A DNA stretch of 64,000 bases from Clostridia bacterium (GTDB lineage Bacteria; Bacillota; Clostridia; Christensenellales; Aristaeellaceae): contig JAFROK010000041.1 of assembly GCA_017429695.1 (NCBI GenBank), forward strand, positions 26,364 through 90,363, read 5' to 3'. The notes beneath the pieces were generated by a model that saw only the letters and a program-made list of their open reading frames with translations, was not told the origin of the DNA and searched no databases. Numbering within the stretch: position 1 is the stretch's first letter; the number at the start of each line of letters is the position of its first letter. Shown in pieces: positions 1 to 64,000 of the stretch. Both the position numbers and the translations under genes were made by a program.

Positions 1-1029
1 CCATGCGGTCTCTTCTTCGCTGTTCTGACGCATGGAACGGAATTTCAGAATCTGGAATTCCGTTTTGTTATAACCCACCCTTGTCTGTTTAAAAAGAATT
101 GGTCCAGGGCTCGAACACTTGACACAGATGGCTATAATAACAAGAATAGGGCTGAGGATAATTAGACCCAAGAGGCTTGCAATGAAATCAAAACTGCGTT
201 TCAATATGCCCCACCCAAGGTTTTCCAGCCGGTTCGTTCGCATATTGATCAGCTTGCTGTGGCCAATGGTTTCGATCGTCGGGTTCGTAGGGATAATGTC
301 GTTATAAAACGGGATTACAGAATATTTTACGCCATTTTTCTCACAGGCAGGGATAATCGCCCACAATCTGGAATACTCTTCAGGATCCAGTGCAATGACT
401 ACTTCATTAACGTCTGCGGAGGACAGTTTGTCATTGAGTTCCGTAAATGATCCAAGCCAGGCATTCTTGTCCTGAAGCAAATTCTGGTTCCCGATAAATC
501 CAATAATATGGAATCCTAATTCAGGCTCTGCTTCAATGTCGGATTTGTACTGTTGGGCCAGTTTTCCGGTTCCAATCACAATGACATGTTTCAGATTATA
601 GCCTTGTCCACGGAATCGCCTGAGCACCAAGCGCATGAAGGTGTATTTGGCCGTCAGCAGAAAGTTGGTTGTAAGATAGAAAACCAAGATAACGCCACGA
701 GAAAAATCGATCAGGCGAAAGATAAAAAAGAATGTAGTCGCAACTAATGTAGATATTGTTACGCTCAGAATAATTGTTTTGACCTTCCATGTTAGCCTTC
801 TTGTACGGGTAGTATTGTAAAAGCCGAACATTGAAAGGATGAAAAAGAGCATCAGAGAATAAGCTACAGCCAGCAGAATTGTTTTAGTGCTGATCGCAGC
901 CATGTTTTCGCTTTGCCCGTCAAAGAAGTCCAGTCTTAACCAGGATGCCAGCATGTAAGAAAGGATAACCAGGATCATATCCAGAATGATATTCACACGA
1001 TTCAGGAATGCTTGGTTCTTGCGAATCAT
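1..1029 (-). CDS. Undecaprenyl-phosphate sugar phosphotransferase, partial (C-terminus beyond window)
   Basis: This is a polyprenyl glycosylphosphotransferase of the WbaP/CpsE type, which loads the first sugar phosphate onto undecaprenyl phosphate at the membrane to start capsule or exopolysaccharide synthesis. I translated it from the minus strand: an ATG at 1029 follows AAGGAGA at about 10 nt. About 343 codons are visible with no stop before the window edge. The N-terminal half has several membrane segments, then a nucleotide-binding-like middle (VIVIGTGKLAQQ), then the start of the catalytic domain (SSPGPILFKQTRVGYNK, LKFRSMR). The catalytic C-terminus is cut by the window edge. Its ATG overlaps the stop of the broken AAA gene upstream (ATGA). 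Confidence 0.9.
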   Translation of the reverse strand, partial: MIRKNQAFLNRVNIILDMILVILSYMLASWLRLDFFDGQSENMAAISTKTILLAVAYSLMLFFILSMFGFYNTTRTRRLTWKVKTIILSVTISTLVATTFFFIFRLIDFSRGVILVFYLTTNFLLTAKYTFMRLVLRRFRGQGYNLKHVIVIGTGKLAQQYKSDIEAEPELGFHIIGFIGNQNLLQDKNAWLGSFTELNDKLSSADVNEVVIALDPEEYSRLWAIIPACEKNGVKYSVIPFYNDIIPTNPTIETIGHSKLINMRTNRLENLGWGILKRSFDFIASLLGLIILSPILVIIAICVKCSSPGPILFKQTRVGYNKTEFQILKFRSMRQNSEEETAW

Positions 1030-1411
1030 GCCGGTCTGGTCTCCTTTCCGTTAGCCTCTTTGATTTGTTTACGTATCTCTTCTTCTGATTCTGAGGATTG
1101 AATCAACTCATCCATACCTTCCGGATATTCAATAGCGCCTGAAAGATTATATGTGTCTACAAGTTCATAAGCCGTTCTTGGAGAGACATGAACAAACCTG
1201 GCGCCAATCTGTCCGCGCGATCTATTGTTTACAACAGATGCTATTTGTCGAGCTCTTTCTTCCCGTACATTATTGTCCGCTTGATAAAGGGTCCTGCCAA
1301 TACAGTATAGCAGTTTTCCCTGTACCATTCTTCCCTGCAATTACGGTAATGCCGTCGAGTTTAATTTCAGCATTTTTAATGATTCCAGCATTTTTTACAG
1401 ATATTCTCATG
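1026..1411 (-). pseudogene. Frameshifted remnant of an AAA-family ATPase
   Basis: An ATG at 1411, preceded by AAGGGAG, opens MRISVKNAGIIKNAEIKLDG and a Walker A (AGKNGTGKT), but this frame stops about 46 codons in. The next frame then continues plausibly (KLLYCIGRTLYQADNNVREERAR) to a stop at 1026. Related AAA ATPases normally read GKNGTGKST-x-GK-ALYC here, so a small out-of-frame deletion within Walker A explains both frames. That comparison is from memory of the family. The ATPase core downstream is also missing, so only about 120 codons remain. It lies 28 nt after the OLD-like gene and was probably its operon partner. It is unlikely to be functional. Confidence 0.7.
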
Positions 1412-1439
1412 GGCTTCTCCCTTTTGCTCAATGGTTTTT

Positions 1440-2828
1440 TCATGATTCTGCCGTTTTATTTGCTATTAGATAGTTGTTAATTTCGATGATCATCGATTTG
1501 ATATATTCTTTATATTGATCCTTTATGTCACCATTTTCATTTGCTATTCCGCTTTTTGCTGGTATATTTCTTCCCCTTTTTTCTCGAATATCTGCTTCCG
1601 GAATTGTCACAACATGATAGTCTGGGAATTCACTTTTGATCTCATCGGCATCTTTCTGTTTGTCTCCATCAAATATTGCCACAATTCTACTATATCCTAA
1701 ATCTTTGAACAAAGAGATGAAAAATTTCATCTTAGGCGCACCGCCGACTCCCCATCCAAAGAAGTTCCCTCTAAACTGTAATCCCAACTGGTTTGCAATT
1801 TTGTTATAAATGACAACATCTTCTTGTCCTTCGACAAGAATTAGACTATCGTCAAGGAAAAATACTTCGCTTGCATCGAGACCTAGAACATGTGGGTTGT
1901 TAATATCTTCCAGAATTCCTTTTATCCTTTTTTTGCTTTCAGTTCCCAGACAATAACAGTTCGTATTGCAATTTTCTTTGACTACACGAATCAACTGGGC
2001 TCCTGCAGCAATCGCCGACCAACTGATAAAATAGGGTGAATGGGTACAAATAATGATCTGCAATCTGTCAGTATATTCAAGAAAAAGATCCATAAGTTTC
2101 CTTTGCACAGCCGGATGAACTGAAAGCTCAGGTTCGTCAATAATTATTGTCGTTTTGTTTTCGGCATCAAACAGCGCTGCACAGATCGTAAAGATGCTCC
2201 AGATACCATCTCCGACACCTTCACTGCTATGTGTTATTCCTTCTTGCGTATATTTAATATAATATTGTCCGTTATCTCTTTGTTCAATCGTCCATTTGAA
2301 ATCGGTTCCTAATACTCTTTGAATTATAGAGTCAAATTGTTCTCTTTTTTCCTCAATTTGATAAATACGTATTTCAAATTGTTCAAGTACGGTATCCCTC
2401 TGATTAGGCATGGCTTGTGTATGAGTAATGTAGTAATCTTTATTTGCTATTGCTTTCCTAAATTCAAATGAAAAGCCTCTCCGTGATTGGACTACATAAT
2501 ACCGTAAAGCAAAGTTGCTGCTTTTCTTAGTTGAACTACCACCTCCTTCAACGGAGTTAATGGAGTATTCCTTATCATTCTCATCTGTTATGCTAAGTTT
2601 TACAATTCCGTTTTTCAACAAATTTCGTCTTCCTTCAGAAAACGAAGGCGCTTTATCTGCATTGAATGCTCTAATAGATTCGACAATTGTTGTCTTGCCA
2701 GAATTGTTTGCTCCAGTAATGATATTCAGTCCGCTACCTGGACGCTGATCATCTGGCAAGGAGAATTGTATTGTTCTTTCAATGCCAAATCCTCTGAACC
2801 CAGATATTGAAATCTTTTTTATCATCAT
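1440..2828 (-). CDS. OLD-family ATP-dependent nuclease (AAA ATPase + TOPRIM)
   Basis: A 462-residue protein with an N-terminal ABC/SMC-type ATPase domain (KISISGFRGFG, then Walker A GANNSGKTT at ~40, signature SSEGVGDGIWS near 205, Walker B TTIIIDEPELS near 230) and a C-terminal TOPRIM domain (LILVEGQEDVVIYNKI near 330, IVAIFDGDKQKD near 380). This is the OLD / GajA architecture, a group of metal-dependent nucleases found in phage-defence loci. No UvrD-like GajB partner is present, so I do not call it Gabija. It is complete, starts at ATG ATG, and has only a weak ribosome site. It sits between the zeta toxin and a broken AAA gene on the same strand in AT-rich DNA. Confidence 0.85.
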   Translation of the reverse strand: MMIKKISISGFRGFGIERTIQFSLPDDQRPGSGLNIITGANNSGKTTIVESIRAFNADKAPSFSEGRRNLLKNGIVKLSITDENDKEYSINSVEGGGSSTKKSSNFALRYYVVQSRRGFSFEFRKAIANKDYYITHTQAMPNQRDTVLEQFEIRIYQIEEKREQFDSIIQRVLGTDFKWTIEQRDNGQYYIKYTQEGITHSSEGVGDGIWSIFTICAALFDAENKTTIIIDEPELSVHPAVQRKLMDLFLEYTDRLQIIICTHSPYFISWSAIAAGAQLIRVVKENCNTNCYCLGTESKKRIKGILEDINNPHVLGLDASEVFFLDDSLILVEGQEDVVIYNKIANQLGLQFRGNFFGWGVGGAPKMKFFISLFKDLGYSRIVAIFDGDKQKDADEIKSEFPDYHVVTIPEADIREKRGRNIPAKSGIANENGDIKDQYKEYIKSMIIEINNYLIANKTAES

Positions 2829-2905
2829 AATATTTGCTCAATCACTTCTAGCTATTCGAAGATAATTCACAAATCTGAGGTCTGTTTCCATGAGAATTCA
2901 TTCCT

Positions 2906-3484
2906 TCATGGGTCAAATTCCTGGATTCCGGTCAGTTTTGTGATGGCTGGTTTGTTCCAGCGGCTATTGGGCCAGCAAAAATATTTCGTTTTTCTCTTTT
3001 TGAAAATCCGCTGGGGCTCTATGGTGTTGTCATAGATATGTACAATATCGCAGACATCTATCAGTTCCGGAATGAGTTTCATTGCCTTTTCAAACCGGCT
3101 TCTGATCTTCTCCTCCGGTACGCCATGTCCTCCCTGCATCTCCCTGGTTTTAACCCGGGCTATATTGATGTTAACGTCTGCCGTCAGGACATAGAAACAT
3201 CTGATGAAATAGCCTTCCCGTTTTGCTTTGATCAGTAAATCCAGATTCCTTCTGGTTGATAAAACCGTTTCAAAAGTAAAGTCGGATTTGTTTCGGATGG
3301 CTTCTTCCCGTAATGCTTCCGCCCGCTGGGCTGCTTCAAGATCCGAGCAATGGTTTGCTCGTTTAATCTCATCTGCATTGATGTATATGCCGACTGTTTT
3401 AGCCAGTCTGGTGATCGTCGACTTCCCACTCCCGTTTGGGCCTGCGAAAACAATGATTTCAGGCAGAAGCTGTTTGTCCGACAT
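2906..3484 (-). CDS. Zeta-toxin-like P-loop kinase
   Basis: A 192-residue protein with Walker A AGPNGSGKST at ~15, a conserved INADEI segment, and FTFETVLS, matching zeta-toxin-family kinases. Characterised members phosphorylate UDP-N-acetylglucosamine and poison wall synthesis. The start at 3484 (MSDKQLLPEI) is preferred over longer in-frame options because GGAAGGAAAG lies just upstream. It overlaps the end of the small upstream gene by 26 bp, the usual toxin-antitoxin arrangement. Substrate and toxicity are inferred from the family only. Confidence 0.8.
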   Translation of the reverse strand: MSDKQLLPEIIVFAGPNGSGKSTITRLAKTVGIYINADEIKRANHCSDLEAAQRAEALREEAIRNKSDFTFETVLSTRRNLDLLIKAKREGYFIRCFYVLTADVNINIARVKTREMQGGHGVPEEKIRSRFEKAMKLIPELIDVCDIVHIYDNTIEPQRIFKKRKTKYFCWPNSRWNKPAITKLTGIQEFDP

Positions 3485-3665
3485 ATTCTTTCCTTCCATC
3501 CGGATATTCCAGATAGGCACGCCTGGTTGCTTCGTCATAACGCGGCTGCGGAATTCCCTGGATTGTTCTTATCTCTTCGTCAATCCGGATCGCTTCCTTG
3601 AATCGGCGAGTAATCTCTTCGTCCGATAGTCCGCACGTATAGTCAAGCTGGTTTTTTTCCGGCAT
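3459..3665 (-). CDS. Small putative antitoxin paired with the zeta-type toxin
   Basis: A 68-residue acidic/basic helical protein (MPEKNQLDYTCGLSDEEI...) preceded by GAGGA 9 nt before the ATG. I do not recognise a named domain. Its role is inferred from being short, directly upstream of and overlapping the zeta-like kinase, and translated in the same direction. The end of the protein (YPDGRKEYVGQTASA) looks intact. Alternative: an unrelated small gene that shares the operon. Confidence 0.6.
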   Translation of the reverse strand: MPEKNQLDYTCGLSDEEITRRFKEAIRIDEEIRTIQGIPQPRYDEATRRAYLEYPDGRKEYVGQTASA

Positions 3666-3689
3666 GTTGGTCGTCCTCGTTTCCTTAAC

Positions 3690-3885
3690 TTATGAATCTT
3701 CCTGGAGAAAATCCGGCAGCCATGGCTCTAATTCCTGAATAAGTTTATATACTTTCGTGCAGGGATTGCATTTGGAAGGCAGTGTCCTGTCATCGTATTC
3801 TCTGTCTATTTTTTCTGCATTCCTGACAGCGTTTTTGAGACCGCCGTTCTGCTTTTCTTCTTTTATAGAGATCGTGTGAACCCAT
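3690..3885 (-). pseudogene. Internally deleted RloB / AbiLii remnant
   Basis: Two nucleotides after the stop of the ATPase gene an ATG opens MGSHDLYKRRKAERRS, which resembles the N-terminus of RloB-type TOPRIM proteins. The reading frame then fails. The next frame continues as GGLKNAVRNAEKIDREYDD, PSKCNPCTKVYKLIQELE and a stop at 3690, which resembles the C-terminus of the same family. The middle, including the TOPRIM core, is absent. I infer an internal deletion that also shifted frame. The position right after an AbiLi/RloA-like ATPase fits the usual RloA-RloB (AbiLi-AbiLii) gene pair. Family resemblance is from memory and should be searched. Confidence 0.65.
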
Positions 3886-3887
3886 GT

Positions 3888-5099
3888 TCAGGCCTCCGTA
3901 AATGAGAAGTCTTTCAGAATAGGTATCGCGCCGTAAACGCCACCAAGATAATCTTTCTCAAAGGATCTGTCATTTCGAACTTTGAATTCCGATAGGGAAA
4001 ACAAGGATGATTCTCCCCGGTCGTTTTTTTCTACAAACCAAATCTGATCTCGTCTCATATAGCTCTTATCAAGTAGACAAGTATCATGTGTTGTATAAAT
4101 CAGTTGTCCGGATTCCGTTCCGTCATAGAATCGGTCAATCAGGTATTTCTGCAATAATGGATGCAGTTTCGTGTTGAACTCATCAATAATAATCCCTTTA
4201 TTGAAGGTTGCTGCCATTTTCATAACAGTATAAAGGGAAATTGCTTTGATGGTACCAGCAGATTCCAAACTCATATGAAAACGTTGTTTTTCGTTCTTTT
4301 CATTAAGATGGAACAGGAAAATCTCATATTTGCGATTGTTTTGATTCTGAATGACTTCAATGTCTACGATCCCTACATCGATTGCCTTGATAAATGCAAG
4401 TAATTGAAGCTTCTCTTCTTCATTGAAAACATATTGGCAATAACGATCAAGCAATTTTTGTTCCATTGTTTCCGAGGAATCTATTGGTAAAATACCAATC
4501 ATATTGCTTATTGCAGATTTGAATACCTGGTTTTTCAGGTTCAGGCTGCTAAAAAAGGATAACGCCAGAACATCTTTGTCAATAGCGTCTTTATATTTCT
4601 CACATGCCTGTTTTACGCTGGCTCCCAGATCAATCTGCTGCTGTTTTCTTTCGAAGATTTTTGTGGTGTATGAATTTTTTGAGCTTCTTTTATATAGCCA
4701 TTCTTCTTTGATTTCATCCTGGTTATACACAAACCCGTATTGGTATTCTTTGCCTTCTTCCCTCACAACTGCTTCAAATTCAGTGTCTCCGTTCTTGCTC
4801 TTGCTGTTCAGAAAAAACGGAAAATAATTCTCTTCCAGAACGGATTCTTGTTCATTTTCCTTATTGTTATTTTGAAAAGAATTTTGGATTATATTCCTGA
4901 AATTGCTATACGCTCCGACAAAATTGGATTTTCCGCTGGCATTGGCCCCGTATATGGAAGCAACTTTGATCAGATCGTCTTTATCATCCTGAATGATGAG
5001 GTTATAAGGGTGTTCCTTGTATGATTTCACGGCTCGCATGTCAAGAATCGCTTCATCTTTGAATGATGAAAAATTTTTGCACCGGAACCATACCAGCAC
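3888..5099 (-). CDS. AbiLi/RloA-like AAA ATPase
   Basis: A 403-residue ABC/SMC-like ATPase with N-terminal RCKNFSSFKDEAILDM, Walker A YGANASGKSNF near 55, an ESAGTIKAI signature-like segment near 285, and Walker B GIIIDEFNTKLHPLL near 305 followed by TTHDTCLLD. This matches the AAA15 group that pairs with RloB/AbiLii in abortive-infection loci. I place the start at GTG 5099 because AAGGAGGA lies 8 nt upstream and homologues begin with this motif; the ATG at 5144 has no ribosome site. Its expected partner survives only as a fragment, so the system is probably dead or rewired. Confidence 0.8.
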   Translation of the reverse strand: MLVWFRCKNFSSFKDEAILDMRAVKSYKEHPYNLIIQDDKDDLIKVASIYGANASGKSNFVGAYSNFRNIIQNSFQNNNKENEQESVLEENYFPFFLNSKSKNGDTEFEAVVREEGKEYQYGFVYNQDEIKEEWLYKRSSKNSYTTKIFERKQQQIDLGASVKQACEKYKDAIDKDVLALSFFSSLNLKNQVFKSAISNMIGILPIDSSETMEQKLLDRYCQYVFNEEEKLQLLAFIKAIDVGIVDIEVIQNQNNRKYEIFLFHLNEKNEKQRFHMSLESAGTIKAISLYTVMKMAATFNKGIIIDEFNTKLHPLLQKYLIDRFYDGTESGQLIYTTHDTCLLDKSYMRRDQIWFVEKNDRGESSLFSLSEFKVRNDRSFEKDYLGGVYGAIPILKDFSFTEA

Positions 5100-5163
5100 A
5101 GCCCGTTCCTCCTTGCCTTTATCTCTATAATATAATCTCAGCATTTTTATGGCGACAATGTGT

Positions 5164-5191
5164 ATAATACCACGTATTGTTGTAATGTCAA
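5164..5191 (-). promoter_or_regulatory. Promoter for the AbiLi-like gene
   Basis: TTGACA at 5186-5191 and TATTAT at 5164-5169 with a 16-bp spacer, read on the minus strand. It predicts a leader of about 58 nt before the GTG at 5099, which agrees with the chosen start. Confidence 0.55.
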
Positions 5192-5230
5192 CTCATTTTG
5201 TGATATTTTCTCGTTTTTATGTTTTTTGTA

Positions 5231-5259
5231 TTGTTTTTTCTTGCTGTTTTGTGTATAAT
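5231..5259 (+). promoter_or_regulatory. Promoter and structured leader of the DUF2188 gene
   Basis: TTGTTT (5231-5236), a 17-bp spacer and TATAAT (5254-5259). The ~150-nt leader that follows can form two hairpins: GGGATAG/CTATCCC (5271-5304) and ACCGG/CCGGT (5304-5326). The leader does not match a riboswitch I know. Confidence 0.5.
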
Positions 5260-5413
5260 CTCCAACTGAAAAGGGATAGCGCACTTGCCCTGCGTCTATC
5301 CCTACCGGAACACGGTTGTAACCGGTCCTTGATGTGAAAATCACGTTGTTATACTAGCGAATGAATTATCTTCTGTCAAGGTTCAAAATCAACCAGGAAG
5401 GAGATAATGAAGT

Positions 5414-5635
5414 ATGCCGAATCAGCACGTTACGCCTCATCCGAAAGGCGGATGGCAGGTAAAACGCGAAGGTGCTCGCCGAGCTACTGTAAGGACAAAC
5501 ACCCAGTCTGAGGCAATTGATATCGCCCGTTCGATATCAAGGAATCAAAAAGCTGAGCTTTTCGTCCATGGCCGGAACAGTCAGATTCGTGAGCGTGATT
5601 CTCATGGACATGATCCTTATCCGCCAAGAGGATAA
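5414..5635 (+). CDS. DUF2188 domain protein
   Basis: A 73-residue protein whose MPNQHVTPHPKGGWQVKREGA and the following AIDIARSISRNQ match the small DUF2188 family (function unknown; the N-terminal part resembles a degenerate double-stranded-RNA-binding-like fold in similar proteins). The start follows GGAAGGAGA at a good distance. It is a single-gene unit with its own promoter and a strong terminator directly downstream. Such genes are common next to mobile and defence DNA. Confidence 0.8.
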   Translation: MPNQHVTPHPKGGWQVKREGARRATVRTNTQSEAIDIARSISRNQKAELFVHGRNSQIRERDSHGHDPYPPRG

Positions 5636-5647
5636 AGTTCATTCCGT

Positions 5648-5674
5648 GCTCTGCCATAAGGCAGAGCATTTTTT
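5648..5674 (+). terminator. Terminator between convergent genes
   Basis: GCTCTGCC, loop ATAA, GGCAGAGC (perfect 8-bp stem) followed by ATTTTTT. It closes the DUF2188 unit. The stop codon of the convergent superoxide reductase touches the T-run. Confidence 0.85.
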
Positions 5675-6011
5675 ATGCCTTTGCCATCCAAAGGCCATGC
5701 AGATTGCAGTATTCATAGGCTGCAATTACCGGTTCGGTGACGGCGAAGTCGGCCTCGGGAGCTTCGCCTGGCTTCAGGTGATGAACCTGGTAGCCGGTGG
5801 CGGTTTCCAGGACAATGAACTGGATGTAGTGGGCTTCAATCATCGGGTGAGCAACTGAGCCGACTTTGACAGTGACAGTTTCGCCTTTGTGGGATATTTC
5901 GGGAACATGCTTTTCATAGGCACCGTCAGTGGTGTTGGCGGTCAGTTCTTCGCCTACTGTGAGGGTTTTGTCACTAATAACGATCTGGTCATCGATTTTG
6001 TAGAATTTCAT
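5673..6011 (-). CDS. Superoxide reductase (desulfoferrodoxin-like) without the rubredoxin-type iron site
   Basis: A 112-residue protein carrying the neelaredoxin domain that reduces superoxide to hydrogen peroxide in anaerobes. All five ligands of the catalytic Fe(His)4Cys centre are visible: His in EKHVP, AHPM and AHYI, and Cys plus His in YCNLHGLW. The N-terminus still begins MKFYK like classical desulfoferrodoxins, but the four cysteines that bind the second iron are gone. It should therefore be a one-iron enzyme. The start has GAGGAGGAA upstream and overlaps (ATGA) the downstream end of the extended reading frame of the preceding gene. Confidence 0.85.
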   Translation of the reverse strand: MKFYKIDDQIVISDKTLTVGEELTANTTDGAYEKHVPEISHKGETVTVKVGSVAHPMIEAHYIQFIVLETATGYQVHHLKPGEAPEADFAVTEPVIAAYEYCNLHGLWMAKA

Positions 6012-6088
6012 TCAGGTTCCTCCTCGCTGTTTTGGTCTGTTTCCGGCTTGTTGTCGGGTGTGTCTTCTTTATCTTCGTCTGTTGCTTC

Positions 6089-7453
6089 TTATTCGTTCTC
6101 CGCTTCTTTTTCGTCTTCTGCGTCTTTTTTGTCTTTCTCTTTTTCTTCTCTTTCTGCTTCTTGTTTGTTTTCCGTTCCTTGCTTTTGCTCAGATTTGGGT
6201 CTAAGCCATAGTTCCTGGAGCCGCCAGGCGGTGAATGTGCAGTCGTAGGCGCTGAGGAGAATGGCCATGTCGCCGTAGGTGGTGCCGGTATTGGCTTTAC
6301 CTTCAGCGGGTTCCTCCGCCAGGTCCAGGTAGGGGAATGTTTCCGCCTCCCAGAAGAATTTCCGGATGGTATTAAGGAGTTCGTTGATCTTGCGCGTCTG
6401 GTACAGCGTCAGGTATTTGTCCGGTCTCTTCTTGGCCTGTTCTTCAATCGTGTACCGGTAACGGTCCAGGAGGTTTTCCATAAACACGATCCGGTCATGG
6501 TCGTGCTTGACTTGTCTTTCTTCCTGCTCTTCCAGCTGTCGCTGAATTTCAGGATCCAGTTCGTCTTCGTTCAGATCGTGGGACATCTGGGGGCTCTCCT
6601 CGGTGTCTGTATTCAGGAACGGATGTTTGCTCCGCTCGATCTGTTGTTTTTGTTCCAGCTGTTTCACCATCTCCGCTAACAACTGTTTGGGAATTTTGAT
6701 TGGAGCGGTTTTCTTCGGCTTCTTTGTCGCTGCTGTGCCTGTTGTGGCGTTTGTTGTTTTCTTCTTTGCTTCGGTGTCTGTTGCAGTGCTTTCTGTTTTG
6801 TTTGCTCCGGTAGTTGCTGCTCTGTCTGGATTTGTATTTTCTGTTGTTGCTGTCTTTTTGGGTCCTGTCTTTGTTGTATCTGCTGTTTTGTTTGGGTTTG
6901 TATTTGTCGCCGTGTTTGCTTTTGGGTTGTCTGTTGCGTTGGTTGTTTGGTTGGTCGTTGTTTTGGCTATTGTTTTGGCTGTTACGTTTGCCTCTGGTTT
7001 TTGAGGTTTGGGTTCTGGGGGTTCCGGGCCGTTCTCACCTTCCAGTTGGATGGCTTTAACCAGATTACCTTTGGTGTCGAAGTATTCGTGGTAATTTTCG
7101 TTGGCCATCATCATTCCGCGGTAGATGCCGCTGATGTCCACGCCGATCGTTACCCGGCGGTTGCGGGTCTGTTTCTTTTCCTTGTCGTACCAGCGGGCCA
7201 GGATCAGTTCGATGTAAGTTGTGCCGTTGGACTGCTTCCGGGTGATCCGGCCTTCGATATTCGGGATTTTAGCAATGACGTTGTGTCCCTGCCGGAACTC
7301 GTTAACTTCCAGCACGTCCGGATCGAAGAAGTCCGGATCGACTTGATATTGGTCATGCGGGTCTTTTGGCAACTGGGTGGAGTCGCGCTTGGCGGGGATG
7401 GAGTCGTACCAGTTGAATGGCCTGTTTGGATCACGGATGATTCGGATGGGCAT
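6089..7453 (-). CDS. Unknown protein with Thr/Asn/Lys-rich low-complexity middle
   Basis: A 454-residue protein I do not recognise. Residues 1-135 look folded (MPIRIIRDPNRPFNWYDS..., YIELILARWYDKEKK). Residues ~140-255 are a Thr/Ala/Asn/Lys-rich linker. Residues ~300-430 form a second, helical folded part (DRIVFMENLLDRYRY, TWRLQELW-like region), and the end is highly acidic. No signal peptide or membrane segment is seen. After the TAA stop the same frame continues as 26 acidic residues ending in a TGA that overlaps the superoxide reductase ATG, so the TAA may be a recent nonsense mutation. GGGAGACAG precedes the start. Confidence 0.6.
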   Translation of the reverse strand: MPIRIIRDPNRPFNWYDSIPAKRDSTQLPKDPHDQYQVDPDFFDPDVLEVNEFRQGHNVIAKIPNIEGRITRKQSNGTTYIELILARWYDKEKKQTRNRRVTIGVDISGIYRGMMMANENYHEYFDTKGNLVKAIQLEGENGPEPPEPKPQKPEANVTAKTIAKTTTNQTTNATDNPKANTATNTNPNKTADTTKTGPKKTATTENTNPDRAATTGANKTESTATDTEAKKKTTNATTGTAATKKPKKTAPIKIPKQLLAEMVKQLEQKQQIERSKHPFLNTDTEESPQMSHDLNEDELDPEIQRQLEEQEERQVKHDHDRIVFMENLLDRYRYTIEEQAKKRPDKYLTLYQTRKINELLNTIRKFFWEAETFPYLDLAEEPAEGKANTGTTYGDMAILLSAYDCTFTAWRLQELWLRPKSEQKQGTENKQEAEREEKEKDKKDAEDEKEAENE

Positions 7454-7796
7454 CGGTTTCTGTCTCCCGGGGTGGTCGAGTCACAAGTCACACGAGTCAC
7501 AGAGTTTTTTGGTTTTTGGGGGCGTCGTTATTGGTGTAATACCAGGAAGAAGGGGAAGCTCGATCAGCGGTCGTTCACCTGTGAGGGGTTCGTAAAACAT
7601 GGAGAATAGAAGGCCTATTTTCTCGGATACAGCTACCGTGATCTCCTGTGATGGTTTGTTTGCTTTACCCTTCTTTTCTGTGGGCCATTAATAGAATGTT
7701 TCAAGCTTGCTCCTTCGCCTTTATTCTCAAATCTGCCGGTTGCGCTCATTTCTGGGAGTATTGCTTCAGCAAAGCCTTAATGACATTGTACTTCTT
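7454..7796. other. Intergenic stretch, no gene recognised
   Basis: About 340 bp between the unknown gene and the KAP NTPase. No good coding frame. Near 7480-7505 there is a short direct repeat (GAGTCACAAGTCAC and variants). The first 15 codons on the minus strand after the KAP stop (7752-7796) could be a lost C-terminal tail of that protein. Confidence 0.5.
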
Positions 7797-9170
7797 CTAA
7801 CACAACTCCAAAGAAGCCAATAATGCTTCCCCTACAGTCTGAGATATGGCCGTCTGCGGTACGCACACTGCATAAGTCGTATGAAGGAATACATCCTGGT
7901 AATCTATCCCTTTTTGTGTAACCCCATCAATCTGTCTTCTTGTTTCTCGTTCGTTTGATTCGTGTATTTCGTCCGCAAGATCATATGTATTAATGGTCAA
8001 ATGATTCTGCAAGAATGTCATACATTGACCAATAAAGGTTTCATCGTTGGCACTAAACACATCGGAAAGACTATCTTGATCAGTCAACCACAATGAAAAT
8101 CTGTCCGGCATCTTCATCTTGACCGCCATTAGAAACGCTATGAAAGCGTAGCTTGCAGAAAGGTCTACATTTCTGTGTGCACTAAATGCTATGTTCCATA
8201 TTTTATTCGTTCTTTGAACAAGCCAAGGTGACTCCCGCGGCGTCAAGCTGAATGTCTTACGGATTTCATTGATATAACTGAAAAACTCATCTTTTTTGAC
8301 TGTTGCCTTTGGATAGGAAAACTGAATCAATTCCCGAATATTTGGTACAGACAGGTGCATGAAATGATCAAAGAACTTCAGGAAGTAACCGCCTGCATCC
8401 ATTCCATGACCATAGTAAGTTTCAACCGTGTGAGCAAGCTGGCTCATATCTGTGGCGAAGATGAAAACCACATTGGGTATATTGAAATAATGCTTGATGC
8501 ATTCCAGGGTTTGAATGGCGAACGTCGGTTTGCAGCGATCCAACTCATCAATGAAGATGAAGAGTTTGCCACAAGCGCCAGCTAGATCAGATACTGCTTT
8601 ATGGAAAACTTCCCTCTTTTCCTGATCTGCAAGATACGCCTTACCAAGCTCCTCCGGTTCGTTACCTTCAAGAAGATGAAAAGCTGCGTCTGTGGTGGCA
8701 CCTGCCATTCCACCTACACCTGTTGCAAACATTTCATCTCTGGTACCGCGATAGCAAAGATACGATGTTATGATCCCAACGCCCGCAGATACCATTGCTT
8801 TCATCTTTTCCTTGAAGCCCTCACCCCAGCCATCTGTCTCATTGGCCTTCGCAGAAAGGCTTCCACAAATCGCATAAATCAACGGAGTTAATGCGTCAGA
8901 GTTGTAATCTTTCTCCCATGCATTGTAATAGACACATTCGCTGGAAACATTCTTAAATTCAGAATAAGGACTATCATCTTTCTCCAGTTCATTTATCCAC
9001 ATCTTGAGCAATGTCGTTTTACCCATGCCCCACGGCGCATCAATGTCGATTACACAGGCTCCGCGCTCTGGTCTATGCATCTCTATCAATTTCATCGCCT
9101 TTTGAACGAAATCTATACGATGAAAGACATCATCGGTTTCAAACAAGGCGTTTTCGTTCACTATGTCCAT
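7797..9170 (-). CDS. KAP-family P-loop NTPase
   Basis: A 457-residue protein with Walker A PWGMGKTTLLK near 45, a stretch with possible membrane helices around 125-160 (AMVSAGVGIITSYLCY, ATGVGGMAGATTD), Walker B LFIFIDELDRC near 200, and the following FAIQTLECIKHYF and VVFIFATD segments typical of KAP NTPases. Members are linked to membrane-associated signalling and to phage defence; its role here is unknown. The start at ATG 9170 follows AGAGGA; a GTG at 9185 is an alternative. It is downstream of dapA by 61 nt on the same strand. A possible amber mutation close to the end is discussed in the findings. Confidence 0.8.
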   Translation of the reverse strand: MDIVNENALFETDDVFHRIDFVQKAMKLIEMHRPERGACVIDIDAPWGMGKTTLLKMWINELEKDDSPYSEFKNVSSECVYYNAWEKDYNSDALTPLIYAICGSLSAKANETDGWGEGFKEKMKAMVSAGVGIITSYLCYRGTRDEMFATGVGGMAGATTDAAFHLLEGNEPEELGKAYLADQEKREVFHKAVSDLAGACGKLFIFIDELDRCKPTFAIQTLECIKHYFNIPNVVFIFATDMSQLAHTVETYYGHGMDAGGYFLKFFDHFMHLSVPNIRELIQFSYPKATVKKDEFFSYINEIRKTFSLTPRESPWLVQRTNKIWNIAFSAHRNVDLSASYAFIAFLMAVKMKMPDRFSLWLTDQDSLSDVFSANDETFIGQCMTFLQNHLTINTYDLADEIHESNERETRRQIDGVTQKGIDYQDVFLHTTYAVCVPQTAISQTVGEALLASLELC

Positions 9171-9231
9171 AGTTCCTCTACCCACTCCCTTAGCAGGGGA
9201 GTCCTTTATGCCGCTTGGGTACTTCTCCTTT

Positions 9232-10122
9232 TCAGTTCACGCAGATCTGAAGCCCCAGGTCCTTCATGGCCTGGAAAAGGCGTGGGCGGTTCCGCTGCTG
9301 CATGGGGACCAGGGGAAGACGGAGTTCGTCTTCACACATGTTGAGGGCTGCCATGGCGGCCTTGCAGGGGATCGGGCTGGTTTCACAGAAGAGGGCGTTG
9401 ATCAGGGGCAGGAGTTTCAGCTGGAGGGCAGATGCTTCCTTGTTTTTGCCTTCCAGGGCGAGATGGGCCATTTCAGTGGTTTCTTTGGGTAATACATTGG
9501 AGACTACGGAAATGACGCCCTTGTAACCGCAGCAGATCATGGGGACGGCGATGTCATCGTTGCCGGAGTAGAAGTCAGCGTCTTCTCCTACCAGGCGCAT
9601 CTTTTCCATGGCCTGGCTCACGTCGCTGCTGGCCTCTTTGACGCCGATGATGTTCGGGTGTTTGCAGATGTCGGCCAAGGCTTCGGGGCCCATGTTCAGG
9701 CCGGTACGGCTGGGAACATTGTAGACGATCACCGGCAGAGTCGCTGCGTCCGCAATGGCATGGAAGTGGGCGATCAGGCCTTCCTGGCTGGTTTTGTTGT
9801 AATAAGGCGTTACCACCAGCTGAGCGTCCGCGCCGAATTGCTTGGACATCCGGGCAGCTTCCACCGCTTCCCGGGTGCAGTTGGAGCCGGTGCCGGCAAT
9901 AACCGGTACCCGGCCATGGGCTACGTCCACTACCCGGCGGATCACGTTCAGGTGCTCCTCCCAGGTCATGGTAGCCGGCTCACCGGTGGTACCGGCGGCG
10001 ATCAGCGCGTCTATGCCGGCTGCAATCTGGGATTCCACCAGGTTGTCCAGTGCCGGATAGTCAATTTCGCCGTTTTTGAATGGGGTAATCAGGGCTGTAC
10101 CGCAGCCTTCGAATAATGCCAT
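9232..10122 (-). CDS. dapA: 4-hydroxy-tetrahydrodipicolinate synthase
   Basis: Class I aldolase that condenses pyruvate with aspartate semialdehyde, the first committed step of the lysine and diaminopimelate branch. At 296 residues it is the usual length. Visible hallmarks are GTALITPF at the N-terminus, AGTTGEPATMTWEEH, the YNVPSRTG segment with the catalytic tyrosine, and GVKEASSDVSQ holding the Schiff-base lysine. The start follows AGAGGT. No other lysine genes are nearby; a 47-codon gene precedes it and the KAP NTPase follows. Confidence 0.95.
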   Translation of the reverse strand: MALFEGCGTALITPFKNGEIDYPALDNLVESQIAAGIDALIAAGTTGEPATMTWEEHLNVIRRVVDVAHGRVPVIAGTGSNCTREAVEAARMSKQFGADAQLVVTPYYNKTSQEGLIAHFHAIADAATLPVIVYNVPSRTGLNMGPEALADICKHPNIIGVKEASSDVSQAMEKMRLVGEDADFYSGNDDIAVPMICCGYKGVISVVSNVLPKETTEMAHLALEGKNKEASALQLKLLPLINALFCETSPIPCKAAMAALNMCEDELRLPLVPMQQRNRPRLFQAMKDLGLQICVN

Positions 10123-10136
10123 ATTCTTTAACCTCT

Positions 10137-10280
10137 TTATTCTTTTTCTTCTTTTAATTGATTGTCTCTTCTTTTCCCGCAGTTCCTAAGCAGAATTCGT
10201 GCTACCACCTGAATTGCTTGTAGTTGCTCATCGTCCATATCTTTAAGAAATTCGATGGTTTTTTCCAGTTCAGACATCAT
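10137..10280 (-). CDS. Small protein upstream of dapA
   Basis: A 47-residue reading frame starting MMSELEKTIEFLKDMDDEQLQ with GGAG 6 nt before the first ATG. It ends 14 nt before the dapA start. It is mostly helical and charged, with no membrane segment. I do not recognise it. Small proteins of this type (a 'leader' helix with an E-L-E-x-x-I-x-F pattern) occur in Clostridia. Support comes from the ribosome site, the tight spacing and the absence of any competing frame. Confidence 0.5.
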   Translation of the reverse strand: MMSELEKTIEFLKDMDDEQLQAIQVVARILLRNCGKRRDNQLKEEKE

Positions 10281-10590
10281 CTATCTCCGCTCTTTTTCGC
10301 TCTGCGAATTAACTTGTTGCTAAACAATTCTTCTCTCTTGCTCCTATTGTTGTTCATGATCAAATAAAGGATAAAGCTCCGCCGGGCGACGTTTTTGCGT
10401 CGTCTTTTCCGGGGGCTCTGTTCGGCGGTTCTCCGGCTCCGGCAATCCACCGCGGGCTGGTTGGCGCCTGCCTGGGGTTCCTTTCTTCCTTCTGGGGTTG
10501 TCCGGGGTATGTTTGGGAGTGGGTTTATATGGATTGACTGGTATATCTAGGGCGTTTTGGGCAGACTTCACCCGCATAGATATACAGATA
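10281..10590 (-). other. Long leader region of the dapA transcript
   Basis: About 300 nt of transcript between the promoter at 10593-10621 and the small gene. It contains an open frame of 77 codons (10344-10577) that is Pro/Arg/Lys-rich and starts only ~9 nt after the expected transcript start with no ribosome site, so I do not call it a gene. A short hairpin (CGACG/CGTCG near 10393-10408) is visible. No lysine riboswitch hallmark was found. Confidence 0.4.
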
Positions 10591-10592
10591 TA

Positions 10593-10621
10593 AGTATAGC
10601 CTATAATAGGAAGGAAGTCAA
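10593..10621 (-). promoter_or_regulatory. Promoter of the small gene-dapA-KAP unit
   Basis: TTGACT (10616-10621), 17-bp spacer and TATACT (10593-10598) on the minus strand. It is the best promoter upstream of dapA. Confidence 0.65.
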
Positions 10622-10678
10622 TCTTTCGGGTTGAGCAAAGGATGTGCTTCAAGCCTTGATTTTTGGGCATCCTCGGCA

Positions 10679-10707
10679 TTGCCTTTTGGGATATTGCATG
10701 GTAGAAT
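10679..10707 (+). promoter_or_regulatory. Promoter of the Wzz-like operon
   Basis: TTGCCT, 17-bp spacer, TAGAAT. It predicts a leader of ~40 nt before the TTG start at 10754. Confidence 0.55.
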
Positions 10708-10753
10708 GAAGTGTTGAAGTTTACCCTTATGGATTAGATTGGAGGGAACCCGT

Positions 10754-12400
10754 TTGGATCAGAATGAGCGTCGACCGGAAAATAAGGTGACGATTGACAG
10801 GGACGCGCAGATCAACGTGGTAGTGAACCGTTCCGGAGAGGATGATAATGCCATTGACCTGGGCCGGGTGTTCCATAATATGAAAGTAAAGCGCCGCGTT
10901 TTTGCATGGGTACTGGTGTTGTGCCTGGTGCTGGGCATCTGCGCGCCGTTGCTGCTTTACCAGTTCAACAAACCTATGCTGACGGTATCATCCGTGGTTA
11001 CGCTGAAGTATGAAGTGCCCATGGTGGATGTGGATGACGATTTGATTCCCTTAGCGGATTATACCGGTTCGGATGAGCCGGTAATTGTCTGGCAACCGGT
11101 GGAGGACCTGACAGCACCGGACGGGTCTGAACTGGACCTGAACGCAATCGCCTCTTCCTATGTGCTCCAGCAGGCGCTGAACGCGCTGGACCTGTCCCAG
11201 TCGATTACGCTGTCCGCCCTCCGTCGTAATATTTCCATTGAGAAAGTGCTGTCCGAAAAGAGCCGGCAGGCCCAGGAACTGACCTCCAAGATGGCCGAGG
11301 ATAAAAGCTCAGAAGCCTATGAGCAGCTGCAGGCCATGGAACTGGAATACGACAATCGCTTTGTCGTCCGTCTGTCGAACGGTTTCCGGGATGAGGATTC
11401 GAAAGTCAAAGTCGAAATCACCGACGCGGAACTGAACGCGCTGCTGGATCGGATCCTGTCTGCATACAACGATTACCTGGTGGAAACCTACGCGAATATG
11501 AAGTTGCCAAATAATTTGGTAGCGGAAATCAAAACGGACGAGCTGGACCTGCTGGAAAGCCTGGATATCTTCCGGACCGCTTCGGATGAGCTGTACAATT
11601 ACTGCGATTCCCAGCGGGATTCGGTCAAGGCTTACCGTTCCTCCCGGGACGGCCGGAACCTGGAAAACTGGATGACCGCTGTCCGGACTAACCGGGAAGT
11701 GTCCATTGACAACCTATATTCCTATGTATATACAAACTCCATCGTCAAAAACCCCTCGGAAATGCTGACCACTTATGAGAACAGGCAACGGGAGAACGAG
11801 CGGAGCAAGCAGGAAGTCAACGACAAAATTGAGGCGGACGTCAAAACGAAGACCGAGAATTACAAAAAGCCCACGGTCATCGTATCGATGCAGGAAAGCG
11901 GATCTATCAAGAGCACACAAAAAACTCCGGATTCCTTTAACGAGCTGATCCTGCGTCTGGCGAAGAATTATGGCAAAATTGTGGAACTGGAAATCACGGC
12001 AGACGACCTGAGCAGCAAGATCGCCTCCCTGAAAAAGCTCAGCGGCTCCTCCATTTCCCAGGAGAATGTGGACAAGGCCTCCTCGGAGCTCGAAAACGCC
12101 AAAGTTGCTTTCAACAGCCTTTATGACGGAATCCTGGAACATATGGAAGAAGTCACCGAAAGCGCTTTCTACCGGATTTATGCTTCCCACACCGTGCCCC
12201 AGGGCAAGCTGGACAATTACCTGGTTGCCAACCTCAAGAAGATGCTGATCGGCGCGGCTGTCGGCATTGTGGTCGCCTGCGGGCTGTGGTTCCTGGCCGC
12301 TCTGGCGCCGGAATTCCGCAGGAACCGGAAAGACGATGAGGATGAAAAGAAGCCGGACAGAAAAGGGATCGCGGACGGAAAGGAGGCGGCTGAAGCATGA
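10754..12400 (+). CDS. Wzz-like polysaccharide co-polymerase / chain-length determinant protein
   Basis: A 548-residue protein with one membrane helix near residues 50-75 (VFAWVLVLCLVLGICAPLLLY), a long charged extracytoplasmic region with coiled-coil character, and a second helix near 500-520 (MLIGAAVGIVVACGLWFLAAL), then a short Lys/Asp-rich cytoplasmic tail. This is the topology of Wzz proteins, which set polysaccharide chain length. No tyrosine-kinase domain is fused or adjacent. I choose the TTG at 10754 because GGAGGG lies 8 nt upstream; the TTG at 10739 would place that ribosome site inside the gene. It overlaps the next gene by 4 nt (ATGA). Confidence 0.75.
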   Translation: MDQNERRPENKVTIDRDAQINVVVNRSGEDDNAIDLGRVFHNMKVKRRVFAWVLVLCLVLGICAPLLLYQFNKPMLTVSSVVTLKYEVPMVDVDDDLIPLADYTGSDEPVIVWQPVEDLTAPDGSELDLNAIASSYVLQQALNALDLSQSITLSALRRNISIEKVLSEKSRQAQELTSKMAEDKSSEAYEQLQAMELEYDNRFVVRLSNGFRDEDSKVKVEITDAELNALLDRILSAYNDYLVETYANMKLPNNLVAEIKTDELDLLESLDIFRTASDELYNYCDSQRDSVKAYRSSRDGRNLENWMTAVRTNREVSIDNLYSYVYTNSIVKNPSEMLTTYENRQRENERSKQEVNDKIEADVKTKTENYKKPTVIVSMQESGSIKSTQKTPDSFNELILRLAKNYGKIVELEITADDLSSKIASLKKLSGSSISQENVDKASSELENAKVAFNSLYDGILEHMEEVTESAFYRIYASHTVPQGKLDNYLVANLKKMLIGAAVGIVVACGLWFLAALAPEFRRNRKDDEDEKKPDRKGIADGKEAAEA

Positions 12401-13917
12401 AGAGCATGAGGAAAAAGAGCTGGCTGAAAATCACGCTGTGCGTGCTGGTCGCCTGTGCCATCGTCGGAACGATTATTTCCGGCATTATGTTCACGTCCAA
12501 TAAAGGCAAGGCCAGTGCTTCTGCCACGATTGAGTTCTCCTTTGACGGGGCGGCGGACGGGATCGCCCCCAACGGAAATGCATTCTCCATGGATGCCATC
12601 ACCTCCGACGAAGTGCTGTCCCAGGCGCTTGCTGATGCGGGCATGGCGGATAAATATACTGCGGATGCCCTCAAGCCGTACCTGAAGACCACCGGCGTTT
12701 ATCCGGAAAATATTGTCGAGCAGATGACCAGCTACGATTCCCTGCTGGACTTTAACGCCAGCCGGGAAGTCATGGCCAAGGTGTATCATCCGACGCTGTA
12801 CTCTGTTTCCCTGCAGAACGGCTTTGATGCCGGCATTTCCCAGGCGGATCTGGAAAAACTGCTTCAGTGTATCCTGGCCGCCTTCCGGAGTGATTTTGAA
12901 GTCCGGTATGCTGTCGGCACCCAGCCGGTGGAGCTCCAGGTCAGCCTGGACCAGTATGACTACCCGCAGCGCCTGACCCTGTTGCGGCAGTCCCTGCAGG
13001 AATCTGCGGATTACGCCACAGAGCTGTATGAAAAGCATCCCACACTGCGTAAGGGCGGCGTCGGTTTCAACGATATCGCGGTGAAGCTGAATAACCTGAT
13101 CGATACCGACCTGGCGAAACTGGATGCAAGCGTAACGATTAACGCATTGACTCAGGACAAAGGCCGACTGATCAGCCAGTACGAATACAGCATGAAGTCG
13201 CTGGAAAATGAGCTGGAGAAGAGAAACCAGCAGTGGGAATCCATCACCAAACTGATCGAGGAATATAAGCAGGACGAGGAAATGTACCTGTCTACCGCCG
13301 ACGGTGCTACACAGATCAAGAGCAACACTTCCGAGACCTACGAGAAACTGCAGCAGTCCCTCGAGGCGGTCAACGACCGGATGATCACCATTAAGTCCTC
13401 CATCCAGCACTATAAGGAACTGCTGCGGGACCTGGGCGAGGAAACGGACACCACTGAAGAACTCTCCCTGCCCTTTGTCAGCAGCACCACTTCCGCACAG
13501 TCCAACAAGGTGGAGATCGGCGGCAACACAGACTCTGTTGACACTGTCAAAACCCCTGAAACTGACGAGCCCGTCAACAGCGCCGAAACAGTTACTGAAA
13601 ATGCCGTCGTTTCCCAAGAGGAATATGATAAATACATCGCCGATTTGGAAACCGCGATTGATACCCTGCTGGCCCGCCGGGAAGAAATCATGAAGACCTT
13701 CTCCGAGCTGATCGCGCTGTACAATGCAGAGCAGATCAACGACCTCACGGTTGTTGTATCCAAAATCAAGTACGACGTACCGAAGCTCCTCTCCGGCGGA
13801 TTTGCCAAGCAAACCATCAAAGTCGCCGGCCCCATCTGCGCCGTCGGCTTCATGGTCTGCCTGGTCCTGCTCATCATCTCCCGCCACAGGGAAGAGAAAT
13901 TTGCTGATGCCAAGTAA
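12397..13917 (+). CDS. Second Wzz-like membrane protein
   Basis: A 506-residue protein with a helix at residues 8-30 (KITLCVLVACAIVGTIISGIMF), a ~430-residue extracytoplasmic coiled-coil-rich part and a second helix near 480 (GPICAVGFMVCLVLLIIS). It has the same two-helix plan as the gene it overlaps, so the two probably act together in polysaccharide assembly. Sequence similarity between the two is low outside the topology. The ATGA overlap indicates translational coupling. Confidence 0.7.
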   Translation: MKSMRKKSWLKITLCVLVACAIVGTIISGIMFTSNKGKASASATIEFSFDGAADGIAPNGNAFSMDAITSDEVLSQALADAGMADKYTADALKPYLKTTGVYPENIVEQMTSYDSLLDFNASREVMAKVYHPTLYSVSLQNGFDAGISQADLEKLLQCILAAFRSDFEVRYAVGTQPVELQVSLDQYDYPQRLTLLRQSLQESADYATELYEKHPTLRKGGVGFNDIAVKLNNLIDTDLAKLDASVTINALTQDKGRLISQYEYSMKSLENELEKRNQQWESITKLIEEYKQDEEMYLSTADGATQIKSNTSETYEKLQQSLEAVNDRMITIKSSIQHYKELLRDLGEETDTTEELSLPFVSSTTSAQSNKVEIGGNTDSVDTVKTPETDEPVNSAETVTENAVVSQEEYDKYIADLETAIDTLLARREEIMKTFSELIALYNAEQINDLTVVVSKIKYDVPKLLSGGFAKQTIKVAGPICAVGFMVCLVLLIISRHREEKFADAK

Positions 13918-13927
13918 GGTATCTGTG

Positions 13928-13999
13928 AGATCCTTCACTTCGTTCAAGATAACTCCCTTGGTGGTTACAGTCAATGGGTTGTCATTCTGAGCGCAGCGG
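13928..13999. repeat. Two copies of a dispersed intergenic repeat
   Basis: Inverted (13928-13953) and direct (13981-13999) degenerate copies of the ATCCTGAGCGAAGCGAAGG-type element that recurs in intergenic DNA at 29.03, 34.35, 49.15 and 59.95 kb. Confidence 0.7.
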
Positions 14000-14125
14000 T
14001 TATGATCTATCCAAATCTGAGATTTGGGTAACAGATCACATACAAAGCTAACAGGTCATAAACATGGAGGTGTAAGAATCTCCTCCGTGAATAAGAAAGG
14101 ACAAAAATTAAGGAGGTTTTCAGGT

Positions 14126-15145
14126 ATGACCATCATCGTTACCGGCGGTGCCGGATTCATTGGTTCCAACTTTGTGTTCCATATGCTGGGGAAGTATCCG
14201 GAGTATCGGATTGTGTGTCTGGATAAGCTGACCTATGCGGGAAACCTGTCTACGCTGAAGGGCGTGATGGCCAATCCCAACTTCCGGTTTGTGAAGGCGG
14301 ATATCTGTGACCGGGAAGCGGTGTACAAGCTTTTTGAAGAAGAGAAGCCGGATATCGTAGTGAACTTTGCTGCTGAGAGCCATGTGGATCGGTCCATTGA
14401 GGATCCGGGTGTGTTCCTGCAGACGAACATCATCGGTACGGCAACCTTGATGGATGCCTGCCGGAAGTATGGTATTCAGCGGTATCACCAGGTATCCACC
14501 GACGAAGTCTACGGCGACCTGCCGCTGGACCGGCCGGACCTGCTGTTTACGGAAGAGACGCCCATTCATACGTCTTCTCCCTATTCCTCTTCCAAGGCCG
14601 CTGCAGACCTGCTGGTCATGGCTTATCACCGGACCTATGGCCTGCCGTGTACCATTTCCCGCTGCTCCAACAACTACGGCCCGTACCATTTCCCGGAAAA
14701 ACTGATTCCGCTGATGATCGCCAACGCCCTGAACGATAAACCCCTGCCGGTATACGGTGAAGGCAAGAATGTCCGGGACTGGCTGTATGTGGAAGACCAC
14801 TGCAAGGCCATTGACCTGATTATCCATAAAGGCCGTGTTGGGGAAGTGTATAACATCGGCGGCCATAACGAAATGGCGAATATCGATATCGTCAAACTGA
14901 TCTGCAAGGAACTGGGCAAGCCGGAAACACTGATCACCTACGTTACCGACCGGAAGGGCCACGATATGCGGTACGCCATCGATCCGACCAAGATCCACAA
15001 TGAACTGGGCTGGCTGCCGGAAACCATGTTTAAAGATGGCATCAAAAAGACCATCCAGTGGTACCTGGATAACCGGGAATGGTGGGAAGAAATCATCTCC
15101 GGTGAATACCAGAACTACTACGAGAAAATGTACGCTAACCGGTAA
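14126..15145 (+). CDS. rfbB: dTDP-glucose 4,6-dehydratase
   Basis: Short-chain dehydrogenase that converts dTDP-glucose to dTDP-4-keto-6-deoxyglucose for dTDP-rhamnose and related sugars. 339 residues. Visible are the NAD-binding GGAGFIGSN, the TYAGNLSTL segment, NFAAESHVDRS, TDEVYGDL and the catalytic YSSSKAAAD. The ATG at 14126 follows AAGGAGG at a good distance; upstream in-frame codons lack a ribosome site. rfbA, rfbC and rfbD are not in the window. Proximity to the Wzz-like pair suggests a surface-polysaccharide role. Confidence 0.93.
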   Translation: MTIIVTGGAGFIGSNFVFHMLGKYPEYRIVCLDKLTYAGNLSTLKGVMANPNFRFVKADICDREAVYKLFEEEKPDIVVNFAAESHVDRSIEDPGVFLQTNIIGTATLMDACRKYGIQRYHQVSTDEVYGDLPLDRPDLLFTEETPIHTSSPYSSSKAAADLLVMAYHRTYGLPCTISRCSNNYGPYHFPEKLIPLMIANALNDKPLPVYGEGKNVRDWLYVEDHCKAIDLIIHKGRVGEVYNIGGHNEMANIDIVKLICKELGKPETLITYVTDRKGHDMRYAIDPTKIHNELGWLPETMFKDGIKKTIQWYLDNREWWEEIISGEYQNYYEKMYANR

Positions 15146-15148
15146 TCA

Positions 15149-15459
15149 ACTGGAACGTGGGGGACGGTTCTCCAGGAACGTGGGGGACGGTTCTCCACGT
15201 TCCATTTTTTGGCCCAAGTGGAACGTAGGGGGAACGTAGGGGACGGTTCCCTACGTTCCACTTTTAGAGTCCGAATGTCCTGCTTTCGGGGTCGGAACGG
15301 TGGAGACAGTTCTCCCGTTCCGGCCGAACACGGAACGGAGAGAAGCCGTCCCCGGCCGTTCCGCAGTCTTGTCGCTGCGTTTTGCGCTGGTTTTGGTGCT
15401 GTATTTGGAACGTTGGGGACAGTCCTTTTGGAACGTAGGGGACGGTTCCCTGCGTTCCA
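15149..15459. repeat. Array of REP-type palindromes upstream of the Y1 transposase
   Basis: At least five elements built on GGAACGTAGGGGACGGTTCC. The clearest form perfect or near-perfect hairpins: 15175-15204, 15231-15259 (GGAACGTAGGG, loop GACGGTT, CCCTACGTTCC) and 15430-15458. Degenerate copies lie at 15151-15174, 15294-15320, 15331-15363 and 15407-15429. There is no other gene in this 370-bp stretch. Confidence 0.85.
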
Positions 15460-15515
15460 CTTTTTGCTTTACAGGCGGGGTTTCCGATGGTATATTCTTG
15501 ATGAGGTGATGGGGT

Positions 15516-16394
15516 ATGCCGAGAACTGCACGGAAGATCAGCGAATCGAATATCTATCATGTGATGCTGCGGGGGATCAACCGGCAGGATATCTTTGAGG
15601 ATGACGGTGACCGGCATTATTTCATGACCACGCTGCGGGCTTCCAAGGAGGCTTCCGGGTTTAAGCTGTATGGCTTCTGCCTGATGTCCAACCATGTCCA
15701 TCTGCTGATGGAGCCGGCGGATGAACCGCTGGGGAGAATCTTCCGGAGGGTCGGCGCCAAGTATGTGCACTGGTATAACAAGAAATACGATCGGGTGGGC
15801 CATCTGTTCCAGGACCGGTTCAAAAGCGAGAATGTGGTCGGTGACCTGCATTTCATCACGGTACTGAGATATATCCTGCAGAACCCGGTAAAGGCCGGAA
15901 TGGTCAGCAATCCCGGAAACTACCGCTGGAGCAGTTTCCCGGCATATATCAAAGGAAACGGAAGCATCACCGACATCGCTTTTGCGGAAAGTTTTTTCGC
16001 CGGTCATGATGAGATGGTGGAGTATCTCCTGCAGGGCAATGACGACACCGCCATGGATGAAGTGGATTACGACCTGCGCCTGCAGAATGAGCGGGCAAAG
16101 GATATTCTGGTTCGCGTTACGGGCTGTGAGTCCGTCGCGGCGTTCCAGGCGCTGGATAAAAAACTGCAGAAGGAATATGCCCGGCAGATGTACCTGCAGA
16201 AAGTTTCCACCAACCAGATTTCCCGCCTGACGGGCATGCCGAGAACCTCCGTCTTCCGGGCCGTCAAAACCGTTGATTATTCCGTCCAGGGAGCCGCCCC
16301 GTCCTCCCCCCTCCTCCGCGAGTGGAACGTAGGGGACGGTTCCTTAAGTTCCACTTTTGGGGCAGCAGAAGATGCTGATGACGTTATCTGGTAA
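15516..16394 (+). CDS. REP-associated tyrosine transposase (Y1/HUH family)
   Basis: A 292-residue single-strand transposase of the TnpA-REP (RAYT) group related to IS200/IS605. The HUH motif is FCLMSNHVHLLM near residue 62. The segment ILQNPVKAGMVSNPGNYRWSS near 112-132 is characteristic of the family and contains the candidate nucleophile tyrosine. A C-terminal helix-turn-helix-like part follows (TNQISRLTGMPRTSVFRAVK). The start follows GAGGTG. The last ~25 codons read through a REP palindrome (EWNVGDGSLSSTF). RAYTs are domesticated, single-copy enzymes thought to move or maintain the REP palindromes that flank them, as here. Confidence 0.9.
   Translation: MPRTARKISESNIYHVMLRGINRQDIFEDDGDRHYFMTTLRASKEASGFKLYGFCLMSNHVHLLMEPADEPLGRIFRRVGAKYVHWYNKKYDRVGHLFQDRFKSENVVGDLHFITVLRYILQNPVKAGMVSNPGNYRWSSFPAYIKGNGSITDIAFAESFFAGHDEMVEYLLQGNDDTAMDEVDYDLRLQNERAKDILVRVTGCESVAAFQALDKKLQKEYARQMYLQKVSTNQISRLTGMPRTSVFRAVKTVDYSVQGAAPSSPLLREWNVGDGSLSSTFGAAEDADDVIW
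16322..16354. repeat. REP palindrome inside the 3' end of the transposase gene
   Basis: GTGGAACGTAGGGG ... GTTCCAC hairpin of the same type as the upstream array. It is translated as part of the transposase C-terminus. A half element also occurs at 18431-18448 (GTGGAACGTATGGGGGCG). Confidence 0.85.
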
Positions 16395-16411
16395 TTTGCT
16401 GATTAGGGTTT

Positions 16412-16452
16412 CGAAGAAAAGAAAACTGCCACGCTTCAAATTTGCGTGACAG
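16412..16452 (-). terminator. Terminator of the AAA-nucleotidyltransferase cluster
   Basis: On the minus strand CTGTCACGC, 9-nt loop, GCGTGGCAG followed by TTTTCTTTTC. It lies 30 nt past the nucleotidyltransferase stop. Confidence 0.75.
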
Positions 16453-16482
16453 TACTGAATGATATGACCCAGTGTGTCCGGA

Positions 16483-16779
16483 TTACGCTGCATTATACAG
16501 AATCACCGCTTCCTGTCGGATCTTTTGCAGGAAGTCTTCATTGTTATTGCCAATTGTAATCAGATCAACAGACTTTTTATGGACTTCTTCAAGTTCCAGC
16601 CGTAAAGATGCCAGTTGGAAGAGGGTTCGGATCCAGCCGCCTTCGATCAGCAAATCCACATCGCTGTTTTCATTCGCTTCACCACGCGCATAACTGCCAA
16701 AGAGCCAGATCGTTGAAATGCCGTATTTCCTGGCAACAGGTTCTATTCGCTGTTTGATCTTTTCGATGGTGTAAATCAT
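16483..16779 (-). CDS. MNT-type minimal nucleotidyltransferase
   Basis: A 98-residue protein with the nucleotidyltransferase motif GSYARGEANENSDVDLLIE near residues 28-46 and the third acidic residue in SVDLIT. Characterised minimal nucleotidyltransferases act as antitoxins by adenylylating a HEPN ribonuclease partner. No HEPN gene is adjacent, so its substrate is unknown. It overlaps the upstream small gene by 4 nt and ends the operon at a clear terminator. Confidence 0.85.
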   Translation of the reverse strand: MIYTIEKIKQRIEPVARKYGISTIWLFGSYARGEANENSDVDLLIEGGWIRTLFQLASLRLELEEVHKKSVDLITIGNNNEDFLQKIRQEAVILYNAA

Positions 16780-16979
16780 GCATTAGCCCTTCCAGGTTTT
16801 CTTTGTTTATATCGATGTTGCTTTTCTGTTTTTTGTTGTCTGATTCCATGGTTTTCATATTCCCCTATGGTTATTTTACTGGACTGGACAAAATAATAAT
16901 CAATGGTGTCCTTGATATACGCATAATCCGTATCTGCCTGCTTCGTTGTTTCAACACAAAACAGAATCCGTTTATTCAT
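16776..16979 (-). CDS. Short, possibly truncated partner of the AAA ATPase
   Basis: A 67-residue frame beginning MNKRILFCVETTKQADTDYAYI, overlapping the ATPase gene by 8 nt. The first ~38 residues look like the start of a larger globular protein (beta strand then helix). The rest (QQKTEKQHRYKQRKPGRANA) is low-quality basic sequence, and in the same 100 bp a second frame with its own AGGGGA site reads MKTMESDNKKQKSNIDINK. I infer a truncated or frame-damaged second gene of an ATPase-plus-effector pair. Function unknown. Confidence 0.45.
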   Translation of the reverse strand: MNKRILFCVETTKQADTDYAYIKDTIDYYFVQSSKITIGEYENHGIRQQKTEKQHRYKQRKPGRANA

Positions 16980-18297
16980 CTGCGCCTCCTAACACGCCCA
17001 GGAAGTCAGAGGCGTCGACGTTAAATGGAGAATCCTCAATAAAGCCATCCCGGTATGCATGTTCCGGATTCTGATTCCCGTTGCTGGTCCAGGTATGCAC
17101 GCTGTTGACGTTGGAGATAAAACTGATGGCGCATTTGCTGTTGCGCAGCACAGCCATCGGGGAAAGGTTATGGGCGGTAAAACACAACTGTCCTTCGCCG
17201 TAACGGACAAAGTATTCAATCAGCTTATCCAGGTATATATCATTTATGTTGGAATCCAGTTCGTCAATAAAGACAATGTATCCACGGCATGCTGCGTCCA
17301 GGATATTGTATAACCTGATCAGCTTTTTGATGCCCCGACTTTCATATTCCTCATCCAGCTTATAGCCATCATATACCATGACTAACCGGCAGATCAGAAA
17401 TTCCCCGTATTCTTTCGTATCAATCTCAATCCCCTGCAGATCCGTCTTGAAAATGCGGATAAATGAATACAATCTGTTGATGGTTATCTGATAATTGTGG
17501 AGCTGTGATTTCGGAATGATAATCTCTTTCCGGTCCTGCCTTGCTGAAGTTGGCCAGTCATAGATCGTAAAGTCACCTCCCTCATGAAGCGTTGCATTAT
17601 CATCCCGGCTTTTTATTTTCTGATAAGCATCATTCCTGTGGTCATCTGCCCCATCCAGTTCCACATGAATCTTGGAAGCAAATACAGCCAGCGTAAACAA
17701 ATGCTTTTCAGGCAGATGCTCCAGGCTGTATCCTGCCGCTTCAATATCATTTACAAAGGTGACAAAAGACCGCTGTTCCAGGAGGTTCTGGGTTTTTTCT
17801 CTGCAATATTCAAATACATCCCCTTTATTATACCTGAACAGGCTTCCGTTCATGCTCTCGAATACAAGTAAGTACGGTGACTGTGAATTGTGCCCGATTT
17901 TTCTTTCCAGCATTTCACCGGCCAGATACACCCTGTCATCGTTTCTGATTTCAAGATCCATCCGGTAATGGTAAACAAACGGACCCGTACCAAAAAATGC
18001 GTAGAACGTCATTTCAATAAAACATTTACGGGTTTTCTTGTTGATATTTTCCAATAACAACCGTTGATTTACGGAATCATTCAGGTAATTCCTGTCCAGC
18101 AATACCCTGGTCATGATCCGGATTGCGGTCATGATGGCTGTTTTCCCGGATCCGTTTTCCCCGTATATTCCTTTGACCCGGTATTGTTCCGGGTTAAAAT
18201 CGTATTTGATTGTTTTTTTGTAAAAGGGTATTTCCACCGGCTTCTCAATATTCTTGATTCCGGATAAACGAAGATTCAGCAGGAAAAAAGTATTCAT
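16972..18297 (-). CDS. AAA15-type ATPase
   Basis: A 441-residue ABC/SMC-like ATPase: N-terminal LLNLRLSGIKNIEKPVEI, Walker A YGENGSGKTAIMTA near 45, signature-like YESRGIKKLIRL near 325, Walker B GYIVFIDELDSNIND near 345 and CFTAHNLSPM near 378. Such stand-alone ATPases usually pair with an effector gene in defence loci. The start follows GGAGGGA. It heads a compact three-gene unit with overlapping starts and stops. No phage target can be inferred. Confidence 0.8.
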   Translation of the reverse strand: MNTFFLLNLRLSGIKNIEKPVEIPFYKKTIKYDFNPEQYRVKGIYGENGSGKTAIMTAIRIMTRVLLDRNYLNDSVNQRLLLENINKKTRKCFIEMTFYAFFGTGPFVYHYRMDLEIRNDDRVYLAGEMLERKIGHNSQSPYLLVFESMNGSLFRYNKGDVFEYCREKTQNLLEQRSFVTFVNDIEAAGYSLEHLPEKHLFTLAVFASKIHVELDGADDHRNDAYQKIKSRDDNATLHEGGDFTIYDWPTSARQDRKEIIIPKSQLHNYQITINRLYSFIRIFKTDLQGIEIDTKEYGEFLICRLVMVYDGYKLDEEYESRGIKKLIRLYNILDAACRGYIVFIDELDSNINDIYLDKLIEYFVRYGEGQLCFTAHNLSPMAVLRNSKCAISFISNVNSVHTWTSNGNQNPEHAYRDGFIEDSPFNVDASDFLGVLGGADE

Positions 18298-18476
18298 ATC
18301 AGCATCCCTCCACAGACAGTATAACTCATTTTGTTATAAAGTAAATACATTTTGTATATTTTTTAACTTTTCTGATGTGCTTTTCTCTATAATTATATTA
18401 TAAATTGGCTTCAGATCCAGATTTTTCATTGTGGAACGTATGGGGGCGAATTATATCACACCAGAACCGCTCCCGC

Positions 18477-18504
18477 AAAAAAAGAGCGGCATTGCTGCCG
18501 CCCT
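18477..18504 (-). terminator. asnS terminator
   Basis: On the minus strand GCGGC, loop AGCAAT, GCCGC, then TCTTTTTTT, 18 nt after the asnS stop. Confidence 0.8.
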
Positions 18505-18521
18505 GGTGATGGTTGGGGTTC

Positions 18522-19901
18522 TCAGAAATCGCAGTTCTGGGGGGTGCGGAAGTAGGGGATCACGTCCCGGATGTTGTCCACGCCGGTGAGGTAGATCAGG
18601 AGGCGCTCAAAGCCCATGCCGAAGCCGGAGTGGGTGCAGCCGCCGAACTTGCGGAGGTTGACGTACCAGTACATTTCTTCCTTGGAGATGTGGAGGTCGT
18701 CCATGCGCTTTTCCAGGAGTTCCAGTCTTGTTTCACGCTGGCTGCCGCCCATCAGCTCACCGGCGCCGGGAACCAGCAGGTCCACCGCGCTGACGGTTTT
18801 GCCGTCATCGTTCTGGTACATATAGAATGCTTTGATGTCCTTCGGCCAGTCGTAGACGAACACCGGGGAGTGGAAATATTCCTCGGTCAGGTATTTTTCA
18901 TGCTCCTTGGCGGTGTCCTCGCCATACTTCGGCTCGAACTTGAATTCGGTGCCGTTCTCCATGGCCTTGCGCAGAATCGTGATGGCCTCGTCATGGGTCA
19001 CCCGGGCGCAGGTGGAGGTCAGCAGGGTGTTCAGCTTGTCCAGCAGCCCGCCGCCGGTGAACTGGTCCAGGAACTTCAGCTCGTCCGGGCACTTGTCCAG
19101 CACGGTCTTCACGATGGCCTTCAGGAAATCCTCCTCGATGTCCATCAACTGGTTCAGGTCGCAGAAGGCAATTTCCGGCTCGATCATCCAGAATTCCGCG
19201 GCGTGGGTTTTGGTGTTGCTGTTCTCCGCCCGGAAGGTGGGCCCGAAGGTGTAGATCTTAGAGAACGCCATGGCGAAGGTTTCACCTTCCAGCTGGCCGG
19301 TCACGGCCAGGCTGGTGGGCTTGCCGAAGAAATCCTCGGCCGGGTTGTTCCGCTTGTCCGGCGGCAGGGTGGTCACGGTGAATGTGTTGCCGGCGCCTTC
19401 CGCGTCGTTGCCGGTGATCAATGGGGTATGGACGTAGAGGTATCCCCGGTCCTGGAAATAGGTGTGGATCGCCATGGCAGCCACGCTGCGGACACGGAAC
19501 ACCGCCTGGAACAGGCGGGTGCGGGGGCGCAGGTAGGCGATCTCCCGCAGGAATTCTACTGTATGGCGCTTGGGCTGCAGCGGGTAGTCCTCGGGGCAGT
19601 CGCCTTCCAGGACGATGCTTTCCGCCTGGATCTCCGGGGTTTCGGGATCCTTGTAGCTGGGAACGACCTTGCCGGTGACCATCACGGCACTGCCGACACG
19701 CAGCGCCTGGATGGTTTCAAAATCGGCGATATTGTTGTCATACACCACCTGCGGGTTGCGGAAGCAGGTTCCGTCGAAGAAATCGATAAAGCCCATGTTC
19801 TTCTGTTTCCGGTGGTTCCGGATCCAGCCGCGCAGGGTCACAACCTGGCCCTGCAGGGAAGAGAGCTGTTCTTTCAGTTCGCGGGTGGTGATGGTATCCA
19901 T
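18522..19901 (-). CDS. asnS: Asparaginyl-tRNA synthetase
   Basis: Class II aminoacyl-tRNA synthetase charging tRNA-Asn. 459 residues, full length. The N-terminal OB-fold anticodon domain (VVTLRGWIRNHRKQKNMGFID) is followed by the class II core: motif 2 (GPTFRAENSNTKTHAAEFWMIEPE region) and motif 3 (GMGFERLLIYLTG). The HTGN-type aspartyl signature is absent, and QPKRHTVEFLREIAYLRPRT fits AsnRS. The start follows AAGGAGG. No T-box leader is seen; its promoter lies at 19936-19964 with a short leader. Confidence 0.95.
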   Translation of the reverse strand: MDTITTRELKEQLSSLQGQVVTLRGWIRNHRKQKNMGFIDFFDGTCFRNPQVVYDNNIADFETIQALRVGSAVMVTGKVVPSYKDPETPEIQAESIVLEGDCPEDYPLQPKRHTVEFLREIAYLRPRTRLFQAVFRVRSVAAMAIHTYFQDRGYLYVHTPLITGNDAEGAGNTFTVTTLPPDKRNNPAEDFFGKPTSLAVTGQLEGETFAMAFSKIYTFGPTFRAENSNTKTHAAEFWMIEPEIAFCDLNQLMDIEEDFLKAIVKTVLDKCPDELKFLDQFTGGGLLDKLNTLLTSTCARVTHDEAITILRKAMENGTEFKFEPKYGEDTAKEHEKYLTEEYFHSPVFVYDWPKDIKAFYMYQNDDGKTVSAVDLLVPGAGELMGGSQRETRLELLEKRMDDLHISKEEMYWYVNLRKFGGCTHSGFGMGFERLLIYLTGVDNIRDVIPYFRTPQNCDF

Positions 19902-19935
19902 GGTAGTAGCCTCCTTGGTTCAGCTTATGCCGGAA

Positions 19936-19964
19936 ACTATACCATAATTAATGAAGAAATACAA
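19936..19964 (-). promoter_or_regulatory. asnS promoter
   Basis: TTGTAT (19959-19964), 17-bp spacer and TATAGT (19936-19941) on the minus strand, ~35 nt before asnS. Confidence 0.6.
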
Positions 19965-19980
19965 CTTCTGCTTTTTCAGC

Positions 19981-20009
19981 TTGCAATCATTGCCCGCTCA
20001 GATTATAAT
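19981..20009 (+). promoter_or_regulatory. Promoter of the Phd-PIN toxin-antitoxin pair
   Basis: TTGCAA (19981-19986), 17-bp spacer, TATAAT (20004-20009). It is back-to-back with the asnS promoter. Confidence 0.65.
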
Positions 20010-20060
20010 AAGGTCAGAAAGAGCTTTGTGGTCATAATGGTCATCAAGGAGGTGTACCGC

Positions 20061-20303
20061 ATGCAAGTAAACGTTGTTGAAGCGAAGAGGGATTTCTCCA
20101 AACTGATTCGTCTGCTCGAAACAAAAAAGGCAGATTCCATTATGGTATCCCGGAACGGTAAGCCTGTCATCAAAATGACCTATATCGAAGAAACCCCGGT
20201 TTCAAAGCGGATTGGTGTAGCCAGGGGAAAATTTAAATCACCAGATGATTTCGACGCCGCCAATGACGAAATTTATGAAATGCTGACAGGAGGATCCCTA
20301 TGA
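20061..20303 (+). CDS. Phd/YefM-type antitoxin
   Basis: An 80-residue protein, MQVNVVEAKRDFSKLIRLLE, with the VSRNGKPVIKM strand typical of Phd antitoxins, which bind their own operator through the N-terminal part and wrap the toxin with the C-terminal part. The ATG follows AAGGAGG. Its stop overlaps the toxin ATG by 4 nt. The pair likely represses its promoter at 19981-20009. Confidence 0.85.
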   Translation: MQVNVVEAKRDFSKLIRLLETKKADSIMVSRNGKPVIKMTYIEETPVSKRIGVARGKFKSPDDFDAANDEIYEMLTGGSL

Positions 20304-20704
20304 ATATCCTTCTTGATACGCATATCATAATCTGGGCCCTCACAGATGACAGGCGCCTGACAAAGAAAGCCCGCGATCTGCTGCTGGATCCGGGCAACAA
20401 CCTGTACTACAGCTCCGCTTCCGTTTTTGAAGTGGATATGAAAACAAAAAGCAGGAAAAACAACCTCGAATTCACAACGGAAGATTTTGTCGAAATGTGC
20501 CATGAGGCCGGTTATATTCCTTCATCGCTCAAAGAGTCCCATTTGATTGCAGCAAACAAATTGGTCTGGGAAGGCAAAGGAGAAGAACACAAAGAGCCCT
20601 TCGACCGTATTCTCCTGGCTCAGGCCATCACTGAAAACATGCGATTGATGACCAGCGATGAGAAAATCCCGAATTTCAAACAAAACTGTGTTATCAAAGT
20701 CTGA
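20300..20704 (+). CDS. PIN-domain toxin (VapC-like)
   Basis: A 134-residue PIN ribonuclease. Acidic residues of the active site are visible in LLDTHIIIWAL, SVFEVDMK, PFDRILLAQA and MTSDEKI. Family members cleave RNA, often tRNA. It is cotranscribed and overlaps with the Phd-type antitoxin (Phd antitoxin with PIN toxin is a common mixed pairing). It is complete. The target is unknown. Confidence 0.87.
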   Translation: MNILLDTHIIIWALTDDRRLTKKARDLLLDPGNNLYYSSASVFEVDMKTKSRKNNLEFTTEDFVEMCHEAGYIPSSLKESHLIAANKLVWEGKGEEHKEPFDRILLAQAITENMRLMTSDEKIPNFKQNCVIKV

Positions 20705-20794
20705 AAAGTATCGGCAGAACATTCTGCTTTTGCGTTGAAGGTAAACTTTTGCCGGTTATGCCGGTAAAGATCTGACCATCCGCGACAAATGGGT

Positions 20795-20823
20795 TTGACA
20801 AATTGTTAAGTTTCCATTAATAT
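20795..20823 (+). promoter_or_regulatory. Strong consensus promoter for a structured RNA
   Basis: TTGACA (20795-20800), 17-bp spacer and TAATAT (20818-20823). Transcription is predicted to start at 20829-20831, exactly where the structured region begins. Confidence 0.8.
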
Positions 20824-20828
20824 ATATG

Positions 20829-21092
20829 CGTTCGGCTGCGCGTTTTTTCGCGCGCTGTTGTCGATAGAGTGTTCCCAAGTACCTCCGTGGGCTTTCGCCC
20901 GCGATCTGTTTTCGGGCGCCCCCCTGGGGCGAACCGCATACTGATGCCTTCCGGAAAGCCTGTTTCTGACAGGGTTGCCGGGGTATGCCTGTCCTTGGCG
21001 TACCCTTTGCGGAAGCGATGTTACGAAACCGGGACTGCCTCGGTCGAAGCAGCGTACAGCCGTGCGAAGCGTTTGTTTTCGCGCGGTTTTTT
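20829..21092 (+). ncRNA. Highly structured RNA of unknown class upstream of rny
   Basis: A ~265-nt GC-rich, non-coding transcript bounded by a consensus promoter and an intrinsic terminator. A closing helix can form between CGTTCGGCTG (20829-20838) and CAGCCGTGCG (21057-21066), 9 of 10 pairs. Inside are hairpins at 20887-20902 (GTGGGC/GCCCGC), 20918-20930 (GCCCC/GGGGC), a three-part stem at 20936-20988 (GCATAC/GTATGC, CCGG/CCGG, CCTGT/ACAGG) and 21028-21044. I find no hallmark of SRP RNA, tmRNA, RNase P RNA, a T-box or a riboswitch I know; 6S RNA cannot be excluded. The closing helix and the terminator share 21060-21066, so they exclude each other. It could be a stand-alone RNA or a cis-regulator of rny. 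Confidence 0.7.
21060..21092 (+). terminator. Terminator ending the structured RNA
   Basis: CCGTGCGAA (21060-21068), 9-nt loop, TTCGCGCGG (21078-21086) and six T. Nine pairs including one G-U. It lies 65 nt before the rny start. Confidence 0.85.
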
Positions 21093-21157
21093 GTGTGGGT
21101 TGATCTGCAGCCGCTGAGAATGGAAATAAGATTTTTTGCAAGAAAGGGAGGGAGTCA

Positions 21158-22726
21158 ATGGAAATTAACCTGATTGTGGCCATCCTGATTGCCGTGGCAA
21201 CATGCGCCATCGGCGGGGTGGCCGGTTACATGTATCGGAAAAACAACACGGAAAAGAAAATCGACCGGACGGAAGAGTATGCCCGCCGCCTGTATGACGA
21301 CGCCGTACGCAAGGCGGAAGATTATAAGAAAGAAAAAGTGCTGGAAGCCAAGGAGGAAATCCTGAAGGCCAAGGCGGAAAACGACCGGGAGCGCGCGGAG
21401 AACGAAAAGGAAATCCGGGAGCGTCGCAATGAAATCCAGAAGAACGAACGCCGCCTGATCCAGCGGGAAGAAACCCTGGACAAGAAGGCGGACAACCTGG
21501 AAGCCCGTGAGGAAAACCTGAACAAGAAAATGGCGGACCTGGCGAAGCAGGAGGAAGAGCTGGACGAACTGAAAGCGAAGCAGATGTCCGAGCTGGAGCG
21601 CATCGCCAGCCTGACGAGGGACGAAGCCAAGCAGATCGTCATCGACAAGGTCCAGAAGGAAGCGTATCACGACGCAGCCGCCACGGTCCGTGATATCGAG
21701 ACCCAGGCCAAGGAAGACGGCGAAAAGAAAGCACGAAACATCATCGCCCTGGCCATCCAGAAATGCGCGGCGGACCACGTGGCCGAAAGCACGGTCAGCG
21801 TGATCTCCCTGCCCAACGACGACATGAAGGGCCGCATCATCGGCCGCGAGGGCCGGAACATCCGGGCCCTGGAAACCGCCACCGGCGTCGACCTGATTAT
21901 CGACGACACGCCGGAAGCCGTCATCGTCTCCGCCTTCGACCCGGTGCGCCGGGAAGTTGCCCGCGTCGCGGTGGAAAAGCTCATCATGGACGGGCGCATC
22001 CATCCCGCGCGGATCGAGGAAATGGTCGAAAAAGCCCGGAAGGAAGTCGACAACCAGATCCGGGAAGCCGGCGAGAACGCCGTCTTCGAAACGAACCAGC
22101 ACGGCATCCACCACGAGCTCATCAAGCTCCTGGGCCGCCTGCGGTTCCGCACCAGCTACGGTCAGAACGTGCTGAAGCATTCCATCGAAGTGAGCCACCT
22201 GGCGGGCCTGATGGCCGCCGAGCTGGGCGCGGACGTCCAGCTGGCCAAGCGCGCCGGCCTGCTGCATGACATCGGCAAGGCCGTGGACCACGAGAGCGAA
22301 GGCACCCACGTGACCCTGGGCGCCGAGCTGGCGAGAAAGTATCATGAAAACAACGATGTGGTGCACTGCATCATGGCGCACCACAACGATGTGGAACCCC
22401 AGACCGTCGAAGCGGTGCTGGTGCAGGCCGCGGACGCGATTTCCGCCGCCCGGCCCGGCGCCCGCAGGGAGAGCCTGGAGAACTATATCAAGCGCCTGGA
22501 GAAACTGGAGGAAATCGCGAGCTCCTTCAGCGGCGTGGAAAAATCCTACGCCATCCAGAGCGGCCGCGAAGTCCGTATCATGGTCAAGCCCGAGGACGTC
22601 ACCGACGACGGCATCAAGGTCATGGCCAAGGAAATCGCGAAGCGCATCGAGGAGCAGATGGAGTATCCCGGACAGATCCGGGTCAACGTCATCCGCGAAA
22701 CGCGGAGCACGGAATACGCGAAGTAA
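21158..22726 (+). CDS. rny: Ribonuclease Y
   Basis: Membrane-anchored endoribonuclease that starts mRNA decay in Firmicutes. 522 residues, full length. In order: an N-terminal membrane helix ([22 protein letters not shown]), a long Glu/Lys/Arg coiled coil (~30-190), a KH domain ([15 protein letters not shown] near 225) and an HD domain with the metal-binding HDIGK (near 370) and HHNDVE. The start follows AAAGGGAGG. Its expression may depend on readthrough of the terminator at 21060-21092. Confidence 0.96.
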
Positions 22727-24234
22727 GGTTTCGCAACAAAAACCAGCCGGCTGGCGGCTGGTTTTTTTGTTGCGATGGCTTCGGGCTTGGGCCTTCCGGC
22801 GATCTCCGCCCAGGCTTCCGGATCGCCGGGGGTATTCAGGCGGCGTTCCGGATGTTTTTCCGAGAAAATGGGATATTTGTCCAAATCGCGGGTCGCGGGA
22901 ATGACCCGCTTTTTCTGTTCCTTCGGTTGATTGTTTCCGCTTTCTTTTCCGGGATCGGATGCCTCGGCTGCCGGGGGTTGGTCCTCTTCATCCGGCGCCG
23001 TCGGTGTGGTTTCCTCCGCCGGTTCTTTCGGTGTGTCCGGAATCATCGGTGGCAGGGCTTCCTCCGAAGCCGGTAAAGCCGGATCGGTTTCCTTGGATTC
23101 CGTCACCGTTTCGTCCTGCTGCGGCGTTTCCGCGGGCGTCCCGGGCAGCGTCTGTTCCTCCGCCGGCGGGGTTACCGGAAGCTCCGGTTCAATCTTTGCA
23201 GCCGGGGGTTCCGGATCCTCCATTGCCTGCGGCTGCTCCGCCGGAGGTTGGTTCGGCGCCTCCGGCTGTTGATTTTGTTCCGCCGGCTGTTGGGCCGGTA
23301 TTTCAGCCTGCTGATTCTGTTCGGCCGGTGGTTGTTTTGGTGTTTCAGCCTGCTGATTCTGTTCGGCCTGCTGTTGGTTTTGTTTTTCAGCCTGTTGGCT
23401 CTGTTCAGCCGGTTGCTGATTCGGAGTTTCGGCCTGCTGGCTCTGTTCAGTTGGTTGTTGGTTTGCCTTATCCGGCGTCTGGCTCTGTTCGGCTTGTTGT
23501 TGTTTTGGTGTTTCCACCTGCTGGTTCTGTTCTGCCGTTTGCTGGTTTTGGGTTTCTGACTGCTGGCTCTGTTCTGCCGGCGGTTGGTTCGGCGTCTCGG
23601 CCTGCTGTTTCTGTTCGGCAGGCTGCTGGTTTGGGGTTTCCGCCTGCTGGTTCTGTTCGACTGGCTGCTGGTTTGGGTTCTCAGGTACCTGGTTCTGTTC
23701 TGCCGGCGATGGATTCGGCTTTTCCGGTTCCTGGTTCTGTTCTCCTGACGGCGGGTCCTGGTTTTCCGGTTTCTGGTTCTGTTCGTCCGGCTGCTGGTTC
23801 TGATTGGCCGGCGGGTTGTTGTTTTCACCGGGCGGCGGATTGGGATCCGTCTGTCCGCCGGTATCCGGATCGACTGGATCCTGCGGGTCCGTATTGCCTC
23901 CGGTCGGGTTATCCGGATTTGTGGTCCCGCCTTCCGGCGGATCCTGTTGCGGATCCGTAGTCCCGCCGATCGGATTGTCCGGGTCTGTGGTTCCGCCTTC
24001 CGGCGGATCCTGCGGATCCGGCTCCGGTTTTTCTTTCCTTACGCAGTCGAAGACATAGCCGCAGTCCGGGCATTTTTCGGCCCAGACATATACCTCAGTA
24101 TCCCGGATAATATCCGCTGAGACTTCCTTATCGCAGGTATCGCACCAGTAATCCTTTGCCTGGGCCGGAAAACACAGGCTGGTCATGAATAATGCGGTTG
24201 CTAAAAGAAGGGCCAATCGCCTTTTGTGTTTCAT
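22546..24234 (-). CDS. Secreted zinc-ribbon protein with 14-residue Gln/Pro/Glu repeats
   Basis: A 562-residue protein with a signal peptide ([26 protein letters not shown]), a small zinc-ribbon-like domain with two cysteine pairs (YWCDTCDKE and [10 protein letters not shown]), a Gly/Pro/Thr-rich part (DPPEGGTT-type), then about 14 tandem copies of a 14-residue unit resembling [14 protein letters not shown], then a Pro/Glu-rich region. The start follows GGAGG. The frame runs through the rny terminator and 181 bp into rny on the opposite strand, so the last ~75 residues are probably not native. No sorting signal or anchor is seen. I infer a wall-spanning or surface role; function unknown. Confidence 0.7.
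22732..22774 (+). terminator. Terminator after rny (long inverted repeat)
   Basis: CGCAAC...AACCAGCCG, loop GCTGG, CGGCTGGTT...GTTGCG with a T7 tract. It works for rny. It lies inside the open reading frame of the convergent repeat-rich gene. Confidence 0.85.
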
Positions 24235-24278
24235 GATGGTTCCTCCGGGAAGGTCGGTATGGTTTTGTTGTTGGAAGT

Positions 24279-24307
24279 ATTTTATCGTCTTTTCCTGTTT
24301 TTGGCAA
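24279..24307 (-). promoter_or_regulatory. Promoter of the repeat-rich secreted protein
   Basis: TTGCCA (24302-24307), 17-bp spacer, TAAAAT (24279-24284), minus strand. Confidence 0.6.
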
Positions 24308-24362
24308 TAGGGGCAAAAGTGCAGGAATGCAGCGGAATGCAACGAAATCCCGGGTTGGATCG

Positions 24363-24392
24363 TTGTCATGGGGAAGGGGTTTGTGATATACT
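24363..24392 (+). promoter_or_regulatory. Promoter of the secreted protein/TPR/acyltransferase operon
   Basis: TTGTCA (24363-24368), 18-bp spacer, TATACT (24387-24392). It is divergent from the promoter at 24279-24307. Confidence 0.55.
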
Positions 24393-24413
24393 GCTTAATG
24401 GGAGATGATGTGC

Positions 24414-25622
24414 ATGAAGAAGTTCTTTTTCATTTGTCTGCTGGTCCTGTGCCTGCTGATGACAGGCGTTTTGGCGGCTTTCGCGGAAGATGCTGCTCCG
24501 GATGCTGCTTCTGCCGGAACCGGCCTCGCGGTGACGGCTACCGAGCTGGCTGCCTGGGGGGAAGAAAGCAAGTCCCGGGCCCTGGAAGCGGAGCCCGAAA
24601 ATGATCCCACGGCCGAGGAAGCCGATATGGAAAGCGGGATTATGTACCTGTATCCCTTCGCGACGGTGTATGCCGACGGAACGGAAATGAATGCGGATAC
24701 CCACCTGAATTCCGTGGTGGTTTCCGAGCCGGAGGAGGCGCCCTTCCGGAGCCTGGCCCTGAGCATGACGCCCGAGGAAGTCATGGCCCTTTTCCCGAAC
24801 AACAATCCGGAACAGGCCGGCACCCGGAACGGCGCGGTGCTCTACCTGCAGGAAAATGACGACGGCAGCATCCGCTTCGGCCGGGTATTCCGGGACGGGC
24901 AGCGCGTCCAGGCGCTGCAGTATGGCGAACTGACGCCTGCCGGCGACATGTTCCACCTGGCGTCCCTCACCTGCAATTTCAACGAAGCATTGCTCTCCGG
25001 TTTCGCGGTGGGCGGCTTTGATCCGGCCTCCACGGCGCTCTACACCCGGGAAGACCGGGACGAATTAGCCCTGGAGCTGAACGCCCTGGCCGCCGTAACG
25101 GACTACAAAGCCGTCAAAACCAGCCGGAACGGCCTGGATCTGACGGCCTTCGGCCCGGAGGACCTGGTTTTTTCCGACCTGGATTTCCTGGCCCTGCAGC
25201 CGGAAGACCTGCCGGGCACACCGGAATCCGAAACCTTGGACAACGAAGACGGCACCTCGCTGATCCGGGTGGACGGGGACGGATATATCGCCGTGTTCAT
25301 GACCGATGTGGACGGAAAAACTTCCATTGTCTCCCTGTCCATTGAAAGCGATTCGCTGGAAGGCCCCCGGGGCGTGCGCCTGGGCGATACCTTCCATGAG
25401 GATTACCAGCGCTTCCGCTCCGAAGGCCGCGGCACGGATGAAAACCTGTTCGAAGTCCTCTACGGCGCGGAGAACGAAGTCCCCCGGGGAACCGCCCAGT
25501 TCGGCGGCCTGGACGGCATCACCCTGCGGTATGTGACTGCCGTGCCGGACGGCCGGGAAGCCGAACTGCTTTTGCGATATGAAACGAACACCCTGAACGA
25601 AATCATTCTGTATATCCGGTAA
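24414..25622 (+). CDS. Secreted protein of unknown function
   Basis: A 402-residue protein with a signal peptide (MKKFFFICLLVLCLLMTGVLAAFA). The mature part is acidic and mixed alpha/beta, with YLYPFATVYADGTEM, RSLALSMTPEEVMALFP and RGVRLGDTFHEDYQRFR. The last of these resembles the start of short repeats found in secreted Clostridial proteins that bind peptidoglycan or serve as lipoprotein-like domains, but I do not assign it. No lipobox. ATG 24414 is chosen because GGAG ends right before the alternative ATG at 24405. It is the first gene of a three-gene operon. Confidence 0.75.
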   Translation: MKKFFFICLLVLCLLMTGVLAAFAEDAAPDAASAGTGLAVTATELAAWGEESKSRALEAEPENDPTAEEADMESGIMYLYPFATVYADGTEMNADTHLNSVVVSEPEEAPFRSLALSMTPEEVMALFPNNNPEQAGTRNGAVLYLQENDDGSIRFGRVFRDGQRVQALQYGELTPAGDMFHLASLTCNFNEALLSGFAVGGFDPASTALYTREDRDELALELNALAAVTDYKAVKTSRNGLDLTAFGPEDLVFSDLDFLALQPEDLPGTPESETLDNEDGTSLIRVDGDGYIAVFMTDVDGKTSIVSLSIESDSLEGPRGVRLGDTFHEDYQRFRSEGRGTDENLFEVLYGAENEVPRGTAQFGGLDGITLRYVTAVPDGREAELLLRYETNTLNEIILYIR

Positions 25623-25631
25623 GGAGTTTCC

Positions 25632-27620
25632 ATGCTGACTGATCTGACCTGCCCGGCGGAGGTCTTCCGGACGATCCTGCCGACGGAAGACATCCCTGCC
25701 GTAACCCTGACCCTGTACAACCTGAGCGACCGGGTGATTGCCTCCGTCGAAGTGACGGTGCGCATGCTTTCGGCTGCCGGTGCGGAGAAGGAACGGATGA
25801 CCTTCCGGGGGCGGACGCTGAACGGGCGGCCCCATTCCACCTTCCCGATGAACGTGCCGATGGCCCCGGCCCCCGGCGTCCGCAAGGCAGACGTGGCCAT
25901 TGAAAAGGTCTGGTACGCGGACAAGGATACCTGGCAGCGGCAGGAGGAAAACCTGACCGAATACGAACCCAACGACCTGCCGGCCTCCACGGCGCTGACG
26001 CGGCTGAAGTACACCGCCGGGGAAAACGCCGTCGGTTATCCCTCCCAGCAGGAGGGGCTGTGGGTCTGCGTCTGCGGCCGGCCGAACCCGGACCTTTTTT
26101 CGGTCTGCGCCCGGTGCCGCCGGGAAAAGGCCCTCGTGTTTACCATGTTCAACCGGGAAGCGGTGGAAAACCAGGTCGCCATGCGGGAAAAGCAGCTGGA
26201 CCTGAACACGCGCTCCGCAAGGGAGGACACCGCCCGGCTGCAGCGCATCCGGGAAGAGGAATACAACCAGAACCGGGCCCGCCGGAAGCACCGGGTTTTC
26301 CTGGCCTCCTGTTTGTTTGCCTGCCTGCTGCTGACCGCCCTGCTCCTGGGCGGCGTGGTGCCGACCCTGCGGGTGATCCAGGCGGAGCGGGCCATGCAGC
26401 GCAGCGACTACACCAGCGCCCTGAAAACCCTGAACGCCTACCCGGGCTTCCCCGGCGCCCAGGAAAAAATCAAGGAATGTTTGTGGCAGATTGCCGCGAA
26501 GGAAGCTTCTGACAGCCGGGACCCGGAGACAATCGCCGCGGCGGCGGCGCTGCTGCGGAGCGACAGCCGGCAGGGGTCTTCCGCGGAAGCGGACCGGGCG
26601 GAAATCCGCCTGGCGTGGCTTCTGCTGGACGCCGGCGACCTGGACGGCGCCCGGGAAGCGATTGCCACGCTGCCGGAGGACAGCGCGGACCGGAAGAGCC
26701 TGGAGGCGGAATGCCGCTACCGGGAAGCCTGCAACCTGCTGGATGAGCGGGCCTATGAGGACGCGCGGAAGATCTTTGTTTCCCTGGGCAGCTATCCCAA
26801 CGCGGCCACCATGGCCAGCGAATGCGTCTGGCGCGAAGCCAACGCCGCCATGGAGCAAAAGGACTATGCCGGGGCCATCGAGCTGTACAACCAGATCCTG
26901 GGCTATGCGGAAAGCCGGGCCCGGATGCAGGAATGCCATTTCCGCATCGCGGAAGGCTATGAACTGGAAGACAATTTTGCCGCCGCGGCGGAAGAATACA
27001 AACTGGCGGACACCTGGGACATCGCCCGGCAGAAGCTCTGGGAAATGATTGACTACCAGGCGGAAGCCGCCATCCGGGAAAGCAACTGGGAAGAAGCGAA
27101 ACGGCTTTACAACACCGTGCCGGAGTATGAAGGCGCGCAGCAGGGAAACCTGACCTGCGCCTACATGCTGGGCTTCAAAGCCTTCGCGGCCTCGGACTTC
27201 CCGGCAGCCTACGCCTACCTGGCCGAACTCCCAAAAGGCTGGGAACCGGAGAACGCGGAGCAGGATACGGCGGAAACCATTGCGGACCTCCGGACCCAGG
27301 CCGCCTACCACGCCGGCTGCGCCGCCCGGGCCGCGGGCGATAACGACACGGCGGAAGACTACCTGGCAAAAGCCGGCGACTACCGGGACGCGAAGGAAAT
27401 CCTGGCCCAAATCGCGGCGGAAAAGGAAGAAGCCGCCCGGGCGGCCCAGCCCACAGCGACCCCCGAACCCGAAGCAACCCCCGAGCCCTCACCCGAACCG
27501 TCGCCTGAACCAACGCCAACGCCAACACCGGCCCCAACGCCGGCACCCAGCGCCACTCCCGCGCCGACGGATGAAAATCCCGACGCGTTCCTGGTGAAAC
27601 CGGAGGACGGCGATGAGTGA
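25632..27620 (+). CDS. Zinc-ribbon, membrane-anchored TPR-like protein
   Basis: A 662-residue protein. Residues 1-135 form an all-beta domain (LTDLTCPAEVFRTILPTED...). Residues ~140-165 carry a zinc ribbon of the CVCGRPNPDLFSVCARC type. A membrane helix follows near 220-245 (VFLASCLFACLLLTALLLGGVVP). The large C-terminal part is helical repeats of TPR type with recurrent A-x-x-x-G/Y-x-x-A patterns, ending in a Pro/Thr/Glu-rich tail. The cytoplasmic zinc ribbon and outside TPRs are inferred topology. It starts 9 nt after the previous gene and overlaps the next by 8 nt. Function unknown. Confidence 0.75.
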   Translation: MLTDLTCPAEVFRTILPTEDIPAVTLTLYNLSDRVIASVEVTVRMLSAAGAEKERMTFRGRTLNGRPHSTFPMNVPMAPAPGVRKADVAIEKVWYADKDTWQRQEENLTEYEPNDLPASTALTRLKYTAGENAVGYPSQQEGLWVCVCGRPNPDLFSVCARCRREKALVFTMFNREAVENQVAMREKQLDLNTRSAREDTARLQRIREEEYNQNRARRKHRVFLASCLFACLLLTALLLGGVVPTLRVIQAERAMQRSDYTSALKTLNAYPGFPGAQEKIKECLWQIAAKEASDSRDPETIAAAAALLRSDSRQGSSAEADRAEIRLAWLLLDAGDLDGAREAIATLPEDSADRKSLEAECRYREACNLLDERAYEDARKIFVSLGSYPNAATMASECVWREANAAMEQKDYAGAIELYNQILGYAESRARMQECHFRIAEGYELEDNFAAAAEEYKLADTWDIARQKLWEMIDYQAEAAIRESNWEEAKRLYNTVPEYEGAQQGNLTCAYMLGFKAFAASDFPAAYAYLAELPKGWEPENAEQDTAETIADLRTQAAYHAGCAARAAGDNDTAEDYLAKAGDYRDAKEILAQIAAEKEEAARAAQPTATPEPEATPEPSPEPSPEPTPTPTPAPTPAPSATPAPTDENPDAFLVKPEDGDE

Positions 27621-29007
27621 GGAAAGCACCAACCGGGAAGGTTTTTTCAGCCTGAAAGCCCGAAGGGCCAGGAAAGCTCAGGCTGCCGGAAGATTGCCGG
27701 AGCTGGACGGGCTGCGGGTGCTGATGATCGCCATGGTGGCCTGGTTCCATATCTGGCAGCAGAGCTGGGTGTTCCCGGACCTGTGGCATGAAAGCTGGCT
27801 GTTCCCGACCCGGGAGGCACTGAACAATGCCCGGCAATGGATTTATTACAGCCTGGGGATTCATCCAGACCTCTACTTCCTGCCCCAGACCGGCTATATC
27901 TGGGTGGACGGCACGATCCTGATGAGCGTGTTCCTGCTCTACCTGCCCTGGGCAAAAGCCAAGCGGCTGAAAACGCCCATGCCCGCCACGGGAGATTTCT
28001 ATTTCCGCCGGGCCAGGCGGATCCTTCCGGCGTTTTACTTCATTATATTATGCCACCTGCTGATCGTCGCCCTGCCCTGGAACCTGTACGGAAGCGACAC
28101 GCCCTGGCTGGTGAAGGATTTAGCGTCGCACCTGACGTTCACCTTCACCCGCTGGCAGGACACCTACATTTATACCAACCTGGGCGGCGGCGCCTGGACG
28201 GTGGCCATTCTTATGCAGGGCTACCTGCTGTTTCCGCTGATGGCCCGGGGCGTAAGAAAACACCCGGGTTGGGTGCTGGGCGGGATGCTGCTGGTTTGCT
28301 TCGGCTACCGGGCCTTTGTGCTCTGGCAGGCGGCGGACCTGAACACCCGCTACGGCATTTATCCGAATTACAGCATGACGGTGAACCAGCTGGTCAACTT
28401 CCTGGATGTGTATGTCATCGGGGTACTGGCCGCCACGGCCTTTGACGCCATCCGGGCTAAACTGGAAGCCCAGCCGGAAAGCAAAAAACACCGCCGCATC
28501 CGGGAAAGCGTCATGACGGTGCTGTTTTTCGTATCGGTCTACCTGCTCTTCCGGCTCCTGCAGATCCAGGGCCGGGCGAACGAAACCCAGCTGCAGGCCT
28601 GGCAGATGATGTACCGGCCGCTGTTCGCCCTGTGCTTCGCCGGGCTGATCCTCACGGCGCCGCTGGCGCTGCTGCCGCTGCGAAAGCTGCTGGGCAACCC
28701 GGTCACCAGATTCCTGGCCGGGGTTTCCATGAATTTCTACCTCATCCATCAGACCGTGGCGGTGCACCTGAAGTCCCGGCTGATGGTGCCCTATACAGAA
28801 AGCTTCCTCAGCGATGATTTCCTGGTGGACGGGCTGTATCCGAACCAGGTGAACGACGCGGTCTGGCAGGGGCAGTATGTATGGCTGGTCACCGGCGTGT
28901 CGCTGGTGATGGCCATTGCGATCACGTACCTGATTGAAAAACCCGGGGCAAGGCTTTTCGACTGCATACGGAAAAAGCTCGCCGCAAGGCGAGCCGAAAA
29001 AGGTTGA
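27613..29007 (+). CDS. Acyltransferase 3 family membrane protein
   Basis: A 464-residue integral membrane acyltransferase of the OafA/YrhL group, which O-acetylates surface sugars or peptidoglycan. The N-terminus has LPELDGLRVLMIAMVAWFH, the hallmark segment with the conserved His and Arg; FYFRRARRILPAFYF follows. About ten hydrophobic helices are visible. There is no fused SGNH domain. It overlaps the upstream TPR gene, so the three genes are probably one transcript acting on the envelope. Confidence 0.88.
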   Translation: MSEESTNREGFFSLKARRARKAQAAGRLPELDGLRVLMIAMVAWFHIWQQSWVFPDLWHESWLFPTREALNNARQWIYYSLGIHPDLYFLPQTGYIWVDGTILMSVFLLYLPWAKAKRLKTPMPATGDFYFRRARRILPAFYFIILCHLLIVALPWNLYGSDTPWLVKDLASHLTFTFTRWQDTYIYTNLGGGAWTVAILMQGYLLFPLMARGVRKHPGWVLGGMLLVCFGYRAFVLWQAADLNTRYGIYPNYSMTVNQLVNFLDVYVIGVLAATAFDAIRAKLEAQPESKKHRRIRESVMTVLFFVSVYLLFRLLQIQGRANETQLQAWQMMYRPLFALCFAGLILTAPLALLPLRKLLGNPVTRFLAGVSMNFYLIHQTVAVHLKSRLMVPYTESFLSDDFLVDGLYPNQVNDAVWQGQYVWLVTGVSLVMAIAITYLIEKPGARLFDCIRKKLAARRAEKG

Positions 29008-29028
29008 TGGAAACCGTGCTGTTACGAT

Positions 29029-29065
29029 GTCATCCTGAGCGGAACGAAGTGGAGTCGAAGGATCT
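29029..29065. repeat. Dispersed intergenic repeat copy
   Basis: TCATCCTGAGCGGAACGAAG followed by TGGAGTCGAAGGATCT: a variant of the element at 34.35 kb with an enlarged loop. It lies between convergent genes. Confidence 0.7.
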
Positions 29066-29088
29066 GTTCTGCCGGATGACCCCAGGAT

Positions 29089-30000
29089 TTACTTCTTTTT
29101 CTTGTTGCTGACCACGCCGCGGATCGTTGCCGCCGGCATGGACGCCTGCTTCATGAAGGCGCTGGGGCTGATGCCCACAATGTGCTTGAACTGCTTGGAG
29201 AAGTGGTACGGATCCTGCATGCCGACCTCGGCGCCGGCCTGGCGCACGGAGTAGTTCTGGTCCCGCAGCAGCTCCTTGGCCCGCTCCATCTTGCAGTGGA
29301 GCACATAGGACAGGGGCGGCATACCAACCTCCGCCACAAAGCGCTTCCGGAAGGTTTCCATGGGCATGCGGGAGATGGCGGCCATGTCCGCCAGGGAGAA
29401 GTTATCCTTATACTGGTTCGACCGGAGGGTATCCACCACCTTGGCAATCTCATGGCTCAGCATGGCGTCCATGGCCACGGGCTGGCCCCAGTGGGAGGCG
29501 ATCATGCCGTACATCAGATGCTGCAGCTGATAGGTGGCGTCCGCCGTGCCGGTATGCCGGACGATGACCTGCACAATCTGCTCCGCCAGGTAGATCTGGC
29601 TGGGCAGGGCCCCCTGCTTGAGGGGCATATGGAGCAGCGCGCCCATTTTCCGGACCACCATCGGGCTCAGCGGCCCCTCCAGGGCGATCCACAGGCAGCG
29701 GATCTGTTCCTCCGCAATAATGGAGCAGGGCTTGTTGCCCCCGGGAAGGAAGCAGGTGGACCCGGCGGAAAGCGCCAGGTCGTGCTGGTCCCACCGCAGC
29801 AGGATGCTGCCTTTTTCCACCACGAGCCAGACCCACTGGTCATGCGGGTTCAGGGGGTGCGTTCCCTTTTCCAGCGTAAAGGAACCCGCCGCGTGAATCC
29901 ACGCGCCGCTGGCCAGCGTCAGGCTGCCGGGCTTGTGGAACCCCTCGACCGCGAGGGGGGCCATATTTTCGGAAATGTGTTCCAGCAGGTATGAATTCAT
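29089..30000 (-). CDS. AraC-family transcriptional regulator
   Basis: A 303-residue protein with an N-terminal cupin-like sensor domain (GTHPLNPHDQWVWLVVEKGS, then SAGSTCFLPGG) and a C-terminal AraC DNA-binding domain with two helix-turn-helix units (NFSLADMAAISRMPMETFRKRF and VRQAGAEVGMQDPYHFSKQFK). Members usually answer to sugars. Its target is not evident; it is divergent from a glycosyltransferase gene. The tail is Lys-rich. Starts at ATG 30000 with a GGAGG-like site upstream. Confidence 0.9.
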   Translation of the reverse strand: MNSYLLEHISENMAPLAVEGFHKPGSLTLASGAWIHAAGSFTLEKGTHPLNPHDQWVWLVVEKGSILLRWDQHDLALSAGSTCFLPGGNKPCSIIAEEQIRCLWIALEGPLSPMVVRKMGALLHMPLKQGALPSQIYLAEQIVQVIVRHTGTADATYQLQHLMYGMIASHWGQPVAMDAMLSHEIAKVVDTLRSNQYKDNFSLADMAAISRMPMETFRKRFVAEVGMPPLSYVLHCKMERAKELLRDQNYSVRQAGAEVGMQDPYHFSKQFKHIVGISPSAFMKQASMPAATIRGVVSNKKKK

Positions 30001-30126
30001 GCGCTACCTCCGTCAGAAAGGGTCGAAAATTGACCAGATATGACAACTGGCATGAACAGTATACCGCCCGCTCCGGTGTTTGTCAATGCCGGAGGCGTTG
30101 AAAATAAAAGAAAGGAGGGACACCCA

Positions 30127-31758
30127 GTGAACGCATCCGCCAGGATCCGGGAATACATGCAGAACCACGGCGCCCGCTATACCCTGCACCGGCTGAATCA
30201 AATTGCCCGCCAGCGGCTGCTGGGCAGCTATGACCGGCGAAGGGCCCGGGAGCTGACCCCGCCAGAGGAACTCCAGAAACAGTGGGAAAACCAGCCCGCC
30301 GGTCCCCGGATTTCAGTGGTTGTCCCGATTTACAATACCGATCCCCGGATGCTCCGGGAAATGTTGGACAGCCTGTCCGAACAGACCCTGCAGGATTTTG
30401 AGGCCGTCCTGTATGACGGGGGCAGCACCCGCACGGAAACGAAAGCCATCCTGGATGAACTCAGCGATCCCCGCTTCCGGGTGATCCACGCGGAAGAAAA
30501 CCGGGGCATCAGCGGCAACACGAACGCGGCGGTGAAGGAGGCCCGGGGGGACTACATCGCGCTCCTGGACCATGACGACCTGCTCGCCCCCGACGCATTG
30601 TGGCGCATGGCGGACTTCCTGTCCCGGGAAGACGCGGACATCGTCTATTCGGACGAGGACCGGATCATGGAAAACAGCCGCCACCATATGGACCCGCACT
30701 ACAAGCCCGACTGGAACCCGGAAACATTGGTTTCCGATAATTATATCTGCCACCTGGCGGTGATCCGAAAAACCCTGCTGGAAGAAACCGGCCTCAGGAC
30801 CGGCTTTGACGGCAGCCAGGATCACGACCTGTTCCTCCGCCTGGGCGAGAAGACATCCAATATCCGTCACATCCCCCGGGTGCTGTATTCCTGGCGGGAG
30901 GTGAAATCCTCCCGGAGCCACCTGGACCTGAAGACCTGCCTGGAAAGCTCCTGCCGCGCCGCGGAGGAACATGAAGCGACCCTGGGAAGAAAGGTCGACG
31001 CCCTGCCGGTGCGCAAAGCGATCCGGCTGTGGTATGAGGTGGACCCGGAAACCCGGATTGAAGCATTGATCCACGGGGAGAACGTGGAAGCCTGCCGGGC
31101 CTGCCTTCAGGAGCTCAACCGGTGCACCTCCTGGCGGAATTTCTCCACAGCACTGATCGTGACGGACAGTGAAAACCGCTTCTCCGCCCTGAACGAGGCC
31201 GCCGCCGGCAGCGAAGCTGACGTCCTGCTCCTGCTGGAAGCCGGGGTATGGAGGATGAACCGGCATTTTATCCGGGAACTTCTGATGTACGCGCAGATGG
31301 ACGGCATCGCCGGAGTCACGCCGGTGATTACGGACGAAACCGGGCGGATCACCCACGGCGGGTTCGCCGTCGGACTGGAAAGCGGCGCCGGATGCATCCA
31401 TGAAAACCTGCGGGCCTCCGCCGGCGGGCTGTACGACATCATGAACAAGGTGCACAACGTCTCGGCGGTCTCCCCCTGCTGCATGATGGTCCGGAAGGAC
31501 GCCTGGGCGGACTTCGATCCCGCGTACCGCTCGGGTCTCGCCGGCGCGGACCTGGGCCTCAGGCAGCTGCGGAACGGCAGAAGGTTCGTCATCACCCCCC
31601 ACGCCACCGCTATCCGGGAAAAGGATCCGCTGCTGCTCAGCGGAAACGTAAGGGACGAAAAGGACCTGCGGCTTTTCCGGGAAAAATGGGGAAGCGATAT
31701 CGAAGATCCCTGCTACAGCCCGAATTTCGGCCGGAAGAAAGCGGACTACAGGTTCTGA
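30127..31758 (+). CDS. Family 2 glycosyltransferase
   Basis: A 543-residue cytoplasmic glycosyltransferase. The GT-A domain is near residues 60-290: ISVVVPIYNTDPRMLREML, ENRGISGNTNAAVKEA, ALLDHDDLLAPDAL (metal-binding aspartates) and YSDEDRIMENS. A helical C-terminal part of ~230 residues follows. This is the type found in O-antigen and rhamnan synthesis. The GTG at 30127 is chosen because AAAGGAGGG lies 8 nt upstream. Sugar and acceptor are unknown. Confidence 0.87.
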   Translation: MNASARIREYMQNHGARYTLHRLNQIARQRLLGSYDRRRARELTPPEELQKQWENQPAGPRISVVVPIYNTDPRMLREMLDSLSEQTLQDFEAVLYDGGSTRTETKAILDELSDPRFRVIHAEENRGISGNTNAAVKEARGDYIALLDHDDLLAPDALWRMADFLSREDADIVYSDEDRIMENSRHHMDPHYKPDWNPETLVSDNYICHLAVIRKTLLEETGLRTGFDGSQDHDLFLRLGEKTSNIRHIPRVLYSWREVKSSRSHLDLKTCLESSCRAAEEHEATLGRKVDALPVRKAIRLWYEVDPETRIEALIHGENVEACRACLQELNRCTSWRNFSTALIVTDSENRFSALNEAAAGSEADVLLLLEAGVWRMNRHFIRELLMYAQMDGIAGVTPVITDETGRITHGGFAVGLESGAGCIHENLRASAGGLYDIMNKVHNVSAVSPCCMMVRKDAWADFDPAYRSGLAGADLGLRQLRNGRRFVITPHATAIREKDPLLLSGNVRDEKDLRLFREKWGSDIEDPCYSPNFGRKKADYRF

Positions 31759-31763
31759 AAGCC

Positions 31764-31792
31764 TTGCAAAACAATACATTCTCTGCTATATT
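31764..31792 (+). promoter_or_regulatory. leuS promoter
   Basis: TTGCAA (31764-31769), 17-bp spacer, TATATT (31787-31792). Only ~28 nt of leader remain, so there is no room for a T-box. Confidence 0.65.
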
Positions 31793-31826
31793 ATCTTTTC
31801 AGTACACAATCTCGAGGTGAAGCACC

Positions 31827-34250
31827 ATGGAACGCAATTATGACCCGAAAACCATTGAACCGAAATGGCAGCGCTACTGGGAGGAACACAAAACCTTCCA
31901 TACGGACGTATGGGATTTTTCCAAGCCCAAGTTCTACGCGCTGGACATGTTCCCCTATCCCAGCGGCGTCGGCCTGCATGCCGGCCATCCGGAAGGCTAT
32001 ACCGCCACGGATATCGTCAGCCGCATGAAGCGGATGCAGGGATATAACGTGCTGCACCCGATGGGCTATGACTCCTTCGGCCTGCCGGCGGAGCAGTATG
32101 CTGTCACCACCGGCCACCATCCGGAAGGCTTTACTAAGGAAAACATCGCCACCTTCAGCCGCCAGCTGAAGGAGCTGGGCTTTGACTACGACTGGGACAA
32201 GCTGATCGCCACCAGCGATCCGGAGTTCTACCGCTGGACCCAGTGGATCTTCAAACAGTTGTACCTGGACGGCTACGCCCAGTATATCGATATGCCTGTG
32301 AACTGGTGCGAGGAGCTGGGCACCGTGCTTTCCAACGATGAAGTCATCGACGGCAAGAGCGAGCGCGGCGGCTATCCGGTGGTCCGCAAGAACATGAAGC
32401 AGTGGGTCATCAACCAGCCCGCCTTTGCCGAAAAACTGCTGGAGGGCCTGGAGGAGATCGACTGGCCGGAAAGCACCAAGGACATGCAGCGCCACTGGAT
32501 CGGCAAGAGCGAAGGCGTGGAAGTCAAATTCCAGATCGTCGGTGGCGGCGAGTTCAGCATCTTCACCACCTGTATCGAAACCATCTACGGCATCACCTTC
32601 ATGGTGCTGGCGCCGGACGGGCAGCTGGTACAGGACCTGATGCCCCGGATCCAGAACCAGGACGAAGTGAAGGCCTATATCGAGGAAACCCGGAAAAAGA
32701 ACGACATGGACCGGACCGAGCTCAACAAGGGCAAGACCGGCTGCCGCCTGGAGGGCGTGAAGTGCATCAATCCGGCCAACGGCAAGGAAGCCGAGCTCTT
32801 CATCGGCGATTTCGTGCTGGCCAGCTACGGCACCGGCGCGGTCATGGCCGTTCCGAGCCACGACCAGCGGGACTTTGAATACGCCGTGGCCCACCATATC
32901 CCCATGATCCAGGTCATCGACGGCGCGGATGTTTCCGAACACGCCTTCGAAAAGCAGGACTACCTGGGCAAGGGCTGCAAACTCATCAACAGCGAAGAGT
33001 TCACCGGCCTCACCGTGGAGGAAGCCAAGGAAGCGATCACCGCGAAGCTGGAAAAGATGGGTGTCGCCAAGCGCACCGTCAACTACCACTTCCGGGAGTG
33101 GATCTTCGCCCGCCAGCGCTATTGGGGCGAGCCCGTGCCCATGGTGCATACCGAAGACGGGAAGATCTATCCGCTGCCGGACGACGAGCTCCCGCTGATC
33201 CTGCCGGAGCTGGAGGATTATAAAGGCAAGAATGGCAAGGCCCCGCTGGAAAACGCCACCGAGTGGAAGCAGTACGACAAAAACGGTGTCAAAGGCACCC
33301 GGGAAACCAGCACCATGCCCGGCTCCGCCGGCTCCAGCTGGTACTATATGCGCTATATCGATCCGCACAACGACAAAACCTTCGCGGATTACGAACTCCT
33401 GAAGCACTGGCTGCCGGTGGATCTCTACATCGGCGGGCCGGAGCACGCCGTGGGCCACCTGATGTACAGCCGGATCTGGAACCGGTTCCTGTATGACAAA
33501 GGCCTGAGCCCGGTGAAGGAGCCCTTCAAAAAGCTGGTGCACCAGGGCATGATCCTGGGTGAAAACGGCATCAAAATGGGCAAGCGCTTCCCGAAGTACG
33601 TCGTGAACCCCAGCGATATCGTGAACCAGTACGGCGCGGACACCCTGCGGCTGTATGAAATGTTCATGGGCCCGCTGGAAGTCTCAAAGCCCTGGAGCCC
33701 CCAGGGCGTGGAAGGCGCCCGGAAGTGGCTGAACCGCGTGTGGACATTCTTTATGAATGAAGAGAACATCACCGCGGAGAATGACGGCACGCTGGACCGG
33801 GTCTACCACCAGACCGTCAAGAAAGTCACCTCCGACTTTGAGAGCCTGGGCTTCAACACGGCCATCAGCCAGATGATGATTTTCGTCAACGCCTGCTACA
33901 AAGCCGGCGCCTGCCCGAAGGCCTATGCCGAAGGCTTTGTGAAAATGCTCAGCTGCATCTGCCCGCACATCGGCGAGGAAATGTGGGCCATCCTGGGCCA
34001 TGAAGAAAGCATCGCCTATGAACCCTGGCCCACCTACAGCGAGGACATGCTGAAGGAAGACACGATCCAGATTCCGGTACAAGTCAACGGCAAGGTCCGG
34101 GCCACCGTCGAAATCGGCGTGAACGAAGAACAGGACAGCGTACTGGAAAAAGCCCACGCCATGAAGAACGTCCAGGTCACCATCGCCGGAAAGACCATCG
34201 TCAAGGAAATCTACGTCAAGGGAAGAATTGTGAATATCGTTGTGAAATAA
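31827..34250 (+). CDS. leuS: Leucyl-tRNA synthetase
   Basis: Class I synthetase for tRNA-Leu, 807 residues, complete. The HIGH box appears as HAGHPEGY near residue 51. The CP1 editing domain is present with GTGAVMAVPSHDQRDFEYA near 330, but the usual TTRPDT segment reads TTCIET. Near residue 580 the KMSKS loop reads KMGKR, which is unusual. The ATG follows GAGGTGAAG. Expression comes from its own promoter and ends at a terminator. Confidence 0.95.
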   Translation: MERNYDPKTIEPKWQRYWEEHKTFHTDVWDFSKPKFYALDMFPYPSGVGLHAGHPEGYTATDIVSRMKRMQGYNVLHPMGYDSFGLPAEQYAVTTGHHPEGFTKENIATFSRQLKELGFDYDWDKLIATSDPEFYRWTQWIFKQLYLDGYAQYIDMPVNWCEELGTVLSNDEVIDGKSERGGYPVVRKNMKQWVINQPAFAEKLLEGLEEIDWPESTKDMQRHWIGKSEGVEVKFQIVGGGEFSIFTTCIETIYGITFMVLAPDGQLVQDLMPRIQNQDEVKAYIEETRKKNDMDRTELNKGKTGCRLEGVKCINPANGKEAELFIGDFVLASYGTGAVMAVPSHDQRDFEYAVAHHIPMIQVIDGADVSEHAFEKQDYLGKGCKLINSEEFTGLTVEEAKEAITAKLEKMGVAKRTVNYHFREWIFARQRYWGEPVPMVHTEDGKIYPLPDDELPLILPELEDYKGKNGKAPLENATEWKQYDKNGVKGTRETSTMPGSAGSSWYYMRYIDPHNDKTFADYELLKHWLPVDLYIGGPEHAVGHLMYSRIWNRFLYDKGLSPVKEPFKKLVHQGMILGENGIKMGKRFPKYVVNPSDIVNQYGADTLRLYEMFMGPLEVSKPWSPQGVEGARKWLNRVWTFFMNEENITAENDGTLDRVYHQTVKKVTSDFESLGFNTAISQMMIFVNACYKAGACPKAYAEGFVKMLSCICPHIGEEMWAILGHEESIAYEPWPTYSEDMLKEDTIQIPVQVNGKVRATVEIGVNEEQDSVLEKAHAMKNVQVTIAGKTIVKEIYVKGRIVNIVVK

Positions 34251-34273
34251 TCCTGCGAAAGCAAAAAGAACAG

Positions 34274-34305
34274 CGACCGGGCATACGTCATGTCCGGTCG
34301 TTTTG
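34274..34305 (+). terminator. leuS terminator
   Basis: CGACCGG-x-CAT, short loop, ATG-x-CCGGTCG followed by TTTTG. Confidence 0.75.
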
Positions 34306-34348
34306 CGTTGAATTCCTCCCAGCTGACTCTTCAGGAACCGCCTGGTCT

Positions 34349-34533
34349 GTCATCCTGAGCGAAGCGAAGGATCTCATTTGCTCATCGGCCCATCCTGCTA
34401 AAATCACGACATTCAGCCGGTATCGTCATCCTGAGCGAAGCGAAGGATCTCATTTGCTCATCGGCCCATCCTGCTAAAATCGCGACATTCAGCCGGTATC
34501 GTCATCCTGAGCGAAGCGAAGGATCTCATTCGT
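34349..34533. repeat. 76-bp tandem repeat containing the dispersed element
   Basis: Copies start at 34349, 34425 and 34501. The first two are 76 bp and differ at one base; the third is partial (~33 bp). Each begins with TCATCCTGAGCGAAGCGAAG. Confidence 0.9.
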
Positions 34534-34558
34534 GCACTGTCCGATATATCCCGAGCCT

Positions 34559-35383
34559 TCATTTATTCTTTTTCTTCTTTGCCGGATGCCGTTTCCGTTC
34601 CACCACAAGCGCACTCCTAACCGCGGTTTTCCCTTCTTCACTGATCTTCCGGAACATATCCACCATATGGTTTTCCTCCGTGGACAAATCCTCCCGTCCC
34701 CGGAGCATATCGCCAAAAATGTCCTCCGGCCGCTTCGGGGTTTTCCCGGCGTCCGGTTTCCGGAGCGCTTCCTGCACTTCCGCCTGGTACTTTTCATAAA
34801 CCCTTCCGTATTTTAAAAACAGATACTGAATATAGTCCTCCGTATCCCGCTGAATGAGCCGCAGCATATACAGCACATCCCGGGAGGGATAGATTTTGAC
34901 GCCGGTGCTGGATACAAACTGATACAGATGGTCTTTCATCTCCGGCACGTTGGGGGACATGGACTGCAGGATCTCATCCACCGAAGAAGCCCGGACCACC
35001 GCATCCGCCAGCGCGGGGGTTTCCTTCAGAAACTGCACAAAGGAATCCTTCAGACCGGTTTTCTTCCCGACTTTGATGCATGCTTCGTTCAGGCTGTCAT
35101 GGGTCTCCCGGTCAAACATGGTCCAGCCGTCCAGGTAATAATTTTTGGTAAAATATTCCGGCGGTACACATAAAAACGCGCAGAGCGCCGCCATCGTCCG
35201 CTCATTTTCCAGCGGGCAGCTGATTCCCCGAACCCAGCGGGATACCGTTTCCCGTTGCACATGCACCGCGTCCGCGATATGCTGCTGGGTCAGCTTTTTC
35301 CCGTCAGGCGTTTTCCGGCTGTTCATGATGGCCCGCAGTTGCTCGGCAAAAATCATTTTCCTGTTTTCATTTTTATGTGACAT
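34559..35383 (-). CDS. XRE-family transcriptional regulator
   Basis: A 274-residue protein with an N-terminal helix-turn-helix (KLTQQHIADAVHVQRETVSRWVRG near residues 28-50) and a ~200-residue C-terminal helical domain with no known ligand-binding motif, ending Lys-rich. The start follows GGAGGATG. Upstream DNA holds TGTGACA-type motifs (35440-35461, and a direct ATGTCACA repeat across the start codon), suggesting autoregulation. Confidence 0.85.
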   Translation of the reverse strand: MSHKNENRKMIFAEQLRAIMNSRKTPDGKKLTQQHIADAVHVQRETVSRWVRGISCPLENERTMAALCAFLCVPPEYFTKNYYLDGWTMFDRETHDSLNEACIKVGKKTGLKDSFVQFLKETPALADAVVRASSVDEILQSMSPNVPEMKDHLYQFVSSTGVKIYPSRDVLYMLRLIQRDTEDYIQYLFLKYGRVYEKYQAEVQEALRKPDAGKTPKRPEDIFGDMLRGREDLSTEENHMVDMFRKISEEGKTAVRSALVVERKRHPAKKKKNK

Positions 35384-35674
35384 TGTGACATCCTCCGGAG
35401 ATTAACTAAATACGTTGTATTATTTGGATTATTACAAAATGCGACATGGGATTCTGTCACATGTTGATCCGTATATTTCATAACAAATCATACTAAAATC
35501 ATCCTTATTTGTCAAATGGTCAGATAAGCCGTTTTGGGGCCCAGTTGGTCGAAAAAAGGCGGCCCTGTTCCCCGATCGGAAGCCTTATCCGGATCCGCCG
35601 GGATACGTTTCTTTCCAAAATCAGGACGGGTTTCCCGGAAGCGCCGATTTTTCATGGTTTTCTGACATTTTGTA
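35384..35674. other. Regulatory intergenic region between XRE regulator and SH3 protein
   Basis: AT-rich next to the XRE start, with possible minus-strand promoter elements (GTGACA and TGTAAT with an 18-bp spacer, weak). No gene or RNA recognised in the rest. Confidence 0.4.
35440..35461. promoter_or_regulatory. Inverted repeat, candidate operator of the XRE regulator
   Basis: TGCGACA, 8-nt spacer, TGTCACA: 6 of 7 positions are symmetric. It overlaps the likely promoter of the XRE gene. Confidence 0.4.
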
Positions 35675-35703
35675 TTGACAGTGTAACAATTTCGTAATAG
35701 AAT
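35675..35703 (+). promoter_or_regulatory. Promoter of the SH3-repeat secreted protein
   Basis: TTGACA (35675-35680), 17-bp spacer, TAGAAT (35698-35703). ~70-nt leader. Confidence 0.75.
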
Positions 35704-35776
35704 GACTCTGTACACATATGTACCTATTATATATATAACAAACATATGTGATCCGAAATGATGAGGTGAGTCGTTC

Positions 35777-38149
35777 ATGAGACCGTACCGCCGGCTGCTG
35801 AGCATCATCCTGGTTCTGGCCATGGTGCTTCCCCTGGTGTTTTCCGTGTCCGCCCTTGCGGATACCCCGGACCTGGGCAAGACCAATAAGGAGAAGGTCA
35901 ACGTCCGCGTAGGCGCCAGCAGTGACGCCAAACTGCTTTTCCAGATTCCGCAGGCCGGCTATGTCGGCAAGATTCTGGATGAAAAAGACGCGGAAGGTAT
36001 CCACTGGTACCATGTGGAATTCCAGAGTCCCGAGGAAGGAAACGACCGGTATTATCCCGGATACGTGAACGGCGATTTCTTTGTCCGCCTGACAGAGGAA
36101 GAGGCGAAGTACTATAAGCAGGGCCAGTATGTCGCCACGCCGACGCCGATTCCCAGCACAGATCCGGATACCGGCGAAACGCCGACCCCGACGCCTGTCC
36201 CGACAGATAACAGCGGCAACGTGGACGCGCCGGACGGCACCGTCGGCGTCGTGACCAACAGCGGCGTGAACCTGCGCAAGGGCCCGTCCACCAGCTTCGG
36301 CGTCATCACCCAGCTGAACCGCGGGGACGTGGTCACCGTGCTGACCATGCCGACCACCATCAGCGACAAAACATTCTATTTCGTCCGCTTCGGCGAAACG
36401 GAAGGCTTCATTATGGCCACCTTCCTCCGCCTGCCGAACGATCCGAACAACTATACCCCCACGCCCGTGAACACCCCGACGCCCACCCCCACGCCTGCCG
36501 GCGTGGTCGGGTATGTGATGACCATCAAGGGCGGCGTGAACCTGCGCCAGACCCCGGACGGCACCGTGATCACCCAGGTGGGCCGGTATATCACCTTCCC
36601 GGTGCTGCTGCAGCCGATCATGAAAAACGGCTATAAATGGTACTTTGTCCAGGCCGGGGAAAACAAGGGCTATCTCCGCGGTGACTGCGTCAAGGAAGTC
36701 TCCGGCGATCCGACGCCCACCCCCGGGCCCACCGGCACGCCGACCCAGGCGCCCGTCACCCCGACGCCCACGCCTGCCGCGGAACCCACCGGATACGTGA
36801 AAACCACGGCTGACGGCGTAAACCTGCGCGATAAACCGGGGAACGGCGATGTAAAGGGCCGGGTCAACAAGGGCACCGTCATGCCGTACTTCGGCGAACC
36901 CACCACCATCAAGGGGATCAAGTGGTACAAGGTCTATGTCGAACAGTACAAACAGTTTGGATACCTTTATGTGCACGGGAATTTCGTTGTGCCGTGCGAT
37001 CCGGGCGGAAATACCCCGACGCCGGCGCCCACAGGCAACACCCCGACCCCGACGCCCACGGTAACCCCGACCCCCACCGGCGTCACCCCGACGCCGACGC
37101 CCACCGCAACACCGACACCGACCCCCACGGCAACCCCCACGCCCACCGCGACCTCTTCCCCGGAAGAACCCACCGGATATCTGAAGACCACCGCCGGCGG
37201 CGTGAACCTGCGGAAATACGCCGGTTATTCGGATGTGCTCGGCCAGCTGAACCGGGACGTGGTGCTGCCGTACTACGGCGAAGCGGTCACCAAGAATAAT
37301 GTGGAATGGTACCGGGTCAAACATCCCACATACGGCTATGGTTACCTGCACGCCAGCTATGTTGTCAAGTGCAATCCCGACGGCACGCCGATCGTTTCCC
37401 CGACGCCCAGTCCCATCAACCCAGACGCGGGCAAGACGGAAGCTTCCTATTCCACCCTGCGGCTGGGTTCCACCGGCAACGCCGTGCTGAACCTGACCAA
37501 GGAACTGATCAACCAGGGCTTCATGACCGGCACCGCCACCAACAAGTATAACAGTACCGTGGAAAAAGCTGTGGAAGCTTTCCAGCGGGCCAAGGGCCTC
37601 TCCGTGGACGGTATTGCCGGCTCAGCCACCCAGCATAAGCTGTTCAATACCGTGCCCATCGGCGGCGGCGATATCGACAACCGGACCATGACCATCTATA
37701 TTGCGGAGAAGATTGACTGGTACACCGGCGGCATCCAGGAACTCTGGAAGCGCGGCGACAACTACAAGGTGTACGATGTCTACACCGGCGACGTCTGGTG
37801 GGCCCACCGCTGGGCGGGCGGCAACCATGCCGACGTGGAACCGCTGACCGCGGCGGACACCAAGATCATCTGCAACTGGTTCGGCGTTTCCGATGCGTCC
37901 CAGATCAATGCCACCGACCACTGGATGCGGCGCCCGAGCCTGGTCACCATCGGCAGCCGGACCTTCGCCTGTTCTCTGTATCCCGTGCCGCATAATCCGG
38001 AAGGGGATACCATCGCGAATAACAATATGGTGGGCCAGATCTGCCTGCACTTTACCAACAGCAAGACCCACGACTCGAAGCGGGTGGACACCTATCACCA
38101 GGAAGCGATCCAGTACGCGTGGGAGCACGCGCCGAACGGACATAAGTGA
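35777..38149 (+). CDS. Secreted protein with five SH3 domains, peptidoglycan-binding domain and a C-terminal domain
   Basis: A 790-residue protein with a signal peptide (MRPYRRLLSIILVLAMVLPLVFSVSALA). Five bacterial SH3 domains each have a (V)NLR core, joined by Pro/Thr linkers. A PG_binding_1 domain follows near residues 557-620 (LRLGSTGNAVLNLTKEL, FQRAKGLSVDGIAG). The last ~150 residues form a domain with WWAHRWAGGNHADVEPL, TIGSRTFACSLYPVPHN and GQICLHFTNSKTHDSKRVD. I do not recognise its enzyme class, though His, Asp and Cys residues in it look catalytic. The role is probably in the cell wall. The start follows GAGGTGA. Confidence 0.85.
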   Translation: MRPYRRLLSIILVLAMVLPLVFSVSALADTPDLGKTNKEKVNVRVGASSDAKLLFQIPQAGYVGKILDEKDAEGIHWYHVEFQSPEEGNDRYYPGYVNGDFFVRLTEEEAKYYKQGQYVATPTPIPSTDPDTGETPTPTPVPTDNSGNVDAPDGTVGVVTNSGVNLRKGPSTSFGVITQLNRGDVVTVLTMPTTISDKTFYFVRFGETEGFIMATFLRLPNDPNNYTPTPVNTPTPTPTPAGVVGYVMTIKGGVNLRQTPDGTVITQVGRYITFPVLLQPIMKNGYKWYFVQAGENKGYLRGDCVKEVSGDPTPTPGPTGTPTQAPVTPTPTPAAEPTGYVKTTADGVNLRDKPGNGDVKGRVNKGTVMPYFGEPTTIKGIKWYKVYVEQYKQFGYLYVHGNFVVPCDPGGNTPTPAPTGNTPTPTPTVTPTPTGVTPTPTPTATPTPTPTATPTPTATSSPEEPTGYLKTTAGGVNLRKYAGYSDVLGQLNRDVVLPYYGEAVTKNNVEWYRVKHPTYGYGYLHASYVVKCNPDGTPIVSPTPSPINPDAGKTEASYSTLRLGSTGNAVLNLTKELINQGFMTGTATNKYNSTVEKAVEAFQRAKGLSVDGIAGSATQHKLFNTVPIGGGDIDNRTMTIYIAEKIDWYTGGIQELWKRGDNYKVYDVYTGDVWWAHRWAGGNHADVEPLTAADTKIICNWFGVSDASQINATDHWMRRPSLVTIGSRTFACSLYPVPHNPEGDTIANNNMVGQICLHFTNSKTHDSKRVDTYHQEAIQYAWEHAPNGHK

Positions 38150-38174
38150 TCAGGTGTCAGGTCTCAGGTTTCAG
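38150..38174. repeat. CAGGTGT-type low-complexity repeat
   Basis: Short tandem units CAGGTGT/CAGGTCT/CAGGTTT directly after a stop codon. Longer versions are at 49.06 and 59.89 kb. Confidence 0.6.
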
Positions 38175-38247
38175 GAATTCGTTATCATCGGGCGGAGCAG
38201 CTTCACGCTCCGCCTGTTTTAAAGAAATCGGACACAGGAGTGTGAGC

Positions 38248-39624
<1,377 letters not shown>

Positions 39625-39722
39625 CCCGGTAACACGCGAGCGGGAATGTTGATTCATTCCGGAAACAAACATTGTATTTCATTCACTTTTGGATAAATAA
39701 CACACAGACGGGAGTGTCTTTT

Positions 39723-40805
39723 ATGAAATCAAAAGGTCTTGAACGGCTGCTGCGGCTGCTGCTGATCCTGCTGGGCGTGGGTCTCGGCCTGGCGGTATTC
39801 CAGCTCGGCCTGCAGCTTTACAAACTGGCCTACCCGGACCGGGGGATCTGGCCCTGGATCCCCGTCGGCGGTTATGCGGCAGCAGCGGCAATCGGGGCGC
39901 TGATTCTGATCCTTTTCAGCAACAGGATCATCCGGCATGTGACCCGCCTGTCCAGCGAAATGCAGCGGCAGTTTGACAAAATGCCCCTGAACCAGGTCAT
40001 CAGCGCGGTCACCGGCCTGATCCTGGGCCTGATCGTCGCAGCGCTGCTGCGTTCGTTGATTCCGAATGTCGGCGACGTGGCCCTGGTTGCGCTGAGCGCG
40101 ATCTTATACCTGCTGCTGGGCGCCCTGGGATACAATCTCGGAAAGCGCCGCAGCCGGGAATTCGGCGCCATGATCACGCGCCTGTCCGGCGTCCGGGAAA
40201 AGCGGAAGATTATCCGCCACGGATACGCCGCCCGGAAATTCCTGGATACCAGCTGTATTATCGACGGCCGGATCATGGAAATCCTGAAAACCGGCTTCAT
40301 CGAAGGGGAAGTCATCCTGCCCCAGTATGTGATTGACGAGGTGCAGCAGTTGGCGGACGCCGCGGATGAAAGCACCCGGGAGCGGGGACGGCGGGGGCTG
40401 GATATGCTCTCCGCCATGCAGGAAGCCGGCATGATGACGGTCAGCCCGGAGGACGACCTGTCGGTATCCGACGTGGACGTGAAGCTGCTGCGGGCCGCCC
40501 GGGACTGCGGCGGCACCGTGATCACCACGGACTATAACCTGCAGAAGGCCGCCGCGGTCAGCGGCATCAAGACCCTGAATGTCAACGCCCTGGCGGAAGC
40601 CATGCGGACCGCGGTCACGCCGGGCATGAAAATGACCCTCCGGATTGTGAAGGAGGGCCGGGAAGCCGGGCAGGGTATTGCCTACCTGAATGACGGCACC
40701 ATGGTCGTCATTGAGGACGGGAAGGACCGGCTGGGCGAGGACGCCGAAATCACCGTCACCGCAGTAAGGCAGACCTCCGCCGGCCGGATGGTCTTCGCGA
40801 AATAA
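39723..40805 (+). CDS. YacL-like membrane protein with PIN and TRAM domains
   Basis: A 360-residue protein with four membrane helices in the first ~135 residues, then a PIN domain (KFLDTSCIIDGRIMEIL near 170, VIDEVQQLADAADE, TTDYNLQKAA) and a C-terminal TRAM domain (GREAGQGIAYLNDGTMVVIED). Probably an RNA-acting membrane protein; no activity is proven for close relatives. The start at 39723 follows GGGAG and removes a poor 17-codon extension. It is 98 nt after radA. Confidence 0.9.
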   Translation: MKSKGLERLLRLLLILLGVGLGLAVFQLGLQLYKLAYPDRGIWPWIPVGGYAAAAAIGALILILFSNRIIRHVTRLSSEMQRQFDKMPLNQVISAVTGLILGLIVAALLRSLIPNVGDVALVALSAILYLLLGALGYNLGKRRSREFGAMITRLSGVREKRKIIRHGYAARKFLDTSCIIDGRIMEILKTGFIEGEVILPQYVIDEVQQLADAADESTRERGRRGLDMLSAMQEAGMMTVSPEDDLSVSDVDVKLLRAARDCGGTVITTDYNLQKAAAVSGIKTLNVNALAEAMRTAVTPGMKMTLRIVKEGREAGQGIAYLNDGTMVVIEDGKDRLGEDAEITVTAVRQTSAGRMVFAK

Positions 40806-40817
40806 GCCGGAAAAGCA

Positions 40818-40863
40818 TAAAAAAAGATTCCGCACCCTGAAGTCAAGGTGCGGAATCTTTTTA
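40818..40863. terminator. Bidirectional terminator
   Basis: AAAAAAAGATTCCGCACC, 9-nt loop, GGTGCGGAATCTTTTT. It serves the yacL-like gene and the convergent ABC transporter. Confidence 0.9.
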
Positions 40864-42681
40864 TGCCAGGATATTGGACGTAGCTTCGTCTTCGTACTGG
40901 CGGGTATAGAGCCGGTAATAGTGGCCCTTTTGGTCCAGCAGCTGCTGGTGGGTGCCCTGTTCGACGATCTTGCCGTTCATCACCACCAGGATCAGGTCGG
41001 CGTTCCGCACGGTGGACAGGCGGTGGGCGATCACCAGGGACGTCCGGCCGCTGATCACGGTTTCCATGGCCGCCTGGATCTTCTGCTCCGTCAGGGTATC
41101 CACGGAAGCGGTGGCTTCGTCCAGCACCAGGATCCGGGGATCCGCCAGGATGGCCCTGGCAAAGGAAATCAGCTGCTTTTCACCGGTGGACAGCAGGTCG
41201 CCGCCCTCGCCGACGTCGGTATCGATGCCCTTTTCCATGCGGGCCACCACTTCGTCCGCCGAAACCAGCTTCAGCGCCCGGTCGATCTCTTCCTCCGTGG
41301 CGTTGGGGTTGCCGTAGAGCAGGTTTTCCCGGATGGTTCCGGAGAACAGGTGCGGCGTCTGCAGCACATAACCGATGGCGCTGTGAAGCCAGAGCTGGCT
41401 CCGCTCCCGGGCGTCCCGCCCGTCGATCAGCACCCGACCGGAGGTGGGCTCAAAGAACCGGCACACCAGGTTTACCAGGGTGCTCTTGCCGGCGCCGGTC
41501 TCGCCGACGATGGCGATGTTGGTGCCGAAGGGAATGTCCAGGTTAAAGTGCTCCAGCACATACTCGTCGCCGTCCGGATACCGGAAGGATACGTCCTCAA
41601 AGGCGATATCCCCGCGGATCGGCTCCCAGTTTTCCTTTTTCGGATTAAAACTGTCGCCGTATTTTTCAATCACTTCCGGGGTATCCGTCACGTCGGACTT
41701 CGTGCCCAGGAGCCTTGTCAGGCGCTCAATGTTCACCTGGGTCGTGATCACGTCGGAGATGGCGTCCACAATCCAGCGGACGGGCTCCATCATGCCCTGG
41801 GCATAGCTCATGAACATGGAGAAGGTGCCTACGTCCTTCGCGTCGATAAATCCGCCCTGCCACAGCACAATCGCCAGGGCCAGGGAGGAGGCCAGGTTCA
41901 TCGTGATGGAAAAGGCGCCGCGGAGCCGGGCCGCGGAAATGCTCTTTTTCCGCATTTCAGATGTGTCCTTCACGAAATCCTCGGCCATCTTGTCCTCAAT
42001 CACCAGGGTTTTGATGGTCTTCGCGCCGGTAATGCCCTCGTTGAAATCCCCGGTGATTTTGCTGTTCAGCTCCCGGATCTTCCGGTTGGCAAAGATCAGC
42101 TTCTTCTGGAACAGGGAATAGAGCACCACGATCAGCGGCAGGATCACCATCACCATCAGGGCCAGCCGCGCGTTGATCACCAGCATCACTACCACGGAAC
42201 CGATCAGGTAGGTCGTGTGCCATACGCAGTCCATCAGGCTCCAGGAAACCAGCGAGCCGATCCGGCCGGTGTCGCTCATGACCCGGGAATGGATCCAGCC
42301 CACGCTGTTCTGGTTGAAATAGCTGAAGGACAGGGTCTGCAGGTGGTTGAAGGCGGCGCCGCGCAGGTCCCGGTTCACCCGGACCTCCGTGGACATGGCG
42401 CCGTTGCAGGCAATGAAGTTCATCACCGAGGCGAAAACGATGCCTGCCACATAGATCACAATGTATACCGGCAGGGTGTCCAGGGTTTCGCCTTCGATAA
42501 AGTGGTTCAGCGCGTAGCGCTGCAGGAGCGGCAGGCCGATATCCATCACCGAGCCCAGGAGGCCGCAGAAGATCATCGTCAGCAGGATGTTCCGGTACTG
42601 CCGGATATAGGGCGCGATCCGCGGAATGCCGAAAAAGGGCAGGGACGCGCTGTCTTTCATGTTATCCATCGTATTTTCCAT
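40861..42681 (-). CDS. ABC exporter half-transporter, consensus-Walker-B subunit
   Basis: A 606-residue type IV ABC exporter: six membrane helices in residues 25-320, then the nucleotide-binding domain with Walker A GETGAGKST near 395, signature LSTGEKQ near 495, Walker B ILVLDEATAS and the switch His in VIAHRLST. The catalytic Glu after Walker B is present, but the signature motif departs from LSGGQ. Paired with the upstream gene it fits an asymmetric heterodimer. Its ATG overlaps the upstream stop (TAATG). Substrate unknown (often drugs or lipids). Confidence 0.9.
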   Translation of the reverse strand: MENTMDNMKDSASLPFFGIPRIAPYIRQYRNILLTMIFCGLLGSVMDIGLPLLQRYALNHFIEGETLDTLPVYIVIYVAGIVFASVMNFIACNGAMSTEVRVNRDLRGAAFNHLQTLSFSYFNQNSVGWIHSRVMSDTGRIGSLVSWSLMDCVWHTTYLIGSVVVMLVINARLALMVMVILPLIVVLYSLFQKKLIFANRKIRELNSKITGDFNEGITGAKTIKTLVIEDKMAEDFVKDTSEMRKKSISAARLRGAFSITMNLASSLALAIVLWQGGFIDAKDVGTFSMFMSYAQGMMEPVRWIVDAISDVITTQVNIERLTRLLGTKSDVTDTPEVIEKYGDSFNPKKENWEPIRGDIAFEDVSFRYPDGDEYVLEHFNLDIPFGTNIAIVGETGAGKSTLVNLVCRFFEPTSGRVLIDGRDARERSQLWLHSAIGYVLQTPHLFSGTIRENLLYGNPNATEEEIDRALKLVSADEVVARMEKGIDTDVGEGGDLLSTGEKQLISFARAILADPRILVLDEATASVDTLTEQKIQAAMETVISGRTSLVIAHRLSTVRNADLILVVMNGKIVEQGTHQQLLDQKGHYYRLYTRQYEDEATSNILA

Positions 42682-44534
42682 TATGCCTGCACCTCCTTTC
42701 CGTGCATTTCAACAGATGCCGCTTGAATGTTATTAATCTCCCTGTACAGGCCCGGCTGGTTCTTCAGTTCCTCCGGCGTGCCCAGCTGGCTGATCCGCCC
42801 GTGGTCCAGCACCAGCACCTTGTCCGCCTTCGATAGGGTCGTGATCCGATGGGAAATCAGGATAATCGTTGCCGTGCCGAATTTCTTTTCCAGCGCCCGG
42901 CGGATCTTCGCGTCGGTCTCCGTATCCACCGCGCTCAGGGAATCGTCAAAAATCATAATCGGCGCCTTCTGGGTCAGCATCCGGGCAATGGCCGCCCGCT
43001 GCTTCTGGCCGCCGGAGAGCGTCACGCCGCGCTCGCCCACAAAGGTTTCATATCCCTTGGTAAAGCCGGCGATGGTCTCCTCCAGGCAGGCCGCCCGCGC
43101 CGCCGCGTACATTTCCTCTTCCGGCAGGTCCTTTTCCGTAATGGACAGGTTTTCCCGCAGGGTCCGGGAAAACAGGAAGGGTTCCTGCAGCACAATGCCG
43201 ATGTTCCGCCGCAGATGGGCAAGTTTCATTTTCGCGATGTCCACACCGCCGATGGTGATCCGCCCGCAGCCTTCCGGCAGCGGATACAGCCGGTCCAGCA
43301 GGTACATCATGGTGCTCTTGCCGGAGCCGGTGCCGCCGAGAATGCCCAGGGTCGATCCGGCGGGAATCTCCAGGTCGATATCGTGGAGCATTTCCGGGCA
43401 GCCCTCATAGGCAAAGTTCACATGCTCGAAGCGGATATCCCCGTTCATGGGCGGCGTCACCGCGTCCGGCGCGTCCTTTTCCTCTTCCGCGTCCATGATA
43501 TAGCCGATCCGGTCGATGCTGACGCCAGCCTTGGACATTTCGCTGATCATCCGGCCCAGCTGGCGCACCGGCCATACCAGCATGCCGTTGTAGCTCACAA
43601 AGGCGATAAACTCGCCGCTGGTCATATCCTTCCGCAGGCAGAACACCACGCCGAAAATGATCACCAGCATGATCTGCAGGCCGGACAGGATATCCGCCGA
43701 GGTCCAGAAGAAGGCCATCAGGCGGCCCAGCTTTACCCACAGGGAGGTATAGTACGCATTTTTCTCGCCGAAACGGTCCCGCTCATAGCGCTCCCGGCCG
43801 AAGGCGCGCACCACGCGCACGCCGGTCAGGTTTTCCTGGGCCATGGCGGAAAGCCGACCCTCCTCCTCGTCGCACTGCTGGAATCCCTTCCGGAATTTCC
43901 GGTGGAAAAACAGGGAATACATCACAATAATCGGCAGGGGAATCATGGCGATCAGCGTCAGCTTCACGTTCATGCCCAGCATGAACACCATGCTCATCAC
44001 CACCAGGATCGCGATGCGGATCAGGCTCGTCATCTGCTCGGAGATGAAGTTCCGGGTCGTGTCGATATCGCTGGTGCAGCGCTGGATGATATCGCCCGTG
44101 TGGTTCTGCATATGCCACTGGAAGGGCAGGCGCTCAATATGGCGGTACAGCGTATCCCGCATGGTCTTGACCAGGGTCTCGCTGCCCTTGGTATTCAGGA
44201 CCCGGAAGCCGTACTGGGCCGCGCACTTGACCACGGCCACCGCCACCACGGCCAGCGCCATAATCCACAGGCTGCCCCGCAGGTATTCCGCGCCGCCGGC
44301 AGCTGCCAGCAGGTCCTGGACCACCGGGCTCAGGGTGTCCGCCGGCGCGCCGGAGAGCACCTGGTCCACGGTAATCCGGATGATCTGCGGCGTAATCATA
44401 TCCGCCAGGGCGGAAACCGCCGCGCAGATCATACAGATGATAAAGAAGGCTTTGCTGCCTTTCAGAAAGCGCATGATCAGCTGCTTCCGGCCGGGCCGGC
44501 GGGCAGGTTCCTGCGCGGTTTGAATATTCTCCAT
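42681..44534 (-). CDS. ABC exporter half-transporter, degenerate-Walker-B subunit
   Basis: A 617-residue partner of the downstream gene. It has six helices, then Walker A GGTGSGKST near 400, a full signature LSGGQ near 510, and Walker B MIFDDSLSA, where the catalytic Glu is replaced by Asp. One consensus and one degenerate ATP site per dimer is known for heterodimeric exporters. The ATG at 44534 follows GAAGGAGA; the TTG at 44552 would put that site inside the gene. Confidence 0.9.
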   Translation of the reverse strand: MENIQTAQEPARRPGRKQLIMRFLKGSKAFFIICMICAAVSALADMITPQIIRITVDQVLSGAPADTLSPVVQDLLAAAGGAEYLRGSLWIMALAVVAVAVVKCAAQYGFRVLNTKGSETLVKTMRDTLYRHIERLPFQWHMQNHTGDIIQRCTSDIDTTRNFISEQMTSLIRIAILVVMSMVFMLGMNVKLTLIAMIPLPIIVMYSLFFHRKFRKGFQQCDEEEGRLSAMAQENLTGVRVVRAFGRERYERDRFGEKNAYYTSLWVKLGRLMAFFWTSADILSGLQIMLVIIFGVVFCLRKDMTSGEFIAFVSYNGMLVWPVRQLGRMISEMSKAGVSIDRIGYIMDAEEEKDAPDAVTPPMNGDIRFEHVNFAYEGCPEMLHDIDLEIPAGSTLGILGGTGSGKSTMMYLLDRLYPLPEGCGRITIGGVDIAKMKLAHLRRNIGIVLQEPFLFSRTLRENLSITEKDLPEEEMYAAARAACLEETIAGFTKGYETFVGERGVTLSGGQKQRAAIARMLTQKAPIMIFDDSLSAVDTETDAKIRRALEKKFGTATIILISHRITTLSKADKVLVLDHGRISQLGTPEELKNQPGLYREINNIQAASVEMHGKEVQA

Positions 44535-44588
44535 GGGAATCGTCTCCTTCAAAAGTCAGGGGGTTTCCGGCTGACTCCGAAAGGGGCA

Positions 44589-44622
44589 TAAAAAGCCCGC
44601 TTCCGGTTCTCCGAAAGCGGGC
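44589..44622 (-). terminator. gap terminator
   Basis: GCCCGCTTTCGG / CCGGAAGCGGGC hairpin with a T-run on the minus strand, located between gap and the ABC genes. Confidence 0.8.
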
Positions 44623-44747
44623 ATGTTTCGCGATTCTCAATTACTTCTGCTGTAACGTTCGCATGTAATCGCCGTTACCCGTTCTCCCGTCGCTTTCAGC
44701 TCGGGACAACGGACGGCTGAACATGGAACCCTGTTACCAGGTTCTTA

Positions 44748-45818
44748 TTACTTCAGTTCAGCGAAGTACTTGATGGTGCGGACCATCTGGCTGGTGTAGC
44801 TGTTCTCGTTGTCGTACCAGGACACGACCTGCACCTGATAGGTGTCGTCGTCGATCTTGGTGACCATGGTCTGGTTGGCATCGAACAGGGAGCCATAGGT
44901 CATGCCGATAATATCGGAGGAAACCAGTTTCTCGGTGGTGTAGCCGAAGGATTCAGAGCTCTGGGCCTTCATGGCGGCGTTGATCGCTTCCTTGGTGACG
45001 TCCTTGCCCTTGACAACCGCTACCAGGATGGTGGTGGAGCCGGTGGGAACCGGAACGCGCTGGGCGGAGCCGATCAGCTTGCCGTTCAGCTCGGGGATGA
45101 CCAGGCCGATGGCCTTGGCAGCGCCGGTGCTGTTGGGCACGATGTTGGCGGCGCCGGCACGGGCACGCTGCAGGTCGCCCTTGCGATGCGGGCCGTCCAG
45201 GATCATCTGGTCGCCGGTGTAGGCATGAACGGTGGTCATGATACCGCTCTGGATCGGGAAGGTGTCATTCAAAGCCTTGGTCATGGGCGCCAGGCAGTTG
45301 GTGGTGCAGCTGGCCGCGGAGATGACCGTGTCTTCGGGCTTCAGGGTGTTGTGGTTGACGTTGTAAACGATGGTGGGCAGGTCATTTCCCGCGGGAGCGG
45401 AGATAACGACCTTCTTGGCGCCGGCTTCGATATGGGCTTCAGCCTTGGCCTTGCTGGTGTAGAAACCGGTGCACTCGAGCACGACGTCCACATCCAGGGC
45501 TTTCCAGGGCAGGTTCGCAGCCTTGGGCTCGGCGTAGATGGTGATTTCCTTGCCGTCCACTGTGATGGAGCCGGGGACCTTCACGGTCTTGCCGTCTTCT
45601 TCAAAAACGGGCTCTTTGGATTCGACGGTGTGCTTGTTCTCGCCGATCACGCCGCAGTAACCCTTCTGAGCGGTATCATACTTGAGCAGGTGAGCCAGCA
45701 TCGCGGGGCTGGTCAGGTCATTGATGGCGACCACTTCATATCCGGGAGCGCCAAACATCTGACGGAACGCAAGACGGCCAATCCGTCCGAAACCATTAAT
45801 CGCAACTTTCACTGCCAT
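44748..45818 (-). CDS. gap: Glyceraldehyde-3-phosphate dehydrogenase
   Basis: Glycolytic, NAD-dependent enzyme of 356 residues. The NAD fold starts [15 protein letters not shown]; the active-site cysteine lies in [12 protein letters not shown] near residue 170, with the partner His further on. [17 protein letters not shown] and [13 protein letters not shown] are typical. An insertion of ~20 residues after residue 60 ([12 protein letters not shown]...) is as in related Clostridial forms. The start follows TAAGGAGG. It has its own promoter and terminator. Confidence 0.97.
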
Positions 45819-45871
45819 GGAAAATAACCTCCTTAAAAATCATCGCTTTCGCGGGTTCAGTACCAACGGAC

Positions 45872-45900
45872 ATTCTACCTGTTTTTTCTTCGTTTTGCAA
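45872..45900 (-). promoter_or_regulatory. gap promoter
   Basis: TTGCAA (45895-45900), 17-bp spacer, TAGAAT (45872-45877) on the minus strand. Confidence 0.7.
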
Positions 45901-45937
45901 CATCTTTTTTCAATCTATATGCAAACCCCATTTTTTA

Positions 45938-45966
45938 TTGACTTCATACCTTAATAATGGTATCCT
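45938..45966 (+). promoter_or_regulatory. Promoter of the fucose-isomerase-like gene
   Basis: TTGACT (45938-45943), 17-bp spacer, TATCCT (45961-45966). It is divergent from the gap promoter. Confidence 0.65.
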
Positions 45967-46031
45967 AAGAGTTACGAAGAAAGTTCGTACAAATTCCTGC
46001 AAAACCATATTCTGAAGGAGGTCTGTACCCT

Positions 46032-47516
46032 ATGGAAAACATCCCTGTCATCAAACTGGGTCTCGTGGCCGTATCCCGCGACTGCTTCCCCATTGCCCTG
46101 AGCGAGAAGCGCCGCGCCGCCATCGCCGCCAAACTGGCGGAGAAAAAGCTGAACTTTGTTGAAATCAAAAAGACCGTCGAAAACGAAAAGGACATGCTGG
46201 CCGCGGTGGAAGAACTGAACGCCGCCGGCTGCAACGCGGCCTGCGTTTTCCTCGGCAACTTCGGTCCGGAAACCCCCGAAACCCTGATCGCCGAAAAGTT
46301 TGACGGCCCCGTCATGTTCGTGGCGGCCGCCGAAGGCGACGGAGACATGATCAACGGCCGTGGCGACGCATACTGCGGCATGCTGAACTGCTCCTACAAC
46401 CTCGGCATGCGGCACCTCAAGGGCTACATTCCGGAATATCCCGTGGGCAACGCCGCGGAACTAGCTGACAAGATCGCCGAGTTCTTCCCGATCGCCACGG
46501 TCATCGTCGGCCTCAAGAACCTGAAGATCATCACCTTCGGGCCCCGTCCCCAGGACTTCTTCGCCTGCAACGCCCCGATCAAGGGCCTGTATGAGCTGGG
46601 CATCGAAATCGAAGAAAACAGCGAGCTGGACCTGCTGGTCAGCTACAAAGAACATGCCGGCGACAAGCGCATTCCCGCCGTCTGCGAAGACATGGCCAAG
46701 GAAATGGGCGAAGGCAAGTACTACGCCGATATGCTCGAGCGCATGGCGCAGTTCGAACTGACGCTGCTGGACTGGGCCGAAGCCCACAAGGGCGCCCGCA
46801 AGTATGTGGCCTTTGCCGACAAGTGCTGGCCGGCTTTCCCGTCCCAGTTCGGCTTTGAGCCCTGCTACGTCAACAGCCGCCTGGCTTCCCGCGGCATCCC
46901 GGTATCCTGCGAAGTGGATATCTATGGCGCGCTGAGCGAATACATCGGCGCCTGCCTGACCGGCGACGCGGTGACCCTGCTGGATATCAACAACTCCGTG
47001 CCGGAATACATTTACGACGAAGGCATCAAGGGCAAGTTCGACTACACCCTGCATGACACCTTCATGGGCTTCCACTGCGGCAACACCCCCAGCTGCAAGA
47101 TGTGCGCGGACCGCGCGGTCAAGTACCAGCTGATCCAGCACCGCCTGCTGGAGCCCGAAGGAAGCGAACCGGACTTCACCCGCGGCACCCTGGAAGGCGA
47201 CATCGCGGCCGGCCCCATCACCTTCTACCGCCTCCAGTGCGACAGCGACGGCATCGTCCGCGCCTACCTGGCGGAAGGTGAAGTCCTGCCCGTGGCCACC
47301 CAGTCCTTCGGCGGCATCGGCATCTTCGCCATCAAGGAAATGGGCCGCTTCTACCGCCATGTGCTGGTGCAGAAGCGCTATCCGCACCATGGCGCCGTTG
47401 CTTTCGCCCACTGCGGAAAGCTCCTGTTCGAAGTCTTCAAGTACCTGGGCGTGAAGGACATCGCCTGGAACCAGCCCGCGAACCTGCCCTATCCGACGGA
47501 AAATCCCTGGGCATAA
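46032..47516 (+). CDS. L-fucose/L-arabinose isomerase-like protein
   Basis: A 494-residue protein of the FucI/AraA fold. The N-terminal half has the two Rossmann-like domains; metal-ligand positions are suggested by CEVDIYGALSEY (Glu), LLDINN (Asp) and FMGFHCGNT (His). Stand-alone copies in Clostridia are often annotated as fucose isomerase, but no fucose or arabinose genes are near, so the true ketose is unknown. The start follows AAGGAGG. It lies divergent from gap, hinting at a central-carbon role (inference). Confidence 0.8.
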   Translation: MENIPVIKLGLVAVSRDCFPIALSEKRRAAIAAKLAEKKLNFVEIKKTVENEKDMLAAVEELNAAGCNAACVFLGNFGPETPETLIAEKFDGPVMFVAAAEGDGDMINGRGDAYCGMLNCSYNLGMRHLKGYIPEYPVGNAAELADKIAEFFPIATVIVGLKNLKIITFGPRPQDFFACNAPIKGLYELGIEIEENSELDLLVSYKEHAGDKRIPAVCEDMAKEMGEGKYYADMLERMAQFELTLLDWAEAHKGARKYVAFADKCWPAFPSQFGFEPCYVNSRLASRGIPVSCEVDIYGALSEYIGACLTGDAVTLLDINNSVPEYIYDEGIKGKFDYTLHDTFMGFHCGNTPSCKMCADRAVKYQLIQHRLLEPEGSEPDFTRGTLEGDIAAGPITFYRLQCDSDGIVRAYLAEGEVLPVATQSFGGIGIFAIKEMGRFYRHVLVQKRYPHHGAVAFAHCGKLLFEVFKYLGVKDIAWNQPANLPYPTENPWA

Positions 47517-47535
47517 TTTTTCCTGAACCCTTTGC

Positions 47536-47566
47536 GGCCGTGATCATCCGATCACGGCCGTTTTCT
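47536..47566 (+). terminator. Terminator after the isomerase-like gene
   Basis: GGCCGTGATC, loop ATCC, GATCACGGCC, then GTTTTCT. Confidence 0.85.
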
Positions 47567-47689
47567 ATTGCGTGGCATTTTACCGGCACATTTGGCCGGT
47601 TTTTTACGTTTCAGTGGGGATGATTCTGTTCAAATATGACAATTTTGTAATAAAAATGGGATTGATGTGACAGTTTGGTGTCAGTTTTA

Positions 47690-47718
47690 TTGACATTCCC
47701 CGCCGGCTGTGCTATGCT
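47690..47718 (+). promoter_or_regulatory. Promoter of the MBL-fold gene
   Basis: TTGACA (47690-47695), 17-bp spacer, TATGCT (47713-47718). Leader of ~110 nt. Confidence 0.75.
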
Positions 47719-47836
47719 TTGGCAAAGAGATAGCCTTCCGCCGCCTCTCCTCCGGGCGGCTTCACGATAGATTGTCGGTATATCACGGCGCCTGCGCGCC
47801 TTCGGTTTCTTTTCCCGGTGGAGGTGAAAGCTTTTT

Positions 47837-48808
47837 ATGAGTCAGTCCTACGACATTACCCATTATTACCACAGCGGTTTCTCCGTTTCCTGCGGGGATA
47901 CCCTGCTTGTTTTTGATTACTGGCGCGGCGAGGAAGGCGAGCTGACGGAAGAAATGCAGCTCACGCCCGGCTTCATCCGCTCCTGGCCCCATGTGGTAGT
48001 TTTCATCAGCCATGAACATATCGACCATCTGGATCCTGTCGTGTTTTCCTGGCGGGATTTGACGGACGTGACCTATATTGTCTCCTCCGATATGCCGGTG
48101 GGCACCCGCGGAAAACGGATGGCCCCGGGAGACACCTTTTCCCCGGTGGACGGCGTGGAGATCACCGCTTACGACTCGACGGACCTGGGCGTCAGCTTCC
48201 TGGTGGATTTCCGGGGCGTCCGGTTCTTCCATGCCGGGGACCTGAATTTCTGGCACTGGCGGGAAGAATCCACCATGCAGGATATTGAGGAGGCGGACGC
48301 GGAATTCCGCAAAGCCGTCGCACCCCTGACTTCCGCAGCCATCGACGTGGCCTTCTTTCCCGTGGATCCCCGGCAGGGCGCCATGTTTGAAGCCGGCGCG
48401 AATTACTTCATCCTCAGCGTCAAGCCCCGCATCCTGATTCCGATGCATTATTTCCACCGGGCGGACGTGGCCATGGAATATGCCCGCACCGCCACCTGCC
48501 GCTCCACAGAAGTCATTGCGATGCCCGTATTCGGTCAGTCCATGACCCTCACCATCGACGCGGATGGTTACCTCAATATCCAGCTGAAGCAGGAACCGCG
48601 TGCAGAAGAAAACACCCGGGCGGTGCAGCCGGTTTCCGGCCCGGCTTTCCCCGGTTCCGCCGGGGAACAGGCCCCCTATCCGGAATCCTATGCGCCTGAA
48701 CCTTCCGCCGGTTTTGCCGCCGGGGAAACGGTTCGGGAAGAGGATCCTTTCGGCGATTCCGACCTGCCGGTAACCCAGCTGTCCGAAAACGAAGAGGAGG
48801 ACGTCTGA
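47837..48808 (+). CDS. MBL-fold metallo-hydrolase
   Basis: A 323-residue protein whose first ~250 residues are a UlaG-like metallo-beta-lactamase fold with ISHEHIDHLD (two-metal site), FFHAGDLNFWHW and ILIPMHYFHRAD supplying further ligands. The C-terminal ~70 residues are a Pro/Glu-rich disordered tail with no domain. Substrate unknown. It is a single-gene unit with a promoter and a terminator. The start follows GGAGGTGAAAG. Confidence 0.88.
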   Translation: MSQSYDITHYYHSGFSVSCGDTLLVFDYWRGEEGELTEEMQLTPGFIRSWPHVVVFISHEHIDHLDPVVFSWRDLTDVTYIVSSDMPVGTRGKRMAPGDTFSPVDGVEITAYDSTDLGVSFLVDFRGVRFFHAGDLNFWHWREESTMQDIEEADAEFRKAVAPLTSAAIDVAFFPVDPRQGAMFEAGANYFILSVKPRILIPMHYFHRADVAMEYARTATCRSTEVIAMPVFGQSMTLTIDADGYLNIQLKQEPRAEENTRAVQPVSGPAFPGSAGEQAPYPESYAPEPSAGFAAGETVREEDPFGDSDLPVTQLSENEEEDV

Positions 48809-48826
48809 ATCGTTTTGCCTCAACGG

Positions 48827-48973
48827 TTTTCCACAGTTTTCCACAGGTTATCCACATTCCGCGGCAGGTTTCCACAGATTGCTGTGGGTTTTCAAAACCG
48901 TTGATTTTCCTCGCTTCTATCGTTCACGATTTCTCTTTCCCTTATATTTCAACCCTTTGCGCCCTGTGGAAAA
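48827..48973. other. Cluster of DnaA-box-like nonamers (site 1)
   Basis: TTTTCCACA at 48827 and 48837, a perfect TTATCCACA at 48848-48856 and GTTTCCACA at 48868, all in one orientation and spaced 10-20 bp apart. TGTGGAAAA in the other orientation is at 48965-48973. This intergenic stretch has no gene. Confidence 0.6.
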
Positions 48974-49011
48974 CACCCGCTTCCATGATATCGGAAGCGG
49001 GTGTCATTTTT
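48973..49011 (+). terminator. Terminator after the MBL-fold gene
   Basis: ACACCCGCTTCC, 8-nt loop, GGAAGCGGGTGT (perfect 12-bp stem), then CATTTTTT. Confidence 0.9.
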
Positions 49012-49050
49012 TGCTTGTAATTTTCGTCATTTTTTGCTCCCAAAAGGGAC

Positions 49051-49179
49051 AGTGATTAGTGGTTAGTGGTTAGTGATTAGGTTTCAGGTGTCAGGTGTCA
49101 GGTCTCAGGTGTCAGGTGTCAGGGTTAGTTGGTCAGCGGCGGTCCGTTTGGTAGTCATCCTGAACGAAGTGAAGGATCT
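49051..49179. repeat. Low-complexity tandem repeats plus a dispersed-element copy
   Basis: GTGATTAGTGGTTAG-type units from 49051, then CAGGTGT/CAGGTCT units to 49123, then a copy of the dispersed element (ATCCTGAACGAAGTGAAGG) at 49154-49179. Confidence 0.75.
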
Positions 49180-49194
49180 CCTCCATTTGCAAAC

Positions 49195-52100
49195 TTATCC
49201 AACCGCTAAAGCTTTCTCTATAGACAATGCATACAGCCACCTTTCCTTCACCTTCCGTCCGGTCAGGCTTTCCAGCGCCGTGGCATACCAGGCCATCTGC
49301 GGCCGGTAATGATCCGCAAAGGCCGCTTCATCCTCAATCCGGTCCGTTTTATAGTCCAGCAGGATCCATTCGCCATCCTCCAGGAATACGCAGTCCATCA
49401 CGCCCTGCACCAGCATATGCTGCTCCTCCCGCAGGAGATTGAAATTCCACTCCCGGTGAACCTCCGGGCTGCTCAGCATCCGCTGCCCGAGCTCCGACAG
49501 GAAAAACTTTGCCACGGCCTCCACGCTGACCACATCCGCCTCGTCCGGCTGGTATACGCCGGCTTCCCGCATGCTTTCCAGCTGCTCCGCCAGGATGGGT
49601 TCCGGATTTTCCTGCCCGCGGAGCTTTTCCAGGTCCGCCAGCGACAGGAACCGGTGGATCATCGTGCCGCGCCAGGCGCCTTGTTTTTCGGGCGGCGGCA
49701 CCATAAAGGCCGGATACGGCCCGGTATCGTATTTCCTGAGCGCCGCGGAAAACCGCTCCGGCATCCGTTTGTCCTCCGGTGTTTCCTCTTCCCGGTCCAG
49801 CCGGTCAAGTTCATTTTCCGCGCTGCGGATCAGGGCCGTCACCGACTTTTTCGCCATCCGTTCCGGCTCCGGATCCGGCTGCGAATCTTTCCACAGGTCA
49901 TCCACAGGGGATTGCGAAAGCAAGGAATTCAGCCAGTTCTCCAAATTGTGGAAAACTTTTTCGTTTTCCACATTTTGCTGTTGATTTTCGTCAAAAACCC
50001 TTATATTCCAAGGCTTCCCGGCTTGTGCACAACCTGTGGACAATTTTTCCGCATCCTTCAGCGCCGGCACAATCCAGTCCAGGTAATCCACCGCCGACAT
50101 CACCCGGGCCACGCCCGCGGGCATCTGCCATCCCGGCCGGTCCTCCGATACGCCCGCCAGGAACATCCGCTCCTGCGCCCGGGTCAGCGCCACATACAAA
50201 AGGCGAATCCGTTCCGCCCGCTCCTCCTGCTCCTGCTTCCATTCAAAGATCCGGTCCGCCGCTGTTTTCCTGGATACCCGGTGACGGGGCTGCTTATACC
50301 GGAGCGTCAGTCCCAGCTCCGCGTCCAGCGCCACCTGGCCTTCCTGCTTTCCCTTCATGGACCGGTCCAGCCCCAGGCAGAAAACCACGGGGAACTGCAG
50401 CCCCTTGGATTTATGCATGGTCATGATCCGCATCACGTCGTCGCCTTCCGCCAGCGGCGCCGCGGCCCGCTGGTCCGTTCCGCCTGAGCGGGCGGATACA
50501 TATTTCAGGAAATCCCGGATCGTATATACGCCGGCGCCTTCCGCGTCCACCGCCTGCCGGCAGATGATCCGGAGGTTCTGCTGCGCAGTCCGGCCCGAAG
50601 CGGACGCGCCGGCCATCGCGTACTGCAGCGAATCGCTGGAAAGGTGATACAGGAACGTGGCCAGGTTCGTCACTTCCGCCATATCCCGCCAGGCCCGGAT
50701 TCTGTCCTGCGCTTCCCGGCAGCGGTTCCCGACCGGCGTATCCGCTTCCGCGCATTTCCGGAATGCCTGCCAGAAGGGAACGTTCTTTCCCGGATCCGCC
50801 AGGCGCACCCGGGCCAGTTCCTCTTCCGTAAAAAAGAACGGCGCATTGCGCAGGCTGGCAATCAGCGGCAGGTCCCTGAATTCATTTTCAATCGTTTCCA
50901 GCAGCTGCAGGAAGGTTTTCACTTCCGGCTGCTCGTAGAAATCCGCCCCGCCGTCAAAGAACACCGGAATGCCCCGCTTCGAAAGCGCCTCCGACAGTTC
51001 CGCGCCGTCCACGCTGACTTTCTGCATTAGGATCACCATATCCCGGTAATGGAATCCTTCCTCCCGCAGCTCCAGCGCGTTTTTCGCCACATAATTGGCC
51101 AGCGCGTCGATCCGCGTCATATCCTCCTTCGGCGCCAGGATGTCCACCATCACGGGATGATACCCTTCCGCCTCCCGGCCCGGAATCAGTTCCTCCCGGG
51201 GCGTATAGTCCATCTCCGCAGTCTCTTTCCGCATAATATCCCGGAAGACCGTGTTGGCTGTTTCCAGAATCTCCGGCCTGGAACGGAAATTGGTCTGCAG
51301 GTCCAGGCAGTCGCCTTCGTTTTCCGGATTCAGGTATTCTTCCTTCCGGCGCATAAACAGCGTCGGATCCGCCCGGCGGAACCGGTAGATGCTCTGCTTG
51401 ACATCCCCGACCATGAACAGGTGGCTGTCTTTTCCGCCCAGCGCCTGGATGATCACGTCCTGCACAGCCGAAACATCCTGGCATTCATCCACAAACACAT
51501 ACCGGTACCGCTGCTGCACCGATTTCCGGAGATCCGGGTCCTTCAGAATGGCCAGCGCCTTGTGCTCCAGGTCGTTGAAATCCAGCACCCGCATTCCGGC
51601 CTTGCTCTTTTCATACTCCTCCCGGGTCCGGAGCACCAGTTTCCGCAATCCCTGCAGGGATTCCCGGATGTTGCCCAGGTCCTCTTCCGCCCGGGCCGGA
51701 TCCGGAAACACCAGGGACAGGATATCCTCATTGATCGCCTTCAGCTTATCCCGGAGCCCGCCGTACCGTTCCTTCCAGTCGATTTCCAGGGATGTCAGCT
51801 TGGTTGCAGCCGGCAGGCGCATAAACGGCCGGTTCAGATCCTCCGGCGAGGCTTCCCCCTGATTCAGCCATGATTGTTTCACGTGAAACAATGCTTCGTC
51901 CGCTTTCCATACTGCCCGGTAGGCCTCCAGATGCTCCTCTTCCTCAAACATCCGGAACTGGGTCCGGAGAATCGCCATGGCCGCCTGCATTCGTTCCCGG
52001 ACAATCCTGTCCATCGTCCGGAACCAGGGATGGGTTCCGTCCACATATTCCGGAATATCCGCGCAGGCATCATTCAGCCAGCCGGCGGGATCCGGCAGGG

Positions 52101-52614
52101 ACATCATAAAAATATAAACCCGGCGGACAATGTCTTCCGCCTGGTTTTTGTCAAAGCGCTGCCGGAATACATGAAAGTCCGCATCACTATCCGCCATCAG
52201 GCCGTTGCAGGCCGCCCGGAAGGCTGCGGAAAACAGGCTGGCCTCCATCCCGCCGTCGCAGATCCGGAACAACGGATCCACATGGACCGACTGGAACTCC
52301 TGCCGGATCAGGTGCTGGCAGAAGGAATGGATGGTGGCAATCTCCATCATATCGATTTTTTCATAGGCATTCCGGACCGTTTCATATTTCCGGTCGTCCC
52401 GCAGCCGGTTTCGGATCTTTTCCTTCATTTCGGAAGCCGCTGTATTAGTGAAGGTGACCACCAGGAAAGATTCCGGATCGGATCCCTCCCGGATCATCCG
52501 GACAATCCGTTCCACCATCACAGCCGTTTTACCGCTGCCGGCCGCGGCAGAACAGATCAGCCTGCGCTCCCCGGACTGTATGACCATTTTCTGTTGTGCT
52601 GTCCAGTTCGTCAT
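49195..52614 (-). CDS. addA: Helicase-exonuclease subunit AddA
   Basis: UvrD-like helicase with a C-terminal RecB-type nuclease that resects double-strand breaks with AddB. 1139 residues, slightly short for the family (~1200). Walker A SAAAGSGKTAVMVER near 22, VTFTNTAASEMKEKIR, the DEAD-type YVFVDECQDVS near 375, VGDVKQSIYRFRRADP, TMHKSKGLQFPVV near 735 and the nuclease motif WILLDYKTD near 1090 are all seen. One parS lies within the gene (codons for FHVKQ). addB is not in the window. It is the third gene of dnaN-recF-addA, 38 nt after recF. Confidence 0.95.
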   Translation of the reverse strand: MTNWTAQQKMVIQSGERRLICSAAAGSGKTAVMVERIVRMIREGSDPESFLVVTFTNTAASEMKEKIRNRLRDDRKYETVRNAYEKIDMMEIATIHSFCQHLIRQEFQSVHVDPLFRICDGGMEASLFSAAFRAACNGLMADSDADFHVFRQRFDKNQAEDIVRRVYIFMMSLPDPAGWLNDACADIPEYVDGTHPWFRTMDRIVRERMQAAMAILRTQFRMFEEEEHLEAYRAVWKADEALFHVKQSWLNQGEASPEDLNRPFMRLPAATKLTSLEIDWKERYGGLRDKLKAINEDILSLVFPDPARAEEDLGNIRESLQGLRKLVLRTREEYEKSKAGMRVLDFNDLEHKALAILKDPDLRKSVQQRYRYVFVDECQDVSAVQDVIIQALGGKDSHLFMVGDVKQSIYRFRRADPTLFMRRKEEYLNPENEGDCLDLQTNFRSRPEILETANTVFRDIMRKETAEMDYTPREELIPGREAEGYHPVMVDILAPKEDMTRIDALANYVAKNALELREEGFHYRDMVILMQKVSVDGAELSEALSKRGIPVFFDGGADFYEQPEVKTFLQLLETIENEFRDLPLIASLRNAPFFFTEEELARVRLADPGKNVPFWQAFRKCAEADTPVGNRCREAQDRIRAWRDMAEVTNLATFLYHLSSDSLQYAMAGASASGRTAQQNLRIICRQAVDAEGAGVYTIRDFLKYVSARSGGTDQRAAAPLAEGDDVMRIMTMHKSKGLQFPVVFCLGLDRSMKGKQEGQVALDAELGLTLRYKQPRHRVSRKTAADRIFEWKQEQEERAERIRLLYVALTRAQERMFLAGVSEDRPGWQMPAGVARVMSAVDYLDWIVPALKDAEKLSTGCAQAGKPWNIRVFDENQQQNVENEKVFHNLENWLNSLLSQSPVDDLWKDSQPDPEPERMAKKSVTALIRSAENELDRLDREEETPEDKRMPERFSAALRKYDTGPYPAFMVPPPEKQGAWRGTMIHRFLSLADLEKLRGQENPEPILAEQLESMREAGVYQPDEADVVSVEAVAKFFLSELGQRMLSSPEVHREWNFNLLREEQHMLVQGVMDCVFLEDGEWILLDYKTDRIEDEAAFADHYRPQMAWYATALESLTGRKVKERWLYALSIEKALAVG
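51875..51890. promoter_or_regulatory. parS site 1 (within addA)
   Basis: TGTTTCACGTGAAACA, identical to the consensus ParB-binding site of Bacillus. It is a perfect 16-bp palindrome inside addA. Confidence 0.93.
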
Positions 52615-52634
52615 CTGTTCTCCTCCGGCAAAAT

Positions 52635-52650
52635 TGTTTCACGTGAAACA
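52635..52650. promoter_or_regulatory. parS site 2 (between recF and addA)
   Basis: TGTTTCACGTGAAACA, perfect consensus, in the 38-nt gap between recF and addA. 760 bp from site 1. Confidence 0.95.
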
Positions 52651-52652
52651 AT

Positions 52653-53819
52653 TTATGTAAAGTCAGGTTCCGCCGTTTCCTTCAGGACCATCGGCCGGCC
52701 CGGGCTGGTCTCCTCCACCCGGGCTTCCCCGTTTCCCGAAGTCACATGATAAACCCGGGGCGCCATGTCCAGTTCCAGGTCCGTTTCATCCGTACAGGTA
52801 ATGAAGGTCTGGTAATCGCTGATTTCCGAAACAAGCCGCATCCGGCGGTTCTTGTCCAGTTCGCTCATCACATCGTCCAGCAGCAGGACCGGCGCGTCCC
52901 CGCCGATCTTCTTCAGCACCTTCATCTGGGCCAGCTTCAGGCTCAATGCCGCTGTCCGGATCTGTCCCTGGCTGGCAAACACCTTCATATTCTTTTTATT
53001 CAGGGACAGGTTCAGGTCATCCCGGTGGGGGCCGGCGGACGTCACACCCAGCCGGATATCGTCCTCCCGGTTCTCCGCCATCTGCCGGCAAAAGGCTTCC
53101 TCCACGGATGCTTCTTCCCGGAGGGAGGAATGATATCCGATCCGGAAATCTTCGTTTTCAAGCCCGGAGATATTCCGGTATGTTTCCGAAGACAGCTCGC
53201 TCAGCAGGTCAATCACTTTTTTCCGCTCCGCCACGATCACCGCCGCCGGCGCTGCCATGGCCTGCTCAAACACTTCCAGCACCTTCCGGCTGCCCCCGCT
53301 GCCGCTCCGCATATCCCGAAGCAGGGCATTCCGCTGTTCGAGCCCGGACCGGTACTGCTGAAGCGCAATAAAATATCCCCGGTTGATCTGGCTGATCATC
53401 ATATCCAGGTAGCGTCGCCTGACGGAAGGCCCTTCCCTGATCAGCCCGAGATCCTCCGGAGAAAAGATCACACACTGAAGGCAGCCCATCATATCGGAAA
53501 ACCGCTGGATTTTCCGGGAATCGATCATGATGGTCTTTTTATTTATTTCGTTAGGTACCAAACGAACAGAAATTTTTCGCCGGACCCCGCCGGCAAGCAC
53601 CGTCACATCACATACGCCGAAGCTTTCCCCGATCCGGACGACGCTCTGGTCGCTCGTCACCCGGTGGCTCTTGCCCAGCGCACAGTAATGAACGGCTTCC
53701 AGCAGGTTGGTCTTACCGGATCCGTTTGCGCCGAAAAAGAGATTCACTCCTTCGTGCGGAAGGAGTGTCATCTCCCGGTAATTCCGGAAATTGCGCAGCG
53801 TGATCTCTTCGATTCTCAT
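52653..53819 (-). CDS. recF: DNA replication/repair protein RecF
   Basis: SMC-like ATPase that loads RecA at gaps. 388 residues: FRNYREMTLLPHEGVNLFFGANGSGKTNLLEA (Walker A near 35), the signature SQGQIRTAALSLKLAQ near 285 and Walker B APVLLLDDVMSELD near 315 are all seen. It starts 13 nt after the dnaN stop. Confidence 0.96.
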   Translation of the reverse strand: MRIEEITLRNFRNYREMTLLPHEGVNLFFGANGSGKTNLLEAVHYCALGKSHRVTSDQSVVRIGESFGVCDVTVLAGGVRRKISVRLVPNEINKKTIMIDSRKIQRFSDMMGCLQCVIFSPEDLGLIREGPSVRRRYLDMMISQINRGYFIALQQYRSGLEQRNALLRDMRSGSGGSRKVLEVFEQAMAAPAAVIVAERKKVIDLLSELSSETYRNISGLENEDFRIGYHSSLREEASVEEAFCRQMAENREDDIRLGVTSAGPHRDDLNLSLNKKNMKVFASQGQIRTAALSLKLAQMKVLKKIGGDAPVLLLDDVMSELDKNRRMRLVSEISDYQTFITCTDETDLELDMAPRVYHVTSGNGEARVEETSPGRPMVLKETAEPDFT

Positions 53820-53832
53820 GGGTTATTCATTC

Positions 53833-54948
53833 TTACTGGAAAACGCGGACCGGCAGGATCAGGTAGATATAATCGTCGCCGTTCTGGGGTACCACCACAC
53901 AGGGGCTGACGCTGGAATTGAACTTCATGCACAGGTTATCGTCCGACACATTGCGGATCACATCGGTAATATAGCGTGCGTTGAAGGCGATATCCACGGG
54001 ATCGCCCACCAGGGACGCTTCCATTTCTTCTTCCACGTCGCCCAGTTCCGCATTGGAGGTAATCTTCAGCACATCCTCCCGGAAGCTCATCTTAATCAGG
54101 TTGTTCTTGCCTTCCCGGGCCATCAGGCTGGCACGGTCAATGGCGTCCTGCACGCTGGCGCGGTTGGCGCGGGCTTCGGACTTGAACTCCGTCGGCAGGA
54201 TCCGGCGGTAATCGATATATTCCCCGGCCAGCAGCACGCTGGACATCCGGATATTCCCGAAGGTGCACTGCATCCGGTTCTGGTTGAACAGCATGGTGCA
54301 GAACGCGTCATCGTCCGGCAGGATCCGGGCCAGCTCATTCAGCACTTTTCCGGGAATAATGGCCTTAACCACATCCATTCCGTCCGGCAGTTCAAAAGGC
54401 TGGAACAGTTTCTGCATCGCCAGGCGGAATCCGTCCAGCGCCACCATCCGCGCTTCACTCCGGCTGACTTCCAGCAAGCTCCCGGTCAGGATCTGGCGGC
54501 TTTCATCCGTTGCGATGGCAAACACGACCCGGGTAATCATATCCTTCAGCTTTTTCTGCGGAATCTTGACCTGGGAGCCGGATGTGAGTGGCCTGATTTC
54601 CGGATATTCCGCCGCGTTCATGATGGCCAGGTTGCTCCGGTTCTTCATGCAGCGGATCATGGCTGTGCGGTTATCCGTAATGGAAATGCTGACCGTTCCG
54701 GAAGGCATTTTCCGGATCAGTTCGGTAAACAGCCTTCCCGGCAGCACCGCCTGGCCTTCTTCCTGAATGGAAGCGGCATTCGTATACTCAATCACCAGCG
54801 ACCCGTCGGAACACGTCATCTGAACCCGGTTATCCTCTGCGGAAATCAGTACGCCTTCCAGAATCTGTTTGGACGGCCTGGCGGAAAGCGCACGGGTGAC
54901 AGTGTTCAGACCTTCGAGCAGGTCCTGGGCGTTCATCGAAAAAATCAT
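53833..54948 (-). CDS. dnaN: DNA polymerase III beta clamp
   Basis: Sliding clamp, 371 residues in three repeated clamp folds; NAQDLLEGLNTVTRALSARP at the N-terminus and the C-terminal LPVRV segment that contacts clamp-binding motifs are clear. It reads away from the candidate origin at 54965-55288. dnaA, which usually precedes dnaN, is absent. Confidence 0.97.
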   Translation of the reverse strand: MIFSMNAQDLLEGLNTVTRALSARPSKQILEGVLISAEDNRVQMTCSDGSLVIEYTNAASIQEEGQAVLPGRLFTELIRKMPSGTVSISITDNRTAMIRCMKNRSNLAIMNAAEYPEIRPLTSGSQVKIPQKKLKDMITRVVFAIATDESRQILTGSLLEVSRSEARMVALDGFRLAMQKLFQPFELPDGMDVVKAIIPGKVLNELARILPDDDAFCTMLFNQNRMQCTFGNIRMSSVLLAGEYIDYRRILPTEFKSEARANRASVQDAIDRASLMAREGKNNLIKMSFREDVLKITSNAELGDVEEEMEASLVGDPVDIAFNARYITDVIRNVSDDNLCMKFNSSVSPCVVVPQNGDDYIYLILPVRVFQ

Positions 54949-54964
54949 GCTGGGTTCCCTCGTT

Positions 54965-55288
54965 TCGTCGAAAAGTAAAAGATAATATTGGATATATATA
55001 ATTCAGTTCGTCATCGTCATAGGCGCTGTGGAAACTGTGGATAACTGCTGCGCCTTCGGAGATGCGGGAAAGATACCCATTTGTTTTCTGTGGAAAACAT
55101 GCCGGATTATCAACAGCTCTTCCGGAATATATTCCATAACCACCCCGGAAATTCCTTCTTTTAGTCCGGAATCCGGATCCGCCCGGGAGTTATTTCCGGA
55201 ACCGTCCACTGATATAACAGAAAAACAGCGGTTTTTATCCCCCGTTTTCACAGAATTCACAGCGCTGTGAATAACATGCTGTGGAAAT
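54965..55288. other. Candidate replication origin (oriC)
   Basis: A 346-bp gene-free stretch. An AT-rich segment (54971-55004, GATAATATTGGATATATATAA) lies next to dnaN. DnaA-box-like nonamers follow: TGTGGAAAC 55027, perfect TGTGGATAA 55036-55044, TGTGGAAAA 55089, TTATCAACA 55107, TGTGAATAA 55266 and TGTGGAAAT 55280. With dnaN-recF reading outward and two parS within 3.5 kb this fits a Firmicutes origin. Confidence 0.7.
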
Positions 55289-55294
55289 CCCCTG

Positions 55295-55828
55295 TTACAT
55301 CGTCGTGAAAACGGATTTGTTCTTCGTGAAATAGTCCACGGCGGAAAGCAGCGTCATCGCCACCACGATTACCGTCATCGCAATCATATACCAGGTTTCA
55401 AACACATGCATGTTCAGCATGATGCAGGCAATGATCAGGATCATCTGGCAGGTGGTTTTGATTTTGCCGAACATGCTGGCGGCAATCACCTTGCCCTGGC
55501 CGACAGCCACCATCCGCAGCCCGTCCACCGCCAGTTCCCGGCTGAGGATCACGATAATGATCCAGGCTTCCATCTGCCGGCGGTGCAGGAGCATGATCAG
55601 CGTGGTCAGCACCAGAAGTTTGTCCGCCACGGGATCAATAAACTTCCCGAAGTCCGTCACCAGGTTATGCTTGCGGGCAATATGGCCGTCCAGGTAGTCC
55701 GTAATCGACGCGATCATGAACAGGATCCCCGCGGCGATCCGGCAGCCGTCGTTTTCCAGGTACAGCAGCACCACGATCACCGGGATGCACATGACCCGCA
55801 TGATGCTCAGTTTGTTCGGCAGATTCAC
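55295..55828 (-). CDS. pgsA: CDP-diacylglycerol-glycerol-3-phosphate 3-phosphatidyltransferase
   Basis: Membrane enzyme for phosphatidylglycerol synthesis. 177 residues, about five membrane helices. The CDP-alcohol phosphotransferase motif D-x2-D-G-x2-A-R-x8-G-x3-D-x3-D is complete (TDYLDGHIARKHN then DFGKFIDPVADK). It overlaps the rimO stop by 4 nt, the common rimO-pgsA pairing. Confidence 0.95.
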   Translation of the reverse strand: MNLPNKLSIMRVMCIPVIVVLLYLENDGCRIAAGILFMIASITDYLDGHIARKHNLVTDFGKFIDPVADKLLVLTTLIMLLHRRQMEAWIIIVILSRELAVDGLRMVAVGQGKVIAASMFGKIKTTCQMILIIACIMLNMHVFETWYMIAMTVIVVAMTLLSAVDYFTKNKSVFTTM

Positions 55829-57148
55829 AGCATTTTCCCCCTCAGGTCATAGGCATCCGCCCGGGTAATCTCCACCGGGATAAACTGCCCGGCTTCCGGC
55901 GGCGTCTGTCCGCAGTCCACGATAATTTCCCCGTCCGTTTCCGGCGCTTCCCGGCTGCTGCGGCCCAGGCAGGTCCCGTCGTTTCCGGTATCGGTCACCA
56001 GCACCTGTTCCACCATGCCGACGCGCTCCCGGTTCCGCTTCAGGGAAATTCCCTGCTGCAGCGTCATCAGGCGGTCATAGCGTTCCTGTTTGATTTCATC
56101 CGGCACCTGGTCCGGCATATCAGCAGCCGGTGTGCCTTCCTCCGGTGAGAACATGAACGCGCCCAGCCGGTCAAACTCCGTTTCTTCCACAAAGTCCAGC
56201 AGTTCTTTAAACTGGTCTTCCGTCTCCCCCGGGAAACCGACGATCAGGCTGGTCCGGAGCGTCAGGCCCCGCTCCCGCGCGCCGCGGACGCAGCGGAGGA
56301 TATCCTCCCTTGTTCCGCGCCGGCGCATACTTTTCAGTAAGGCAGCATTGATATGCTGCAGCGGAATATCCAGGTACGGGCAGATGTTTTCGGTTTCCGC
56401 CAGCACGTCCAGCAGTTCGTCGCTGGTTTCATCCGGATAGCAGTAGAGCACCCGGAGCCAGTCCACGCCGTCGATTCCGGCGGCTTTTTTCATCAGCGCC
56501 GGCAGGGCGGAATGGCGCTGCCAGTCCGTTCCGTACCGGGTGGTATCCTGGGCCACCAGGATATGCTCCCGGACGCCGCCGGATGCCAGCTGCCGGATTT
56601 CATTCAGGATATCCTCTTCCTTCCGGCTGCGGTACGGTCCGCGGATCAGCGGAATCGCGCAGAAGGCGCAGCGGTTGGAGCAGCCCTCCCCGATCCGCAC
56701 ATAGGCGGAATAGAACGGGGTGGTCAGCACGCGGCTGTGCTCCAGGTAGGAATGATCGTCCTGGCAGCGGCTGATCCGCTTTCCGGCCAGGGCGGTATCG
56801 ATCGCGTCCGGCAGGGTGGCATACTGGTTCACGCCCAGCAGCAGGTCGATCTCCGGCATCTCCTTCAGCAGGTCCTTTTCATACCGCTGGGCCAGGCAGC
56901 CGGTGACTACCAGCAGTTTGCACCGGCCGGATTTTTTATATTCCGCCATTTCCAGAATCGTATTGATGGATTCTTCCTTCGCGGAATCAATGAATCCGCA
57001 GGTATTGACCATCAGGATGTCCGCTTCGGCCGGGTCCGGAGTGAACACATATCCCCGGTCCTTCAGCAGGCCCAGCGCCGTTTCGGTATCTACCCGGTTT
57101 TTGTTGCAGCCCAGCGAAACCACGCCCACAGAAAAAGCCGTAAGGCAT
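55825..57148 (-). CDS. rimO: Ribosomal protein S12 methylthiotransferase, apparent 1-nt indel at N-terminus
   Basis: Radical SAM enzyme that adds a methylthio group to an aspartate of ribosomal protein S12. It has an UPF0004 domain (VSLGCNKNRVDTE), the radical SAM motif EGCSNRCAFCAIP, and a C-terminal TRAM domain; ~434 residues. The coding frame opens only with a GTG at 57129 that lacks a ribosome site. A good site (GGGAGGAGGA) and ATG at 57148 are one frame off. Removing one T from the T5 tract at 57132-57136 joins them (MPYGFSVGVVSLG). A sequencing error or a real frameshift is possible. Confidence 0.9.
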
Positions 57149-57216
57149 TCCTCCTCCCTGGTTGTTCCGTATCAGACGAAAGCCAGTATACCATGAATCC
57201 GCTTTTTTGAAAAGAA

Positions 57217-57246
57217 TGGACAGAAAAGAGTTGTTTCTTATATAAT
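57217..57246 (+). promoter_or_regulatory. polA promoter
   Basis: TGGACA (57217-57222), 18-bp spacer, TATAAT (57241-57246). Confidence 0.6.
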
Positions 57247-57292
57247 AAATACAAATGTCAAAGAATCCGGGAAACGGAAAGGAAGCGCCGAT

Positions 57293-59893
57293 ATGAAGGA
57301 TATCTTTCTGATTGTGGACGGAAACAGCCTGGTTCACAGGGCATTCCACGCCCTGCCCCTGATGGACGCGGACGGCGTGTATACCAACGCGGTGTACGGT
57401 TTCCTCAGCATGCTGCTGAAGGTGATCCGGGAAGAAAACGCCCAGTACCTGGCGGTCTGCTTTGATGAGCACGGGCCTACCTTCCGCCACACGGTGTATA
57501 CAGAATACAAAGCCGGACGGGCGGCCACCCCGCCGGAGCTGAGACAGCAGTTCGGCACGATGTACACCCTGCTGGATGACATGGGTATCCACCGGTTCTC
57601 CCTCCAGGGCTGGGAGGCGGACGACCTGCTGGGCACACTGAGCCTGCAGGCCGCGGAGCAGGGCGTGACGCCGCTGCTGCTGACCGGGGACCGGGACGCC
57701 CTGCAGCTGGTGGGCGGCGGAACGGAGCTGATGTTCACCCGGAAAGGCATTTCCGAAACCATCCGGTTCACGCCGGAAAAGGTCTATGAGGAATACGGAT
57801 TCACGCCGGCCCAGGTGACGGACTGGAAAGGCCTGGCGGGCGATTCCAGCGACAATATTCCCGGCGTGCCCGGCGTGGGCGACAAGACGGCGGTCAAACT
57901 GCTGCAGGAATACGGCACGCTGGAAAACGTGCTGGACAACGCCGGAAACATCAAAGGCAAGCTGGGCGAAAAGCTGGCCACCTGGGCGGACCAGGCGCGG
58001 TTTTCCAAACAGCTGGCTACCATCCGGCGGGACGCGCCGGTGGACTTTAAGCTTTCAGCCTGCGCCTTGCCGGATCTGAAGCAGGGCATTCCCGCCCTGA
58101 AAAAACTGAAGCTCTTCAGTATTATCAAGCGGATTGAAGGCGGCGGGGATGAGGCAAAGCCGGCATCCGCCGCGCAGGCAGCGGCCGGGGAAATCACCCG
58201 GCCGGACATGAAGCTGCTTTCCTTCCGGGAGGCGGACGTGCTGCAGACGCCGGACGAACTGGCCAAATGGCTGAAGGACGCGGAAACGGAAGACGGCGAA
58301 CTGTGCCTGTGGATGGATGAGACGGCGGTGATGCTGGCCAAGGAAAGCGGAAAGCGCGCGGCGGTCACGCTGGGGGGCGACCTGCTGAATCCCGGCATGG
58401 ATCCGCTGGAGGTGCTGGGCCTGCTGGCGGAAGCAATACGGAAGGGCGACGCCGTGGTGCACGACGGGAAAGCCTGGCTGAAGCGGCTGGACCGGGCGGG
58501 ACTGGCGCTGCCGGAAACCTTCGGCTGGGATACAATGCTGGCGGCCTACCTGCTGAATCCCCAGGAGAAGAGCTACCGCCTGAAGGCGCTGTGCCCGGAC
58601 CTGCCGGACGACGCGGCGACGCTGTGCTCCCTGGCGGTATGGCAGAAGGCGCAGATTGCCTCGGACGGCATGATGTCCCTGATGAAGGACGTGGAAATGC
58701 CGCTGAGTTTTGTGCTGTTCCGGATGGAAAAGGCGGGATTCTCCGTGGATACGGAATTTCTGCGGGAACTGGGCAAAAAATACGCGGCGGAAATTGATCA
58801 GCGCAGGAACGAAGTGATCGCGGCCTCCGGCGGCGAAACCTTCAACCTGAACAGTCCGCAGCAGCTGGGCGACGTGCTGTTTGAAAAAATGAAACTCCCC
58901 CACGGGAAAAAGACCAGCAAGGGGTATTCCACATCGGCGGAAGTGCTGGAGGGCCTGCGCTTTGACGCACCGGAGGTCATCGAGCCCCTGCTGCGCTACC
59001 GGCAGCTGGCCAAGCTGAACGGTACCTATGTGGAAGGCCTGCTGCCGCTGGTGGACGGAAACGGCCGGGTGCATTCTACCTTTGATCAGACGGCCACTGC
59101 CACCGGGCGGCTGTCCTCCTCCGAGCCGAACCTGCAGAACATTCCCGTCCGCACGGAGGAAGGAAAGGAAATCCGGCAGGCGTTCCTGCCGAAGGCAGGC
59201 TGGATCCTGCTGGACGCGGACTACAGCCAGATCGAGCTGCGGCTGATGGCGCATTTTTCCGGGGACGAGGCGCTGCTGGATGCTTTCCGGAACGGCGAGG
59301 ATATCCATACCCGCACGGCGTCGGAGATTTTCGACGTGCCGAAGGACTGGGTCACGCCGGAACTGCGCAGCCGGGCCAAGGCGGTGAACTTCGGCCTGAT
59401 CTACGGCATCAGCGGGTTCGGCCTGAGCCGGAATACCGGCGTCAGCCGCCGGGAGGCCGCGGAGTTTATCGAAAAATATTTCCGGAAGTATCCGGGCGTC
59501 AAACGGTTCATGGATGAGTTTGCGGCGGAAGGAATCAAAAACGGCTATGCGAAAACGCTGCTGGGCCGGCGGCGTTACCTGCCGGAACTGCAGAGCACGA
59601 AGGCGCCGGTGCGGGAGTTCGGCAAGCGCGCGGCGATGAACACGCCGGTGCAGGGCACTGCGGCGGATATCATCAAGCTGGCCATGGTCCGGGTGGACCG
59701 GATGCTCCGGGAGGCGGGCATGCAGAGCCGGCTGATCCTGCAGGTGCATGACGAACTGCTGCTGGAGTGTCCGCCGGAGGAAGCGGAAAAAGCCGCGGAT
59801 ATTCTGCGGGAAGCCATGGAAGGCGCCATGCAGCTGAATGTCCCCCTCGTCGCCGAAGTCCACCAGGGCGTCAACTGGGCCGAGGCGAAGTAG
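57293..59893 (+). CDS. polA: DNA polymerase I
   Basis: 866 residues. A 5' nuclease domain covers residues 1-280 (DGNSLVHRAFHALP, GWEADDLLGTL, GVPGVGDKTAVKLL). The 3'-5' exonuclease-like domain (~300-470) has lost the D-x-E motif (WMDETAVML), so proofreading is probably absent, as in several Gram-positive PolA proteins. The polymerase domain is intact: motif A LDADYSQIELRLMAHFSGD, O-helix RAKAVNFGLIYGIS, motif C LQVHDELLLE. The start follows GGAAAGGAAG. Confidence 0.97.
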   Translation: MKDIFLIVDGNSLVHRAFHALPLMDADGVYTNAVYGFLSMLLKVIREENAQYLAVCFDEHGPTFRHTVYTEYKAGRAATPPELRQQFGTMYTLLDDMGIHRFSLQGWEADDLLGTLSLQAAEQGVTPLLLTGDRDALQLVGGGTELMFTRKGISETIRFTPEKVYEEYGFTPAQVTDWKGLAGDSSDNIPGVPGVGDKTAVKLLQEYGTLENVLDNAGNIKGKLGEKLATWADQARFSKQLATIRRDAPVDFKLSACALPDLKQGIPALKKLKLFSIIKRIEGGGDEAKPASAAQAAAGEITRPDMKLLSFREADVLQTPDELAKWLKDAETEDGELCLWMDETAVMLAKESGKRAAVTLGGDLLNPGMDPLEVLGLLAEAIRKGDAVVHDGKAWLKRLDRAGLALPETFGWDTMLAAYLLNPQEKSYRLKALCPDLPDDAATLCSLAVWQKAQIASDGMMSLMKDVEMPLSFVLFRMEKAGFSVDTEFLRELGKKYAAEIDQRRNEVIAASGGETFNLNSPQQLGDVLFEKMKLPHGKKTSKGYSTSAEVLEGLRFDAPEVIEPLLRYRQLAKLNGTYVEGLLPLVDGNGRVHSTFDQTATATGRLSSSEPNLQNIPVRTEEGKEIRQAFLPKAGWILLDADYSQIELRLMAHFSGDEALLDAFRNGEDIHTRTASEIFDVPKDWVTPELRSRAKAVNFGLIYGISGFGLSRNTGVSRREAAEFIEKYFRKYPGVKRFMDEFAAEGIKNGYAKTLLGRRRYLPELQSTKAPVREFGKRAAMNTPVQGTAADIIKLAMVRVDRMLREAGMQSRLILQVHDELLLECPPEEAEKAADILREAMEGAMQLNVPLVAEVHQGVNWAEAK

Positions 59894-59970
59894 GTGTCAG
59901 GTGACAGGTCTCAGGTGTCAGGAGAATGGCAGCCCGCAAGAACGGTCATCCTGAGCGCAGCGAAGGATCT
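59892..59970. repeat. CAGGTGT-type repeat and dispersed element copy
   Basis: CAGGTGT/CAGGTCT units right after the polA stop (59892-59922), then ATCCTGAGCGCAGCGAAGG within 59945-59970. Confidence 0.75.
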
Positions 59971-59977
59971 CCTTCGT

Positions 59978-60006
59978 TTGACTTTTCTCTGATTCGGTGA
60001 TACATT
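59978..60006 (+). promoter_or_regulatory. Promoter of the DAK-like/XRE-S24 pair
   Basis: TTGACT (59978-59983), 17-bp spacer, TACATT (60001-60006), 43 nt before the gene. Confidence 0.5.
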
Positions 60007-60048
60007 ATGTCCGTTTTGTATTGTATTGTAACGGGAGGGACGTAAGAC

Positions 60049-60300
60049 ATGCTGGAATTTAAATTCGACACACAGCTGCTGATTGAAGGCAAGGACCTGG
60101 ATGAGGACGCCATCAACGATTATTTCACCAACAACTTCAAAGGCGACTGCCTGCTGGCCGTCGGCGATGACGAACTGATCAAGATCCACTATCATACCAA
60201 CGAGCCCTGGAAGGTGCTGGAATACTGCGCTTCCCTGGGAGAGATCTACGACGTGGTTGTGGAAAACATGGAACGCCAGGAACAGGGACTGAAAGGTTAA
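60049..60300 (+). CDS. Stand-alone FakA/DAK-like domain
   Basis: An 83-residue protein. The segment GDCLLAVGDDELIKIHYHTNEPWKVLEY matches part of the FakA (YloV) fatty-acid-kinase family and DAK phosphatase-like domains, where it forms a small alpha/beta domain after the kinase part. Here it stands alone, with no kinase or DegV partner nearby. The start follows GGGAGGGA. It is 1 nt from the downstream regulator and probably cotranscribed, which suggests a sensing or adaptor job (inference). Confidence 0.75.
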   Translation: MLEFKFDTQLLIEGKDLDEDAINDYFTNNFKGDCLLAVGDDELIKIHYHTNEPWKVLEYCASLGEIYDVVVENMERQEQGLKG

Positions 60301-60301
60301 T

Positions 60302-61027
60302 ATGAGCAGACTGGGAGACCTGATCCGCACCGAGCGGATCCGGCAGAAGCTGACCACCAAGCAGGTGGCCAAAAAATGCGGCGTCAGCGAAAGCTACCTG
60401 GCGGCGGTGGAGGCCGGCACCCGGATCATCGCGGACGACCAGGCCCGGCGGATATTGAAAACCATCGGCCTCAAACAGCAGAACGAGGCGGAATTCACGC
60501 TGGACGATATCGCCGTGACGGTGGACCTGGCGCAGGTGCAGCCCCGCCTGGCGGAAGCTGTGAAAAAACTGCCGAAAAAGGAGGAAGCCGAACTGGCAGC
60601 CTCCACGGATGACGAAGGCGTTGCCGGCAGCGTCTGGCTGGACGCGTTGCAGAGCGTGCTCAAGCGGGTGCCGGTGATGAACGCGGTCATGAAACCCGTA
60701 TCCTACCGGCTGGTGCCGGTGGAAAACGGGCGGATCGAAGGCGCGAATCCGGACAAGGTATTCTTCTATCTGGCGCCGGATGATAGCATGCGCGGCTTCC
60801 GGATCCACAAGGGCGACATCGTGCTGACCGTTCCGGCCCAGAGCCCGGTGGACGGCGCGGTGATGCTGATGAACTACAAGGAGCACCGGTATCTCCGGAA
60901 GATCAAAATCCTGGATGATCGGAATGTGCTGCTCCAGGCTTACGACCGGGCGTACGAAGCGGAAACCGTGCCGATCAGCGATATCGGCTTCCTGGCCCGC
61001 TGCGTGCAGGTCATCTTTGAACTGTAA
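60302..61027 (+). CDS. XRE-family regulator with S24/LexA-like domain
   Basis: A 241-residue protein. The N-terminal helix-turn-helix is near residues 15-50 (TTKQVAKKCGVSESYLAAVE). After a linker the C-terminal domain has a LexA/S24 fold: APDDSMRGFRIHKGDIVL holds the nucleophile Ser. The catalytic Lys of VKR-type motifs seems replaced by Arg (HRYLRKIKI), so self-cleavage is doubtful. It may bind a ligand or signal instead. Cotranscribed with the DAK-like gene. Confidence 0.8.
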   Translation: MSRLGDLIRTERIRQKLTTKQVAKKCGVSESYLAAVEAGTRIIADDQARRILKTIGLKQQNEAEFTLDDIAVTVDLAQVQPRLAEAVKKLPKKEEAELAASTDDEGVAGSVWLDALQSVLKRVPVMNAVMKPVSYRLVPVENGRIEGANPDKVFFYLAPDDSMRGFRIHKGDIVLTVPAQSPVDGAVMLMNYKEHRYLRKIKILDDRNVLLQAYDRAYEAETVPISDIGFLARCVQVIFEL

Positions 61028-61030
61028 TTT

Positions 61031-61064
61031 AAACCCCTTCAGTTGATTTGAGCTGAAGGGGTTT
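61031..61064 (+). terminator. Terminator after the XRE-S24 gene
   Basis: AAACCCCTTCAG, loop, CTGAAGGGGTTT. The T-run is short. Confidence 0.7.
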
Positions 61065-61113
61065 CGTGTATCTATGTCTCTTTTTCCGGATTATATGGGT
61101 TTCGATCTGCTTC

Positions 61114-61261
61114 GACCCCAATCGGGCCGAAGGGGTTCAGGGGCCCAGGCCACAGTGCGGCCTGCGTTGGATTCGATCGGAAAGCCCCATGGTTATATCA
61201 TCTTTAATTTCATATGATTTCGATTATCATTCGGATTGACCCCAATCGGGCCGAAGGGGTT
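61114..61261. repeat. Pair of direct repeats before the DUF1015 stop
   Basis: A 24-bp unit beginning GACCCCAATCGGGCCGAAGG is repeated at 61114-61137 and 61238-61261, each followed further on by GATCGGAAAGCCCC. Each unit also contains a CCCC...GGGG palindrome. Confidence 0.7.
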
Positions 61262-61288
61262 TAAGGGGGCGATCGGAAAGCCCCCTTA

Positions 61289-62545
61289 TTAAATCCGCTT
61301 TGCTTCCATATAATACCGCTTTTCGTCGGCTTCCCCCATCGAGAACGTTTTCCTCGGCAGCACGCCGAGCTTTTTCACATCCTCAAAGAACGTATGCTTG
61401 TCAATCTCCGGCAGCAGGAATCCCATGCATCCCTTGCCCCCGGCCAGCGTCCGCAGGGACTGCTCCCCATGGATATAATCAATCTCCACATTCGGATGCT
61501 TCGCCAGGTATTCATCCAGGAACAGCTGCACCGTTTCACAGGGAATATCGCCTTCCGGATTTCCGATGACCACCGGCTCCTCTCCTTCCGGGGAAACCAC
61601 GGTGAACCGGTGCCCTTCGCCGGATTCCGACAGCGTCATGCCGCGGACGGAGGCGTACTTCCGCCAGGCGTCCATCACTTCGCCGTGCTGCACGCCGGTG
61701 AGCACCCGGTGAATTGGCTCAAACAGCAGGGCGTTGTCGTGAATATTCACGATTTCGCACAGCGCAAACCGGGCGGGATGCGTTTCCCGTTCCGCCTCCG
61801 GCATGGTATCCCGGATTTCGTTCCAGTAGGCCTTGGCGGTGGCGAGGCTGTGGTTGCCGTCGCCGACAGCCAGCAGCAGCGGATCATTCCCCAGCCGGTC
61901 CAGCAGCGCGTTCAGGCTCTTTTCCACATGGCCGAGGTTTTCCTCCCCTTCCACGGCCCAGCCGGCCAGGTGGCCGCCGTTCATCATCAGGTCAAAGTCA
62001 TACAGCTTCCTCAGGGAATCCTTCTTCGCCTGCAGCGGCTCCAGCACGGTCCGTTCCGGATCGTCGATCAGAATCATGATATGGGTCAGTTCCACCGGCG
62101 CGCCGCGGCGGATTACCAGCCGCGGGGGCAGTCGGGAGGCAATGGTCTGTTCGGTGGGCCGGATCAGCGGCAGGGAGCCTTTTTCAAAAGAATACTGCTC
62201 CAGGTCCACGGCGCATACCAGGCCCAGCCGCTTTCCGGCGGGCACCGTGCGCTCGCACAGTACGAATCCGGGATTCACCGCCGGCACCAGCATGCCCTTG
62301 CGAAGATATTCCGCCATGGCGGCATGGATTTCCGGAATCCGCTGCTCGCTGTGCTTCAGGTCGTATTCCGGCAGGATCAGCCGCAGCGCGGACGGCGCAT
62401 CTCCTGCAGTTTCATACGCCTTCAGCCAGTATTCCGGCTCGGAGGTGTACTGGTCGCAGGCGACGCAGGCCCAGGTTTCCGGTTTCACATCCGGCGCGGG
62501 CAGCAGGATTTCCGCCGGCCGGATTCCGATTTTTTCAAAAGACAC
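61289..62545 (-). CDS. DUF1015 family protein
   Basis: A 418-residue protein with the conserved DUF1015 features ACVACDQYTSEPEYW near residue 27, LAVGDGNHSLATAKAYW near 230 and the C-terminal LPEIDKHTFFEDVKKLGVLPRKTFSMGEA. The family is a widespread, conserved cytoplasmic protein with no proven activity; in some genomes it sits beside amino-acid metabolism genes. It is complete and isolated, with GGGGGAATG before the start. Confidence 0.9.
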   Translation of the reverse strand: MSFEKIGIRPAEILLPAPDVKPETWACVACDQYTSEPEYWLKAYETAGDAPSALRLILPEYDLKHSEQRIPEIHAAMAEYLRKGMLVPAVNPGFVLCERTVPAGKRLGLVCAVDLEQYSFEKGSLPLIRPTEQTIASRLPPRLVIRRGAPVELTHIMILIDDPERTVLEPLQAKKDSLRKLYDFDLMMNGGHLAGWAVEGEENLGHVEKSLNALLDRLGNDPLLLAVGDGNHSLATAKAYWNEIRDTMPEAERETHPARFALCEIVNIHDNALLFEPIHRVLTGVQHGEVMDAWRKYASVRGMTLSESGEGHRFTVVSPEGEEPVVIGNPEGDIPCETVQLFLDEYLAKHPNVEIDYIHGEQSLRTLAGGKGCMGFLLPEIDKHTFFEDVKKLGVLPRKTFSMGEADEKRYYMEAKRI

Positions 62546-62619
62546 AGGTCATTCCCCCTTCTGCAGTAGCATACCATATATATGAGGAAGGCGCACCGGT
62601 TTTTCCCGGGAAAACAGCA

Positions 62620-63999
62620 TCAGAACATCTTCCGGGAAAGCAGCGCCACGTTTTCAACGCCATCTTGATTGTCCAAACTCAATTCGTCTTTCCCGTCAAT
62701 GATCGGAAGCCGGAATTTGATTGACTTCAACCATTGCCCATTAGGTTGCGGAGTTTCATGAATATGTATTTCCGCAATCAGTGCTTGAAGCACTTCCTGG
62801 CGTTCTTTATCGGTCAATACAGCATAAAGCTTTTCAAATTGAGAAAGAATCCGATAGATGTTATCCGCGCGGACTTTATCTTCCTCAATGGCTTTCTTTT
62901 TTGCCCTTGCATCAATCAGTTCCGATTCAGCCTGCTCAATTTTATCATACATATGGTATAAACGTTCATCAAGATCGGCTTTGATCTGGACATAGTGCTT
63001 GTCATCGGGATCAAGATTGTCAATTTCGTCGATCAGGTTTGCCTTTGTCAGATGATATTGACGAAGGTGCTTTTCGTGCGTGATGATTTCCTGTTCAAGC
63101 ACAGAAGTATCCACTTTCATGGCTATTTTTTGCTGCATCAGTTCTGAAAATCTGGGATTGCTGACCAGTTTGATGATGATTTCATTGATGGCATGATCCA
63201 TCAGTTTTTCAGGAACCTGTTTTTTATATTCACATTTATGGCCGCGATCCATGCGGCGATGCTTGCAACCGTAATAGTAAAACGGATTATTTAAAGTGCC
63301 GTCCTTTTTCCGTTTCGTGGATTTATTTCCATACATGGCAGCGCCACATACAGGGCAGCGAATCAAAGTAGTCAGAAGATGGACATGAGTATTAGGAGTA
63401 GGATTAACTTTCTCGTATTTCTTAGCCTGGGCGGTCAGCTTAACCTGAGCGGCTTGCCATAGTTCTTCTGAAACTATACCCTCATGCAGGCCATCCACCA
63501 GGAGATAATCGTCGCTCCAAACAATCTGGTATTCATTCCTTGTTCCGTAAACCTTTTCTGTTTTTCTTCTTCCGTAAGCAATTTTGCCACAGTAGACAGG
63601 ATTCCGCAGAATTTGGCGGATCAGATTTGCATTGAATAAAGTGGAAGTTCCGTTATCGCGTTGTATTTTACGGATGCCATGATTCTCAAGATAACGGGAT
63701 AGTCCATTTGATCCGATTTCAGAATTGACATATCGATCATAAATGATTCGGATTGCTTCGGCTTCAGCTTCGTTGATTTCTAATTTTCCATCTTTTAGTG
63801 AGTACCCATATGGAGCAAAACCGCCATTCCAACGGCCTTCACGGGCTTTTTGAATACGGCCTTCCATCGTTTGGATACGTATATTTTCTCTTTCGATTTC
63901 CGCTACAGCGGAAAGGACGGAGATCATAAGCTTTCCAGCGTCTTTGGAGGAATCGATACCGTCCTCTACACAGATCAGGTTGACATCATAATCCTGCAT
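62620..63999 (-). CDS. Large serine recombinase, N-terminus beyond window
   Basis: C-terminal ~459 residues of a resolvase-type integrase. The end of the catalytic domain (EIERENIRIQTMEGRIQKAREG) is visible. The recombinase domain follows (GGFAPYGYSLKDG, ILRNPVYCGK), then a zinc ribbon (CPVCGAAMYGN ... HKCEY) and a coiled coil. The catalytic Ser lies beyond the window edge. It is AT-rich compared with the neighbouring DUF1015 gene. Such enzymes lie at the end of prophages or integrative elements, so an attachment site probably lies near 62546-62620. Confidence 0.92.
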   Translation of the reverse strand: MQDYDVNLICVEDGIDSSKDAGKLMISVLSAVAEIERENIRIQTMEGRIQKAREGRWNGGFAPYGYSLKDGKLEINEAEAEAIRIIYDRYVNSEIGSNGLSRYLENHGIRKIQRDNGTSTLFNANLIRQILRNPVYCGKIAYGRRKTEKVYGTRNEYQIVWSDDYLLVDGLHEGIVSEELWQAAQVKLTAQAKKYEKVNPTPNTHVHLLTTLIRCPVCGAAMYGNKSTKRKKDGTLNNPFYYYGCKHRRMDRGHKCEYKKQVPEKLMDHAINEIIIKLVSNPRFSELMQQKIAMKVDTSVLEQEIITHEKHLRQYHLTKANLIDEIDNLDPDDKHYVQIKADLDERLYHMYDKIEQAESELIDARAKKKAIEEDKVRADNIYRILSQFEKLYAVLTDKERQEVLQALIAEIHIHETPQPNGQWLKSIKFRLPIIDGKDELSLDNQDGVENVALLSRKMF

Positions 64000-64000
64000 A

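Follow-up and report, generated by a model that had tools for sequence, protein, structure and literature searches.

Organization of the locus

The stretch of DNA analysed here (hereafter the window, 64 kb) corresponds to bases 26364-90363 of contig C39 in a draft genome of 60 contigs and 3.03 Mb that is 88% complete. The nearest named relatives of its dnaN are uncultured Clostridia, many of them from goat, sheep, horse and yak gut samples. The gene-free gap between dnaN and pgsA (54949-55294, no strand; 346 bp, 45% GC) is flanked on one side by dnaN (53833-54948; TIGR00663), recF (52653-53819; TIGR00611) and addA (49195-52614), all on the minus strand and thus pointing away from it, as claimed in an earlier note on this DNA. 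The best NCBIfam model for addA is TIGR02785, with 610 bits, below the cut-off of 707.65, and the solved AddA 3u44 served as a further reference. On the other side of the gap, profile-based gene calls agree with the same note in placing pgsA (55295-55828, minus; TIGR00560), rimO (55825-57129, minus; TIGR01125) and polA (57293-59893, plus; TIGR00593). A gene convergent with addA (47837-48808, plus) has weak metallo-beta-lactamase-fold matches in Pfam. The ORF beside the element called C below was considered as a candidate parB and dropped, its Pfam match being to a weak metallo-beta-lactamase fold and parB being located elsewhere. A serine recombinase is encoded near the contig end (62620-63999), with matches far under the cut-offs to the CcrA/B/C cassette chromosome recombinase models.

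The two perfect parS sites announced near the gap are indeed present as sequence matches, one in the recF-addA gap (52635-52650, plus) and one within addA (51875-51890, plus). Allowing at most one mismatch, the parS sites found in five genomes, one or two per genome, are beside dnaN. In four relatives, parB lies 0.75-1.0 Mb and rpmH 0.17-0.23 Mb from dnaN. The usual origin cluster is dispersed: parB and rpmH also departed, and parS, dnaN and recF remained.

DnaA boxes and unwinding module in the dnaN-pgsA gap

The gap contains one perfect DnaA box, TTATCCACA (55036-55044, minus), four sites with at most one mismatch and seven with at most two. At the window's own rate, 0.17 sites with at most one mismatch would be expected in 346 bp, against the four observed, so that the cluster is beyond chance. 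Sites with one mismatch are found at 55089-55097 (minus), 55107-55115 (plus) and 55266-55274 (minus). The six box-like nonamers of the earlier note, one of them perfect, are thus confirmed as to the perfect one, and their number falls between the four and the seven counted here. The AT-rich segment that it mentioned is also real (80% AT over the best 40 bp, at 54972), though DNA nearby is richer in AT: the AT-richest 50 bp between 44 and 64 kb lies at about 57.2 kb in the rimO/polA interval (57203-57256), outside the gap.

The perfect box is the first of a tandem pair that opens an ordered module directed toward dnaN (54972-55044). It is abutted by GTTTCCACA (55027-55035, minus), a box with two mismatches, which is followed by a GC spacer of four bases (55023-55026, minus), by a DnaA-trio-like run of five NNA triplets, CTA TGA CGA TGA CGA (55008-55022, minus), by an AT-rich tract that is the candidate unwinding element (54972-55011, no strand) and finally by dnaN. 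The triplet run of the window is degenerate, only the first of the five being the canonical CTA; relatives often have more, as judged by eye, for example CTACTACGACGACGA or CTACTACTACTA. A strict automatic criterion recognizes the module in the window and in 31 of the 38 genomes of its genus that have dnaN, the remaining seven failing it. Applied to 30 of the genus loci, the criterion selected 24, against 2 of 1500 dinucleotide shuffles; among other loci of the family it selected 5 of 20 and rejected 15, with 1 hit in 1000 shuffles. By eye, a CTA-type tract is visible upstream of dnaN in 15 of these 20 other family loci, and it is absent or weak in L243, L244, L246, L255 and L259. From its order of parts, what the dnaN-pgsA gap holds is a predicted Bacillus-type unwinding module.

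The genus counts out of 38 genomes include near-copies (for example G150, G175 and G066, whose dnaN proteins are identical) and leave aside the 7 of 45 genus genomes that have no dnaN match.

Two DnaA-box arrays near the gap

Two further clusters of boxes, which the earlier note did not list, are located at 49898-50043 and 48827-48973, both on the minus strand. The first, element B, consists of four DnaA boxes spaced 71-17-49 bp within addA, and is defined by its box geometry, a codon test and genus counts. The second, element C, lies between the convergent genes and is composed of one DnaA box, 117 bp, and then tandem opposite boxes; it is defined by box geometry and genus counts. Both arrays are 5-6 kb from the origin gap (within 6.2 kb) and in both the box spacing is fixed. 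Short direct repeats, tcaggtgtcagg and ttagtggttag, are present at 49060-49130, between addA and element C.

B reaches at least 27 of 36 points in 33 of the 38 genus genomes with dnaN, the maximum in 220 control segments being 25, and C reaches at least 24 of 27 points in 27 of them, the maximum in 110 control segments being 20; a first count on 34 loci had given B in 30 and C in 23. Five genomes miss B: G160 and G183 are too short to tell, and G151, G156 and G168 are without it. These last three all lack addA at the locus and form one supported clade, in which G156 keeps a three-box piece. Among the 11 genomes missing C, G066, G160 and G183 are too short to tell and eight others are below the set score.

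One explanation for such elements is that they act with parS in chromosome segregation or in the loading of condensin, instead of in DnaA control. The distance of B and C from the parS sites of the window, at most 4 kb, would fit such a role; however, the conserved units are DnaA boxes and not parS-like sequences, and the number and place of parS vary independently of them, which makes this role improbable, if still the best placed of the alternatives that we considered.

A second explanation, that the arrays are by-products, B being fixed by the protein sequence of AddA and C by transcription termination, draws on their context: B is within a coding gene and is gone from one clade devoid of addA, and C is placed between convergent genes and starts with a terminator-like hairpin in several loci, as judged by eye. 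The codon test argues against it for B. Codon identity among identical residues in 18 addA sequences has a mean of 0.552 (sd 0.079; 1186 windows of 25 codons), and its peak of 0.916 is at B, where the 25 highest of the 1186 windows are all found. Residue identity at the same place is only about 0.4-0.5, and the stretch aligns poorly with the solved AddA. Moreover, B can persist where the gene does not. When a locus is scored as devoid of addA if fewer than 400 residues are matched, the 36 genus loci reaching far enough comprise 26 with addA, all 26 carrying B, and 10 without it, 7 of which carry B. Among these seven, G177 retains a remnant of 52 residues that is exactly the B stretch, G180 retains 189 residues, and the other five have no detectable remnant. 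They occupy six separate places in a dnaN tree of 39 rows; an earlier tree with six of these loci required six changes, at least four of them forced by well-supported branches. With the fixed box spacing of both B and C added to this, a by-product origin is quite unlikely. Array B thus looks conserved for its DNA sequence, in its own right, and provides a clear example of a protein-coding gene that harbours a likely replication-control sequence.

A search of Rfam over 48600-55400 with E up to 0.1 gave no match, and B and C are therefore not a described RNA family. A second motif in the two arrays (of the CTTG-AAA-AAG type) was considered and rejected: three patterns showed little or no enrichment, and the two that did better rest on six hits each. 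B and C correspond to what is expected of titrating clusters, namely clustered boxes that are outside the minimal origin and near it. Most likely they would bind and retain DnaA, and two roles come into question: they may be sinks close to the origin, or they may act in cis in place of the boxes of oriC1.

Place of the probable replication origin

GC skew was read in two near-complete relatives, G150 (one contig, 3,390,518 bases; 40 samples of 20 kb) and G091 (21 samples). In G150 the skew is negative in the samples between 1.02 and 2.74 Mb and positive in those from 2.74 Mb onward, through the contig ends, to 0.95 Mb, with the exception of one plus-arm sample of the 40 that is slightly negative (-0.004 at 425 kb). 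Within 2.72-2.76 Mb the minimum of the cumulative skew is at 2,744,501, and dnaN starts at 2,744,195; the opposite turn, at 0.95-1.02 Mb, is about half a chromosome from dnaN. The skew of G091 also passes from minus to plus around dnaN (1.671 Mb), the sample to the right of the gene (1.69-1.71 Mb) having the wrong sign (-0.035), and the opposite turn, again at about half a chromosome's distance, lies between 0.02 and 0.16 Mb. In both relatives the turn is thus found at the place orthologous to the gap. A whole-genome skew minimum elsewhere, and a dnaA-linked box cluster at another locus that explains the origin, had been named beforehand as observations that could refute an origin at the gap. 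The first did not appear in either relative, nor did the second: a box cluster accompanies dnaA in the genus, but at a distance of 1.2-1.4 Mb, inside one arm and without a skew turn.

The possibility that the gap is only a dnaN promoter with DnaA-regulated boxes, the origin being elsewhere, for example at dnaA, could appeal to the latter cluster, since 2-4 DnaA boxes are present within 500 bp upstream of the dnaA profile match in all 30 loci read out of 40. It could also appeal to the window itself, whose local cumulative skew minimum falls at about 57 kb, between rimO and polA, where gene orientation switches. Against it, dnaA in G150 and G091 is inside an arm of constant sign and the skew turns at dnaN, the parS sites of the five genomes adjoin dnaN, and it is at dnaN that a triplet run and an AT-rich tract follow the boxes. 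We regard an origin elsewhere as very unlikely, and the dnaN-pgsA gap is very probably the real chromosome replication origin. In the samples from G150 (40) and G091 (21), box clusters are confined to the origin, apart from those upstream of dnaA in G150.

Location of dnaA

No dnaA is present within the 64-kb window, and a profile search of the whole 88%-complete assembly gave no match reaching the cut-off of the DnaA model, in agreement with the absence of dnaA from the neighbourhood of the gap that the earlier note had described. A protein of 328 aa that passes the looser cut-off of Pfam was dropped as a DnaA candidate, a DnaC-like ATP-binding model fitting it best, and another weak DnaA match in the same assembly is ClpB. 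By contrast with this assembly, dnaA is above the cut-off in 40 of 45 genus genomes and in all 13 of high quality.

The distance between dnaA and dnaN can be read in the four genus genomes in which both are on a shared contig, and amounts to 1.21 (G091), 1.28 (G132), 1.32 (G150) and 1.38 Mb (G175); where the remaining genus genomes have both genes, these do not share a contig. In the same four genomes dnaA is positioned at 74-78% of half the contig from dnaN and is read along fork movement. It adjoins pheS and pheT in G150, and pheS also in G132 and G091. A bipartite origin around dnaA, with the gene between two box regions, is consequently not the arrangement of these relatives. The boxes upstream of dnaA are a candidate place for autoregulation.

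Since the assembly of the window also lacks pheS, the usual neighbour of dnaA, the absence of dnaA there is most likely an assembly gap, and an assembly without that locus is unable to show where dnaA lies in the window's own genome; the search for dnaA proposed earlier thus succeeded in relatives, where the gene is far from dnaN, and not in the genome itself. That dnaA is truly absent and initiation proceeds without it, a condition with precedent in free-living cyanobacteria without dnaA according to PMC7198777 and compatible with the empty profile search, is hardly credible for an assembly that is 88% complete and misses pheS too, in a genus where nearly all genomes and every good one have the gene.

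The skew turns that place the origin, the module with its conservation, the distant position of dnaA, the persistence of parS beside dnaN and the conservation of B and C were all observed in relatives, and the genome of the window presumably has the same origin arrangement.

Age and spread of the displacement

The order in which dnaA lies beside dnaN is common in bacteria. Among the 124 genomes of the family with both genes (partial and weak dnaA matches being left out), dnaA and dnaN are at most 1 kb apart in 38; in 5 they share a contig at a greater distance, and the 81 in which the contigs differ decide nothing by themselves. The five on the same contig but apart comprise three genomes of genus g26, at 37-46 kb, and two of the window's genus, at more than 1.2 Mb. 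For comparison with the window's genus, loci were considered as separated only if 4 kb or more could be read upstream of dnaN. There are 19 of them, from 18 other genera, and their dnaA match is on a different contig or, for g26, at a distance of 46 kb.

When the 21 adjacent genomes are placed on a dnaN tree with 45 rows, a single branch (support 100/98) sets them apart from the rest, so that one change is sufficient, against a shuffled mean of 15. Given that adjacency is the common bacterial order, the simplest reading of this unrooted tree is that the displacement reflects one old separation. The earlier proposal of a rearranged origin with displaced dnaA is therefore supported as such, with the qualification that the dnaN tree presents the displacement as neither recent nor private to this genome: it is old and common to many genera. 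Two dnaN sequences are peculiar: G163:C75:1707-2741 is a second, distant dnaN homologue with 27% identity, and in G156 (C31:26166-27274) dnaN is split into two matches with an internal stop, possibly through an assembly error.

Clusters of at least three boxes per 250 bp, at 1.2-9 kb from dnaN, were found in 0 of 21 adjacent loci (4 of these stretches extending less than 7 kb downstream), in 5 of 19 separated loci of other genera and in 34 of the 38 dnaN-bearing genomes of the genus; three of the four that lack one have only a short stretch. These genus figures refer to all 38, whereas an initial count had excluded seven loci lying beyond the genus or on its border. A reversed control pattern was found in none of the adjacent and genus loci and occurred 0.07 times per 10 kb in the separated ones. 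With all adjacent genomes in a single clade, the link between arrays and displacement is effectively one contrast and no proof.

Comparison with known origins

The bipartite type of origin consists of oriC1, upstream of dnaA, and oriC2, between dnaA and dnaN, and a GC spacer is part of the basal unwinding system. The gap described here is like the oriC2 of Clostridioides difficile and Bacillus subtilis, located between dnaA and dnaN, in that boxes, CTA-type triplets, an AT-rich tract and dnaN follow one another in that order. PMC7561715 gives this order for C. difficile oriC2 and CACCTACTACTATTACTACTATGA as the C. difficile trio, and PMC6669920 describes the same part order for the basal unwinding system of B. 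subtilis and dnaA-dnaN adjacency as the common bacterial order. Unlike in these species, dnaA is 1.2-1.4 Mb away in the relatives of the window, together with the boxes upstream of it, and for this reason the loop between oriC1 and oriC2 around dnaA is unable to form as in the known case. In C. difficile the boxes of oriC1 are needed for melting in vitro, as stated in PMC7561715.

A dnaN-linked origin with dnaA elsewhere is already known from cyanobacteria: in Synechococcus elongatus, according to PMC7198777, oriC is near dnaN at a skew turn and dnaA is encoded elsewhere. The two cases share a skew-turn origin beside dnaN and the separation of dnaA from dnaN. The cyanobacteria, however, are another phylum, where skew is irregular in many genomes and dnaA has been lost from some. 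The present case shows regular skew, a module of Bacillus type, additional box arrays and a dnaA gene that the genus has retained. We found no report of displaced dnaA in Clostridia in a literature search that was mostly open-access and hence is weak evidence of novelty; a search of the same kind found no paper on DnaA boxes within addA. The new part appears to be arrays B and C, which are conserved DNA elements and, as far as known, new.

The closest counterparts of B and C are the DnaA-box clusters (DBC) of B. subtilis, near the origin, and datA of Escherichia coli, which are reported to restrain initiation, nearness to oriC being important (PMC5010248). Box clusters outside oriC lower free or active DnaA (PMC5010248 and PMC5295017). 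For B. subtilis the review PMC5295017 attributes to these clusters no significant role in initiation control, yet removal of all six leads to early initiation. B and C resemble DBC and datA as DnaA-box clusters outside oriC; they differ from them in lying within about 6 kb of the origin, in their fixed box geometry and in the overlap of B with the coding sequence of addA.

Proposed mechanism and implications

We assign a probability of about 0.9 to the reading that the dnaN-pgsA gap is the functional chromosome origin, the oriC2 half that would have been left with dnaN, recF and parS after dnaA moved, and that B and C are conserved DNA elements. According to this reading, DnaA would be made from a gene that in relatives is 1.2-1.4 Mb away and has its own upstream boxes; it would bind the tandem boxes next to the triplet run and melt the AT-rich tract beside dnaN, after which the helicase would be loaded. 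Two forks would depart in opposite directions and converge at about half a chromosome's distance.

More tentatively, and with odds somewhat against it, the origin may have lost its oriC1 half when dnaA left, a new cis-acting DnaA control region (B and C) having evolved across dnaN, so that the initiation circuit would now be spatially split: as sinks, B and C would be copied as soon as the origin fires, and dnaA only with the fork about three quarters of the way to the terminus. Both effects would lower the ratio of DnaA to its sites after firing. As an alternative to the role of sinks, B and C could stand in for the oriC1 boxes that went with dnaA.

Many origin calls rely on finding dnaA next to the origin, and models of initiation timing incorporate this position. 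This group of Clostridia keeps a predicted Bacillus-type origin at dnaN, with dnaA three quarters of the way toward the terminus in the genus, and its sister clade keeps the usual order; it therefore constitutes a natural experiment that allows a direct test of how much the position of dnaA, and DnaA sinks close to the origin, matter. If the split circuit is real, array B would be written into addA so strongly as often to outlive the gene, as in G177, where only the B stretch is left.

An addA copy is present on another contig in G186 (two copies), G176, G172, G184 and G163, which are genomes without addA at the origin.
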